Shown here: in pieces, positions 1 to 28,901 of the stretch
How the letters are laid out: every line of letters starts with the position of its first letter
Position numbering within the stretch: the first letter of the stretch is position 1
Virus record (IMG/VR): IMGVR_UViG_3300009075_000154
Location: 1-28,901 of that record
Reading direction: 5' to 3' (one strand)
DNA: 28,901 nt
From: a virus
Program-made: the position numbers and the translations under genes
The notes under the pieces: model-generated
What the model was told of the DNA's origin: nothing
What the model saw: the letters and a program-made list of their open reading frames with translations, nothing else
Database searches by the model: none

Positions 1-42
1 ATAATCCGGATTGTTGTTGGTGCTTAAAATTGCGAATCTCAT
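1..42 (-). CDS. Partial protein, N-terminus only (possible glycosyltransferase)
   Basis: An ATG at 42 opens a frame that runs off the left edge and reads MRFAILSTNNNPDY. It starts 18 bases after the stop of the Gp88-like gene, in the same direction, as expected for the next gene of the operon. The beginning is like that of glycosyltransferase-like phage proteins, which often open with a short beta strand followed by a polar turn, and it would continue the island of such genes at 1.3-5.7 kb. Fourteen residues are too few to assign a family, so the function is inference from context only. Confidence 0.5.
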   Translation of the reverse strand, partial: MRFAILSTNNNPDY

Positions 43-60
43 AATGGACTTTTGGGCTGT

Positions 61-711
61 TTAAAATGAATTATGTGGGTTAGTAAGGTTATTTATTGGC
101 CTTTTCTTAGAATTTTTCATATTGTCAAGTAGAGCAAAATTTACATTCGGCTTTCTTGCCCAATCGTCATTTGTATCTATTGGCCTGTCTGGAGGCACCT
201 TGTCTATGCTCGGATATACTATCACATTTTTTAATCCATGCTTTTCTATTAAGCTATCCTGCCTACCACCGTATGAAGCCGTTAGAATAAAGTTGTCCGG
301 TATTTCTCCCAGCCTTTCTACCCAATACCCTATGCTCTTTGTATATGCCCAGAACTTAACAAAATGGTATCTCTTAGCTATAAAAAGCCACCTATCGAAA
401 TAATCTTGATTGAAAAAATCACCTGCTGCATGAATTCTTAGATTCCAGCAATCTTTTGGGATTATTGGCATATTCCCTGCTCTAACATATTCAAAATTAT
501 TCCACCTTAGTTCCCTTACTTCTGGAAACCTTTCAGGGCTTGCTGCATAACAACGGTACTGCCCTCTATCAATATCGAATTTTCCAGTAGTTCTATCAAC
601 AGTTACTTTGCATTCTTTGGCAAAAGGGCAACTGCTACCAGTGGGCAAGTTCCATTCATAAACCGCCCCTCTGTAGTAAGTTTCATTTTTAACAAAACCC
701 TCTTTACTCAT
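61..711 (-). CDS. Gp88-like phage protein
   Basis: This 216-residue protein resembles the phage Gp88 family. It has an N-terminal set of cysteines (SCPFAKEC near 27-34 and RCYAA near 53-57) that could bind a metal. A central stretch reads LRIHAAGDF, then FDRWLFIAKRY, then FWAYTKS, the pattern I associate with that family. The biochemical role of the family is not established. Its start overlaps the stop of the FkbM methyltransferase gene by four bases (ATGA), so the two are probably translationally coupled. It is the last complete gene of the leftward island. The family call is from recall of motifs and is fairly secure; the function is unknown. Confidence 0.65.
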   Translation of the reverse strand: MSKEGFVKNETYYRGAVYEWNLPTGSSCPFAKECKVTVDRTTGKFDIDRGQYRCYAASPERFPEVRELRWNNFEYVRAGNMPIIPKDCWNLRIHAAGDFFNQDYFDRWLFIAKRYHFVKFWAYTKSIGYWVERLGEIPDNFILTASYGGRQDSLIEKHGLKNVIVYPSIDKVPPDRPIDTNDDWARKPNVNFALLDNMKNSKKRPINNLTNPHNSF

Positions 712-1280
712 TTATATAAATCTTTTCTAATAAAAAGTGAATCCCAATAGTTGTAACCTGCTCCATGCTGTGCTGTCCATTTATGCTGAACAGGAACATA
801 ATCGTTGCACAATTTATCAAATACTTTCTGATACAACAACGAATGTTTCTGCTTATGGCAATGAGCGTGAAACTCAATTGTGATTTGCCGTGGTATCGGT
901 TGCCAGTTATCATCAGCAATGATATCGTATTCTGATCCTTCACAATCCAGTTTCAGGATATCAATCTGCTCTCCAAATACTTCATATATTTGATTAAGCG
1001 TTTTGGTGAATACTGTCTTTTCTCCATGCAAACTATCCAGATACTTAGCTTGCTGATCACTTGTGTCAACGTACCTGCTTTCTCCAGCTACATTTGAAAT
1101 TGCATATTCAAAGAATTCTATTCCGGGAGGCGGTGACATATGCTGCAAATCAAATCCAACAACCCTGCATCCATACTTTAGCAGTTGCTGACTGAATACA
1201 AATCCCCTGCACCCTACATCCAACACCACTGATCTGGTAAGGAATCTTTCATCGAATGTATGCTCTCCAACTGTGATCAT
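708..1280 (-). CDS. FkbM-family SAM-dependent methyltransferase
   Basis: A 190-residue class I methyltransferase. Motif I, VVLDVGCRGF, lies at about 18-27 and would bind S-adenosylmethionine. The acidic residue closing the next strand is in VVGFDLQ near 40-46. The FkbM-type signature ILKLDCEGSEYDII lies at 108-121. FkbM proteins usually O-methylate sugars or small natural products. Here the gene sits directly downstream of a glycosyltransferase-like gene, overlapping it by four bases (ATGA), which suggests methylation of a sugar laid down by the neighbours. The substrate is inferred. The fold call is strong. Confidence 0.82.
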   Translation of the reverse strand: MITVGEHTFDERFLTRSVVLDVGCRGFVFSQQLLKYGCRVVGFDLQHMSPPPGIEFFEYAISNVAGESRYVDTSDQQAKYLDSLHGEKTVFTKTLNQIYEVFGEQIDILKLDCEGSEYDIIADDNWQPIPRQITIEFHAHCHKQKHSLLYQKVFDKLCNDYVPVQHKWTAQHGAGYNYWDSLFIRKDLYK

Positions 1281-1927
1281 TTGAAATGCTTTTTAATAAT
1301 AATTGAATTTTCATCAGTGTTGTATCGGCCTACTTCATGGCTCACTGGTTTTATATTGCTATCAAACAATGCCATTGAAAGACATGATTCATCGTGCCTG
1401 TGCTTGTTGATTAATCCTGAAGACTGTTCTGCTTGGCTTCCAAATATATTTGCCTTCTCAGCAGCCATCCAACTTTTGAAAACATCATTCGTTTGAAAAT
1501 AATTGAAGTCAAACACATACAATGATCCACCAATCAAATGCAATTCTCTTTCATCCATGTACTGATCGGTTATTCCATAATAAGCCAGTGCTTTATCTCC
1601 AATAAAATTAGACAATAGATTATCATCCTGAATCGCAATCACTGGAGGCATACCATCTTTGAAATAATAATCTACCGGATGCTGAAGGATGCAAGCCGTG
1701 TCAAGCCAAATGATTTTCTTGAACCCTCTTTCCTTTGCAACATTGATACACCATACCTTGAACCCATACAGGCTTTCCTGATGCGTTCTGGAAGGAAATG
1801 GATAATTCTCATGCCAAAATAATAATTCAAGCTCTGGCTGCACTGCCGCAATGCTTGCTTCCAGCCTTGCTATCTGTTTCAAGTATTCTTTTCCAAATCC
1901 TAATGAGCATACGGCTATATCATTCAT
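1277..1927 (-). CDS. Glycosyltransferase-like protein (GT-A type)
   Basis: This 216-residue protein begins with a short strand (IAVCSLGFG) followed by a helix, as in nucleotide-diphospho-sugar transferases. KKIIWLDTACIL near 69-80 is a strand ending in an acidic residue, placed where a DxD metal site is expected. IGGSLYVFD and RHDESCLSMAL further on resemble the acceptor side of GT8-like enzymes. It probably moves a sugar from a nucleotide donor. Donor and acceptor cannot be read from the sequence. It is coupled to the FkbM methyltransferase by an ATGA overlap and follows another glycosyltransferase-like gene by nine bases. Confidence 0.65.
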   Translation of the reverse strand: MNDIAVCSLGFGKEYLKQIARLEASIAAVQPELELLFWHENYPFPSRTHQESLYGFKVWCINVAKERGFKKIIWLDTACILQHPVDYYFKDGMPPVIAIQDDNLLSNFIGDKALAYYGITDQYMDERELHLIGGSLYVFDFNYFQTNDVFKSWMAAEKANIFGSQAEQSSGLINKHRHDESCLSMALFDSNIKPVSHEVGRYNTDENSIIIKKHFK

Positions 1928-1936
1928 AAAATAAAA

Positions 1937-2767
1937 TTATAACATCCAATAGAATATTTCAGGATACAATTTTTCAATGCTGTGAAAGTAATCATTATTC
2001 TTACCATTCTTTTCAAGCCACTTAATTAAATGATCCTGTTGAAATCCGGCTGCGCCAATGTGAAATGCAAAACCGTCCAGCTCTTTTGTGCATTCTGGTA
2101 ACTTAATCAATTCGCTGATGATTGTATGGCAGTCTTCCCGGAAACTATAAGGCATTCCTAAAAAGTAGTGTTCGGTAATTGAATGCGCCACTTTCGGCAT
2201 TACATACCTGTTAAGAAACTCCTGATCTGCTCCTTTCTTTTCCCACTTGATAGTATTTGATGCAGCACTTACCAGTGCCTCCCACGTTGGATATACCTGC
2301 TGTTTAAATTGCTTTGTCATAAATCCACACATCCCACCCATCATCGGTATGTTATGGCTTACACTGTCTGTCATTACATGGGCAATCCTTCCGTTCTTTT
2401 CCCACTGATACACAGCCTGTCTTTCTCTCCAGCTCAACAAGCTATCCGCATCCCTGCAAATTACTCTGTCAAATTTTATTGTATTCTCAAACATTGGAAA
2501 CAACCGCATAAGCATCATGAAGCATAGCGGCTCATTCTCAGTAACAAAAATGCTGATCTTTCCATTCCTTGCATGGTTAAGCAGATACGCACCATACGGG
2601 CTGTCGTATGTCTTCTGATCAGTGGTAACAAATATCTTCCAATCATCACCATACAACACTTCCGCAACCCTGATATTCATTTCCAATCCTCTCAGGTAAG
2701 ATTTAAAGTCCAAACAGTTTTCGTGCTGTTCATTGTAGCCAAATAGGCTGTAACTAATTGCATTCAT
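1937..2767 (-). CDS. Glycosyltransferase-like protein with RDADS motif
   Basis: A 276-residue protein with the layout of a GT-A glycosyltransferase. It has an N-terminal strand-helix part (AISYSLFGYNE), a central strand ending in VICRDADSLLSWRE near 103-116 that looks like a DxD-type metal site, and a later GADQEFLNRYV segment common in sugar transferases. The second residue block IFVTTDQ supports a Rossmann-like start. It lies between a small unknown gene, five bases upstream, and another glycosyltransferase-like gene, ten bases downstream, on the same strand. Sugar and acceptor are unknown. A non-enzymatic relative cannot be excluded. Confidence 0.58.
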   Translation of the reverse strand: MNAISYSLFGYNEQHENCLDFKSYLRGLEMNIRVAEVLYGDDWKIFVTTDQKTYDSPYGAYLLNHARNGKISIFVTENEPLCFMMLMRLFPMFENTIKFDRVICRDADSLLSWRERQAVYQWEKNGRIAHVMTDSVSHNIPMMGGMCGFMTKQFKQQVYPTWEALVSAASNTIKWEKKGADQEFLNRYVMPKVAHSITEHYFLGMPYSFREDCHTIISELIKLPECTKELDGFAFHIGAAGFQQDHLIKWLEKNGKNNDYFHSIEKLYPEIFYWML

Positions 2768-2771
2768 AAAA

Positions 2772-3071
2772 TTATTTATTTGAAATCTTCTTTGCCCAAT
2801 TTAGAAACTTTCTTTCTGCATTCTTTCTGTTCAATGCAGAACAATATACCGTCTTCTCTTTTGCATCCAGCCGGACATTTTGCTTCTTTCCATTTATATC
2901 AACATTCTGCTTTACTTCAACCACGCTAACCTTTCCTGTTGTCAAATCCAGTGCATAGATTTTATGACCATCACCGGGAATGATCTTATCAACGATTTTA
3001 GTTTCCTTCTTGATCGGTTTTACGTTCTGTATCTCCAGCTTGTCGGTAACCAAGTTTTGAAGCTCTTTCAT
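2772..3071 (-). CDS. Hypothetical phage protein
   Basis: I do not recognise this 99-residue protein. The first third is lysine-rich and probably helical. The middle (KIYALDLTTGKVSVVEVKQ) alternates in a way typical of beta strands, and the end (NRKNAERKFLNWAKK) looks like a basic helix. The start overlaps the HNH gene stop by four bases, so it is translated with that gene. No signal peptide or membrane segment is seen. Confidence 0.6.
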   Translation of the reverse strand: MKELQNLVTDKLEIQNVKPIKKETKIVDKIIPGDGHKIYALDLTTGKVSVVEVKQNVDINGKKQNVRLDAKEKTVYCSALNRKNAERKFLNWAKKISNK

Positions 3072-3448
3072 AACATTAGCTTTGTTTGTTGATCTCCTTT
3101 GTGATTTCTGCCATACTTTCTATTCGCAATATGCTGTTTGTGATCATGCTTCAGGTGGCAACGCTGGCACAATGCAGCCAAGTTACTGAATTTATTGTTG
3201 GTCTTATCTCTGTCGATATGAGCAACGGTAAGAATGATTTTGGTTGACTTGTAACCATCGACCCATAAAACTTCACCAAGCATCCCTTCTGGCCATATAC
3301 GCCATTCATCACTTCCTTTCACTGGTCGATATATGATTGCATAATTCGGAACACCGCACCACTCACATTTGTTTTCAGCTCTTTTGAATCTGATCAATCT
3401 GGATATTAAGCTCCACTTAGGATGATATTGAGAATAATCAATCGGCAT
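3068..3448 (-). CDS. HNH endonuclease
   Basis: A 126-residue HNH nuclease. The first zinc pair is CEWCG near 28-32. The catalytic stretch AHIDRDKTNNKFSNLAAL follows, then the second pair CQRCH, with a basic tail. The start is chosen at the ATG at 3448 because it overlaps the stop of the upstream HTH gene as TAATG and gives the typical opening MPIDYSQYHPKW. An in-frame ATG 24 bases earlier lies inside that gene. HNH proteins in phages cut DNA in packaging, recombination or homing. Here it is inside a glycosyltransferase island and about 3 kb away from the terminase genes, so a homing or free-standing role is as likely as packaging. Confidence 0.82.
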   Translation of the reverse strand: MPIDYSQYHPKWSLISRLIRFKRAENKCEWCGVPNYAIIYRPVKGSDEWRIWPEGMLGEVLWVDGYKSTKIILTVAHIDRDKTNNKFSNLAALCQRCHLKHDHKQHIANRKYGRNHKGDQQTKLML

Positions 3449-3633
3449 TACTTTACAATTCGGTATCGACAAAAGTTTTTACTCTGATCCTTGATGCCTA
3501 AAATCTTATGGCCATCATTCTTTAAATCCCATACTCTTGCGGCTAAACGAAAGCATCCATACAATTCAAGGGCTTCAATCGGTGTAATTGATTTCTTCTG
3601 AAGATGCTGCAAAATTTTTTCTTTCTGTGACAT
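3448..3633 (-). CDS. Small helix-turn-helix protein (HTH_39-like)
   Basis: A 61-residue protein that is almost entirely one small DNA-binding-type domain: KILQHLQKKSITPIEAL, then YGCFRLAARVWDLK, then NDGHKI. This pattern matches the winged-helix-like HTH_39 domain found in many phage genes. The start at 3633 is preferred to an earlier in-frame ATG because it follows the lipoprotein gene stop by one base (TGATATG). Its location inside the glycosyltransferase island suggests a local or late regulator, but no operator is visible nearby. Confidence 0.68.
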   Translation of the reverse strand: MSQKEKILQHLQKKSITPIEALELYGCFRLAARVWDLKNDGHKILGIKDQSKNFCRYRIVK

Positions 3634-3634
3634 A

Positions 3635-3826
3635 TCAACGCTGTTTAATTTCGTAGATTGATAACTTACCATCAAGCGGGCTTTTTTCAAGTACAACCGT
3701 ATCTCCTTCAATCGTAAGCAAATTGATTTTTTCTACATCGGCTGCCTTATACCTGTTTGCTCTTTCTGTCTTAGCTTCTTTCGTGATGCATGATGCCATT
3801 ATAAAAATGATCAAAATATATTTCAT
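3635..3826 (-). CDS. Small predicted lipoprotein
   Basis: The 63-residue product starts MKYILIIFIMASC, a short lysine, a hydrophobic run and a lipobox-like IMASC with the cysteine at 13. The remainder is short and charged. This predicts a lipid-anchored exported protein. The start at 3826 is chosen because an AAAAGG sequence stands eight bases before it and it follows the upstream stop by one base (TGATATG). Small phage lipoproteins can be outer spanins (Rz1-like) or superinfection-exclusion proteins. No spanin partner or lysin is seen next to it, so neither is claimed. Confidence 0.62.
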   Translation of the reverse strand: MKYILIIFIMASCITKEAKTERANRYKAADVEKINLLTIEGDTVVLEKSPLDGKLSIYEIKQR

Positions 3827-3827
3827 A

Positions 3828-4394
3828 TCAATACCTTTTATCTGAAATGTAATCGTAATAATAAATGACTTCCGGTATAACAAATTCAGTCTTTAGCAAT
3901 CCCTTATCTCTAAGCTGAAAACAGTAGTTTGAATCCTCTGACCTTTGCCAATCCGGGAATGGACATTGTATTGCCAACTCCCTGCGAACACAATTTAAAT
4001 GATTCGGTGGCCGATAATAAACGTGGTTCTCTTCATACATACTTGTAAACTGAATGCTATGCCTGAAGATTTTCGGTTCTCTTCCATTAGTAGTAATAAT
4101 GCCATTCAGGCTGCAACAGTCAACACCATGCTCTATGCCCTGCATAAGACGTTTCACATAGTTCATGCTGATACGATCATCATCGTCAATGAATGCAATG
4201 TATTCACCAGCCGACTGAGCAAGCATTTCATTTCTTTTTGCTCCGATGCTCATCTCTTCATTGTAGTTGAATAGTACCTCAACATCAGTCCTTCCATTTA
4301 CCTGCGGCAAAATGTAACCATCCATCAACCTTTTAAAAAATGCTGTTCTCTTGGTTAATGTAGGAATAAGTAGTGAAAGTTTTACTTCATTCAT
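3828..4394 (-). CDS. GT2-family glycosyltransferase
   Basis: A 188-residue glycosyltransferase of the GT2 type. It starts with the strand LSLLIPTLTKR, then has AKRNEMLAQSAGEYIAFIDD (about 52-71), which runs into DDR: the helix, strand and DxD site that bind the nucleotide-sugar and metal. Later RSEDSNYCFQLRDKG matches the ED-x-x position of the catalytic base. The enzyme is shorter than typical GT2 proteins (about 230-300) and ends soon after the catalytic domain. It is coupled by an ATGA overlap to the next upstream GT-like gene. The acceptor is unknown. Confidence 0.82.
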   Translation of the reverse strand: MNEVKLSLLIPTLTKRTAFFKRLMDGYILPQVNGRTDVEVLFNYNEEMSIGAKRNEMLAQSAGEYIAFIDDDDRISMNYVKRLMQGIEHGVDCCSLNGIITTNGREPKIFRHSIQFTSMYEENHVYYRPPNHLNCVRRELAIQCPFPDWQRSEDSNYCFQLRDKGLLKTEFVIPEVIYYYDYISDKRY

Positions 4395-5053
4395 TCTCCA
4401 AAGTTTTTTTCTTTACGATGATAGTAAACCTGCATATCATCATGGTAAGTATCATTTTTTCGGTAACTCTCATCCTTGCTGGCCATTCCGTTTGCCCAAT
4501 GAAGATGCTTAATGAAATAAACTGGAACATACTTGTACCGTCCACGCATCTTCGCAACTTCGGTGGCCTCATTGTCACACCACAAAGATTTGTATGCATT
4601 ATGGTAAACATACCCATCTCTTTGATAATACTTCCGGCCAATCACTGACATTGTGCTGATCTTGTCTGCTGCGTAATCATCCGGGAAATGTACAAAACTA
4701 TCCGGGCCACAATGCTTGCGAATGAATCCATCAAAACCTGCAACCGTGAACACCATATCATCAGACAGGTTTACCAGTATATCCCATGCAAGATTCACCT
4801 GATCAATTCCAGCATTGATTGCATGGATTTTTCCATACGGCTGAATGTATTCTATCCTGATAGGAAATTCGTAACACTTCTTTATTTCTTTTGCGAATGA
4901 AATTGTTTTCTCATCATCGCTGTCGATCTTAATCAGAACATAGAAATAAGAACCTTCAGCCTGTACGCTGGCATGATCTCTCAGGTTATCCAGTGTGCGT
5001 TGTAGCTGCTCTGGCCTGTTTCTGGTTGCAAGGTTATATAAGATCGTACTCAT
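4391..5053 (-). CDS. GT2-like glycosyltransferase
   Basis: The 220-residue protein opens TILYNLATRNRPEQLQRTLD, a GT2-type strand and helix. It continues with VLIKIDSDDEKT, GKIHAINAGIDQV and ILVNLSDDMVFT, the last placing the acidic pair (SDD near 97-99) at the DxD position. The C-terminal part has HWANGMASKDESY. This is the order of elements in family 2 glycosyltransferases. It overlaps both neighbours by four bases (ATGA), so three sugar-transferase genes are translated as a coupled set. The sugar and its target cannot be told. Confidence 0.75.
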   Translation of the reverse strand: MSTILYNLATRNRPEQLQRTLDNLRDHASVQAEGSYFYVLIKIDSDDEKTISFAKEIKKCYEFPIRIEYIQPYGKIHAINAGIDQVNLAWDILVNLSDDMVFTVAGFDGFIRKHCGPDSFVHFPDDYAADKISTMSVIGRKYYQRDGYVYHNAYKSLWCDNEATEVAKMRGRYKYVPVYFIKHLHWANGMASKDESYRKNDTYHDDMQVYYHRKEKNFGE

Positions 5054-5724
5054 AGCTCATATTTGCTTTTATTTGGAAACAATGATTCAATAAACAATTT
5101 CGATCCTGTCCATCCAATCCACTTATCACTTGTACTGAACCATGCTCTATCTGATCCGGGAAACTCACCCTCAAACTTTACCTTACAGTCCGGCATCGAC
5201 TGACCCCACAATCCTATTCCATATCCATAAACAGATTTGATGCAATAGCCGAATGGTAAAGTCCAATTCAATGATCCTACCACTTCCCGGTACTGATACT
5301 TACCGATAATCATCGGACAATGAATATCAAAGTTTTTTATTTCTCCACCAATTCTGATAGTGTTCTCTACTGTGCTGGCATACAATCCAACACCAGTGTT
5401 TTTATTGATTGAACCAAAGTAATAATTTGGAAATATTTCGGCATTATATTTTTGCAACAGATAATGATCGTCATTCATGTAAAGAAAAGTTTCACCGATC
5501 TCACTATTTCTGCAAGCAAGCATCAACTTACTGTGACAGTTAAATTCTTTGTGTTTATATCCGGGAATGTCTTTTGCTGGTATGTGAATTACATTCTGAA
5601 GAAAAAAAGGATCGTCACCAATGATGAAAACATTATCGACTTCACTGAGATAAGATTCAACTGACCTCAATGCATAAATGATTTCTCTTGACTTTGTTTC
5701 TTTGTATGGTATAACAATGTCCAT
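5050..5724 (-). CDS. Glycosyltransferase/Stealth-like protein
   Basis: A 224-residue protein beginning MDIVIPYKET, then EIIYALRSVESYL and VFIIGDDPF. FLYMNDDHYLL near 80-90 is a strand ending in two aspartates. This resembles the sugar-phosphate transferases of the Stealth type and related GT-A proteins of phages, where the MNDD strand binds metal and nucleotide. It is the first of three overlapping genes of this kind. Its first base region overlaps the stop of the zinc-ribbon-like gene. The precise family is uncertain, but a nucleotide-sugar enzyme is likely. Confidence 0.62.
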   Translation of the reverse strand: MDIVIPYKETKSREIIYALRSVESYLSEVDNVFIIGDDPFFLQNVIHIPAKDIPGYKHKEFNCHSKLMLACRNSEIGETFLYMNDDHYLLQKYNAEIFPNYYFGSINKNTGVGLYASTVENTIRIGGEIKNFDIHCPMIIGKYQYREVVGSLNWTLPFGYCIKSVYGYGIGLWGQSMPDCKVKFEGEFPGSDRAWFSTSDKWIGWTGSKLFIESLFPNKSKYEL

Positions 5725-6044
5725 CAGTTCAGGCTTGGCTCTTTATCAACCGGACAAAGAAACATTGGCTTTTGGTGTGCGCTTACATAGTGACCACAAC
5801 GGCCACATATCGGCTCTTTCCAAGTAGTTGTTATATTGATCGGGTGAAATGAATTACCGAAAGTGTATTGCGAAACGAATATCTTACCAAAGAATAATAT
5901 TTTCAGGCGTTCTTTCCATGTAGCCTTGAAGCAAGCTGTCATTGCTCCTTGTGGTGGGCCTTCGTAACAAACTGGTAGTGGATTATACTGTTCCTGAGAT
6001 TCTGCAAGGATTAAGTTTTGCCCTTGAAATTGTATTGCTTCCAT
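5724..6044 (-). CDS. Hypothetical phage protein with CxxC pair
   Basis: This 106-residue protein resembles a small conserved phage family in which a short proline-rich start (YNPLPVCYEG) is followed by TACFKATWKERLKILFFGKI, a tryptophan-arginine-leucine helix. That family is common in tailed phages but has no known role. An extra C-terminal part has CGRCGHYVSAHQKPMFLC, which could be a zinc ribbon (CxxC ... C). It is directly upstream of the overlapping glycosyltransferase trio. The assignment is from pattern recall. Confidence 0.62.
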   Translation of the reverse strand: MEAIQFQGQNLILAESQEQYNPLPVCYEGPPQGAMTACFKATWKERLKILFFGKIFVSQYTFGNSFHPINITTTWKEPICGRCGHYVSAHQKPMFLCPVDKEPSLN

Positions 6045-6115
6045 AAAAAAGAATGCGCCTTCAGAAATTGGGGTTTCATCCAGCGCACTTTTAAGTAGTA
6101 AACTACTGCCTTCAT
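6011..6115 (-). CDS. Possible 34-residue basic peptide
   Basis: A short frame starts at the ATG at 6115, seven bases after GGGAGC, one of the few Shine-Dalgarno-like sequences in the window. The product is rich in Lys, Arg, Trp and Tyr (starting MKAVVYYLKVRWMK) and overlaps the next gene start by 34 bases. It could be a leader peptide coupling translation of that gene, or chance. No homology is recognised. Confidence 0.22.
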   Translation of the reverse strand: MKAVVYYLKVRWMKPQFLKAHSFLWKQYNFKGKT

Positions 6116-6150
6116 TGCAAAGCTCCCAACTGCTTTACAATGCCCTCTTC

Positions 6151-6486
6151 TTATACGGGCGTTGATTCTAAATCCGCTTTGATTGCAGCCAGCTTATCGG
6201 AAAGGGCTTGCCTTTCTTCAACAGTGCCACCTTCAACAGCATTCGCATTCGCAAGGTCTAACGCTGCGGTAAGATCAAGAATGGTTTGTGCCTTTTGAGC
6301 ATTCGCTGCTTCCAATGCAGCCTGTTTTTCATCAAGCGATACCTGTAACTCTTCTACCTGAATTTGCAGTTCTCCAATTGTTTTTGACATGATCTGAAGT
6401 TTTTGATTTATTGAATTAAGAATTTCCAGTGTCGATACACCACCTTCCTGAGGAAAATGATGGTAAATATCAATGCGTAGTTTCAT
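6151..6486 (-). CDS. Small coiled-coil phage protein
   Basis: The 111-residue protein begins MKLRIDIYHHFP, a start seen in a family of small phage proteins of unknown role. The rest is a long amphipathic helix (GELQIQVEELQVSLDEKQ, then ALEAANAQKAQ), with heptad-like leucines from about 37 to 75, and an acidic end. It is probably an oligomer. It lies 42 bases after the large terminase stop. Confidence 0.6.
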   Translation of the reverse strand: MKLRIDIYHHFPQEGGVSTLEILNSINQKLQIMSKTIGELQIQVEELQVSLDEKQAALEAANAQKAQTILDLTAALDLANANAVEGGTVEERQALSDKLAAIKADLESTPV

Positions 6487-6528
6487 GTAATAAAATTAAG
6501 GTAACCCAATAAAAATAAAAAATTTATT

Positions 6529-7755
6529 TTACCTGCTCCTGAAACTATCTGTATAGACTGCATACCGTGTTGCATCACAAAGGTGGTTAAAAGCATCTAC
6601 AGGAATATTTGTTAAAACTTCTTTGCCTGTGATCAGGTCTTGGGAAGTCACAAACTTGTAATTGTCCTTTTCCTTTTCGAAGTTGTGTGAATCATCCGTG
6701 TAATAGCAGGTCAAACCCTTTACCTTGCTTATACCAGCCGCTACACTCCCCGGCCCTTTTATGGCTGACATTACTGGCAAGCCTATCGCCCTTAACTGAT
6801 TCACCATATTGGGGTCTGCCTCTGAGTAAATCACCTCACCGCTCTTGTAGCCTTTCCCAATTAAGATATCTTTAATCCTTTCGGCCGACAGACCCGGCTC
6901 ATAGGAAAGCTCCTGAACCCATATTGTTTTGAAGATTCCTGATCCACGAATCCAAATCTTGACAATGGCCGTTGGGTCATTGGTGTACCCGTAATCTATG
7001 CCATAAATAATTCGGTCATATCCATTTTTTACGATAGTTCCATCATCAAGGCGTGTTCCGTTTTTATGGTTTGGTATTTCTTGGAGGCTACATTTTTTGA
7101 AATGTCCAAATATCTTTCCTTTTATCAGTCCGGTTTTGCCACGGCTGTAAACCAGAAACATATCAGGATCGCTTATCTTTTCATAAGCCTCATGCTCCTC
7201 TTTTGTTAGAAAAGGATTATGCCTGTGGTCGGTGATGTATAGTTGGTATTGGCCATTAAATTGCTTTTCTTCTCCGGAAAGTATTTTTTCATGCACCCAA
7301 AATGCTGAAGTCGGGTTGTAATCCAGATACACTTTCTTTCTGGTTTTACGCTGGAGCTGCCAAAACATTTGGTAGGACTGACTATTGCACTCATTCATGA
7401 ATAAGCGATCTCTTTCACTACCTCTGGCATCCTGCTCATCATCGAATGCCTTGAACTCTATTATTGCTTCATTCTGAAAAGTGTATATAAGGGATGATTC
7501 ATTAAACTTTTTTACTTGGCTCTGGATATCCGGGTCACATAAAACATATCTCTGAAACGACCTCAATGCACCACCCACCAGATTCGGCCTGTCCTGACCT
7601 GTTATTGTGTTAATGCTGCCCGGGTCTTTTATAATGTCAACGGCCAGTGCTTGTAATATCGAAACAGTTTTTGCCGCATCACCACCACCCTGACAAACTA
7701 CTATTTTTTTAGGGCATTCTATCAGTTTTGTAAATAAAGGAGCGGTGGCAAGCAT
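6529..7755 (-). CDS. terL: Terminase large subunit
   Basis: A 408-residue packaging motor and nuclease, the usual length for this type. The ATPase part has a Walker A-like loop GGGDAAKT at 23-30 and a Walker B strand RLFMNE ending in glutamate 122. The C-terminal RNase H-like nuclease shows its three acidic positions in GIDYGYTND (D254), SEADPN (E312 or D314) and HLCDATRYA (D394). The Walker A loop is unusual: the classical form is GxxGxGK[ST] or GGxxSGKT, here the residues before the lysine are D-A-A. It follows the small subunit by four bases. It translocates DNA into the prohead and cuts the concatemer. Confidence 0.93.
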   Translation of the reverse strand: MLATAPLFTKLIECPKKIVVCQGGGDAAKTVSILQALAVDIIKDPGSINTITGQDRPNLVGGALRSFQRYVLCDPDIQSQVKKFNESSLIYTFQNEAIIEFKAFDDEQDARGSERDRLFMNECNSQSYQMFWQLQRKTRKKVYLDYNPTSAFWVHEKILSGEEKQFNGQYQLYITDHRHNPFLTKEEHEAYEKISDPDMFLVYSRGKTGLIKGKIFGHFKKCSLQEIPNHKNGTRLDDGTIVKNGYDRIIYGIDYGYTNDPTAIVKIWIRGSGIFKTIWVQELSYEPGLSAERIKDILIGKGYKSGEVIYSEADPNMVNQLRAIGLPVMSAIKGPGSVAAGISKVKGLTCYYTDDSHNFEKEKDNYKFVTSQDLITGKEVLTNIPVDAFNHLCDATRYAVYTDSFRSR

Positions 7756-7759
7756 TCGG

Positions 7760-8215
7760 CTATTTTATATCTTCTTCACTTTCACTTATATCAGGACTGT
7801 TTACGGTGGTGATAGGCGAAATATTAATAACTGGAGCAACAAACGCTTTTCCATCAGCACCAGTAACCTCTTGCCTTTCGACATACCCTCTTTTCTTGCC
7901 TTTTGTTTTTAAAAGAAAAATCGTTGCTGCGGTATCCTGAGCCGAAATTAAAGTATGCAGTGCGTTCTCTGCCCAATCCAAAACAAGGTCATCCAGCTTG
8001 CGGTATTCCTTTTCGTATTCAGGAAACTTCTCCAACCAATCATAGTGTGTTTGCCTCTGAATACCAATAGACCGACAGGCAATAGTTACTATCCCAAGGC
8101 TGGATTCTAAGGCCTTGAGCATCTTTCTTTGTTTTAATGTAAGTTTATGCCTCGGGTACTTTTTTCTTCCCGGTGTATCAATCACTTGATTTTCAAGGCT
8201 TTGCTGTTCTTCCAT
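7760..8215 (-). CDS. terS: Terminase small subunit
   Basis: A 151-residue DNA-recognition subunit of the packaging terminase. It has a basic N-terminus, LTLKQRKMLKALE, then a helix-turn-helix (IVTIACRSIGIQRQTHYDWL, about 42-61). A helical oligomerisation part (WAENALHTLISAQDTAATIF) and the GKKRGYVERQEVTG segment, common in small terminases, come after it. The start overlaps the folE stop by one base (TAATG), which places packaging genes in the same transcript as the 7-deazaguanine genes. This is followed directly by terL. Confidence 0.88.
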   Translation of the reverse strand: MEEQQSLENQVIDTPGRKKYPRHKLTLKQRKMLKALESSLGIVTIACRSIGIQRQTHYDWLEKFPEYEKEYRKLDDLVLDWAENALHTLISAQDTAATIFLLKTKGKKRGYVERQEVTGADGKAFVAPVINISPITTVNSPDISESEEDIK

Positions 8216-8790
8216 TATTGTACAAATTTAAAAAATTCCTGTTTAGCGGAATCATCTTCTTTGAATATTCCCATTAATTTGGTCGTAGTTGTCCAAGTAT
8301 CGTGCTTTTTCACACCTCTCATGCACATACAAAGGTGCTGCGCCTTCATTGTTACGGCCACCCCCTTCGGGGCTATTTCCTTCATTAGCCTCTCTGCTAT
8401 TTGCTGGGTGATTCGTTCTTGGTTTTGCAGCCTATTTGCATAGAGGTCAACCACTCTTGCCAATTTCGAAAGACCAACTACCTTGCCGTCCGGAATATAC
8501 GCAACTGCTGCTGTTCCAAAAAAGGGAGCAATATGGTGTTCACAAAGCGAATAGAAGGGAATGCCTGACTGAATAACCATTTCATCAATGGCGCCATCGG
8601 TAAAGGAGGTAAATTTGAATTCAGGCGGTGATAGGAATTCCCTCATGAATTTGATATATCTTCTTGGCGTATCCTTCAGCCCCTCCCTGTCAGTATCCTC
8701 ACCAAGTGACTTCAGTATTTGTTGGAAGTGCCATTCTGGTGAATTTATAGAATATTCCATACTTTGTGCTGCTGAATTGAAAGTTTCCAT
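8215..8790 (-). CDS. folE: GTP cyclohydrolase I
   Basis: The enzyme turns GTP into dihydroneopterin triphosphate, the first step of 7-deazaguanine synthesis. Signatures are clear: [12 protein letters not shown] with the zinc cysteine and histidine, [34 protein letters not shown], and [11 protein letters not shown] with the second zinc cysteine. Several starts are possible: 8808 overlaps queE by 64 bases, 8790 by 46 and 8760 by 16. None has a Shine-Dalgarno sequence, and 8790 is a compromise. In a phage with queC, queD, queE and a DpdA-like gene next to it, the role is DNA-base modification rather than folate. Confidence 0.93.
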
Positions 8791-9350
8791 ACTGGGTTCT
8801 GTTTGCATAATTCAATACAATGCTTTAGGTTCTTAGAGTTTATAGTGAATCCGTCAGAGTGTGGGCTGATCCAATAATGTTTAGCATTTACGGAAGGTTG
8901 CGGAATGTGTTGCCCTGAGTGACGGACATATCTTAATTCAGTGACCCCTTCAGGAAAATTCTTCTTTACGACATGCTCCGCTACCTTTGGAGATACACAG
9001 ATAAAGTCTATCCCTGCTGGTGCTGGCCGTAGCCCGGATGTTTCTACTGCTTGGAAATATCCTTGATCCTTGAAGAACCTTATATGCTCTTCTGTTAGTT
9101 GATCCAGAGGCTCACCGCCCGTCCACGTTATTTCACCACAACCGATTGCGTTGTTTTTTATCCACTGGATCAGTTCAGGTAATTGATATTCCTTGCCTGA
9201 TTCGTATTCAGTATCGCACATCACCCCTGACTGAAAGCATGCGTGTTTGGCACTGCACCCCTGAAGACGGATAAAGACGGTAGGCGTTCCGGCTCTTGCC
9301 CCCTCCCCTTGCAGGGAATAAAATATTTCGCTGACATTAAGTGTAAGCAT
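8745..9350 (-). CDS. queE: 7-carboxy-7-deazaguanine synthase (radical SAM)
   Basis: A 201-residue radical-SAM enzyme that contracts the ring of 6-carboxytetrahydropterin to 7-carboxy-7-deazaguanine. Evidence: the N-terminal [20 protein letters not shown] typical of QueE, three cysteines for the iron-sulfur cluster at 32, 38 and 45, the CDTEY that closes the cluster loop, and TWTGGEPL at 75-82. The cysteine spacing is C-x5-C-x6-C, wider than the usual C-x3-C-x2-C. QueE proteins are known to vary here, so this is likely a natural loop insertion. It sits between queD and folE in the operon. Confidence 0.92.
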
Positions 9351-9361
9351 TGACTTTAGTT

Positions 9362-9784
9362 TTAGAATTTATCAAGCTTGTAAGTAGCCGAACATTTTCG
9401 TGTTTCCTCTACCTTACATTCAATAAGAGTTACCCCCGTTCCTTCCAGCTCAATAGGCGCAATCACCTCAACAATGAATTTTGCAAGGTTTTCGGCTGTA
9501 GGATTAAATGAGCAGATGATAACGGTATTATCCAGTTCATAAAGAAGGTCGCAAAGTGGGTCTTTCTCCCAAACCAGAAACTTATGATCTATCCAGTCCT
9601 CCAGATACATACAGAGCTTGGACTTAATCACGGAGAAATCAATCACCCTCCCTATTGAATCCAGCTCCCCGGCACAAACGAAATGAACCCTGTAATTGTG
9701 GCCGTGCAGGTGTGCACACTTGCTTTCATGGCCATATACACGGTGGCCGCAGCTAATGTCGTGATACCTTTCTGCTGTTGTCAT
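9362..9784 (-). CDS. queD: 6-carboxy-5,6,7,8-tetrahydropterin synthase
   Basis: The 140-residue QueD converts dihydroneopterin triphosphate to 6-carboxytetrahydropterin. With the start at 9784, the zinc histidines are H14, H27 and H29 (SCGHR and LHGHNY), and the catalytic cysteine is C23. FNPTAENLA and the glutamate of VEETRKC complete the signature. An in-frame GTG six bases earlier is rejected: the ATG overlaps the queC stop as ATGA and has AAAGGGGGTG, a real Shine-Dalgarno sequence, about five bases before it, which is rare in this window. Confidence 0.93.
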   Translation of the reverse strand: MTTAERYHDISCGHRVYGHESKCAHLHGHNYRVHFVCAGELDSIGRVIDFSVIKSKLCMYLEDWIDHKFLVWEKDPLCDLLYELDNTVIICSFNPTAENLAKFIVEVIAPIELEGTGVTLIECKVEETRKCSATYKLDKF

Positions 9785-10446
9785 AACCACCCCCTTTCTT
9801 TTGCTTCGTACCAGCCCTTTGCTCTTAGGGAGGTCGCAGGGTTATCAATATCACCAAAGCCCCATTCATTTTTTTTCATTGAACCGTTGTAATCGGTTAC
9901 AGAAAGCTCAATAACGATATCTAAGCATCCAAGGTCTTTTGCAAGTTTCCATGTTTCGGCTTTTGTTAGGTACATGAGCGGAGTGTGAATACGAAAATCA
10001 CCGCCACCGATGCCCAGCGACATAGCAAGCTGTAGTGCATCAATGGTATTTCTCCGGCAATCCGGGTATCCAGAATAGTCCGTTTGGCAAACGCCAGTAA
10101 CTATATCGGTTATCCCGTTTTCGGCCGCAAAGCTCCCTGCAATGGTTAAAAACAGTAGGTTTCTTCCGGGTGTAAATGAAGCAGGGAGGGTTGGATCGAG
10201 ATAAGAGGCTTTATTATGGTCTGAGTGTTCAATCAATGAACTCTTTGCCAGCAGTCCTTTGATATCGAATAACTTGTATTCTACACCGAACTTTTCAGCA
10301 ATAATTTTTGCCTGACTTAACTCAATTACATGGCTCTGTCCATAATCGAACCCAATTGCGACAACATGGTCGAATTGTTTAACTGCCCATGCAAGGCAAG
10401 TGGTTGAATCCTGACCGCCACTAAGTAGCACAACAGCTTTTTTCAT
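9781..10446 (-). CDS. queC: 7-cyano-7-deazaguanine synthase, variant C-terminus
   Basis: QueC makes preQ0 from 7-carboxy-7-deazaguanine, ammonia and ATP. This 221-residue protein has the PP-loop SGGQDST (9-15), FTPGRNLLFL, GVCQTDYSGYPDCR and TPLMYLTKAETW. The end is odd. Ordinary QueC has a zinc site, TCYNG followed by CGxCxxC before LRAxG. Here TCYNG is TDYNG (184-188) and the region before LRAKG reads GFGDIDNPATS with no cysteine, so all four zinc ligands are gone. Either an alternative fold replaces the zinc knuckle, or this is a variant branch of QueC. The leader word CTACGCA stands before the start. Confidence 0.9.
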   Translation of the reverse strand: MKKAVVLLSGGQDSTTCLAWAVKQFDHVVAIGFDYGQSHVIELSQAKIIAEKFGVEYKLFDIKGLLAKSSLIEHSDHNKASYLDPTLPASFTPGRNLLFLTIAGSFAAENGITDIVTGVCQTDYSGYPDCRRNTIDALQLAMSLGIGGGDFRIHTPLMYLTKAETWKLAKDLGCLDIVIELSVTDYNGSMKKNEWGFGDIDNPATSLRAKGWYEAKERGWL

Positions 10447-10463
10447 GATGCGTAGTTTTAGTT

Positions 10464-10877
10464 TTATAATTCTTCTGAACCCTTTTTGAGGTATTTTGAA
10501 ATGATTTTCAGACCCCCTCTTGGAGATTGATTGACTATAACCTGAACGAATTTTGGATTTATTGCCTCAAAGACATCCAAAGCAATTTTTTTGGCCAATG
10601 TTTCGCAGTGCGCTCCGTAATCCCTGAAAGACCAAAGATAGAATTTGATTGTTTTGCTTTCCAGATAGAAATCGTTTGGCTCATATTCGATTTCAATGGT
10701 ATTAAAATCAGGCTGTCCGGTAGTGGGGCAAACTGAGGTAAATTCATCAGTTAGAACTCTCACAACTAAACTGCCAAAGTCGGCCTTCCATGGCACTCTT
10801 CCTGCCATCATTTCTTTCATTCCTTCTTCCGGGCCTCCGGGTCTTGTCATGCTTCCGTGAATTGGTATTCTGTTCAT
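10464..10877 (-). CDS. queF: QueF-like 7-cyano-7-deazaguanine reductase
   Basis: A 137-residue protein of the QueF/T-fold family. Canonical QueF reduces preQ0 to preQ1 with NADPH. The catalytic cysteine and aspartate are present as VCPTTGQPDF (C50, D57), and the NADPH-side motif is near-canonical, ESKTIKFYLWSFR (from E73). The next conserved block, normally HGDFHE, reads YGAHCE: glutamate 92 is kept but the histidine next to it is cysteine 91. The enzyme could therefore be a normal reductase, an altered one, or an amidotransferase-type QueF-like protein. It starts five bases after the dpdA-like stop. Confidence 0.85.
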   Translation of the reverse strand: MNRIPIHGSMTRPGGPEEGMKEMMAGRVPWKADFGSLVVRVLTDEFTSVCPTTGQPDFNTIEIEYEPNDFYLESKTIKFYLWSFRDYGAHCETLAKKIALDVFEAINPKFVQVIVNQSPRGGLKIISKYLKKGSEEL

Positions 10878-10881
10878 ATAT

Positions 10882-11625
10882 TTAAAGATTGGTTTCTGCC
10901 CATTGGACGTATTTTACCCACTGATTTAGATTATGCAGCCTAACGTCATATGAGGTTTTGAAAACTTTTCCATCTGGAATGAATGTTCGCTTTATACCAT
11001 CCCCGGAAAACTGCTCTACATATCCCCACCTCATCCCTGCAATCCAGCTACTACTATCAACTGAATGAAATCTTAGTTTCTTTAACCACTCAAAATGTGT
11101 TATTCCCAGCCCATGTACCTTACAGTTGTTTTTGCTGGCATCTTGAAGAAATTTTGGTATGTATCGGTAGTTTGCTTGCTTCAGGTTATCCGTTATAAAT
11201 GCACCAAAACAAACATAATCGTAATCTCTGCATATTTCAAGCCACTTGTCGTATCCTCTATTCATGTGCCAAACTGGAATACTTTTCCAACCCACCATAT
11301 CCTCCAGCTTGTTTCTGAGCCTTTCCACCTCTTTCAGCCCAATTATTTTATCTATATCAACTTCAACGTAGTTTTTTATCTGGTGTTTTTTTATGAATTG
11401 AGCATAGTCGTAGGTGTATTTTTCCCAGTCAACTGATCTGCCATCTTTACCATTTAGATACGTGAATATGCCTGAGTCCAGCATGAACTCCTTGAAATTC
11501 ATAAATGAAGTAAGAAGGTCTTTGTTGGTTTTCATGTAATGATAGGAATAGAGGCCATACAATTTACTTTTGTCGATTGTATCAATTCCGGGCGGTAGAG
11601 AAGAAAATGAAAGAAAAATTTTCAT
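10882..11625 (-). CDS. dpdA: DpdA-like DNA transglycosylase (TGT family)
   Basis: At 247 residues this is much shorter than tRNA-guanine transglycosylase (about 370) and matches phage DpdA-like proteins. The catalytic aspartates expected of the barrel fold are visible in FMLDSGIFTY (D50) and in YVEVDID (near 86-92). VHGLGITH and SVDSSSWIAGMRWG lie where the later barrel strands should be. DpdA exchanges guanine in DNA for a 7-deazaguanine. The gene overlaps the ParB-like gene by four bases (ATGA) and precedes queF, so preQ0 or preQ1 supply and insertion are made together. Substrate choice is inferred. Confidence 0.83.
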   Translation of the reverse strand: MKIFLSFSSLPPGIDTIDKSKLYGLYSYHYMKTNKDLLTSFMNFKEFMLDSGIFTYLNGKDGRSVDWEKYTYDYAQFIKKHQIKNYVEVDIDKIIGLKEVERLRNKLEDMVGWKSIPVWHMNRGYDKWLEICRDYDYVCFGAFITDNLKQANYRYIPKFLQDASKNNCKVHGLGITHFEWLKKLRFHSVDSSSWIAGMRWGYVEQFSGDGIKRTFIPDGKVFKTSYDVRLHNLNQWVKYVQWAETNL

Positions 11626-12158
11626 AAACCAAGCAACTTTAACAAACCTTCTTCATAGGTTTTTCCATGGTCAAGCAGGGCGGCTCTTACGTGTTCAATC
11701 TGTTCAACCGGAAACTTTAGTATGATTTTATCATTTGCTTTCACATCACTTTCAACGTGATCCCTGAAAAAATCATGAATATCAACATCGGAAAAGCTCG
11801 GCAGGTCTAACCCCCAATGGTTTACGTCCTCCATTTTCCATTCATTAGCAAGAGCATCGTAATCCCATTGGCCAAATGCCACGTTATCTTTTATTATGAA
11901 CTCCTTCTGCTTCTCTTCACTCAACCCTTTTGCAATGGCAACGGGAACTTCCTTCATGCCAATCTCGATTGCTGCCTTCAGCCTCATATTGCCGCCAAGA
12001 ACCACACCTTCCTCATTGGTGATAATAGGCCTAAGAGATAACATTTCCGGGAAATTTCTTAGAGACTCAACCAACTGCTTGAACTTCTCTCCTTTAATTG
12101 ATCTTGGGTTCTTTGGATTTCCTTTAAGTTTTTTGATTTCTGTTAGTACAATATCCAT
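11622..12158 (-). CDS. ParB/Srx-domain protein, possible DpdA partner
   Basis: A 178-residue protein made of a ParB N-terminal-type domain. NPKNPRS (14-20) and VVLGGNMRLKAAIEIG (52-67) are the nucleotide-binding motifs of that superfamily. The part EFIIKDNVAFGQWDYDAL and the following WGLDLP resemble ParB domains normally fused to a DNA methyltransferase, but no methyltransferase domain follows. Instead the stop overlaps the start of the dpdA-like gene (ATGA). In bacterial 7-deazaguanine DNA systems a ParB-like ATPase, DpdB, works with DpdA. By analogy this could be the DNA- or nucleotide-binding partner here. First gene of the operon. Confidence 0.78.
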   Translation of the reverse strand: MDIVLTEIKKLKGNPKNPRSIKGEKFKQLVESLRNFPEMLSLRPIITNEEGVVLGGNMRLKAAIEIGMKEVPVAIAKGLSEEKQKEFIIKDNVAFGQWDYDALANEWKMEDVNHWGLDLPSFSDVDIHDFFRDHVESDVKANDKIILKFPVEQIEHVRAALLDHGKTYEEGLLKLLGL

Positions 12159-12201
12159 CGATTTCTTGGGTTTTTGCTAAGTTTTTGCGTTATCCTGCAC
12201 C

Positions 12202-12240
12202 CAAATATATGTATTTCTCAATAATTGAAACAATTCTTGT
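12202..12240 (-). promoter_or_regulatory. Candidate promoter of the 7-deazaguanine operon, with palindrome
   Basis: On the minus strand TATATTTG (12209-12202) is a perfect Bacteroidota -7 box (TAnnTTTG). An ATTG at 12234-12231 could serve as the upstream box with a 21-base spacer, slightly long. The spacer holds TCAAT-T-ATTGA (12218-12228), a perfect palindrome that differs from the one in the early promoters. It lies 44 bases before the ParB-like start and just after a terminator, so it is the natural promoter of the operon. Confidence 0.55.
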
Positions 12241-12245
12241 TATTC

Positions 12246-12271
12246 AAAAAAATAACCCGGACGAATCCGGG
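12246..12271 (-). terminator. Rho-independent terminator, TTCG loop
   Basis: On the minus strand CCCGGA, loop TTCG, TCCGGG (12271-12256) forms a perfect 6-bp hairpin followed by TTA and seven Ts. It closes the transcript that reads 17.2-12.3 kb and insulates the operon below. Between the last stop (12348) and this hairpin there are about 75 bases in which I see no gene. Confidence 0.85.
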
Positions 12272-12347
12272 CTATATGTGTCAAGGGAAACTTCGCAGGT
12301 AAACCTTAACAGTGGAATCCAAAGGTAATAAAAAATCTTCTATTTTT

Positions 12348-12731
12348 TTAGATTTCTTCGTATTTTAGGATGCTATTTATTTTGTTGCTTCTGTACTCTT
12401 CAAAGTTCTTCCATTTCTTTATATCTCCACGATACTTATAATCAGCCCACCCCGGATGATGAACAAATGCGCCAATGGCATCGTGCAGCGTAGGATCGGA
12501 AACAGGGTATTGTGTTATTCTGAATCCAGTACCAAAATTTTTCATTGGTTTATGTTCCGTTGAAAAATAAACTCCGCTGTATTCAGCCTGAGCATATCCC
12601 AAATCTCCATTCTGATTTTCAAAGACAAACCATGTTACGATTTCTTTTCCTTGGCTGGTATATACCTTGAAATCATTTTCTTTCAGTATGTGGTAGATTT
12701 TCTTTAGACCACCATCTTTGATTATTCTCAT
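12348..12731 (-). CDS. Hypothetical phage protein
   Basis: I do not recognise this 127-residue protein. It is probably a soluble alpha/beta protein: IYHILKENDFKVYTSQGKEI, then WFVFENQNGDLGYAQAEY, then a glycine- and histidine-containing stretch (AIGAFVHHPGWADYKY). The start at 12731 is preferred over an in-frame ATG at 12770 because it follows the stop of a small upstream frame by five bases with an A-rich stretch between. It is the last gene before a strong terminator. Confidence 0.6.
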   Translation of the reverse strand: MRIIKDGGLKKIYHILKENDFKVYTSQGKEIVTWFVFENQNGDLGYAQAEYSGVYFSTEHKPMKNFGTGFRITQYPVSDPTLHDAIGAFVHHPGWADYKYRGDIKKWKNFEEYRSNKINSILKYEEI

Positions 12732-12736
12732 TTTTT

Positions 12737-12874
12737 TTATTTGTATTTGTTCAGTAATATTTTTCTCCATCTACCATTCGCACCTCTCAATCTATAATTT
12801 CCGTACATTGGTTTGCATGGCATATAACATCGGTGAAACCAACTCCACGCTTGAAACATTTTATACAATGTCAT
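12737..12874 (-). CDS. Small basic aromatic protein (45 residues)
   Basis: A short frame fills what would otherwise be a gap of about 140 bases. Its ATG overlaps the stop of the 94-residue gene as ATGA, and its stop (TAA at 12739-12737) lies five bases before the ATG at 12731. The product starts MTLYKMFQAWSWFHRCYM and is rich in Trp, Tyr, Arg and Lys. No family is recognised. The perfect fit between two neighbours supports a real gene, but the length leaves doubt. Confidence 0.5.
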   Translation of the reverse strand: MTLYKMFQAWSWFHRCYMPCKPMYGNYRLRGANGRWRKILLNKYK

Positions 12875-13155
12875 GGTTGTTCCTGTTTAAATAATTGAAA
12901 TAGTTCTGCGGCGGTTAAGTCACCATCGCCGTTAGTAAAAATATTGTGTTCTTTATAAAGCCTATACCATCCATTCATATTTGCCCATTCAAAACATTTT
13001 ATTCCTTCTTCTATCCCCTGTTGATAACCGAAGTCAGCACCGGAGATGAAAGACTGCCTTCTATCACGCACCATTAAATTAAAGTCTACGTCTGATGGAT
13101 CACGTATTACAACGTGTTCATACCTTCTTTCTGCTTCTTCTTTAAATTTTTTCAT
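12871..13155 (-). CDS. Hypothetical phage protein
   Basis: A 94-residue acidic protein. The core RQSFISGADFGYQQGIEEGI resembles the F-x-x-G-x-x-x-G-x-E helix found in many small phage proteins. GDGDLTAAELFQLF near the end looks like a calcium-type loop with a helix, but this may be chance. The start overlaps the upstream stop by four bases. Function unknown. Confidence 0.6.
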   Translation of the reverse strand: MKKFKEEAERRYEHVVIRDPSDVDFNLMVRDRRQSFISGADFGYQQGIEEGIKCFEWANMNGWYRLYKEHNIFTNGDGDLTAAELFQLFKQEQP

Positions 13156-13334
13156 GGTTGTTTCGATTTATATTTTTTCTCTGCATCTTTTATGTACTTC
13201 TTGAATTCTTGTAAGTTGTCGGCAGTCAATGTATTATTTTTGTGCCATTCAACGGATGCTTCTCCACGTACCTTTGCAAGTTCTAACGCTTTTTGTTGTC
13301 TTGGGTTTGATTTAGGAAAATAAGTATGTGACAT
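13152..13334 (-). CDS. Hypothetical small phage protein
   Basis: A 60-residue lysine-rich protein with two predicted helices (PRQQKALELAKVRG and NLQEFKKYIKDAEKKYK). No family recognised. It overlaps the downstream gene start by four bases and follows the upstream stop by one base, so it sits in a continuous translational chain. Confidence 0.55.
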   Translation of the reverse strand: MSHTYFPKSNPRQQKALELAKVRGEASVEWHKNNTLTADNLQEFKKYIKDAEKKYKSKQP

Positions 13335-13335
13335 T

Positions 13336-13599
13336 TTATATTATTTTAACGGTTTCTGATTCAATTATGTACCCACGCTTAATTGCTTCCTCTCTCCATC
13401 TGCCATACTTAGCAAACCTTGCTGTTAAGCCAAGCATCTTTTTCACTCTAATTTTTATATCCTGTGCCGTTCCTTCAATAATCAAAACACCATCTTTATA
13501 GATTTTTAGATTCACATAGGTTGTTGATGCTTTCTTCTTACGGTCAAACCTTGCAAAGTAATCATCCCTATCGTCTGTCTGTAAGTAATTGAATCCCAT
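13336..13599 (-). CDS. Hypothetical phage protein
   Basis: An 87-residue basic protein. The middle, TYVNLKIYKDGVLIIEGTAQD, looks like two beta strands, followed by a basic helix (IRVKKMLGLTARFAKYG). It may bind nucleic acid, but no known domain is recognised. It lies between the methyltransferase-like gene and the 60-residue gene with very short gaps. Confidence 0.55.
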   Translation of the reverse strand: MGFNYLQTDDRDDYFARFDRKKKASTTYVNLKIYKDGVLIIEGTAQDIKIRVKKMLGLTARFAKYGRWREEAIKRGYIIESETVKII

Positions 13600-13609
13600 A
13601 TTGTAAGTT

Positions 13610-14227
13610 TTATCGGTTTCTTCTTTTCATTGACCTGAGTTGATCCTGCACCCACGATTCCATGAAACATTCTTTGCTTCTCTTGTACCTTTTGAATCGC
13701 ATATGCAGTAAAGCAATTTCTTCCAAATTATCTTCGCAAATTGTTGGCCAGATATCGAAATAAATTGTGTCGAACTTTTCTCCTTTCTCCGGCAACCAAT
13801 AAAATATATCTTCATTGATAATTTTTAATCTTGGATCATTGAACACTGAAGCAACCAGATCAATAACATCGGAATATTTTTCAACTACGATCACCTCAGT
13901 CACTTCTTTCTTTTTCAGAATGTTTTTCAATACCATTCCGATTCCCAACCCAGCGATCAACACCCTTCCTTTTGCACGATTGATAAAACCAATGTTTGTG
14001 TTGATCTCCATATCCGTGTCACTCATCATCAATTCTCCATCAACGATCAGTTTCACATAATTTCCTTTGTACACTCTCATCGAATACGGCTGTCGTGACA
14101 TTATCAATCTTAGATTAAACATTCTCGCATCCTCTTCTGAAATGCTGAACGGAATTATTTTAGCTAACCCTTTTTCTTTTCTTTCGGTGAATAATTCTGA
14201 AACACCTTTTGCTGCGAAATTTTGCAT
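13610..14227 (-). CDS. Spermidine-synthase-like SAM methyltransferase
   Basis: A 205-residue class I methyltransferase fold of the spermidine synthase type. The glycine-rich motif I is VLIAGLGIGMVLKNIL (89-104). The acidic end of strand 2 is VIVVEKYSDVID (112-123). IINEDIFYWL and FDTIYFDIW (152-160) give motifs II and IV. The protein lacks the polyamine-synthase N-terminal domain length, so a methyltransferase role on a small molecule, RNA or protein is possible. It is directly downstream of two tRNA-like genes, but no link is shown. Confidence 0.68.
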   Translation of the reverse strand: MQNFAAKGVSELFTERKEKGLAKIIPFSISEEDARMFNLRLIMSRQPYSMRVYKGNYVKLIVDGELMMSDTDMEINTNIGFINRAKGRVLIAGLGIGMVLKNILKKKEVTEVIVVEKYSDVIDLVASVFNDPRLKIINEDIFYWLPEKGEKFDTIYFDIWPTICEDNLEEIALLHMRFKRYKRSKECFMESWVQDQLRSMKRRNR

Positions 14228-14242
14228 ACTTTAAAATTTTAG

Positions 14243-14322
14243 TTGTCGGAACTGGCATCGAACCAATTGAGTGCATTTACATTTCTCCTTTTAGCGGCTC
14301 ATTCCTGTTGAGCTTTCCGACA
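14243..14322 (-). tRNA. tRNA-like gene, anticodon uncertain (GTA, Tyr possible)
   Basis: On the minus strand a 7-bp acceptor stem (TGTCGGA with TCCGACA), a 4-bp D stem (GCTC/GAGC) with a GG in its loop, and a T arm (ATTGG, loop TTCGATG, CCAGT) with one wobble pair are present, plus an A discriminator. Total length is 80. The anticodon region does not fold in the standard way. The best candidate, T-GTA-AA, would be tyrosine, but only three outer pairs (GAG/CTC) flank a 13-base loop. The CCA end is not encoded. It may be a degenerate or unusual tRNA. Confidence 0.6.
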
Positions 14323-14340
14323 CAAACCATCCGTGTATTG

Positions 14341-14416
14341 TAAGGGGAACGGGAGTCGAACCCGTACCTTGGTTTGTATCTAACGCACCAGCGTTTTCCA
14401 GTTTCGCCATCCCCTT
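14341..14416 (-). tRNA. tRNA-like gene, anticodon uncertain (TAG, Leu possible)
   Basis: On the minus strand a perfect 7-bp acceptor stem (AAGGGGA with TCCCCTT), a 3-bp D stem (GCG/CGC) with ACTGG in its loop, a perfect 5-bp T stem with loop TTCGACT and an A discriminator make a 76-base tRNA. The D arm is like that of leucine tRNAs. The anticodon arm is poor: GGT and ACC pair around 13 bases that contain T-TAG-A (leucine if read normally). There is no long variable arm as leucine would need. No CCA is encoded. Confidence 0.68.
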
Positions 14417-14420
14417 GTTT

Positions 14421-14464
14421 GTGGCCGGGAAAAGCAAACCCAATTTTTTAGGAAACCCGGCCAC
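14421..14464 (-). other. Long-loop hairpin just upstream of the tRNA-like genes
   Basis: GTGGCCGGG (14421-14429) and CCCGGCCAC (14456-14464) pair perfectly over nine bases around a 26-base loop containing A and T runs. It lies four bases upstream of the tRNA-like gene on the transcript. No T tract follows, so it is not a terminator. It may be a processing hairpin for tRNA release. The 55 bases between it and the secreted-protein gene hold nothing I can name. Confidence 0.5.
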
Positions 14465-14520
14465 GATTAGTAAATAATGAATGATAAGAACTGCCTGAGT
14501 TTATAGCCCTCGGTTCGGCT

Positions 14521-14979
14521 TTATTTTTTGAATCGGTAAACAAAAATTGCATATATCTCATCGTCAGCGTATACTACAATTCGATATTTGTATGCTCCAT
14601 TATATAGAATCCACATTTCATCCACCTTTGCATAACCAATCGTCAAATCCCTATGAAGATCATGGATACCATAATCATCATTTGCTTTGTTATTTCTTAT
14701 TGACTTATCCTTATCCGGCTTTGACCAATCCCCACCGTTGGCTTCAACGATCTCCTTTGCAGTTAGAATCCAATCACCTAAACCAACAGGATTGACCTTA
14801 TACCCAACGACCCAACTTCTATCGAAAGTGGTTAGATCATCCAACTTAAATTTGTACCAAGTACCGTATTCAATATCTCCATCACTGAACTTTGTACTGG
14901 AATTTATTTCCATATTTCTCAACTGAGAAAATCCATTGAGACTTGTTGCCATCACAACAATTAATAGTAGCTTTTTCAT
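14521..14979 (-). CDS. Secreted protein with signal peptide
   Basis: The 152-residue product starts MKKLLLIVVMATSLNGFSQL, a signal peptide with a probable cleavage after FS or SQ as often seen in Bacteroidota. The mature part is rich in aromatic and charged residues and beta-type stretches (WYKFKLDDLTTF, YKYRIVVYADDEIYAIF). No known domain is recognised. The start at 14979 is chosen since it has the signal peptide and is preceded by the leader word variant AAACGCAGGA. A host-envelope or exclusion role is possible but not shown. Confidence 0.65.
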   Translation of the reverse strand: MKKLLLIVVMATSLNGFSQLRNMEINSSTKFSDGDIEYGTWYKFKLDDLTTFDRSWVVGYKVNPVGLGDWILTAKEIVEANGGDWSKPDKDKSIRNNKANDDYGIHDLHRDLTIGYAKVDEMWILYNGAYKYRIVVYADDEIYAIFVYRFKK

Positions 14980-14992
14980 ATTCCTGCGTTTT

Positions 14993-15346
14993 TTATAGAT
15001 TAAGTAAAAGTTGATGAACTGATTTAAGGCACTCAAAATCCCAAAGTGAAGTTGTGTTGCTGATTGGATTGGTGCTTTGTTCTGGATAGAATGATATAAG
15101 GGCTTTCTTGAATCTTTCGATCCTGATGTTCACAACCGCCTCAACCTCGTTATCTTCACACTTTTGCACCGAATCCCTTATATAACCGAGATGATGATTT
15201 AGCTTCATCGTCTTATACATTCGTTCAGAATTCCAAGAGAATCGGTACAGAAAATCTTTTCTAAGTTCCTCCATAAGGCCATCATGCTCTTTTTGGTTTA
15301 GCTTGATTGATAGTTCGATGCTTTTTAATACGTCTTGCTTAGTCAT
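14993..15346 (-). CDS. Hypothetical phage protein
   Basis: A 117-residue, mostly helical protein with no recognised family. Helices are suggested by KQDVLKSIELSIKLNQKEHD and NEVEAVVNIRIERFKKALIS. The leader word AAACTTCGCA stands three bases before the ATG and a hairpin (15361-15380) precedes it, so the start is well supported by the pattern shared with other genes here. Confidence 0.6.
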   Translation of the reverse strand: MTKQDVLKSIELSIKLNQKEHDGLMEELRKDFLYRFSWNSERMYKTMKLNHHLGYIRDSVQKCEDNEVEAVVNIRIERFKKALISFYPEQSTNPISNTTSLWDFECLKSVHQLLLNL

Positions 15347-15360
15347 TTTGCGAAGTTTAG

Positions 15361-15380
15361 AGGGTAGTTTTCGCCACCCT
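15361..15380 (-). other. Hairpin before a leader word
   Basis: On the minus strand AGGGTGG, loop CGAAAA, CTACCCT folds into a 7-bp stem with one G-T pair. No T tract follows. It sits 5 bases after an upstream stop codon and is followed directly by TAAACTTCGCA and the ATG at 15346, the same arrangement as at 26809 and 28534. Confidence 0.5.
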
Positions 15381-15385
15381 GATTA

Positions 15386-15688
15386 TTAAAATTTGAAGTT
15401 CTCTCTTATGGATTCCATCAGATACTCGTTGGCTGTTTCCTTCTCTTTTTTCTCTTTCTTCTCATTCATTTTTTTTACTGCCGATAACAATCTGTTTGCG
15501 AAATCTTCCAGTTCCTTTGGATCAACGAATTCAAGCATGGAGGTTTGAATTTTTTCGGCCTCGTTTAGACAATCGATCCATACCTTACATGAAACATGAG
15601 TTCCTAACTCCGAGGTACTAACGATGAGGTTGCGAATATCTAAATTTCCGTTTTTCCTGCTGTTTGTGTTGGGGGTGAAGTTTGACAT
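15386..15688 (-). CDS. Hypothetical phage protein
   Basis: A 100-residue protein not recognised. The first half is polar with two cysteines (VSCKVWIDCLNEAEK). The second half is a strongly charged helix (VKKMNEKKEKKEKE), possibly a coiled coil. It is the first gene after a shared-type promoter and has the leader word variant AAACTCGCA before its ATG, so it is probably an early gene. Confidence 0.6.
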   Translation of the reverse strand: MSNFTPNTNSRKNGNLDIRNLIVSTSELGTHVSCKVWIDCLNEAEKIQTSMLEFVDPKELEDFANRLLSAVKKMNEKKEKKEKETANEYLMESIRENFKF

Positions 15689-15696
15689 GATCTGCG

Positions 15697-15757
15697 AGTT
15701 TTTAAGTTATTAATTATATGTAAATGTAATACATTTTGTAATATAATCCAACTTTTC
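15697..15757. repeat. 61-bp exact direct repeat, copy 1
   Basis: These 61 bases are identical to 28841-28901, the last bases of the window. The repeat contains a whole promoter (upstream box, spacer, palindrome, -7 box) and its AT-rich leader. Outside it the sequences diverge on the downstream side, and the other copy is cut by the window edge on the upstream side. A recent duplication of the promoter is the simple explanation. Confidence 0.95.
15721..15751 (-). promoter_or_regulatory. Shared-type promoter with 15-bp palindromic operator
   Basis: On the minus strand TTGG (15751-15748), exactly 19 bases, then TACATTTA (15728-15721), close to the Bacteroidota consensus. The palindrome AAATGTA-T-TACATTT (15722-15736) covers most of the -7 box and part of the spacer, so a bound dimer would block polymerase. 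It would drive the genes from 15688 down to the terminator at 12246. The rest of the gap 15689-15782 is AT-rich leader. Confidence 0.8.
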
Positions 15758-15782
15758 CTAAAACTTTTTTTGAAATAATTTT

Positions 15783-16115
15783 TTATTTCGCTGATTCTGG
15801 TAAAGCATCATACCCAACTTTTCTTTTGAGCAATGCAGTATAATTATCAACATTCTTTTTGGTGATCCTGTTTCGTGATCTGGCACTAACATTAACCGTG
15901 AAATTGTGCCAACCATTTATGAAAACACCATTCTTATCAAATGTATAAAAATGGCTTCCAACGTCTTTCCATCGACTCTTTGTGTGGATCACAAAATGAA
16001 TTTCAACATACCCACCTTCTTTATGCGTTACGGGTGTGATATCTCCGTATTCAATCAGGTGTATTGTTGTTTCTGGCCTCATACAGTCTTTGATTGCAAA
16101 ACATACATTTCTCAT
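15783..16115 (-). CDS. Hypothetical phage protein
   Basis: A 110-residue protein, not recognised. A beta-rich middle (TIHLIEYGDITPVT, YVEIHFVIHTKSRW, HFYTFDKNGVFINGWHNFTV) is followed by a basic helix (SARSRNRITKKNVDN). The start at 16115 is chosen because it follows the upstream stop by four bases, while an ATG 24 bases earlier would overlap that gene. Confidence 0.57.
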   Translation of the reverse strand: MRNVCFAIKDCMRPETTIHLIEYGDITPVTHKEGGYVEIHFVIHTKSRWKDVGSHFYTFDKNGVFINGWHNFTVNVSARSRNRITKKNVDNYTALLKRKVGYDALPESAK

Positions 16116-16119
16116 GATC

Positions 16120-16341
16120 TTATTTTTTTGGGTAAACAATTTTTTCTAAACGGGCATTCCATTTGTTAGCCCATACTGCGTTGTTGCCATCTCCGAAATT
16201 CAATACCGAATGCACCATGCAGTTGCTTCCTCTGGTGACAGTATGCAGCCAAGTCTTTGCATCGACAAAGGCTGTTGATTCAACCCCCTCAGTGGTGCAA
16301 ACTATTTTTAAAACTGCATAGGGATATTTTTTCTTTGCCAT
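16120..16341 (-). CDS. Hypothetical small phage protein
   Basis: A 73-residue basic protein with a strand-turn-helix look: YAVLKIVCTTEGVESTAFVD, then KTWLHTVTRGS, then VWANKWNARLEKIVY. It might be a small nucleic-acid-binding protein, but no domain is recognised. It overlaps the upstream stop by one base. Confidence 0.55.
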   Translation of the reverse strand: MAKKKYPYAVLKIVCTTEGVESTAFVDAKTWLHTVTRGSNCMVHSVLNFGDGNNAVWANKWNARLEKIVYPKK

Positions 16342-16580
16342 TATTTTGAGTTTATAAATGAATGATCAATTTGATTTGCTTTTAGAATTTCAGACAGCCG
16401 CTTTCTACCTAACCTTACTGGCTTGTTATTCCAGAACTCATGCACTGAATAGTCCTCATTATCAGGCAGGTCTCTTACGCACTTTTCGATCTCTTCCATG
16501 TTGCAGAAATAGTTTCTGTGTGAATAACCAAGTGCCTTGATCCAGAATACCCGATGCTCATTGTTAATAGTTGTTTTCAT
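16341..16580 (-). CDS. Hypothetical small phage protein
   Basis: A 79-residue protein, not recognised. The start at 16580 (MKTTINNEHRVFWIKALGY) is chosen because the earlier in-frame ATGs lie inside the upstream gene. The end (PVRLGRKRLSEILKANQ) is a basic helix and the middle holds NMEEIEKCVRDLPDNEDY, an acidic helix. Confidence 0.55.
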   Translation of the reverse strand: MKTTINNEHRVFWIKALGYSHRNYFCNMEEIEKCVRDLPDNEDYSVHEFWNNKPVRLGRKRLSEILKANQIDHSFINSK

Positions 16581-16590
16581 GATGAGATTT

Positions 16591-16851
16591 TTATCTGTTA
16601 ACATTGATAAATATAGTCCACCCATAACTGCTTAACTTTCTGAAAAGAAAACTATAGATTTCTTTCCGCATTTCATCTGCACTAAACTCTTCACTAAATG
16701 AATGAAACCTTTGCTCTTTATAGTACATTGGAGTTGCATATAACTCCTTGTGATCTGTGATTCTAATTTCATAAACCTGATTAACGAGGTCATGAGCATC
16801 TTCGCCAATGATAAATTTATCATTTGATGAGTTATAGATACAGTATAGCAT
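16591..16851 (-). CDS. Hypothetical small phage protein
   Basis: An 86-residue protein without a recognised domain. It is rich in Tyr and Phe, with FSADEMRKEIYSFLFRKL as a probable helix and VYEIRITDHKELYATPMYY as probable strands. An A/T-rich sequence but no leader word precedes the ATG. Thirty bases separate it from the upstream stop. Confidence 0.55.
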   Translation of the reverse strand: MLYCIYNSSNDKFIIGEDAHDLVNQVYEIRITDHKELYATPMYYKEQRFHSFSEEFSADEMRKEIYSFLFRKLSSYGWTIFINVNR

Positions 16852-16881
16852 ATATTTTGTTTTAGATTACAAGAAAACTGA

Positions 16882-17238
16882 TTATGAATTATCTCCTGCA
16901 AATTGAGCTGCAAATGCCCCAAGCGATCTATCCCAATCCGACTGCTTGCCAAACTTTCCAAACAGAATTGTTCCATCTGCTTTCCGGCTCATTGTAACAC
17001 CTAAATCCTTATTGAATGACCACCTGTATATGTAGGTACTTAGAAAGACCGTTTCAACACTTTCTGATTTGTGCTGCTTCGGATCATTCTCCCCTAATTC
17101 AAGGTAGGTGACATTCCATTTATACAAATACACCTGAGCGTATTTTGATTCGGTAATCTGGCTGAAGAAAAATTTCGTGAAAGAGCTTTCGTTAACCTGC
17201 TCCCAATTTACAGGCATACAGTTTGAAGTGTGTGGCAT
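16882..17238 (-). CDS. Hypothetical phage protein
   Basis: A 118-residue protein, not recognised. It has many aromatic residues (TKFFFSQITESKYAQVYLYK) and beta-like stretches (TVFLSTYIYRWSF), ending in a small helix (LGAFAAQFAGD). The start at 17238 is chosen since the leader-word variant AAACTTCGTA is just before it and the DUF932 terminator stands upstream. Earlier in-frame ATGs lie inside that terminator or the DUF932 gene. Confidence 0.58.
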   Translation of the reverse strand: MPHTSNCMPVNWEQVNESSFTKFFFSQITESKYAQVYLYKWNVTYLELGENDPKQHKSESVETVFLSTYIYRWSFNKDLGVTMSRKADGTILFGKFGKQSDWDRSLGAFAAQFAGDNS

Positions 17239-17257
17239 TGTACGAAGTTTTGAAGAT

Positions 17258-17283
17258 AAAAAAGGCCGGGAGTTACCCCGGCC
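17258..17283 (-). terminator. Rho-independent terminator after DUF932 gene
   Basis: On the minus strand GGCCGGG, loop GTAACT, CCCGGCC (17283-17264) is a perfect 7-bp GC stem followed by six Ts. It stands eight bases after the DUF932 stop. Twenty bases downstream begins the next gene at 17238 with the leader word between, so that gene needs readthrough or an unseen promoter. Confidence 0.88.
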
Positions 17284-17290
17284 ATGTTTG

Positions 17291-18160
17291 TTAGTTTGCC
17301 ATTTCAAGAATAGCGTTGAACATCTTGTTGTCCACTTTACCCTGAGTTGTGAAATCTGCTTTCCCTGTATGAATGGCTTCATTGAAAGCATTGTAACCCA
17401 ACCATAAAGAAGGCTCAACTCCAAGCAGGGAAGATTCTTTCTTCATGATATCTATGACCATCTGTGCTTTTGCACTTGGCTCTGTGGGATTTTTTTCGCT
17501 CTTCTCAAATTTGAATAACCCTGTAACACCCAGCGTGTATTTGACAAACTCTTCGATGCTGGCAACAGGAGTTTCGGCAAGTACTTCGAATTTCCTTTTC
17601 AGTGTGTAGTACTCATTATCCAAGAACTTCTCTACCAGTTCGGAGATATTTGGAAGAACCACTTCGTTGATAGTTGAATTGTGCTTCACCCTGAACCCAA
17701 CCTTTGTTTCTGCTACGTGAAGACCATTGTTACACACCTTGCGAAAGAAACCAAAGTTTCCACTGGTTCTTGTAAGGCCGTCATAACTGTTTGTGAACCG
17801 GAGCATAGGAATAACTACGTCATTGGTGTTTTTAAGGTCGATAAAATACCTGTCATCATTCATGATGTAATCAACTGAAAAACTACAATTATCCCTGTTT
17901 TCTGAACGGGTTACATAGTTGATGTCTGCATCGATCAACCTGCGCTCGATTTCTGTAAAATAGTTGGCATTATCCAGAAAGCCATAATGATCACTAACTA
18001 CGTTAACGATTCTGCCTTCACTAACGAGGGCTTTTGATTTTCCATTGATGCAAGGGAGGCCAGTTAGTGATTCAAGGCTCTGAATGTTTGCATTGATGAA
18101 TACGTTGTCGTTCTTAAGGCTCTCTGTCCAATTTTCGGATTTGATTACTAAGTTGTTCAT
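17291..18160 (-). CDS. DUF932 phage/plasmid-like protein
   Basis: A 289-residue member of DUF932. Typical parts are VSDHYGFLDNANYFTEIERR (about 55-74), the block MLRFTNSYDGLTRTSGNFGF (about 119-138) followed by a conserved cysteine-asparagine stretch (KVCNNGLH), and a helical C-terminus. The family is common in phages and plasmids and its role is not settled. Here it is a one-gene transcription unit: a palindrome promoter at 18.2 kb, the leader word TTTCGCA before the ATG, and a strong terminator eight bases after the stop. That suggests high early expression. Confidence 0.82.
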   Translation of the reverse strand: MNNLVIKSENWTESLKNDNVFINANIQSLESLTGLPCINGKSKALVSEGRIVNVVSDHYGFLDNANYFTEIERRLIDADINYVTRSENRDNCSFSVDYIMNDDRYFIDLKNTNDVVIPMLRFTNSYDGLTRTSGNFGFFRKVCNNGLHVAETKVGFRVKHNSTINEVVLPNISELVEKFLDNEYYTLKRKFEVLAETPVASIEEFVKYTLGVTGLFKFEKSEKNPTEPSAKAQMVIDIMKKESSLLGVEPSLWLGYNAFNEAIHTGKADFTTQGKVDNKMFNAILEMAN

Positions 18161-18198
18161 TTTGCGAAATTTTTAGATGATTAATTTTAATAACAATG

Positions 18199-18229
18199 TA
18201 AATGTAATACATTTTGTAATTGGTTCCAA
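18199..18229 (-). promoter_or_regulatory. Shared-type promoter of the DUF932 gene
   Basis: On the minus strand TTGG (18229-18226), 19 bases, TACATTTA (18206-18199). The palindrome AAATGTA-T-TACATTT lies at 18200-18214. The spacer starts differently from the other copies (AACCAATTACA), which shows that the conserved parts are the boxes and the operator. The gap 18161-18241 contains nothing else. Confidence 0.82.
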
Positions 18230-18241
18230 CTTTATTCTAAG

Positions 18242-18448
18242 TTATTTAGAATATTTTTTTATTTTTTTTGTAATCCCTAACTGTGGGTTTGCAGTTAGAT
18301 AAATTTTGTATTCTTTTACTGCGAAGATTTCCTTATACATTTTTTTAATGTTCATAGCCCATTCGATTGCTAACCTTGCTGGCATTTCACCACTTTGCTT
18401 GTATATCTCTCCATCAATTTCAATTACTGCTTTGTACATTCGTTCCAT
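18242..18448 (-). CDS. Hypothetical small phage protein
   Basis: A 68-residue basic protein, not recognised. YKAVIEIDGEIYKQSGEM looks like two strands, followed by helices (RLAIEWAMNIKKMYKEIF). The start is placed at the ATG at 18448. Another ATG nine bases later is equally possible and has GGAA just before it. It overlaps the end of the ASCH gene by 29 bases. Confidence 0.5.
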   Translation of the reverse strand: MERMYKAVIEIDGEIYKQSGEMPARLAIEWAMNIKKMYKEIFAVKEYKIYLTANPQLGITKKIKKYSK

Positions 18449-18773
18449 ATAGAATATTTCCAAGATGAAAAATAAACTGCACATATTCTGTATCACCGCC
18501 CCACTCAGGATGTCTTGATCTTGCAAGCGACCAATCTAAAACCTCAATAGTAAATGAAGGGCGATGCTTGCCATATCCATTGGTAAAGCAAATCGCATCT
18601 GGTAAGTTTTGCATTTCTTCATTCCAGTATCCGTTTTCTTCTCTGTTGCTTTCGTATTTGTAACCAAGCCGATTGATCCAGTAGTCCTTAAACTCCCGGT
18701 ATTCTTCCAGCTTCTCACCGGAAAGAATCATATCGAACCATTTCTTTTTGAGCGTTAAGTTTAGCACTTTCAT
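18420..18773 (-). CDS. ASCH-domain (PUA-like) protein
   Basis: A 117-residue protein of the ASCH type. The N-terminal LNLTLKKKWFDMILSGEKLE followed by EYRE is the hallmark strand-helix of the fold, and DAICFTNGYGKHRPSFTIEV gives the next strands. ASCH domains are related to PUA and bind RNA or modified bases. Phage copies are usually small and single-domain like this one. It overlaps the nuclease-like gene by four bases (ATGA). A role with modified nucleotides is tempting given the 7-deazaguanine operon, but unproven. Confidence 0.78.
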   Translation of the reverse strand: MKVLNLTLKKKWFDMILSGEKLEEYREFKDYWINRLGYKYESNREENGYWNEEMQNLPDAICFTNGYGKHRPSFTIEVLDWSLARSRHPEWGGDTEYVQFIFHLGNILYGTNVQSSN

Positions 18774-19177
18774 CTTTTATATTTTTCAAGTGATCGGTGA
18801 AGGTTTTTATAATTCAGTGGCGTAAACTGCAACACTGTCCATCCATCACTTTGAGCCGCATTCAGTTTTTCCATATCTCCAGTGTATCCGGTAACGGTTG
18901 TATGTCTGCTCTTATTTGAGAAAATTCCATTGTACTCAATGGCCAATTTCAATGCAGGTATGCACCAATCGAATCTCCACTTACGTTCCACGTGAAACTT
19001 AAACTCATCTTCCAGTGTATATGCATTTTCATTGCACCAATACCATAAGTTCCAAGCGATCCAATCTTTTTCAACACTTCTATGCTTTACTTTCACTGGA
19101 GTTGCTTTCGTTTTGTTGATAAGATGCTTATTCAAATGAGCAACAGCTGTTTTTGTTATATCAAATCTTCTTCTCAT
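18770..19177 (-). CDS. Nuclease-like protein (VRR-NUC/DUF559-type PD-(D/E)XK)
   Basis: A 135-residue basic protein. The part RKWRFDWCIPALKLAIEYNG (65-84) has the strand pair of restriction-type nucleases, with D70 and E81 at the catalytic positions. The following GRH-like turn SRHTTVTGY and NAAQSDGWTVLQFTP resemble VRR-NUC and DUF559 domains. Such small proteins may act as junction resolvases or repair nucleases. It is coupled to DnaB upstream (ATGA overlap) and to the ASCH gene downstream. Confidence 0.7.
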   Translation of the reverse strand: MRRRFDITKTAVAHLNKHLINKTKATPVKVKHRSVEKDWIAWNLWYWCNENAYTLEDEFKFHVERKWRFDWCIPALKLAIEYNGIFSNKSRHTTVTGYTGDMEKLNAAQSDGWTVLQFTPLNYKNLHRSLEKYKR

Positions 19178-20589
19178 AAATCTATGCTGGTTTGTACCGG
19201 AATATATCCATCCATGGAACCGGGAGCTGAATGTTTTTTATACTCAATGATTTTTTGAATCTCTGAATGAAATTCCAACTCAACTTTTAATAGAATTCCA
19301 TCTCTGTTTTTTGCAATCTTTGCATACCTCCGGTTAAGTAGGCTGGCATCATCCAGAATTTGTTCATCCTCCGGCCCATATAGAAAAATAACCATATCCG
19401 CATCCTGTTCAATAGCCCCTGATTCCCGTAGGTCGGATAACATAGGCTCTCTCTTGCTTCCGGTTCTTTTCTCTATGTCTCTGCTCATTTGGCTCAATGC
19501 AATAATTGGAATATCCAACTCTTTTGAAAGAAGTTTTAAGCCCCTGCTTATTGTACTAATTTCCTGCTCCCGATTCTTTCCTCTTGTTTCGTCACCGCCT
19601 GTCATTAATTGCAGGTAGTCGACAATAATCAACCCAACTCCTTTTTTCTTTTTCAGCCTCCTTGCTTTTGCTCTGAATGATCTCAATGTCAACGAACTAT
19701 CTTCATCAAAAATTATATCCATCTTTGCTAACCGATCAGCGGCCGTGTATACTTGCTTCATTTGATCATCATCAACCTTACCCGTCTGAAGCCTATTGAG
19801 CCATATCTCCGATTCACTTGAAAGCATTCTGATAACATTTTGTATTGAAGTCATTTCAAGAGAAAACACCGCCACAGGTACACCCTTCTGCTCATTTGCT
19901 GCTTTTGCTAAGATGATAGCCAGTGCTGATTTCCCCACAGAAGGCCTTGCTGCTAATATAATGAGGCCGGGATGCCATCCTTTCGTTGCCCTGTCAAGTG
20001 TCGGGAATCCAGAAGGAATGCCTGTTACAGAGCTATCCAGAGTACGATAATGTTCTATTTTCTTAATTGCATCCACAACCACGTTAGAAATATGGCTCAT
20101 TTGGTCTTTGGTGCGAATATTTCCAATACTGAGAATTTTCTGCTCTGATTGATCCAGTAGATCGAAAACATCAATATCATCATTATACGCCTCATACAAT
20201 ATTTCTGAACTTTTTCTTATAAGCTCCCTCTGTATGTATTTCTGTAAAATTATTGCGCAGTAAGTGTCGATGTTTGCGGTACTGGTAACATTATCGGTGA
20301 GTTTAGTAAGAACAAATGCCCCTCCAATCCTTTCAAGCTCACCCATTGATTTTAGTTCCTGAACCAGAGTTAGTAAGTCAGGAACAGCTCTGTTTTTTGT
20401 TATTCTGGTAATTGCCCTGAAAATAGTTCTATGATCTTCACTATAGAATACTTCTTCTGTTACCATGTCCTCAATTCTTTCAAAAATACCTCTCTCAAGT
20501 AAAACAGCACCAAGGACTGCTTTTTCGATCTCAATTGACTGAGGTGGGATTTTCCCAATGGGCAAATTATATCCGATTTCTTTTTTCAT
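19174..20589 (-). CDS. dnaB: Replicative DNA helicase, DnaB type
   Basis: A 471-residue hexameric helicase, full length for the family. The N-terminal domain opens IPPQSIEIEKAVLGAVLLE. The Walker A loop is ARPSVGKSA (214-222), Walker B is IIVDYLQLM (near 321-329), and the arginine-rich end SDLRESGAIEQDAD closes the RecA-like core. A TTG six bases upstream is ignored: the ATG at 20589 follows the stop of the DUF4373 gene by two bases. The helicase and its presumed loader are therefore produced together, under the structured leader at 21.4 kb. Confidence 0.95.
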   Translation of the reverse strand: MKKEIGYNLPIGKIPPQSIEIEKAVLGAVLLERGIFERIEDMVTEEVFYSEDHRTIFRAITRITKNRAVPDLLTLVQELKSMGELERIGGAFVLTKLTDNVTSTANIDTYCAIILQKYIQRELIRKSSEILYEAYNDDIDVFDLLDQSEQKILSIGNIRTKDQMSHISNVVVDAIKKIEHYRTLDSSVTGIPSGFPTLDRATKGWHPGLIILAARPSVGKSALAIILAKAANEQKGVPVAVFSLEMTSIQNVIRMLSSESEIWLNRLQTGKVDDDQMKQVYTAADRLAKMDIIFDEDSSLTLRSFRAKARRLKKKKGVGLIIVDYLQLMTGGDETRGKNREQEISTISRGLKLLSKELDIPIIALSQMSRDIEKRTGSKREPMLSDLRESGAIEQDADMVIFLYGPEDEQILDDASLLNRRYAKIAKNRDGILLKVELEFHSEIQKIIEYKKHSAPGSMDGYIPVQTSIDL

Positions 20590-20591
20590 AT

Positions 20592-21365
20592 TCAAGATTT
20601 TTCCATTAGTTCACGATCCCTTTTTTCCCTTGGCGATTCTGTACCAATAAAGAGGTTGCTTGGCGGTCGGGCTTTGAATTTAGATTCCCTCATATCCCGT
20701 AGCATCCAGTTCCTTACTGCTGCTATCCAGTCGATATACTTGGCATTTTTCTGTTTAGAATAATTCAATGCACTTTCATAGTAAAAATCCAAGTCAGCAT
20801 CTTGGTATTTGGTTCCGAAAAATTGTTCTTTAAATTTACGTTCATCATAGAATTCAGAATCAACAAAAGAGTGCGGCTTATTATTATTATTTACTTTTAT
20901 TTTATTTTCTTTTATTTTATTTGTTGGCGTTTGTTCAACACCTGTTAACACCTGTTGAGTAGCTGTTCTATTAGATTGATTATCAATATTCTTTTTTCTT
21001 GCTTCAGCACTTGCCTTACCTGCTTTTTGCTTTATTAATGACAAATTTGACCTCTCATTCTTATTGGCAAAAACACGTCTGCTGAACACATAACCATCTT
21101 CTATCGACAGAAGTCCACTTGTGTTCAACACCTGTTCAATTCTGTTGACATCGTGTTCAGTTGTGTTGGATATTCTTGTATAGAATTTGATATACTGCTT
21201 GTATGCTTCCTCCGAAATCTTACCCTCCGGCTCTTGGTGAAGAATCTCAATTAGTATCCAATACATACCTAATCCTGCAATCCCGGCCTCAGATAGAAGA
21301 ATCATTATTTTAGGGTCTGAGTGGGCATTTGTGTCGTGGGAGAAATAGAACGCATCTTTTTTCAT
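20592..21365 (-). CDS. DUF4373 replication protein (helicase-loader type)
   Basis: A 257-residue protein with the Lin1244/Lin1753-type N-terminus, MKKDAFYFSHDTNAHSDPKI, then GLGMYWILIEILHQ and DVNRIEQVLNTSGLLSIE. The middle is low-complexity and Asn/Lys-rich (about 143-165). The C-terminus, YIDWIAAVRNWMLRDMRES, recalls DnaD-like loaders. It probably acts at the origin with the DnaB helicase just downstream. The start is secure from the conserved N-terminus. A terminator ends only five bases before the ATG. GTT-phased repeats and an AT-rich stretch inside the gene could be the replication origin. Confidence 0.82.
   Translation of the reverse strand: MKKDAFYFSHDTNAHSDPKIMILLSEAGIAGLGMYWILIEILHQEPEGKISEEAYKQYIKFYTRISNTTEHDVNRIEQVLNTSGLLSIEDGYVFSRRVFANKNERSNLSLIKQKAGKASAEARKKNIDNQSNRTATQQVLTGVEQTPTNKIKENKIKVNNNNKPHSFVDSEFYDERKFKEQFFGTKYQDADLDFYYESALNYSKQKNAKYIDWIAAVRNWMLRDMRESKFKARPPSNLFIGTESPREKRDRELMEKS
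20881..21172. other. Candidate replication origin inside the DUF4373 gene
   Basis: AACACCTGTT occurs three times (20937, 20947 and 21127). Around these, GTT recurs every 10-11 bases in two clusters (about 20924-20970 and 21120-21170). An almost pure AT stretch lies next to the first cluster (20881-20922). Short direct repeats beside an AT-rich element within the initiator gene is the layout of lambda-type origins. The repeats also encode Val, Gln, Glu, Asn and Thr residues, so coding constraint alone could explain them. Confidence 0.35.
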
Positions 21366-21370
21366 GAAAT

Positions 21371-21455
21371 AAAAAAGGGTGAATCAGGTAGCAGTCTGAA
21401 ACACCCTCTGAGGTCAGAAGTAAGCACATTCTCTGCTGCTACTCAGCGAATGTGC
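21371..21455 (-). promoter_or_regulatory. Structured leader with terminator before the replication genes
   Basis: On the minus strand the first hairpin is GCACATTC/GAATGTGC (21455-21448 with 21431-21424) with an inner GCTG/CAGC. The second is GGGTG/CACCC (21406-21402 with 21381-21377) with inner TCAG/CTGA, followed by six Ts and then the ATG of the replication gene five bases later. GTAGCAG in the first hairpin and CTGCTAC in the second loop are perfectly complementary. This looks like an attenuator. A weak promoter-like TAATTTTA lies just upstream at about 21462-21475. Confidence 0.68.
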
Positions 21456-21500
21456 CTTATTAAGTCTAAAATTAATGGATTGATCTTTAGGAAACATATT

Positions 21501-21704
21501 TTATCGGTTATTTTTTTCACCGTTTGCTTTATCCCTTTCTTGCAGCAAACCATTCATGTTTTCCACAATGTATGTCCTCAAAGGGCCGGGGCGCAAACCA
21601 TTTTCAAACAACCATAGGAGGTAGTGAGCCGGGATTTTCATTAATGGTTTCATCTTGTGCTTCCCAAAAGTGAGAACGGTTTGATCTGTGTACTTCTCTT
21701 GCAT
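21501..21704 (-). CDS. DUF3820-like small protein
   Basis: A 67-residue protein of the DUF3820 type. VLTFGKHKMKPLMKIPAHYL followed by LWLFENG is the typical sequence, in which the FGKHKGK-like loop and the LPxxYLxW helix are diagnostic. The domain also occurs at the end of some exonucleases. Its role in phages is unknown. It is the last gene before the structured leader of the replication genes, with 135 bases in between. Confidence 0.75.
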   Translation of the reverse strand: MQEKYTDQTVLTFGKHKMKPLMKIPAHYLLWLFENGLRPGPLRTYIVENMNGLLQERDKANGEKNNR

Positions 21705-21724
21705 GACTTCTATTTTCGGGTTAA

Positions 21725-22384
21725 TTATTCGGGTGCTAATCCATCAGGGAATTCCTTGCTTTGTGGAACTCTCTTCCTTTTCGGTTTCGGAGTCTGATCA
21801 TCCGTTGGTTGATCTGATCCTCCATCGGGATTGATATCATCCAAATTATCCGGAAATGGTTTTTCCTCCGGAGGTAATATCTGGAGATGGGTAACTTTCT
21901 CATCCGGGAAATCAAATGACCCCTGCGGATTAACTGCTTTCTTTTCTCCTTTCAAATAAGCCATAACCTCCTCCACGATCTTTGCGATCTTGCTCTGGAG
22001 ATCACCGATCAGAATATACTCCTTGCCCTCCGATGCCTCAAACCTCTGGAATGGAGAATTCAGGGTAACCGATCCGTATTCTGATGATCGACTTCCGAGA
22101 ATCATGAATCCCTCCTCACCTTCTTTTCCTCCGATTGAATACCCATTAACCGTGAAAGGAGATAGTAAATCGGCTTTCCGGATATCTTTTTGATTAACAT
22201 ATCCAGTCAGAACCGCAAGGTGAGGACTGAGGCCCTGAACGGCCTGAACTAAATCATCGTGGCATTTAACATCACATAGTTTTTCGGTGCTGGATTTTAC
22301 AGCCCCTGATTCCTCGTACTGAACATCAACTTTTTCCCCTCCCTTGATGAGTTTGACTTTTAGGATTTTGATCTGATCTTGCAT
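21725..22384 (-). CDS. Hypothetical phage protein of the recombination block
   Basis: A 219-residue protein I cannot assign. The N-terminal 165 residues alternate strands and helices (IKILKVKLIKGGEKVDVQY, DDLVQAVQGLSPHLAVLTGY, SKIAKIVEEVMAYLKG). The end is disordered, acidic and proline-rich, then basic (KPKRKRVPQSK). The acidic tail and its position between YqaJ/HNH and replication genes recall DNA-metabolism accessory proteins, but no known fold is recognised. Confidence 0.58.
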   Translation of the reverse strand: MQDQIKILKVKLIKGGEKVDVQYEESGAVKSSTEKLCDVKCHDDLVQAVQGLSPHLAVLTGYVNQKDIRKADLLSPFTVNGYSIGGKEGEEGFMILGSRSSEYGSVTLNSPFQRFEASEGKEYILIGDLQSKIAKIVEEVMAYLKGEKKAVNPQGSFDFPDEKVTHLQILPPEEKPFPDNLDDINPDGGSDQPTDDQTPKPKRKRVPQSKEFPDGLAPE

Positions 22385-22404
22385 CTTAGTTTGATTTTTT
22401 ATGT

Positions 22405-22680
22405 TTAAAATGAATGATGAAACTCTTTTTTAGTGAATACATGAAATACCAAAGTCCCTTGCTGGACTGTTCCCAAAAAAATATCGTAATTTTCTGAAGG
22501 ATACATACCAGTTCCACAAACATGGATTTTAAGAGCTTCTTCAGAACTGGCTTCATCTACCATTGCCCACAAACACATCAATTGTCCTTGCATTTGTACC
22601 GATAAAATTTTTACAATGCGCTTCGTTTGTAGTGTTTGAAATTCAACGGGATCAAACACATATTTGTAAATTACATTCAT
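22405..22680 (-). CDS. DUF7352-like protein
   Basis: A 91-residue protein similar to the small DUF7352 family of phages. It opens IYKYVFDPVEFQTLQTKR, continues with KILSVQMQGQLMCLWAMVDE and the turn VCGTGMYP, and ends with a strand pair (GTLVFHVFTKKE). The function of the family is not known. Its start overlaps the HNH gene stop by four bases. Confidence 0.72.
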   Translation of the reverse strand: MNVIYKYVFDPVEFQTLQTKRIVKILSVQMQGQLMCLWAMVDEASSEEALKIHVCGTGMYPSENYDIFLGTVQQGTLVFHVFTKKEFHHSF

Positions 22681-23066
22681 AACTCTTTTTTATGTTTTGA
22701 AATTGATAACCCATGATCCAGTGCATACTGTGGATGCAATTCTACATATAGGTTGCATCGGTTGCATGAACGCTTTAAGTATTTCCTGTTAAGCAAATTT
22801 GCACCCCGACCCTTCATGTGATGCAATCCCTGAGCAATACCAGTACAATCAGGTGTTCGCAGCTCACAAACATTGTTCTCTTTTAAAAGCTCTTTAACGA
22901 TTTTCACATATTCTTTTTGAAACTCTTTTAACTTTTCACTTCGGGGAGCAATTTGCTTTGGCTTTTCTGAACTAATTTTTGCATCGGCATAGATTCTATG
23001 GCCGACACAAAAACCGTTTTTTTCAGGATGCCTTTTGCAGCCCGGAAATTTGCAGGTTGTTTCCAT
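22677..23066 (-). CDS. HNH-like zinc protein (recombination block)
   Basis: A 129-residue protein with two zinc-binding parts. The N-terminal CKFPGCKR...GFCVGH is a small CCCH-type finger. The C-terminal CELRTPDC, GLHHMKGR and RSCNRCNLYVELHPQ form an HNH-like site (HH, then CxxC, then N/H). Similar proteins lie in recombination clusters of Bacteroidota phages and may act like NinG-type nucleases. Its start overlaps the coiled-coil gene stop by one base. Confidence 0.75.
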   Translation of the reverse strand: METTCKFPGCKRHPEKNGFCVGHRIYADAKISSEKPKQIAPRSEKLKEFQKEYVKIVKELLKENNVCELRTPDCTGIAQGLHHMKGRGANLLNRKYLKRSCNRCNLYVELHPQYALDHGLSISKHKKEL

Positions 23067-24046
23067 TACATTTTTTTAACTGACTTCAGGATAAAAAGGT
23101 TTAATGAAGTAACCTGCAATTTCACATACTCATGCAGATCATTTCCTAAAACACTTGAACATTCCGGAAGAGCTAAACTACTCAAAGTTTCTGAAAACTT
23201 CATCCACTTTTCACGATCCGGGGCTTGCTTTGCCAGTTCTTCGGCCTCAGCAGCTTTTTGTTCCTCTTCCATTCTCAGTCGTTCTACCTCTTTGTTCTTA
23301 TCTTCAATTGCTTTCAGACGGTATAACTCAGCCTCTTCCACACGCTTCTTTTCGGTTTCAATTTCACGCTGCCTTGCTGCATCTTCCTCTTCACGCTTTT
23401 TTTGAGCTGCAAGCATTTCATCCTGCAATGCCTGATTTTTTTGCCTCAACTCTTCAAGCTCTTTTCTTTCTGCCTCAATTTTAATTTGCTCCAGCCGTTG
23501 AGCTTCAGCAACCTCAGCCAACCGGATTTGTTCAAGCTCATATTGTTGCTTTGCATTTTCAAGCACTTTCTCATACTGAGCATCGGTTAAGGTTTTCAGA
23601 ACCACGATATCAACCTCATATCCAAGTTTGCTTAATCCGGTAACACGCTCCTGAAGTTTTTCTTCATTCTTTCTGTACTCTTCCTGTTTGATTGCTTCCT
23701 TCTCTGCATCAATACGATCTTCCTCTGCCTGAAGTTTGGATTCAATTGATTCCAGTTCACCAATGACCCTTGCTTGTTCAGCGTTTACTTTGCGCTGCCA
23801 TTCAAGTGCTTTCTCCTTCAGACCTTTAGCAAATGATTGTACACCAGTTCTGGTTTTCTTTACAATCTGCCTTGCCTCATACACTGCTTTGTATCCGGCT
23901 TTATCTTCAATCCCATTGATAGTAAGTCCTGAATACTTTTCTTTCATTTCTGCAATAGCCTGATCGGTGACATTCATTTTTACAATGGCATTCGTGTCAT
24001 TGATCTGAGTTGTCAAAACTTCTGTTTCTGTCAAAATTTCGCTCAT
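23066..24046 (-). CDS. Long coiled-coil protein, DUF1351-like
   Basis: A 326-residue protein whose middle (about 95-275) is almost entirely charged helix with E/K/Q/R heptads (EEEDAARQREIETEKKRVEE). The N-terminal 90 residues (INGIEDKAGYKAVYEARQIV) and the C-terminal 45 are more globular. Similar proteins, often labelled DUF1351, stand beside RecT/YqaJ-like recombinases in many phages, and their role is not known. The gene starts five bases after the exonuclease stop. Confidence 0.72.
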   Translation of the reverse strand: MSEILTETEVLTTQINDTNAIVKMNVTDQAIAEMKEKYSGLTINGIEDKAGYKAVYEARQIVKKTRTGVQSFAKGLKEKALEWQRKVNAEQARVIGELESIESKLQAEEDRIDAEKEAIKQEEYRKNEEKLQERVTGLSKLGYEVDIVVLKTLTDAQYEKVLENAKQQYELEQIRLAEVAEAQRLEQIKIEAERKELEELRQKNQALQDEMLAAQKKREEEDAARQREIETEKKRVEEAELYRLKAIEDKNKEVERLRMEEEQKAAEAEELAKQAPDREKWMKFSETLSSLALPECSSVLGNDLHEYVKLQVTSLNLFILKSVKKM

Positions 24047-24051
24047 GGTTT

Positions 24052-24852
24052 TTATTTTATTTTTGTTAGTAAAATGCTTGTAGGATCAAAATCGGTATCA
24101 ACTTTCTTTTCTTCTGGCATGAATCCGAATCTTTCATATTCAATCTGATTAAGGTAATCTCTGGCCTTCAGAACTTTTGCATATAACCTTGCAATTGCTT
24201 CATTATCCCTTTCGATTTTAAATTCAATCATTCGCTCTTCAATCGGTATATCTCCGTATCTCATTAGCTTATCCAGTTCCAAACACGCTTCCTGATAATC
24301 ATTATTCTCTTCAGTGGCTACACCCATCTGATAAAGCAGCCTTCTCTTCTCATCGTTGATCAGTGTTTCTGGAGTATCAATAAGGCAATAGGCAAGTGTA
24401 GCGCATGATGCACCACTCAATGCCATGTACCCTTGCATCTGCCACCAGTAATCTGGATTGATCGGCTTTGTTACTACCCGAAAGAAGGTGAAGATATCCC
24501 AACTGCTTTTTGCATCAATGATCTCTTCAGCATTTCTGATGCTTTCGCCAATGTAGAAATCTGGAGTTCCTTTGATCATCGAATTTGAAATGGCTTCAAT
24601 ATTCTTTTTGAAAAAGCGTTTCTTCAGTCTGGAGTAAAGAGTAATTGAATCCTCTTCAACCATAAGACCCTTCGATGTGTATTTAGTTTGAATGTTTGTG
24701 TTCCGGCCATACTTATTTGAAACATAAATATCAACCAAATGGGTTTTTGCTCCTTCAGAAAGATTGCCTTCTCTTTTGTCTTTTTCTCCTTTCGGTTCGG
24801 CCATCAATTTAGATAGGGCCGAACACCGGAAAAGCGTGTTACTGAAATTCAT
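24052..24852 (-). CDS. YqaJ-type viral recombinase exonuclease
   Basis: A 266-residue 5'-3' exonuclease of the lambda-exonuclease/YqaJ group. The catalytic residues are visible as GLMVEEDSI (E66/E67), KGTPDFY (D98) and IIDAKSSWD (D113 with K115), and YWWQMQGYMALSG (135-147) is the conserved helix after them. It would resect DNA ends so that RecT, two genes upstream, can anneal strands. It has its own palindrome promoter and the leader word TTCGCAGG before the ATG. It heads the block of recombination and replication genes. Confidence 0.88.
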   Translation of the reverse strand: MNFSNTLFRCSALSKLMAEPKGEKDKREGNLSEGAKTHLVDIYVSNKYGRNTNIQTKYTSKGLMVEEDSITLYSRLKKRFFKKNIEAISNSMIKGTPDFYIGESIRNAEEIIDAKSSWDIFTFFRVVTKPINPDYWWQMQGYMALSGASCATLAYCLIDTPETLINDEKRRLLYQMGVATEENNDYQEACLELDKLMRYGDIPIEERMIEFKIERDNEAIARLYAKVLKARDYLNQIEYERFGFMPEEKKVDTDFDPTSILLTKIK

Positions 24853-24874
24853 CCTGCGAATTTTTAATGATCAA

Positions 24875-24905
24875 TAAATGTAATACATTTTGTAATGTTT
24901 TCCAA
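24875..24905 (-). promoter_or_regulatory. Shared-type promoter of the exonuclease/replication block
   Basis: On the minus strand TTGG (24905-24902), 19 bases, TACATTTA (24882-24875), with the palindrome AAATGTA-T-TACATTT at 24876-24890. It is in the 60-base gap between the small gene ending at 24913 and the exonuclease start and would drive transcription to at least the leader at 21.4 kb. Confidence 0.82.
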
Positions 24906-24912
24906 ATTTATT

Positions 24913-25155
24913 TTACAATAAATCAAACTCTCTCTCAAGTTTCGCAATCTCTTTTACATATGCATCAATCACAATAGTTTTCACTACATCAAAAGGAATG
25001 TGAACAGTTTTTGGCTCTATCCAATTATTCTGTTTATCACGACTGCCAATGGTTGTATGAAAGGACACTGCATATTCCCACAATGATAAATCTTTTTTCT
25101 TTTGAACAATTTGCTGCTGCAAAATAGTTCCTTTACTTAGTTGCTCTGAGTTCAT
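24913..25155 (-). CDS. Hypothetical small phage protein
   Basis: An 80-residue protein, not recognised. A helix with LQQQIVQKKKDLSLWEYAVS is followed by a polar loop and IPFDVVKTIVIDAYVKEIAK, another helix. The start overlaps the RecT stop by four bases (ATGA), so the pair is translated together and a recombination accessory role is plausible. Confidence 0.58.
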   Translation of the reverse strand: MNSEQLSKGTILQQQIVQKKKDLSLWEYAVSFHTTIGSRDKQNNWIEPKTVHIPFDVVKTIVIDAYVKEIAKLEREFDLL

Positions 25156-26048
25156 GATTTTGATTTTACGGTAAGAAATTCTTTTTTCGCTAAATACAAT
25201 TCCATTGCAGTATCTGGAAGAGATTCAAACAGTGACTCCAGCTCTTCAATGGTTTTTACGTCCTCAATCAATAAGATGATCCTTTCGGCCTCTTTGTCGA
25301 TTGCAACGGTTTCATTGTCCACATACGTTACATCCCCGTCTTCGGTTTCAATTACGGCCTGATCAGTGATGATCGCTTTCTGCATTTCGATTGAAAGAGG
25401 AGCAAACTTTGACAGTAGAAGTTTTATGACAGTCTTCACTGCCATTCCTTCAAAATCGGTATTCCATAAACCATACTTGTTGCTGAAAGTTTTGCTATAC
25501 TTCATTCCATGCCTCTTCACATCATCAATGGCCATGAATAAAGTTTTCTCAAATCCATTAAGCAGGGAGAAATATGCTGCATAACCGATTACCACATTTG
25601 AGGCTCTTGTAGAAAAATCAAATTCAAATCCGGTAAGTGGATTCTGTCTGACTAACTGGCCTTCGTAGATAGGGGCTGCGCTGATTGTCTTGAATACGCC
25701 GCTACGTTGTGCTAATTGAATAAAGCCTTTGTAACCGATCTGGAACTGTGCCATCTTTTTGTATGTGCCATCAGCCTGTTTTACGTTGTAGGCAATGATG
25801 TAGGCAAAACCAAGATTGTTATTGATAGGAAGGTCAAGTGTTGCAGCCATAGCCGCAGCCATGTAGATAGAATTCGGGTCTGCTTTTCTCAATTCATTGT
25901 CCTGAGAAACAACCTGCAAAACTGAGGTCATAAATCCTTGAGCTTTCTTCCCAAGCAATTCCTGAAATTTTGATTTGATCTTTTCGTCTGAAAATAATTC
26001 TTTTGCTGTCGCTGGCTGAGTTGTTTGTAATTCGGTTTGATTTTCCAT
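25152..26048 (-). CDS. recT: RecT-family single-strand annealing protein
   Basis: A 298-residue RecT. It has the conserved PNSIYMAAAMAATLDLPINN (58-77), LGFAYIIAYN, FQIGYKGFIQLAQRSG (102-117) and MAVKTVIKLLLSKFAPLS, all typical of the family, with a variable acidic C-terminus. It anneals complementary single strands during phage recombination, in cooperation with the YqaJ exonuclease further down. The gene follows a one-helix membrane protein gene by four bases. Confidence 0.93.
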   Translation of the reverse strand: MENQTELQTTQPATAKELFSDEKIKSKFQELLGKKAQGFMTSVLQVVSQDNELRKADPNSIYMAAAMAATLDLPINNNLGFAYIIAYNVKQADGTYKKMAQFQIGYKGFIQLAQRSGVFKTISAAPIYEGQLVRQNPLTGFEFDFSTRASNVVIGYAAYFSLLNGFEKTLFMAIDDVKRHGMKYSKTFSNKYGLWNTDFEGMAVKTVIKLLLSKFAPLSIEMQKAIITDQAVIETEDGDVTYVDNETVAIDKEAERIILLIEDVKTIEELESLFESLPDTAMELYLAKKEFLTVKSKS

Positions 26049-26052
26049 GATT

Positions 26053-26364
26053 TTAGTTTTCGATTTTTAATTTGATTTCTCTGTCTGCAAGGCATTCTGT
26101 TAATTCAATAATCAATGTGGCCACTCCAGCATGATTGTATTGATACATTTGACCAAACTCAAATATTTCATGATCCAGTGCATCAATTTTTTCAACCGAA
26201 TCGGCAAATTTGATTTCTCTTTTGAGTAACCGAAAAGTGCGCCACATTGCTTCCTCAGAAATGTCTTTGTAGTGTTTTACTTTCGGCTTTCTTTCATAGG
26301 CAATATATGCAAGTGCTATCAGTAAAACAATTGCTGTCCAGTTTTCCGAAACAATCTTTCCCAT
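26053..26364 (-). CDS. Small protein with one membrane helix
   Basis: A 103-residue protein. WTAIVLLIALAYIAY (9-23) is a membrane span near the N-terminus, followed by a basic stretch (ERKPKVKHYK) and a helical soluble part with acidic residues. It would sit in the inner membrane with the C-terminus probably in the cytoplasm. The role is unknown. Twelve bases separate it from the ribbon-helix-helix gene. Confidence 0.6.
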   Translation of the reverse strand: MGKIVSENWTAIVLLIALAYIAYERKPKVKHYKDISEEAMWRTFRLLKREIKFADSVEKIDALDHEIFEFGQMYQYNHAGVATLIIELTECLADREIKLKIEN

Positions 26365-26376
26365 AGTAAGTTTGGT

Positions 26377-26562
26377 TTACTTGATTTCAAAATGTGACTT
26401 GATCATTACCCGTATAAGCGAAGGGAGTGAAGTTCCATATTTGGTTGAACACTTTGCATTTGCAAGTTCATACTCATTCTTGTCCATACGGAACGAGTAT
26501 GTTTTCATGACGGGCTTGCTGTGTATCTGCAACTTCCCTTTTACTTTTACATTTTTTTCCAT
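26377..26562 (-). CDS. Ribbon-helix-helix DNA-binding protein (candidate regulator)
   Basis: A 61-residue protein. MKTYSFRMDKNEYELANAKC (19-38) and GTSLPSLIRVMIKSHFE form a beta strand, helix, turn and helix as in CopG/ParD-type ribbon-helix-helix proteins, dimers that bind short palindromes. The start at 26562 (MEKNVKVKG) is chosen over an earlier ATG inside the upstream gene. It is encoded in the transcript from the 27.4-kb promoter and so is a candidate for binding the 15-bp palindrome there. That link is inference. Confidence 0.66.
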   Translation of the reverse strand: MEKNVKVKGKLQIHSKPVMKTYSFRMDKNEYELANAKCSTKYGTSLPSLIRVMIKSHFEIK

Positions 26563-26575
26563 GTTTCTGTTTTTT

Positions 26576-26791
26576 TTAGTGAATAATATTGAACTCATTG
26601 AATCCAACAATTTTAAATCCTCTGATCTTGAATCCTGTCATGCAGCATCCAATTAAATATTTTTTCGTTGTCTTGTACTCCCGGTAAACAAAGTGAATGA
26701 ATTCCTCACCAACCCAATACACCCTGATATCATGCAGGGCATCAATTCTGTTTTGATCCATGAACTCAATCTTTCTGATATGTTTTTTCAT
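26576..26791 (-). CDS. Hypothetical small phage protein
   Basis: A 71-residue protein, not recognised. It is mostly short strands (IRVYWVGEEFIHFVYREY, KYLIGCCMTGFKIRGFKI). The start is well marked: AAACTTCGCA stands two bases before the ATG and a perfect hairpin (26809-26828) precedes it. Confidence 0.58.
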   Translation of the reverse strand: MKKHIRKIEFMDQNRIDALHDIRVYWVGEEFIHFVYREYKTTKKYLIGCCMTGFKIRGFKIVGFNEFNIIH

Positions 26792-26808
26792 TTGCGAAGT
26801 TTAAAGGT

Positions 26809-26828
26809 GGGCTGGATTGCTCCAGCCC
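26809..26828 (-). other. Perfect 8-bp hairpin before a leader word
   Basis: On the minus strand GGGCTGGA, loop GCAA, TCCAGCCC is a perfect 8-bp hairpin with a GNRA-type tetraloop. It follows the upstream stop by seven bases. ACCTTTAAACTTCGCA comes next and then the ATG at 26791. No T tract is present, so termination is unlikely. Confidence 0.6.
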
Positions 26829-26835
26829 TGATTGA

Positions 26836-27090
26836 TTAACAAGTAATGTCGTAGTAAATAATTCCATTCGGCTTTCTGATTTCACTTTGACCACCAAGAG
26901 GCATTCCGTGAAACATACCACCGTTTGCTGTTTGACCTTGAACTTTAGCAGTTACTTTATCTGCCGATTCTTTTGATTTTACGCACACTCTGTCGTAACA
27001 TATTCCAGCGTTGTACCAAATAACATCATCCATTGGAATACCGAATTTTTCAGATGCGTACTCTTTGTGTTTTTGCATTTCATTTTCCAT
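26836..27090 (-). CDS. Hypothetical small phage protein
   Basis: An 84-residue protein, not recognised. It contains a helix (NEMQKHKEYASEKFG), beta-like parts (VIWYNAGICYDRVCVKS) and a glycine-rich loop (QTANGGMFHGMPLGG). The leader word variant TTTCGCAGT precedes the ATG. Confidence 0.56.
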   Translation of the reverse strand: MENEMQKHKEYASEKFGIPMDDVIWYNAGICYDRVCVKSKESADKVTAKVQGQTANGGMFHGMPLGGQSEIRKPNGIIYYDITC

Positions 27091-27101
27091 ACTGCGAAAT
27101 T

Positions 27102-27377
27102 TTAGATTGTTTTACTATAATTTTTCCACCATCTTGCAACCTCTTTTAATGAGAGGAAAGGATCAGACGTTTCGCCTTTGATAGATGCTCCGTTTACCCA
27201 TACATGGTAAACTTTACATTCAGTATCAGCGTAAAGCTCAATTCCTTTTTCTTTCATTTCGGCTTCAAGTTTTTTGAATCCAGTTCCACCGGGATTTATT
27301 CTCGGCTCTTGGATGCTACTTTTTACAGTACCAAAAGAAAACATCTTTGATAAAAAAGGCACAGTTGTTTTTTTCAT
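27102..27377 (-). CDS. Hypothetical small phage protein
   Basis: A 91-residue basic protein, not recognised. GIELYADTECKVYHVWVNGA is probably a pair of strands, and KEVARWWKNYSKTI a C-terminal helix. It is the first gene after the 27.4-kb palindrome promoter and has the leader word AAACTCGCA before its ATG, so it is an early gene. Confidence 0.57.
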   Translation of the reverse strand: MKKTTVPFLSKMFSFGTVKSSIQEPRINPGGTGFKKLEAEMKEKGIELYADTECKVYHVWVNGASIKGETSDPFLSLKEVARWWKNYSKTI

Positions 27378-27416
27378 GCTGCGAGTTTTTTAAATGTGAA
27401 AGAACTAATTAATACA

Positions 27417-27447
27417 TAAATGTAATACATTTTTTTCACACTGCCAA
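27417..27447 (-). promoter_or_regulatory. Shared-type promoter of the RHH/RecT block
   Basis: On the minus strand TTGG (27447-27444), 19 bases, TACATTTA (27424-27417), palindrome AAATGTA-T-TACATTT at 27418-27432. The spacer between the box and the palindrome is unlike the other four (CAGTGTGAAA), so the boxes and the operator are the conserved units. It would drive 27377 to 24913. Confidence 0.82.
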
Positions 27448-27449
27448 AT

Positions 27450-27671
27450 TTATTTTTTACGCATTTCTATTAACTCAAATAAAAGTTGCTCTTTTTTCTT
27501 GCTGAGAACAAATGTCCTTCTGGTATCGCATCCGCTATAAACTTCAAACTGTTTTTCGGTTAATACCATCTTCAGTACTCGGTTTAATTCATACGCATCA
27601 TCACAGCGCAGCAACTCATCACCATCTTCATCTTCTAACCTGTAAAGCGTATCATCTAGTAGTATTTTCAT
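27450..27671 (-). CDS. Hypothetical small phage protein
   Basis: A 73-residue acidic-start protein, not recognised. KILLDDTLYRLEDEDGDELL looks like two strands with an acidic loop, followed by helices (YELNRVLKMVLTEKQFEVY and KKEQLLFELIEMRKK). It overlaps the upstream stop by one base and ends directly before the 27.4-kb promoter. Confidence 0.55.
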   Translation of the reverse strand: MKILLDDTLYRLEDEDGDELLRCDDAYELNRVLKMVLTEKQFEVYSGCDTRRTFVLSKKKEQLLFELIEMRKK

Positions 27672-27991
27672 TATTGACCATTTATGAATTGAATATAACC
27701 TGTTGCAAAAGCCACCTCATCAAACTCCCTGCTTTCGTTGAGAGGATGCCAGTCAAACTTTCCAACTGGAGCTGCCCCATCCCACACATGACACATCATT
27801 TCTTTTTTCTCTTCGTTCCAGTGTGAAACAAAATCACAACCTTCACCATTTAACCTGCATGACATTGTTGCTTGTACACTGCCGAATACCGCATCAATAC
27901 TATCAACCGGAATCTGCTCTGTCATGATTGCAATTTTCCTGAGCGTGTCTGATACGATTTCTGTTTCTGTGAATACCAAATTCATTTTCAT
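27671..27991 (-). CDS. Hypothetical phage protein
   Basis: A 106-residue protein, not recognised. It has a helical start (DTLRKIAIMTEQIPVDSID), possible strands with cysteines (QATMSCRLNGEGCDFVSHW, KEMMCHVWDGA) and an aromatic end. The leader word variant AACGCAGGATC stands before its ATG, which favours this start over the ATG two codons later. Confidence 0.56.
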   Translation of the reverse strand: MKMNLVFTETEIVSDTLRKIAIMTEQIPVDSIDAVFGSVQATMSCRLNGEGCDFVSHWNEEKKEMMCHVWDGAAPVGKFDWHPLNESREFDEVAFATGYIQFINGQ

Positions 27992-28008
27992 GATCCTGCG
28001 TTTTTTGA

Positions 28009-28305
28009 TTAAGAAATTATTTTCATTTTTTCGTAAAAGTTCATGGCCACCTTCCTGATGGTTGGATTATCTGACATGAGTTCAATCCATGAATCAACGC
28101 TCATCTTCACCGGATACTGTGTTGGCTCTTTAGATTCAAATACCTCTTCATAGATATCAAGAATGCCCTGCTTGTCTAAAAACTTTTCAAGCTCATCCAG
28201 CCCTATGGTGTACTCCAGATGCTCATTTGGCATCAACCCAATATCTTCTGTTGCTTGAATGATGAAATTTTCTCCGTCTTTGAAAGAATCGATGATCTGT
28301 AACAT
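28009..28305 (-). CDS. Hypothetical phage protein
   Basis: A 98-residue acidic protein, not recognised. A beta-like start (MLQIIDSFKDGENFIIQATE) is followed by helices (GLDELEKFLDKQGILDIYEE). The leader is a weaker form of the shared word, AAAACTTTCAACT, just before the ATG. Confidence 0.56.
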   Translation of the reverse strand: MLQIIDSFKDGENFIIQATEDIGLMPNEHLEYTIGLDELEKFLDKQGILDIYEEVFESKEPTQYPVKMSVDSWIELMSDNPTIRKVAMNFYEKMKIIS

Positions 28306-28326
28306 AGTTGAAAGTTTTGAGAGGGG

Positions 28327-28518
28327 TTAGAGATTTTGGTTTATCAGGCAGATAGCATCACTGGCAAGCACTTTCGCTTTTCCGGCAGTTACCATTTCTT
28401 TAGCATCTTCTAAGGTCATGAAACGATGTGGAGTGGAGAAAGATAACCGATCCTTGAATTCCACATAAACGATTACGAAAAGGGCTGGTTCTAAATATTC
28501 GATAGTTAAAGGTAACAT
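28327..28518 (-). CDS. Hypothetical small phage protein
   Basis: A 63-residue protein, not recognised. The first half is hydrophobic strands (TIEYLEPALFVIVYVEFKD) and the second half a helix and strand (TLEDAKEMVTAGKAKVLAS). It has the leader word AAAACTTCGCA and a hairpin (28534-28553) just before it. Confidence 0.55.
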   Translation of the reverse strand: MLPLTIEYLEPALFVIVYVEFKDRLSFSTPHRFMTLEDAKEMVTAGKAKVLASDAICLINQNL

Positions 28519-28533
28519 GGTGCGAAGTTTTGA

Positions 28534-28553
28534 GGGGCGGCATGAACCGCCCC
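28534..28553 (-). other. GC-rich hairpin before a leader word
   Basis: On the minus strand GGGGCGG, loop TTCATG, CCGCCCC is a perfect 7-bp stem. It is followed by TCAAAACTTCGCACC and the ATG at 28518. As at 26809 and 15361, no T tract follows, so it is more likely a stability or processing element than a terminator. Confidence 0.55.
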
Positions 28554-28563
28554 GGTTATTGGC

Positions 28564-28833
28564 TTATTTTACTGACATTAGAAACTGAACCTTTGCAATG
28601 ATCCTCTGATCTAAATTGCTTTGAAAGTCTAATACTGAACGATTTTTGAAAATCGGAAACTGCGGCTGAACTGGCTCTTGCATAGAAACGCCTATGTAGT
28701 ATTTTCCGTCTATACGATAGAGCATGTAAGACACCTCATCGGCGGTTAGGCGTATTTGAGTCCGGTCATTGAAGAGATAGTTGGTTTTCTCTTTTGCTAA
28801 TTCGACCACCTGAGATAATGTAAGCTTTGACAT
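28564..28833 (-). CDS. Hypothetical small phage protein
   Basis: An 89-residue protein, not recognised. It has a helix (TLSQVVELAKEKTNYLF), a strand pair (VSYMLYRIDGKYYIGVSM) and a final helix. It is the first gene after the 28.87-kb promoter and has AAAACTTCGCA three bases before its ATG. It is therefore likely among the earliest expressed genes in the window. Confidence 0.57.
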   Translation of the reverse strand: MSKLTLSQVVELAKEKTNYLFNDRTQIRLTADEVSYMLYRIDGKYYIGVSMQEPVQPQFPIFKNRSVLDFQSNLDQRIIAKVQFLMSVK

Positions 28834-28840
28834 TTTGCGA

Positions 28841-28901
28841 AGTTTTTAAGTTATTAATTATATGTAAATGTAATACATTTTGTAATATAATCCAACTTTT
28901 C
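28841..28901. repeat. 61-bp exact direct repeat, copy 2 (at window edge)
   Basis: Identical over 61 bases to 15697-15757. The window ends inside or exactly at the end of this repeat, so its full extent is unknown. If the window is the end of an assembled contig, the repeat could be the cause of the break. Confidence 0.95.
28865..28895 (-). promoter_or_regulatory. Shared-type promoter at the right edge
   Basis: On the minus strand TTGG (28895-28892), 19 bases, TACATTTA (28872-28865), with AAATGTA-T-TACATTT at 28866-28880. It would drive the genes 28833 to 27450. Sequence and leader are the same as for the 15.7-kb copy. Confidence 0.82.

Follow-up and report, generated by a model that had tools for sequence, protein, structure and literature searches.

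The window analysed here is a 28.9-kb virus record taken at its full length of 28,901 nucleotides, which may be a fragment and which apparently comes from a Bacteroidota phage; no near-identical genome or close relative was found among the named phages of the phage collection. Running from position 12158 to 6529, nine minus-strand genes are arranged in the order ParB-like, DpdA, QueF, QueC, QueD, QueE, FolE, terS, and terL (Table 1), and each neighbouring pair in this run either overlaps or is separated by no more than 17 nt. The ParB-like and DpdA ORFs overlap by 4 nt, QueF and QueC lie 17 nt apart, and QueC and QueD overlap by 10 nt, while the 64-nt overlap of the QueE and FolE ORFs is shortened to 16 nt when the FolE start is placed at the ATG at 8760. 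These ORFs bear out the seven-gene cassette that an earlier, sequence-only reading had placed at 8215-12158, together with its tight packing and its continuation into terS and terL. The description of the operon as complete, made in the same reading, applies to the cassette but not to the genome, given that the record may be a fragment. A DpdA homologue is thus found together with FolE, QueD, QueE, and QueC, which is the gene combination that defines a phage 7-deazaguanine system. Also located in the window are a tRNA-Ser (aga) gene and, separately, a gene whose protein resembles spermidine synthases as well as phrog_15480 methyltransferases.

Table 1. Positions of the genes and transcription signals discussed in the text, with the matches that support them.
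Feature	Position	Strand	Evidence or remark
Intrinsic terminator upstream of the operon	12245..12275	-	10-pair stem-loop, then T-run
Bacteroidota-type promoter (presumed)	12202..12233	-	TTG, 21 nt, TATATTTG; ~45 nt upstream of the parB ATG
ParB-like protein, 178 aa, probable DpdA partner	11622..12158	-	PF02195 2e-5, just below the Pfam cut-off
DpdA, 247 aa, predicted DNA-guanine transglycosylase	10882..11625	-	phrog_887 5e-42
QueF, unimodular preQ0 reductase family	10464..10877	-	TIGR03139 101 bits, cut-off 86.9
QueC, preQ0 synthase, zinc-less variant	9781..10446	-	TIGR00364 198 bits, cut-off 150
QueD, 6-carboxytetrahydropterin synthase	9362..9790	-	phrog_2389 8e-47; C25, H16, H29, H31 present
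QueE, 7-carboxy-7-deazaguanine synthase, radical SAM, cysteines Cx5Cx6C	8745..9350	-	phrog_2076 3e-22; PDB 4njg 2e-22
FolE, GTP cyclohydrolase I	8215..8808	-	start 8808 or 8760; PF01227 2.8e-64; TIGR00063 1e-60, above cut-off
Terminase small subunit (terS)	7760..8215	-	phrog_309 4e-10; same position in relatives
Terminase large subunit (terL)	6529..7755	-	PF04466 (Terminase_3) 1e-5, above cut-off; phrog_5653 2e-21
tRNA-Ser (aga)	14340-14416	-	
Protein resembling spermidine synthases and phrog_15480 methyltransferases	13610-14227		

Upstream of parB, a strong terminator is followed by a promoter element (TTG-N21-TATATTTG), which we take to be of the Bacteroidota type on the consensus TTG-N19-22-TAnnTTTG. 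Between parB and terL, no convincing terminator was found on the minus strand, as the matches inside queC have no real T-run. Because the promoter comes after the upstream terminator and no convincing internal terminator follows, it is plausible, judging from these signals in the DNA, that parB to terL are carried on a single transcript, in which case one promoter would drive all of the cassette genes and read into terS and terL.

The gene assignments are also backed by catalytic residues that are conserved. Metal or catalytic ligands are present in both QueD and FolE, with C89, H92, and C160 being invariant in the latter. QueE scores 5e-33 with TIGR04508, which is below the NCBIfam cut-off, though the solved B. 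multivorans QueE in the PDB is matched over its full length (2e-22), and C32 and C45 are invariant across 68 sequences. Among the relatives, some FolE ORFs are unusual in architecture: one is split by an intein-like domain (L057:11879-13834; Intein_splicing 1.6e-6, LAGLIDADG), and two have an N-terminal extension of ~100 residues without a Pfam match (L003:10784-11650 and L012:10132-10965). QueF, at 137 aa, keeps C50, D57, E73, and E92, which agrees with the defining features of a unimodular QueF (Cys55, Asp62, Glu97, and Glu78 in B. subtilis, and a length of <200 aa) (PMC5372742). The protective Cys99 of B. subtilis is missing from the window QueF, and a cysteine is found three residues earlier instead.

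The window QueC retains the ATP loop and substrate-pocket motifs (SGGQDS, YGQSHVIE, PGRN, YPDC, and Y186), and with these the canonical signature of SGGxDS, YxQxHxxE, VPxRN (here as TPGRN), YPDC, and the zinc-region tyrosine, motifs that have been reported as essential (PMC13329287), but it does not have the canonical zinc motif C(x)8CxxCxxC, whose four cysteines are replaced by D185, D199, N202, and T205. All four zinc cysteines are missing in 44 of the 70 QueCs in our set (the window and 43 of 69 relatives), and many of these zinc-less proteins carry a DYNG-NEWG-NPAT-like replacement. Such a recurrent motif suggests, at the level of sequence, that this is a functional zinc-less form of QueC.

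For DpdA, the predicted model (pLDDT 92.5; alignment of 59 sequences) has tRNA-guanine transglycosylases (TGTs) as its best solved folds (E 3e-6), with generic TIM barrels intermixed lower down, and a sequence search of the PDB gave no real match. D50, S51, H171, D190, and S191 do not vary across 91 sequences. Here, H171 is aligned with H187 of CAjan DpdA, and we infer that both are equivalent to His196 of 9g. Having the TGT fold and the conserved histidine that DpdA2 lacks, the protein is placed with the 9g/CAjan-type DpdAs and not with DpdA2. Two related cassettes (L112 and L114) each contain two DpdA-like ORFs, either in tandem or with QueF between them. As for the ParB-like protein, its model (pLDDT 86.7) finds the N-domain of ParB/Noc proteins as best folds, and PF02195 is matched at E 0.01 by 55 of the 61 proteins in the alignment; Gly56 and Arg59 are among its conserved residues. 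It does not match the DpdB profiles: in PADLOC it matched only the N-terminal portion of a model for type II methyltransferases, and in Pfam only PF02195.

To gauge how widely this arrangement occurs, we draw on a viral profile scan that gave 80 loci (55 clusters at 70% DpdA identity) and on a second scan, run on genomes of bacteria and archaea, that gave 58 loci, which were not dereplicated and of which the closer ones were counted; relatives were picked by DpdA similarity, and the linkage counts thus describe this DpdA subfamily only. In 48 of 49 viral loci, the gene immediately upstream of DpdA is ParB, and TerL lies within 7 kb downstream in 31 of 39. Much the same is seen in the closer host-genome loci (39 of 40 for ParB, and a TerL nearby in 21 of 31), with the host-genome loci as a whole spanning Bacteroidota, Firmicutes, Synergistota, an Archaeoglobus MAG, and others. 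Chance was rejected as an explanation both for the cassette, whose gene order is found again in dozens of divergent contigs, and for its placement near the terminase (31 of 39 against an assumed 20%; P ~2e-15, a value that is overstated, as the loci are related). Conserved far beyond the window phage, the terminase linkage is therefore no accident. Moreover, most of the ParB, DpdA, QueF, QueC, and FolE proteins of close relatives are 42-71% identical to those in the window, against ~30% for TerL and, in some, ~33% for TerS. With the cassette genes so much more alike than the terminase genes, the modification genes are therefore either conserved or moving as a unit that lands upstream of the terminase.

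The base-making genes are less constant. The full set of four preQ0 genes is found in 30 of 45 viral loci and QueF in five of 45, and several loci consist of ParB-DpdA and TerL only. Four viral loci have a glutamine-amidotransferase-QueC (Gat-QueC) fusion in the QueC position (L025:3364-4557, L074:7120-8307, L088:2698-3885, and L089:4477-5664), for which the predicted product, going by gene content, would be dG+. The final step of the cassette is thus swappable between QueF, none, and Gat-QueC, and this pattern suggests that the ParB-DpdA pair near the terminase is the stable core, with the base-making genes coming and going.

Taken as a whole, the window cassette is very likely a phage anti-restriction cassette for 7-deazaguanine DNA modification. 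Phage DpdA acts on DNA, and in other phages this chemistry protects the DNA from restriction (PMC6884629). The core of the sequence-only reading, namely a phage route from GTP to a 7-deazaguanine along with a DpdA-type inserting enzyme, is well supported by the profiles, the conserved residues, and the DpdA model. As the bacterial queuosine route also runs from FolE to QueF, the same genes might instead provide the host with queuosine for its tRNA or with folate, in which case tRNA would be the substrate of DpdA, yet we find this highly improbable: none of the 91 DpdA relatives has the CxCxxC portion of the TGT zinc motif, the 247-aa protein is shorter than the TGTs it matches in fold (350-390 aa), and among the annotated relatives are CAjan and further phages whose DNA modification has been measured. 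A tRNA role for DpdA was rejected on the missing zinc motif and the gene context. ParB-like genes are common near terminases, and the one in the window could likewise be a packaging-module gene that adjoins dpdA only since both precede the terminase. The distance correlation of ParB with TerL (r 0.35) equals that with DpdA (r 0.34), a weak signal in which the ParB-DpdA pair is not singled out. However, ParB and DpdA are kept together away from the terminase in Cellulophaga phage phi38:2 and Fusobacterium phage phiFN37, a DpdC homologue comes next after the pair in phiFN37, and proteins with a ParB domain are found alongside other DNA-modifying enzymes of phages as well (PMC12783734), all of which makes a packaging origin unlikely. 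We thus consider it probable that the ParB-like protein is a partner of DpdA, and that it is DpdB-like in role though not DpdB by profile; the ParB gene of mycobacteriophage CRB2 has already been proposed as a DpdB homologue (PMC6392294). The gene after the phiFN37 homologue of DpdC/DUF6884 (L014:12454-12888) is annotated as a queuosine precursor transporter, and the arrangement there resembles DpdA-B-C in a phage form.

A closer call concerns the final base, for which the sequence-only reading had named preQ1 and not preQ0. This remains the likeliest base because QueF keeps its four defining residues (Cys, Asp, and both Glu), and we lean towards dPreQ1 as the main product, as is carried by phages with QueF-family genes such as Dp-1 and HVTV-1 (PMC6884629). 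Still, just ahead of the second Glu the sequence is not that of the phages in which dPreQ1 has been measured. All eight QueFs of the window's group read HCE at this motif, as opposed to FHE in Dp-1, Pan1, and R5C and SHE in HVTV-1, so the histidine that precedes the Glu in these four phages is replaced in the window. QueF and QueF-L follow a common route to the thioimide and diverge only afterwards (PMC5485725), and the end step varies in the relatives, most having no QueF and four having Gat-QueC. A working cassette with a different final base is accordingly a lesser but not negligible prospect, whether the altered QueF makes another derivative (e.g., dG+ by amidination, like QueF-L) or is inactive and leaves dPreQ0. 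Speaking against this, the QueF score exceeds the QueF-II cut-off, and the match to B. subtilis QueF is far better than that to QueF-L (1e-19 versus 0.003). The FHE-to-HCE change, along with the loss of the QueC zinc site, could also mean a lower or altered activity.

We would thus picture dPreQ1 modification by the cassette as follows. FolE, QueD, QueE, and QueC would take GTP to preQ0, QueF would probably reduce this to preQ1, and DpdA, a TGT-type enzyme that is short and lacks the TGT zinc motif, would then put this base in place of guanines in the phage DNA after replication. For the ParB-like protein, the probable role is that of a nucleotide-dependent factor that binds DNA and either loads DpdA or chooses where it acts, which is the part that DpdB has in bacterial Dpd islands. 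With a promoter shared with terS and terL, modification would then probably be late, on DNA about to be packaged. The terminase linkage reaches far beyond the window phage, but the proposal in the sequence-only reading that modification is timed with packaging is one we put forward tentatively, at somewhat less than an even chance. Similar genes are found in other modules in Dp-1, CAjan, HVTV-1, and phi38:2, and packaging linkage is therefore no requirement of the chemistry. More speculatively, and rather doubtful as a full account, ParB and DpdA might together be a dedicated two-part machine for exchanging DNA bases, in which ParB would use a nucleotide to act as a clamp or to pick the sites. 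Placed upstream of the terminase, the pair would mark DNA that is about to be packaged; the base-making genes would be extras that can replace one another, and both the HCE QueF and the zinc-less QueC would be functional variants adapted to the cassette. Either way, a proven phage anti-restriction chemistry is extended to a large and mostly uncultured phage group in many host phyla, and two questions are opened to testing, namely what determines where and how heavily phages modify their DNA with 7-deazaguanines, and whether modification is tied to late gene expression. The literature that we searched, whose coverage is incomplete, made no mention of the breadth of ParB-DpdA-terminase conservation or of a zinc-less QueC, and we claim no priority for either.

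Compared with known systems, the window cassette shares with the bacterial Dpd island (DpdA-DpdB-DpdC) a TGT-type enzyme and a ParB-superfamily partner, DpdB being described there as a ParB-like ATPase (PMC12839542). In contrast, the island DpdB is DndB-like (PMC11888242), and complete islands also contain the restriction genes dpdD-K. Streptococcus phage Dp-1, in whose DNA dPreQ1 has been measured, similarly has QueF, QueC, QueD, QueE, FolE, and DpdA in one operon, but no ParB was found beside its DpdA, replication genes follow instead of the terminase, a transporter gene is present, and its QueF and QueC are of the canonical FHE and zinc-site kinds. Cellulophaga phage phi38:2 resembles the window in its Bacteroidota host, its DpdA-ParB pair, and its QueF, QueC, QueD, and QueE, although these genes are interspersed with others in the replication module, DpdA precedes ParB, and the two DpdAs are only ~26% identical. 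The closest layout is that of Mycobacterium phage Knocker and other cluster B phages (CRB2 and kin), where ParB, QueF, DpdA, QueC, QueD, QueE, and FolE are followed by the terminase, all co-oriented. Here, the differences are that DpdA is only ~23-25% identical, that an adenylate kinase and another gene intervene, that gene 1, annotated as ParB-like, has DUF6610 as its Pfam match, and that QueC keeps the zinc site. Since Knocker carries almost the same set of genes next to its terminase, and in almost the same order, the window cassette belongs to a known kind.

Follow-up and report, generated by a model that had tools for sequence, protein, structure and literature searches.

Complementary hairpin loops ahead of phage replication operons point to an undescribed RNA control element in Bacteroidota phages

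INTRODUCTION

In phage P4, the CI RNA guards the replication genes, and the operon is stopped early through complementary segments in a same-strand leader (as described in the accessible part of PMC4825925), an arrangement like the one proposed for the leader reported here. The P4 RNA, however, is processed and acts in trans, with two target sites, whereas our leader carries the complement in the loop of a predicted intrinsic terminator that precedes the first gene. The C4 RNA of phage P1 (Rfam RF01695, c4 antisense RNA) likewise brings about an early stop by complementary leader segments. The put RNA of phage HK022, which acts on termination, is likewise a pair of stem-loops and opens the early transcripts at their 5' end; unlike the leader described here, put has fixed sequences and acts on downstream terminators.

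Among plasmids, the attenuator of pT181-type rep genes combines a replication-gene leader, an intrinsic terminator, and recognition between kissing hairpins (available text of PMC4878617), all of which are also predicted here. Control of pT181 relies on an antisense RNA and on an anti-terminator that takes one terminator arm, whereas no antisense promoter with the -7 box TANNTTTG was seen for our leader and the conserved complementarity found is with the terminator loop. RNA I and RNA II of ColE1 also recognize each other loop to loop, and their loops diversify while complementarity is kept, according to the excerpted text of PMC9458437. They are two molecules that control a primer without terminator attenuation, while here both loops belong to one RNA. 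The ColE1 RNAs kiss through 7-nt loops, and the Rom/Rop protein reads the shape of the complex. Finally, the ANTAR dual-stem-loop antiterminators resemble our case in that a pair of stem-loops shares a leader with an intrinsic terminator (available part of PMC3369936), but A1 and G4 are constant in their loops, which give rise to an alternative antiterminator structure, whereas the loops described here vary and pair mutually.

Searches of open-licence PMC papers for such an element or its nearest kin named none and brought up nothing on how Bacteroidota phages might control their replication by RNA, and the accessible part of a 2010 candidate-RNA survey lists no such element (PMC2864571). Attenuation and kissing are known principles; what looks new is that they are combined in cis at a terminator loop, and that the combination is spread across phages of Bacteroidota.

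RESULTS AND DISCUSSION

Leader anatomy in the window

The window is the whole stretch of DNA that was analysed, a virus record of 28,901 bases. All the genes around the gap at 21,366–21,500 are on the minus strand, and the leader therefore reads from 21500 to 21366. It is flanked by a 67-aa gene (QSregVF_b, PF12843, E 4.6e-6) on one side and, on the other, by a 257-aa Lin1244/DUF4373-type gene, whose product matches the replication initiation protein phrog_2562 in PHROGs (E 2.2e-11). The features are as follows:

21467..21474, minus strand: near match to the -7 promoter box, TAATTTTA, differing from TANNTTTG at one position and beginning 17 nt upstream of H1
21422..21457, minus strand: H1, the 5' hairpin (10 bp plus an inner 3 bp), with the 8-nt loop AGTAGCAG; from the fold, layout conserved
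21436..21442, minus strand: K1, GTAGCAG, kissing word of the H1 loop, GTNNNAG type
21407..21418, minus strand: possible middle stem TCTGA/TCAGA, weak, outside the minimum-energy fold
21374..21409, minus strand: H2, predicted intrinsic-terminator hairpin (8 bp plus an inner 4 bp), with the 8-nt loop ACTGCTAC; from the fold and the scan
21388..21394, minus strand: K2, CTGCTAC, kissing word of the H2 loop, complement of K1
21371..21376, minus strand: run of six Ts, then ATTTC and the ATG at 21365
20592..21365, minus strand: putatively controlled gene, 257-aa Lin1244/DUF4373-type replication initiation protein (PF14297, E 2.4e-9)
19174..20595, minus strand: next operon gene, replicative DnaB-type helicase (PF03796, E 5.4e-86)

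The two hairpins that the original prediction had placed in this 135-base gap are present, and so is the run of six Ts, which stops five bases short of the ATG; the G+C-rich stem followed by a T run makes H2 a predicted intrinsic terminator. The claimed complementarity between GTAGCAG and CTGCTAC is a perfect one of 7 bp, loop to loop, as both words lie inside apical loops. When both strands of the window were scanned for a terminator and an upstream hairpin with complementary loops, this leader was the top match, with a score of 58 against a best of 50.5 in 24 minus-strand shuffles, and none of 10,000 shuffles of the gap scored as well. The predicted RNA fold of the gap was better than that of 200 of 200 shuffles (z −3.74). 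A small middle stem had been proposed as well, and it can be read as TCTGACCTCAGA (21418–21407), but it is weak: its loop has just 2–4 nt, and it overlaps the foot of H2.

The same scan gave a second candidate in the window, which was the second-best minus-strand match (51.5, against 50.5 for the best shuffle):

6045..6142, minus strand: second, weaker candidate with the same layout (H1 6142–6113, H2 6089–6052, a T run, and an ATG at 6044)

Its loop words, AGTTGGG/CCCAATT, include one G-U pair and are orthogonal to those of the main leader, and it precedes a 106-aa ORF. It has no promoter box, was missed by the covariance model described below (R1), and is absent before the one relative of the gene inspected, in locus L072.

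Searching the window against Rfam 15 gave only a tRNA at the gathering score, the c4 antisense RNA being unmatched, and no match at E ≤ 1 was obtained in 21 relative loci. The window carries a tRNA-Ser gene with anticodon AGA (14340–14416, minus strand) and, at 17283–17264 on the minus strand, a hairpin (GGCCGGG...CCCGGCC) with six Ts behind it that looks like a very strong terminator. Four adjacent genes at 8215–10446 (minus strand) resemble folE, queE, queD, and queC, presumably the 7-deazaguanine set; gene sets of this type occur in phages with modified DNA.

Distribution, layout, and promoter

Over 305 loci (2.45 Mb, overlapping and redundant), the scan detected 165 elements closely followed by an ATG, compared with 2 when each locus was shuffled once, and at a score of at least 52 there were 119 elements against 0. 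They amount to 74 distinct elements, 53 of them before Lin1244-like genes. The element scans require a stem directly around the loop and, since they admit G-U only, a comparison of G-U with A-C in the kissing words is uninformative. Six matches against 0 were obtained in 80 bacterial genome loci, and of these only L308 and L382, both from Chitinophagaceae bins, were judged convincing. One other survey covered 77 of 80 loci (all except L120, L123, and L175).

Where the Lin1244 gene is not the first in its operon, the leader stands before the gene that is, for example a primase-helicase gene (L169, L308) or a GIY-YIG-like one (L058). The same leader was also seen before genes for NUMOD4/HNH endonucleases (L226, L210) and an HNH-type protein (L276), and before a PAPS-reductase-like gene (L246). 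The element was rightly taken for an attenuator-like leader, and it is conserved, but in view of these other genes and of the second candidate in the window it had been drawn too narrowly as a leader of replication genes. A strong element at 13944 of L087, plus strand (GTAGAGTA/TGCTCTAC, score 55.5), has no ATG-started ORF within 30 nt.

For the counts of promoters, strands, and antisense boxes, a set of 46 non-redundant elements was used, from which 11 weak elements and the matches in four genome loci had been dropped by eye. The distance from the start of H1 to the ATG is 85–104 nt in 38 of the 46, the T run starts 6–24 nt before the ATG, and the kissing pairing measures 6–12 bp, mostly 7–8. 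The loop words of H1 are highly diverse, with 43 different ones among the 46, and the two loops with conserved A1 and G4 that define ANTAR targets were not found.

In Bacteroides, the primary sigma factor has the motif TANNTTTG as its -7 element, as was confirmed in Flavobacterium (available part of PMC7366714). The motif was found at most 40 nt before H1 in 34 of 45 elements, whereas the region from −100 to −58 had it in 2 of 45 and shuffles averaged 1.9; the box of the window itself is only a near match. Because the -7 box stands just before H1, the RNA would start there and the leader would be about 90 nt long, and we consider it very likely, from these positions, that the leader RNA begins at H1. 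The repeated order of promoter, hairpin, terminator, and start codon is what suggests an attenuator.

Complementarity is kept in relatives

A protein search recovered 62 IMG/VR relatives of the 257-aa protein, and many of their upstream regions have the same layout with other loop words. So that elements would not be picked for their pairing, complementarity was excluded from the criteria of a blind set, which took every Lin1244-like ORF in the collection on the sole condition of a T run with a hairpin directly against it, near copies being removed. The 398 Lin1244-like ORFs gave 229 distinct upstream regions; 103 of these had a T run, in 71 cases with a hairpin at the run, and 32 non-redundant elements remained. 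The other 126 of the 229 lacked a T run in the 25 nt before the ATG.

In this set (n = 32), the H2 loop scored a mean of 17.6 against its own upstream 90 nt and 10.8 across loci, and none of 10,000 permutations did as well (largest permuted mean, 13.1). Scores of at least 16 were reached by 25 of the 32 elements. Seven fell below 16, and for L017, L099, L026, and L152 the low score is explained by a pairing word that, by eye, lies in an internal loop of H2, beside an extra hairpin. The element of L001, the closest protein relative (54%), is degenerate, with a weak T run and no clean H1, and ranked 4 in the blind test. Exact inverted words of at least 7 nt occur in 23 of the 32 elements, whereas direct repeats equally long occur in 2, which does not exceed the matching between loci. 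Some loci even carry the same two words in swapped orientation, GTCGCAT/ATGCGAC in L010, L033, and L135 and ATGCGAC/GTCGCAT in L007 and L048. Where a contig has two elements (the window, L246, L169, and L472), each pairs with itself and hardly with the other. The loop-loop pairing foreseen by the original prediction is therefore kept in relatives through many sequence changes, a pattern indicating that complementarity rather than particular letters is under selection.

Paired words adjoining a promoter and replication genes might also be expected of a DNA-level element, with inverted operator sites or origin hairpins in place of RNA, the more so as operators, too, differ between phages. This we regard as very improbable, given that only inverted copies are enriched and not direct ones, that the words sit in hairpin loops with covarying stems, that the T run is on the transcript strand, and that in 42 of the 46 elements the complement of this strand gives the poorer fold. 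The idea of a DNA operator was dropped on the comparison of direct with inverted repeats.

Soil phages and a covariance model

In a group of soil phages, the words located by position and ends alone proved to be perfect complements of the form GTNNNAG/CTNNNAC in 27 of 27 leaders, with five different centres, and GTAGCAG/CTGCTAC of the window fits this pattern. In the stems, 10 of 20 pairs have changed on both sides. A clearer middle hairpin than that of the window, AGGTT...AACCT, is readable in these relatives, and the consensus fold omits it.

A covariance search for a family had been suggested, and the model R1, built from the 27 soil-phage leaders, blind to kissing and with the window outside its training set, recovered the full leader of the window (21468–21363, minus strand; 30.4 bits, E 4.7e-5). 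Over 48 chosen sources, R1 gave 20 matches at E ≤ 1, 12 of which were below 1e-3. In the four genomes behind Bacteroidota loci, its matches were weak and chance-like, except for one candidate at E 3.3e-4.

The leader in cultured phages

Leaders precede the replication operons of the Flavobacterium phages sniff9-2, morran9-1, snusmum9-1, mumin6-1, elemoA, and FCV-1, of the Cellulophaga phages phi10:1 and phi19:1, and of the Tenacibaculum phage JQ. Those of phi10:1, phi19:1, and FCV-1 gp52 were recognized by direct reading and not by scans, and the T run is interrupted in phi10:1 and phi19:1. A strict scan of eight cultured records gave 2 matches, not above the 1 and 2 seen in shuffles, and both lie exactly on annotated starts of NUMOD4-type endonuclease genes, in sniff9-2 and FCV-1; a wider scan of these records plus the window gave 3 at a score of at least 50, against 1 in eight shuffle sets. 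The blastn search with the leader against cultured phages gave no match. In Porphyromonas phage 005b no element was found, bar one poor match on the strand opposite its genes there, and the coverage of PJN03 consists of the scans and one 50-nt gap.

In five cultured phages checked, the first gene behind the leader encodes a small protein without a Pfam match (E 0.01), which could be the regulator of the leader:

L472 13679, L470 10495, L471 9214, L468 36091, and L473 35995: first gene, 69–78 aa

The second operon genes belong to different families, DUF6291 and HTH_36, so the leader goes with the operon and not with one protein. Endonuclease genes of the NUMOD4 type carry the leader at L473 40457 and L472 12589 as well as in L226 and L210, and the leader may help such mobile genes to carry a regulated promoter of their own.

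Proximity to the start codon is not universal, as the T run lies 24–47 nt before the ATG in several cultured phages. This bears on a reading in which a kissing-locked hairpin beside the AUG would block ribosome entry in the read-through mRNA. The 6–24 nt between T run and ATG in the 46 elements would suit such translational control, and Bacteroidia starts need low structure, according to the available part of PMC9976891. We nevertheless find it rather doubtful, since the T run is kept and the ATG can be as far as 24–47 nt downstream.

The Flavobacterium phages also provide compensated alleles of the kissing words: GTGAGACG/CGTCTCAC in sniff, GTGAGAAG/CTTCTCAC in morran, GTGGAACG/CGTTCCAC in snusmum and mumin, and GTGAGATG/CATCTCAC in elemoA. 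Leaders of the sniff and mumin types are 91–93% identical over 136 nt, yet they are distinct in their kissing words, with changes at two positions that are both compensated. Of all differences between them, 4 of 10 and 4 of 12 lie within the 16 kissing bases (Fisher p 0.018 and 0.036). The Flavobacterium hosts LMO6 and LMO9 are common to two phage genera with compensated loop changes.

Such alleles are also compatible with a terminated leader RNA that would act in trans on the leaders of other genomes, for self-limitation or superinfection control, like the antisense RNAs of plasmids or phage P4, with loop words diversifying like compatibility groups. The position before replication genes, the variety of H1 words, and the differently compensated alleles in otherwise nearly identical leaders of LMO6/LMO9 phages speak for this, and in ColE1 the diversification of loops creates compatibility (excerpted text of PMC9458437). 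On the other hand, the partner lies in the same RNA, so pairing in cis should win, and in the rest of the contigs the kissing words occur no more often than expected (13, for an expectation of about 14). Control by an antisense RNA was sought through a TANNTTTG box on the opposite strand, between H2 and 120 nt inside the gene, and was not seen, the box being present in 1 of the 46 elements against a shuffle mean of 4.7. Overall, trans or copy-number control appears unlikely, if somewhat less so than the translational reading.

A terminator tuned by a kissing loop

We favour control in cis, and consider it probable that this leader of Bacteroidota phages is an RNA attenuator acting in cis, with loop-loop kissing as the means of tuning its terminator. 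A host-type promoter would start an RNA of ~90 nt at H1, and H2, an intrinsic terminator just before the first codon, would halt the RNA polymerase ahead of the replication operon unless it reads through. As H2 emerges, its loop (an internal loop in some relatives) would pair with that of H1, and this kissing would set the frequency of termination. Such an attenuator might, as the original prediction supposed, let the phage time its replication. That H2 terminates in the cell and that kissing acts within one RNA is what we infer from sequence. The original prediction had allowed for either a kissing or a switched structure, and of these kissing is the better fit: the common pairing of 7–8 bp in loops of 7–8 nt allows both hairpins to remain closed, whereas a switch would alternate two structures, and its target is the loop of the terminator and not an arm.

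Timing may be considered as well. The RNA footprint of RNA polymerase is about 14 nt, and the polymerase would be at the T run when the loop word exits, so that kissing and terminator nucleation would compete simultaneously. We judge it slightly more likely that kissing opposes termination, by capturing the terminator loop during nucleation, than that it favours it. In the opposite case, kissing would strengthen or lock the terminator, the leader being mainly an insulator or strong attenuator and a separate antitermination factor permitting expression of the operon. The closed stems are compatible with this, and the geometry of known kissing complexes likewise keeps both stems closed; yet a longer stem would be a simpler means to that end, and pairings of up to 12 bp reach the top of the H2 stem, which they would weaken. 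A locked terminator is thus possible, although less probable than not.

For the tuned attenuator, variable letters in a constant geometry would suit either a protein that reads shape or a private specificity between phages, and the matched but changing pairing letters across Bacteroidota phages point to an undescribed RNA control element. More speculatively, and with little confidence, we propose that cis kissing-loop terminators head the replication operons of Bacteroidota phages whatever the family of the initiator, and that the loop pair is a private, fast-changing code, comparable to a plasmid compatibility group, that would prevent cross-regulation in co-infection and let a resident phage silence the replication of its own kind. 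If the attenuator reading is right, it would provide a short, testable RNA element in cultured phages, for which natural compensatory alleles are available. Attenuation would gain a mode that is regulated at the terminator's loop instead of its stem, and the leader could serve as a model of the way in which phages of a shared host come to differ in RNA-RNA specificity.
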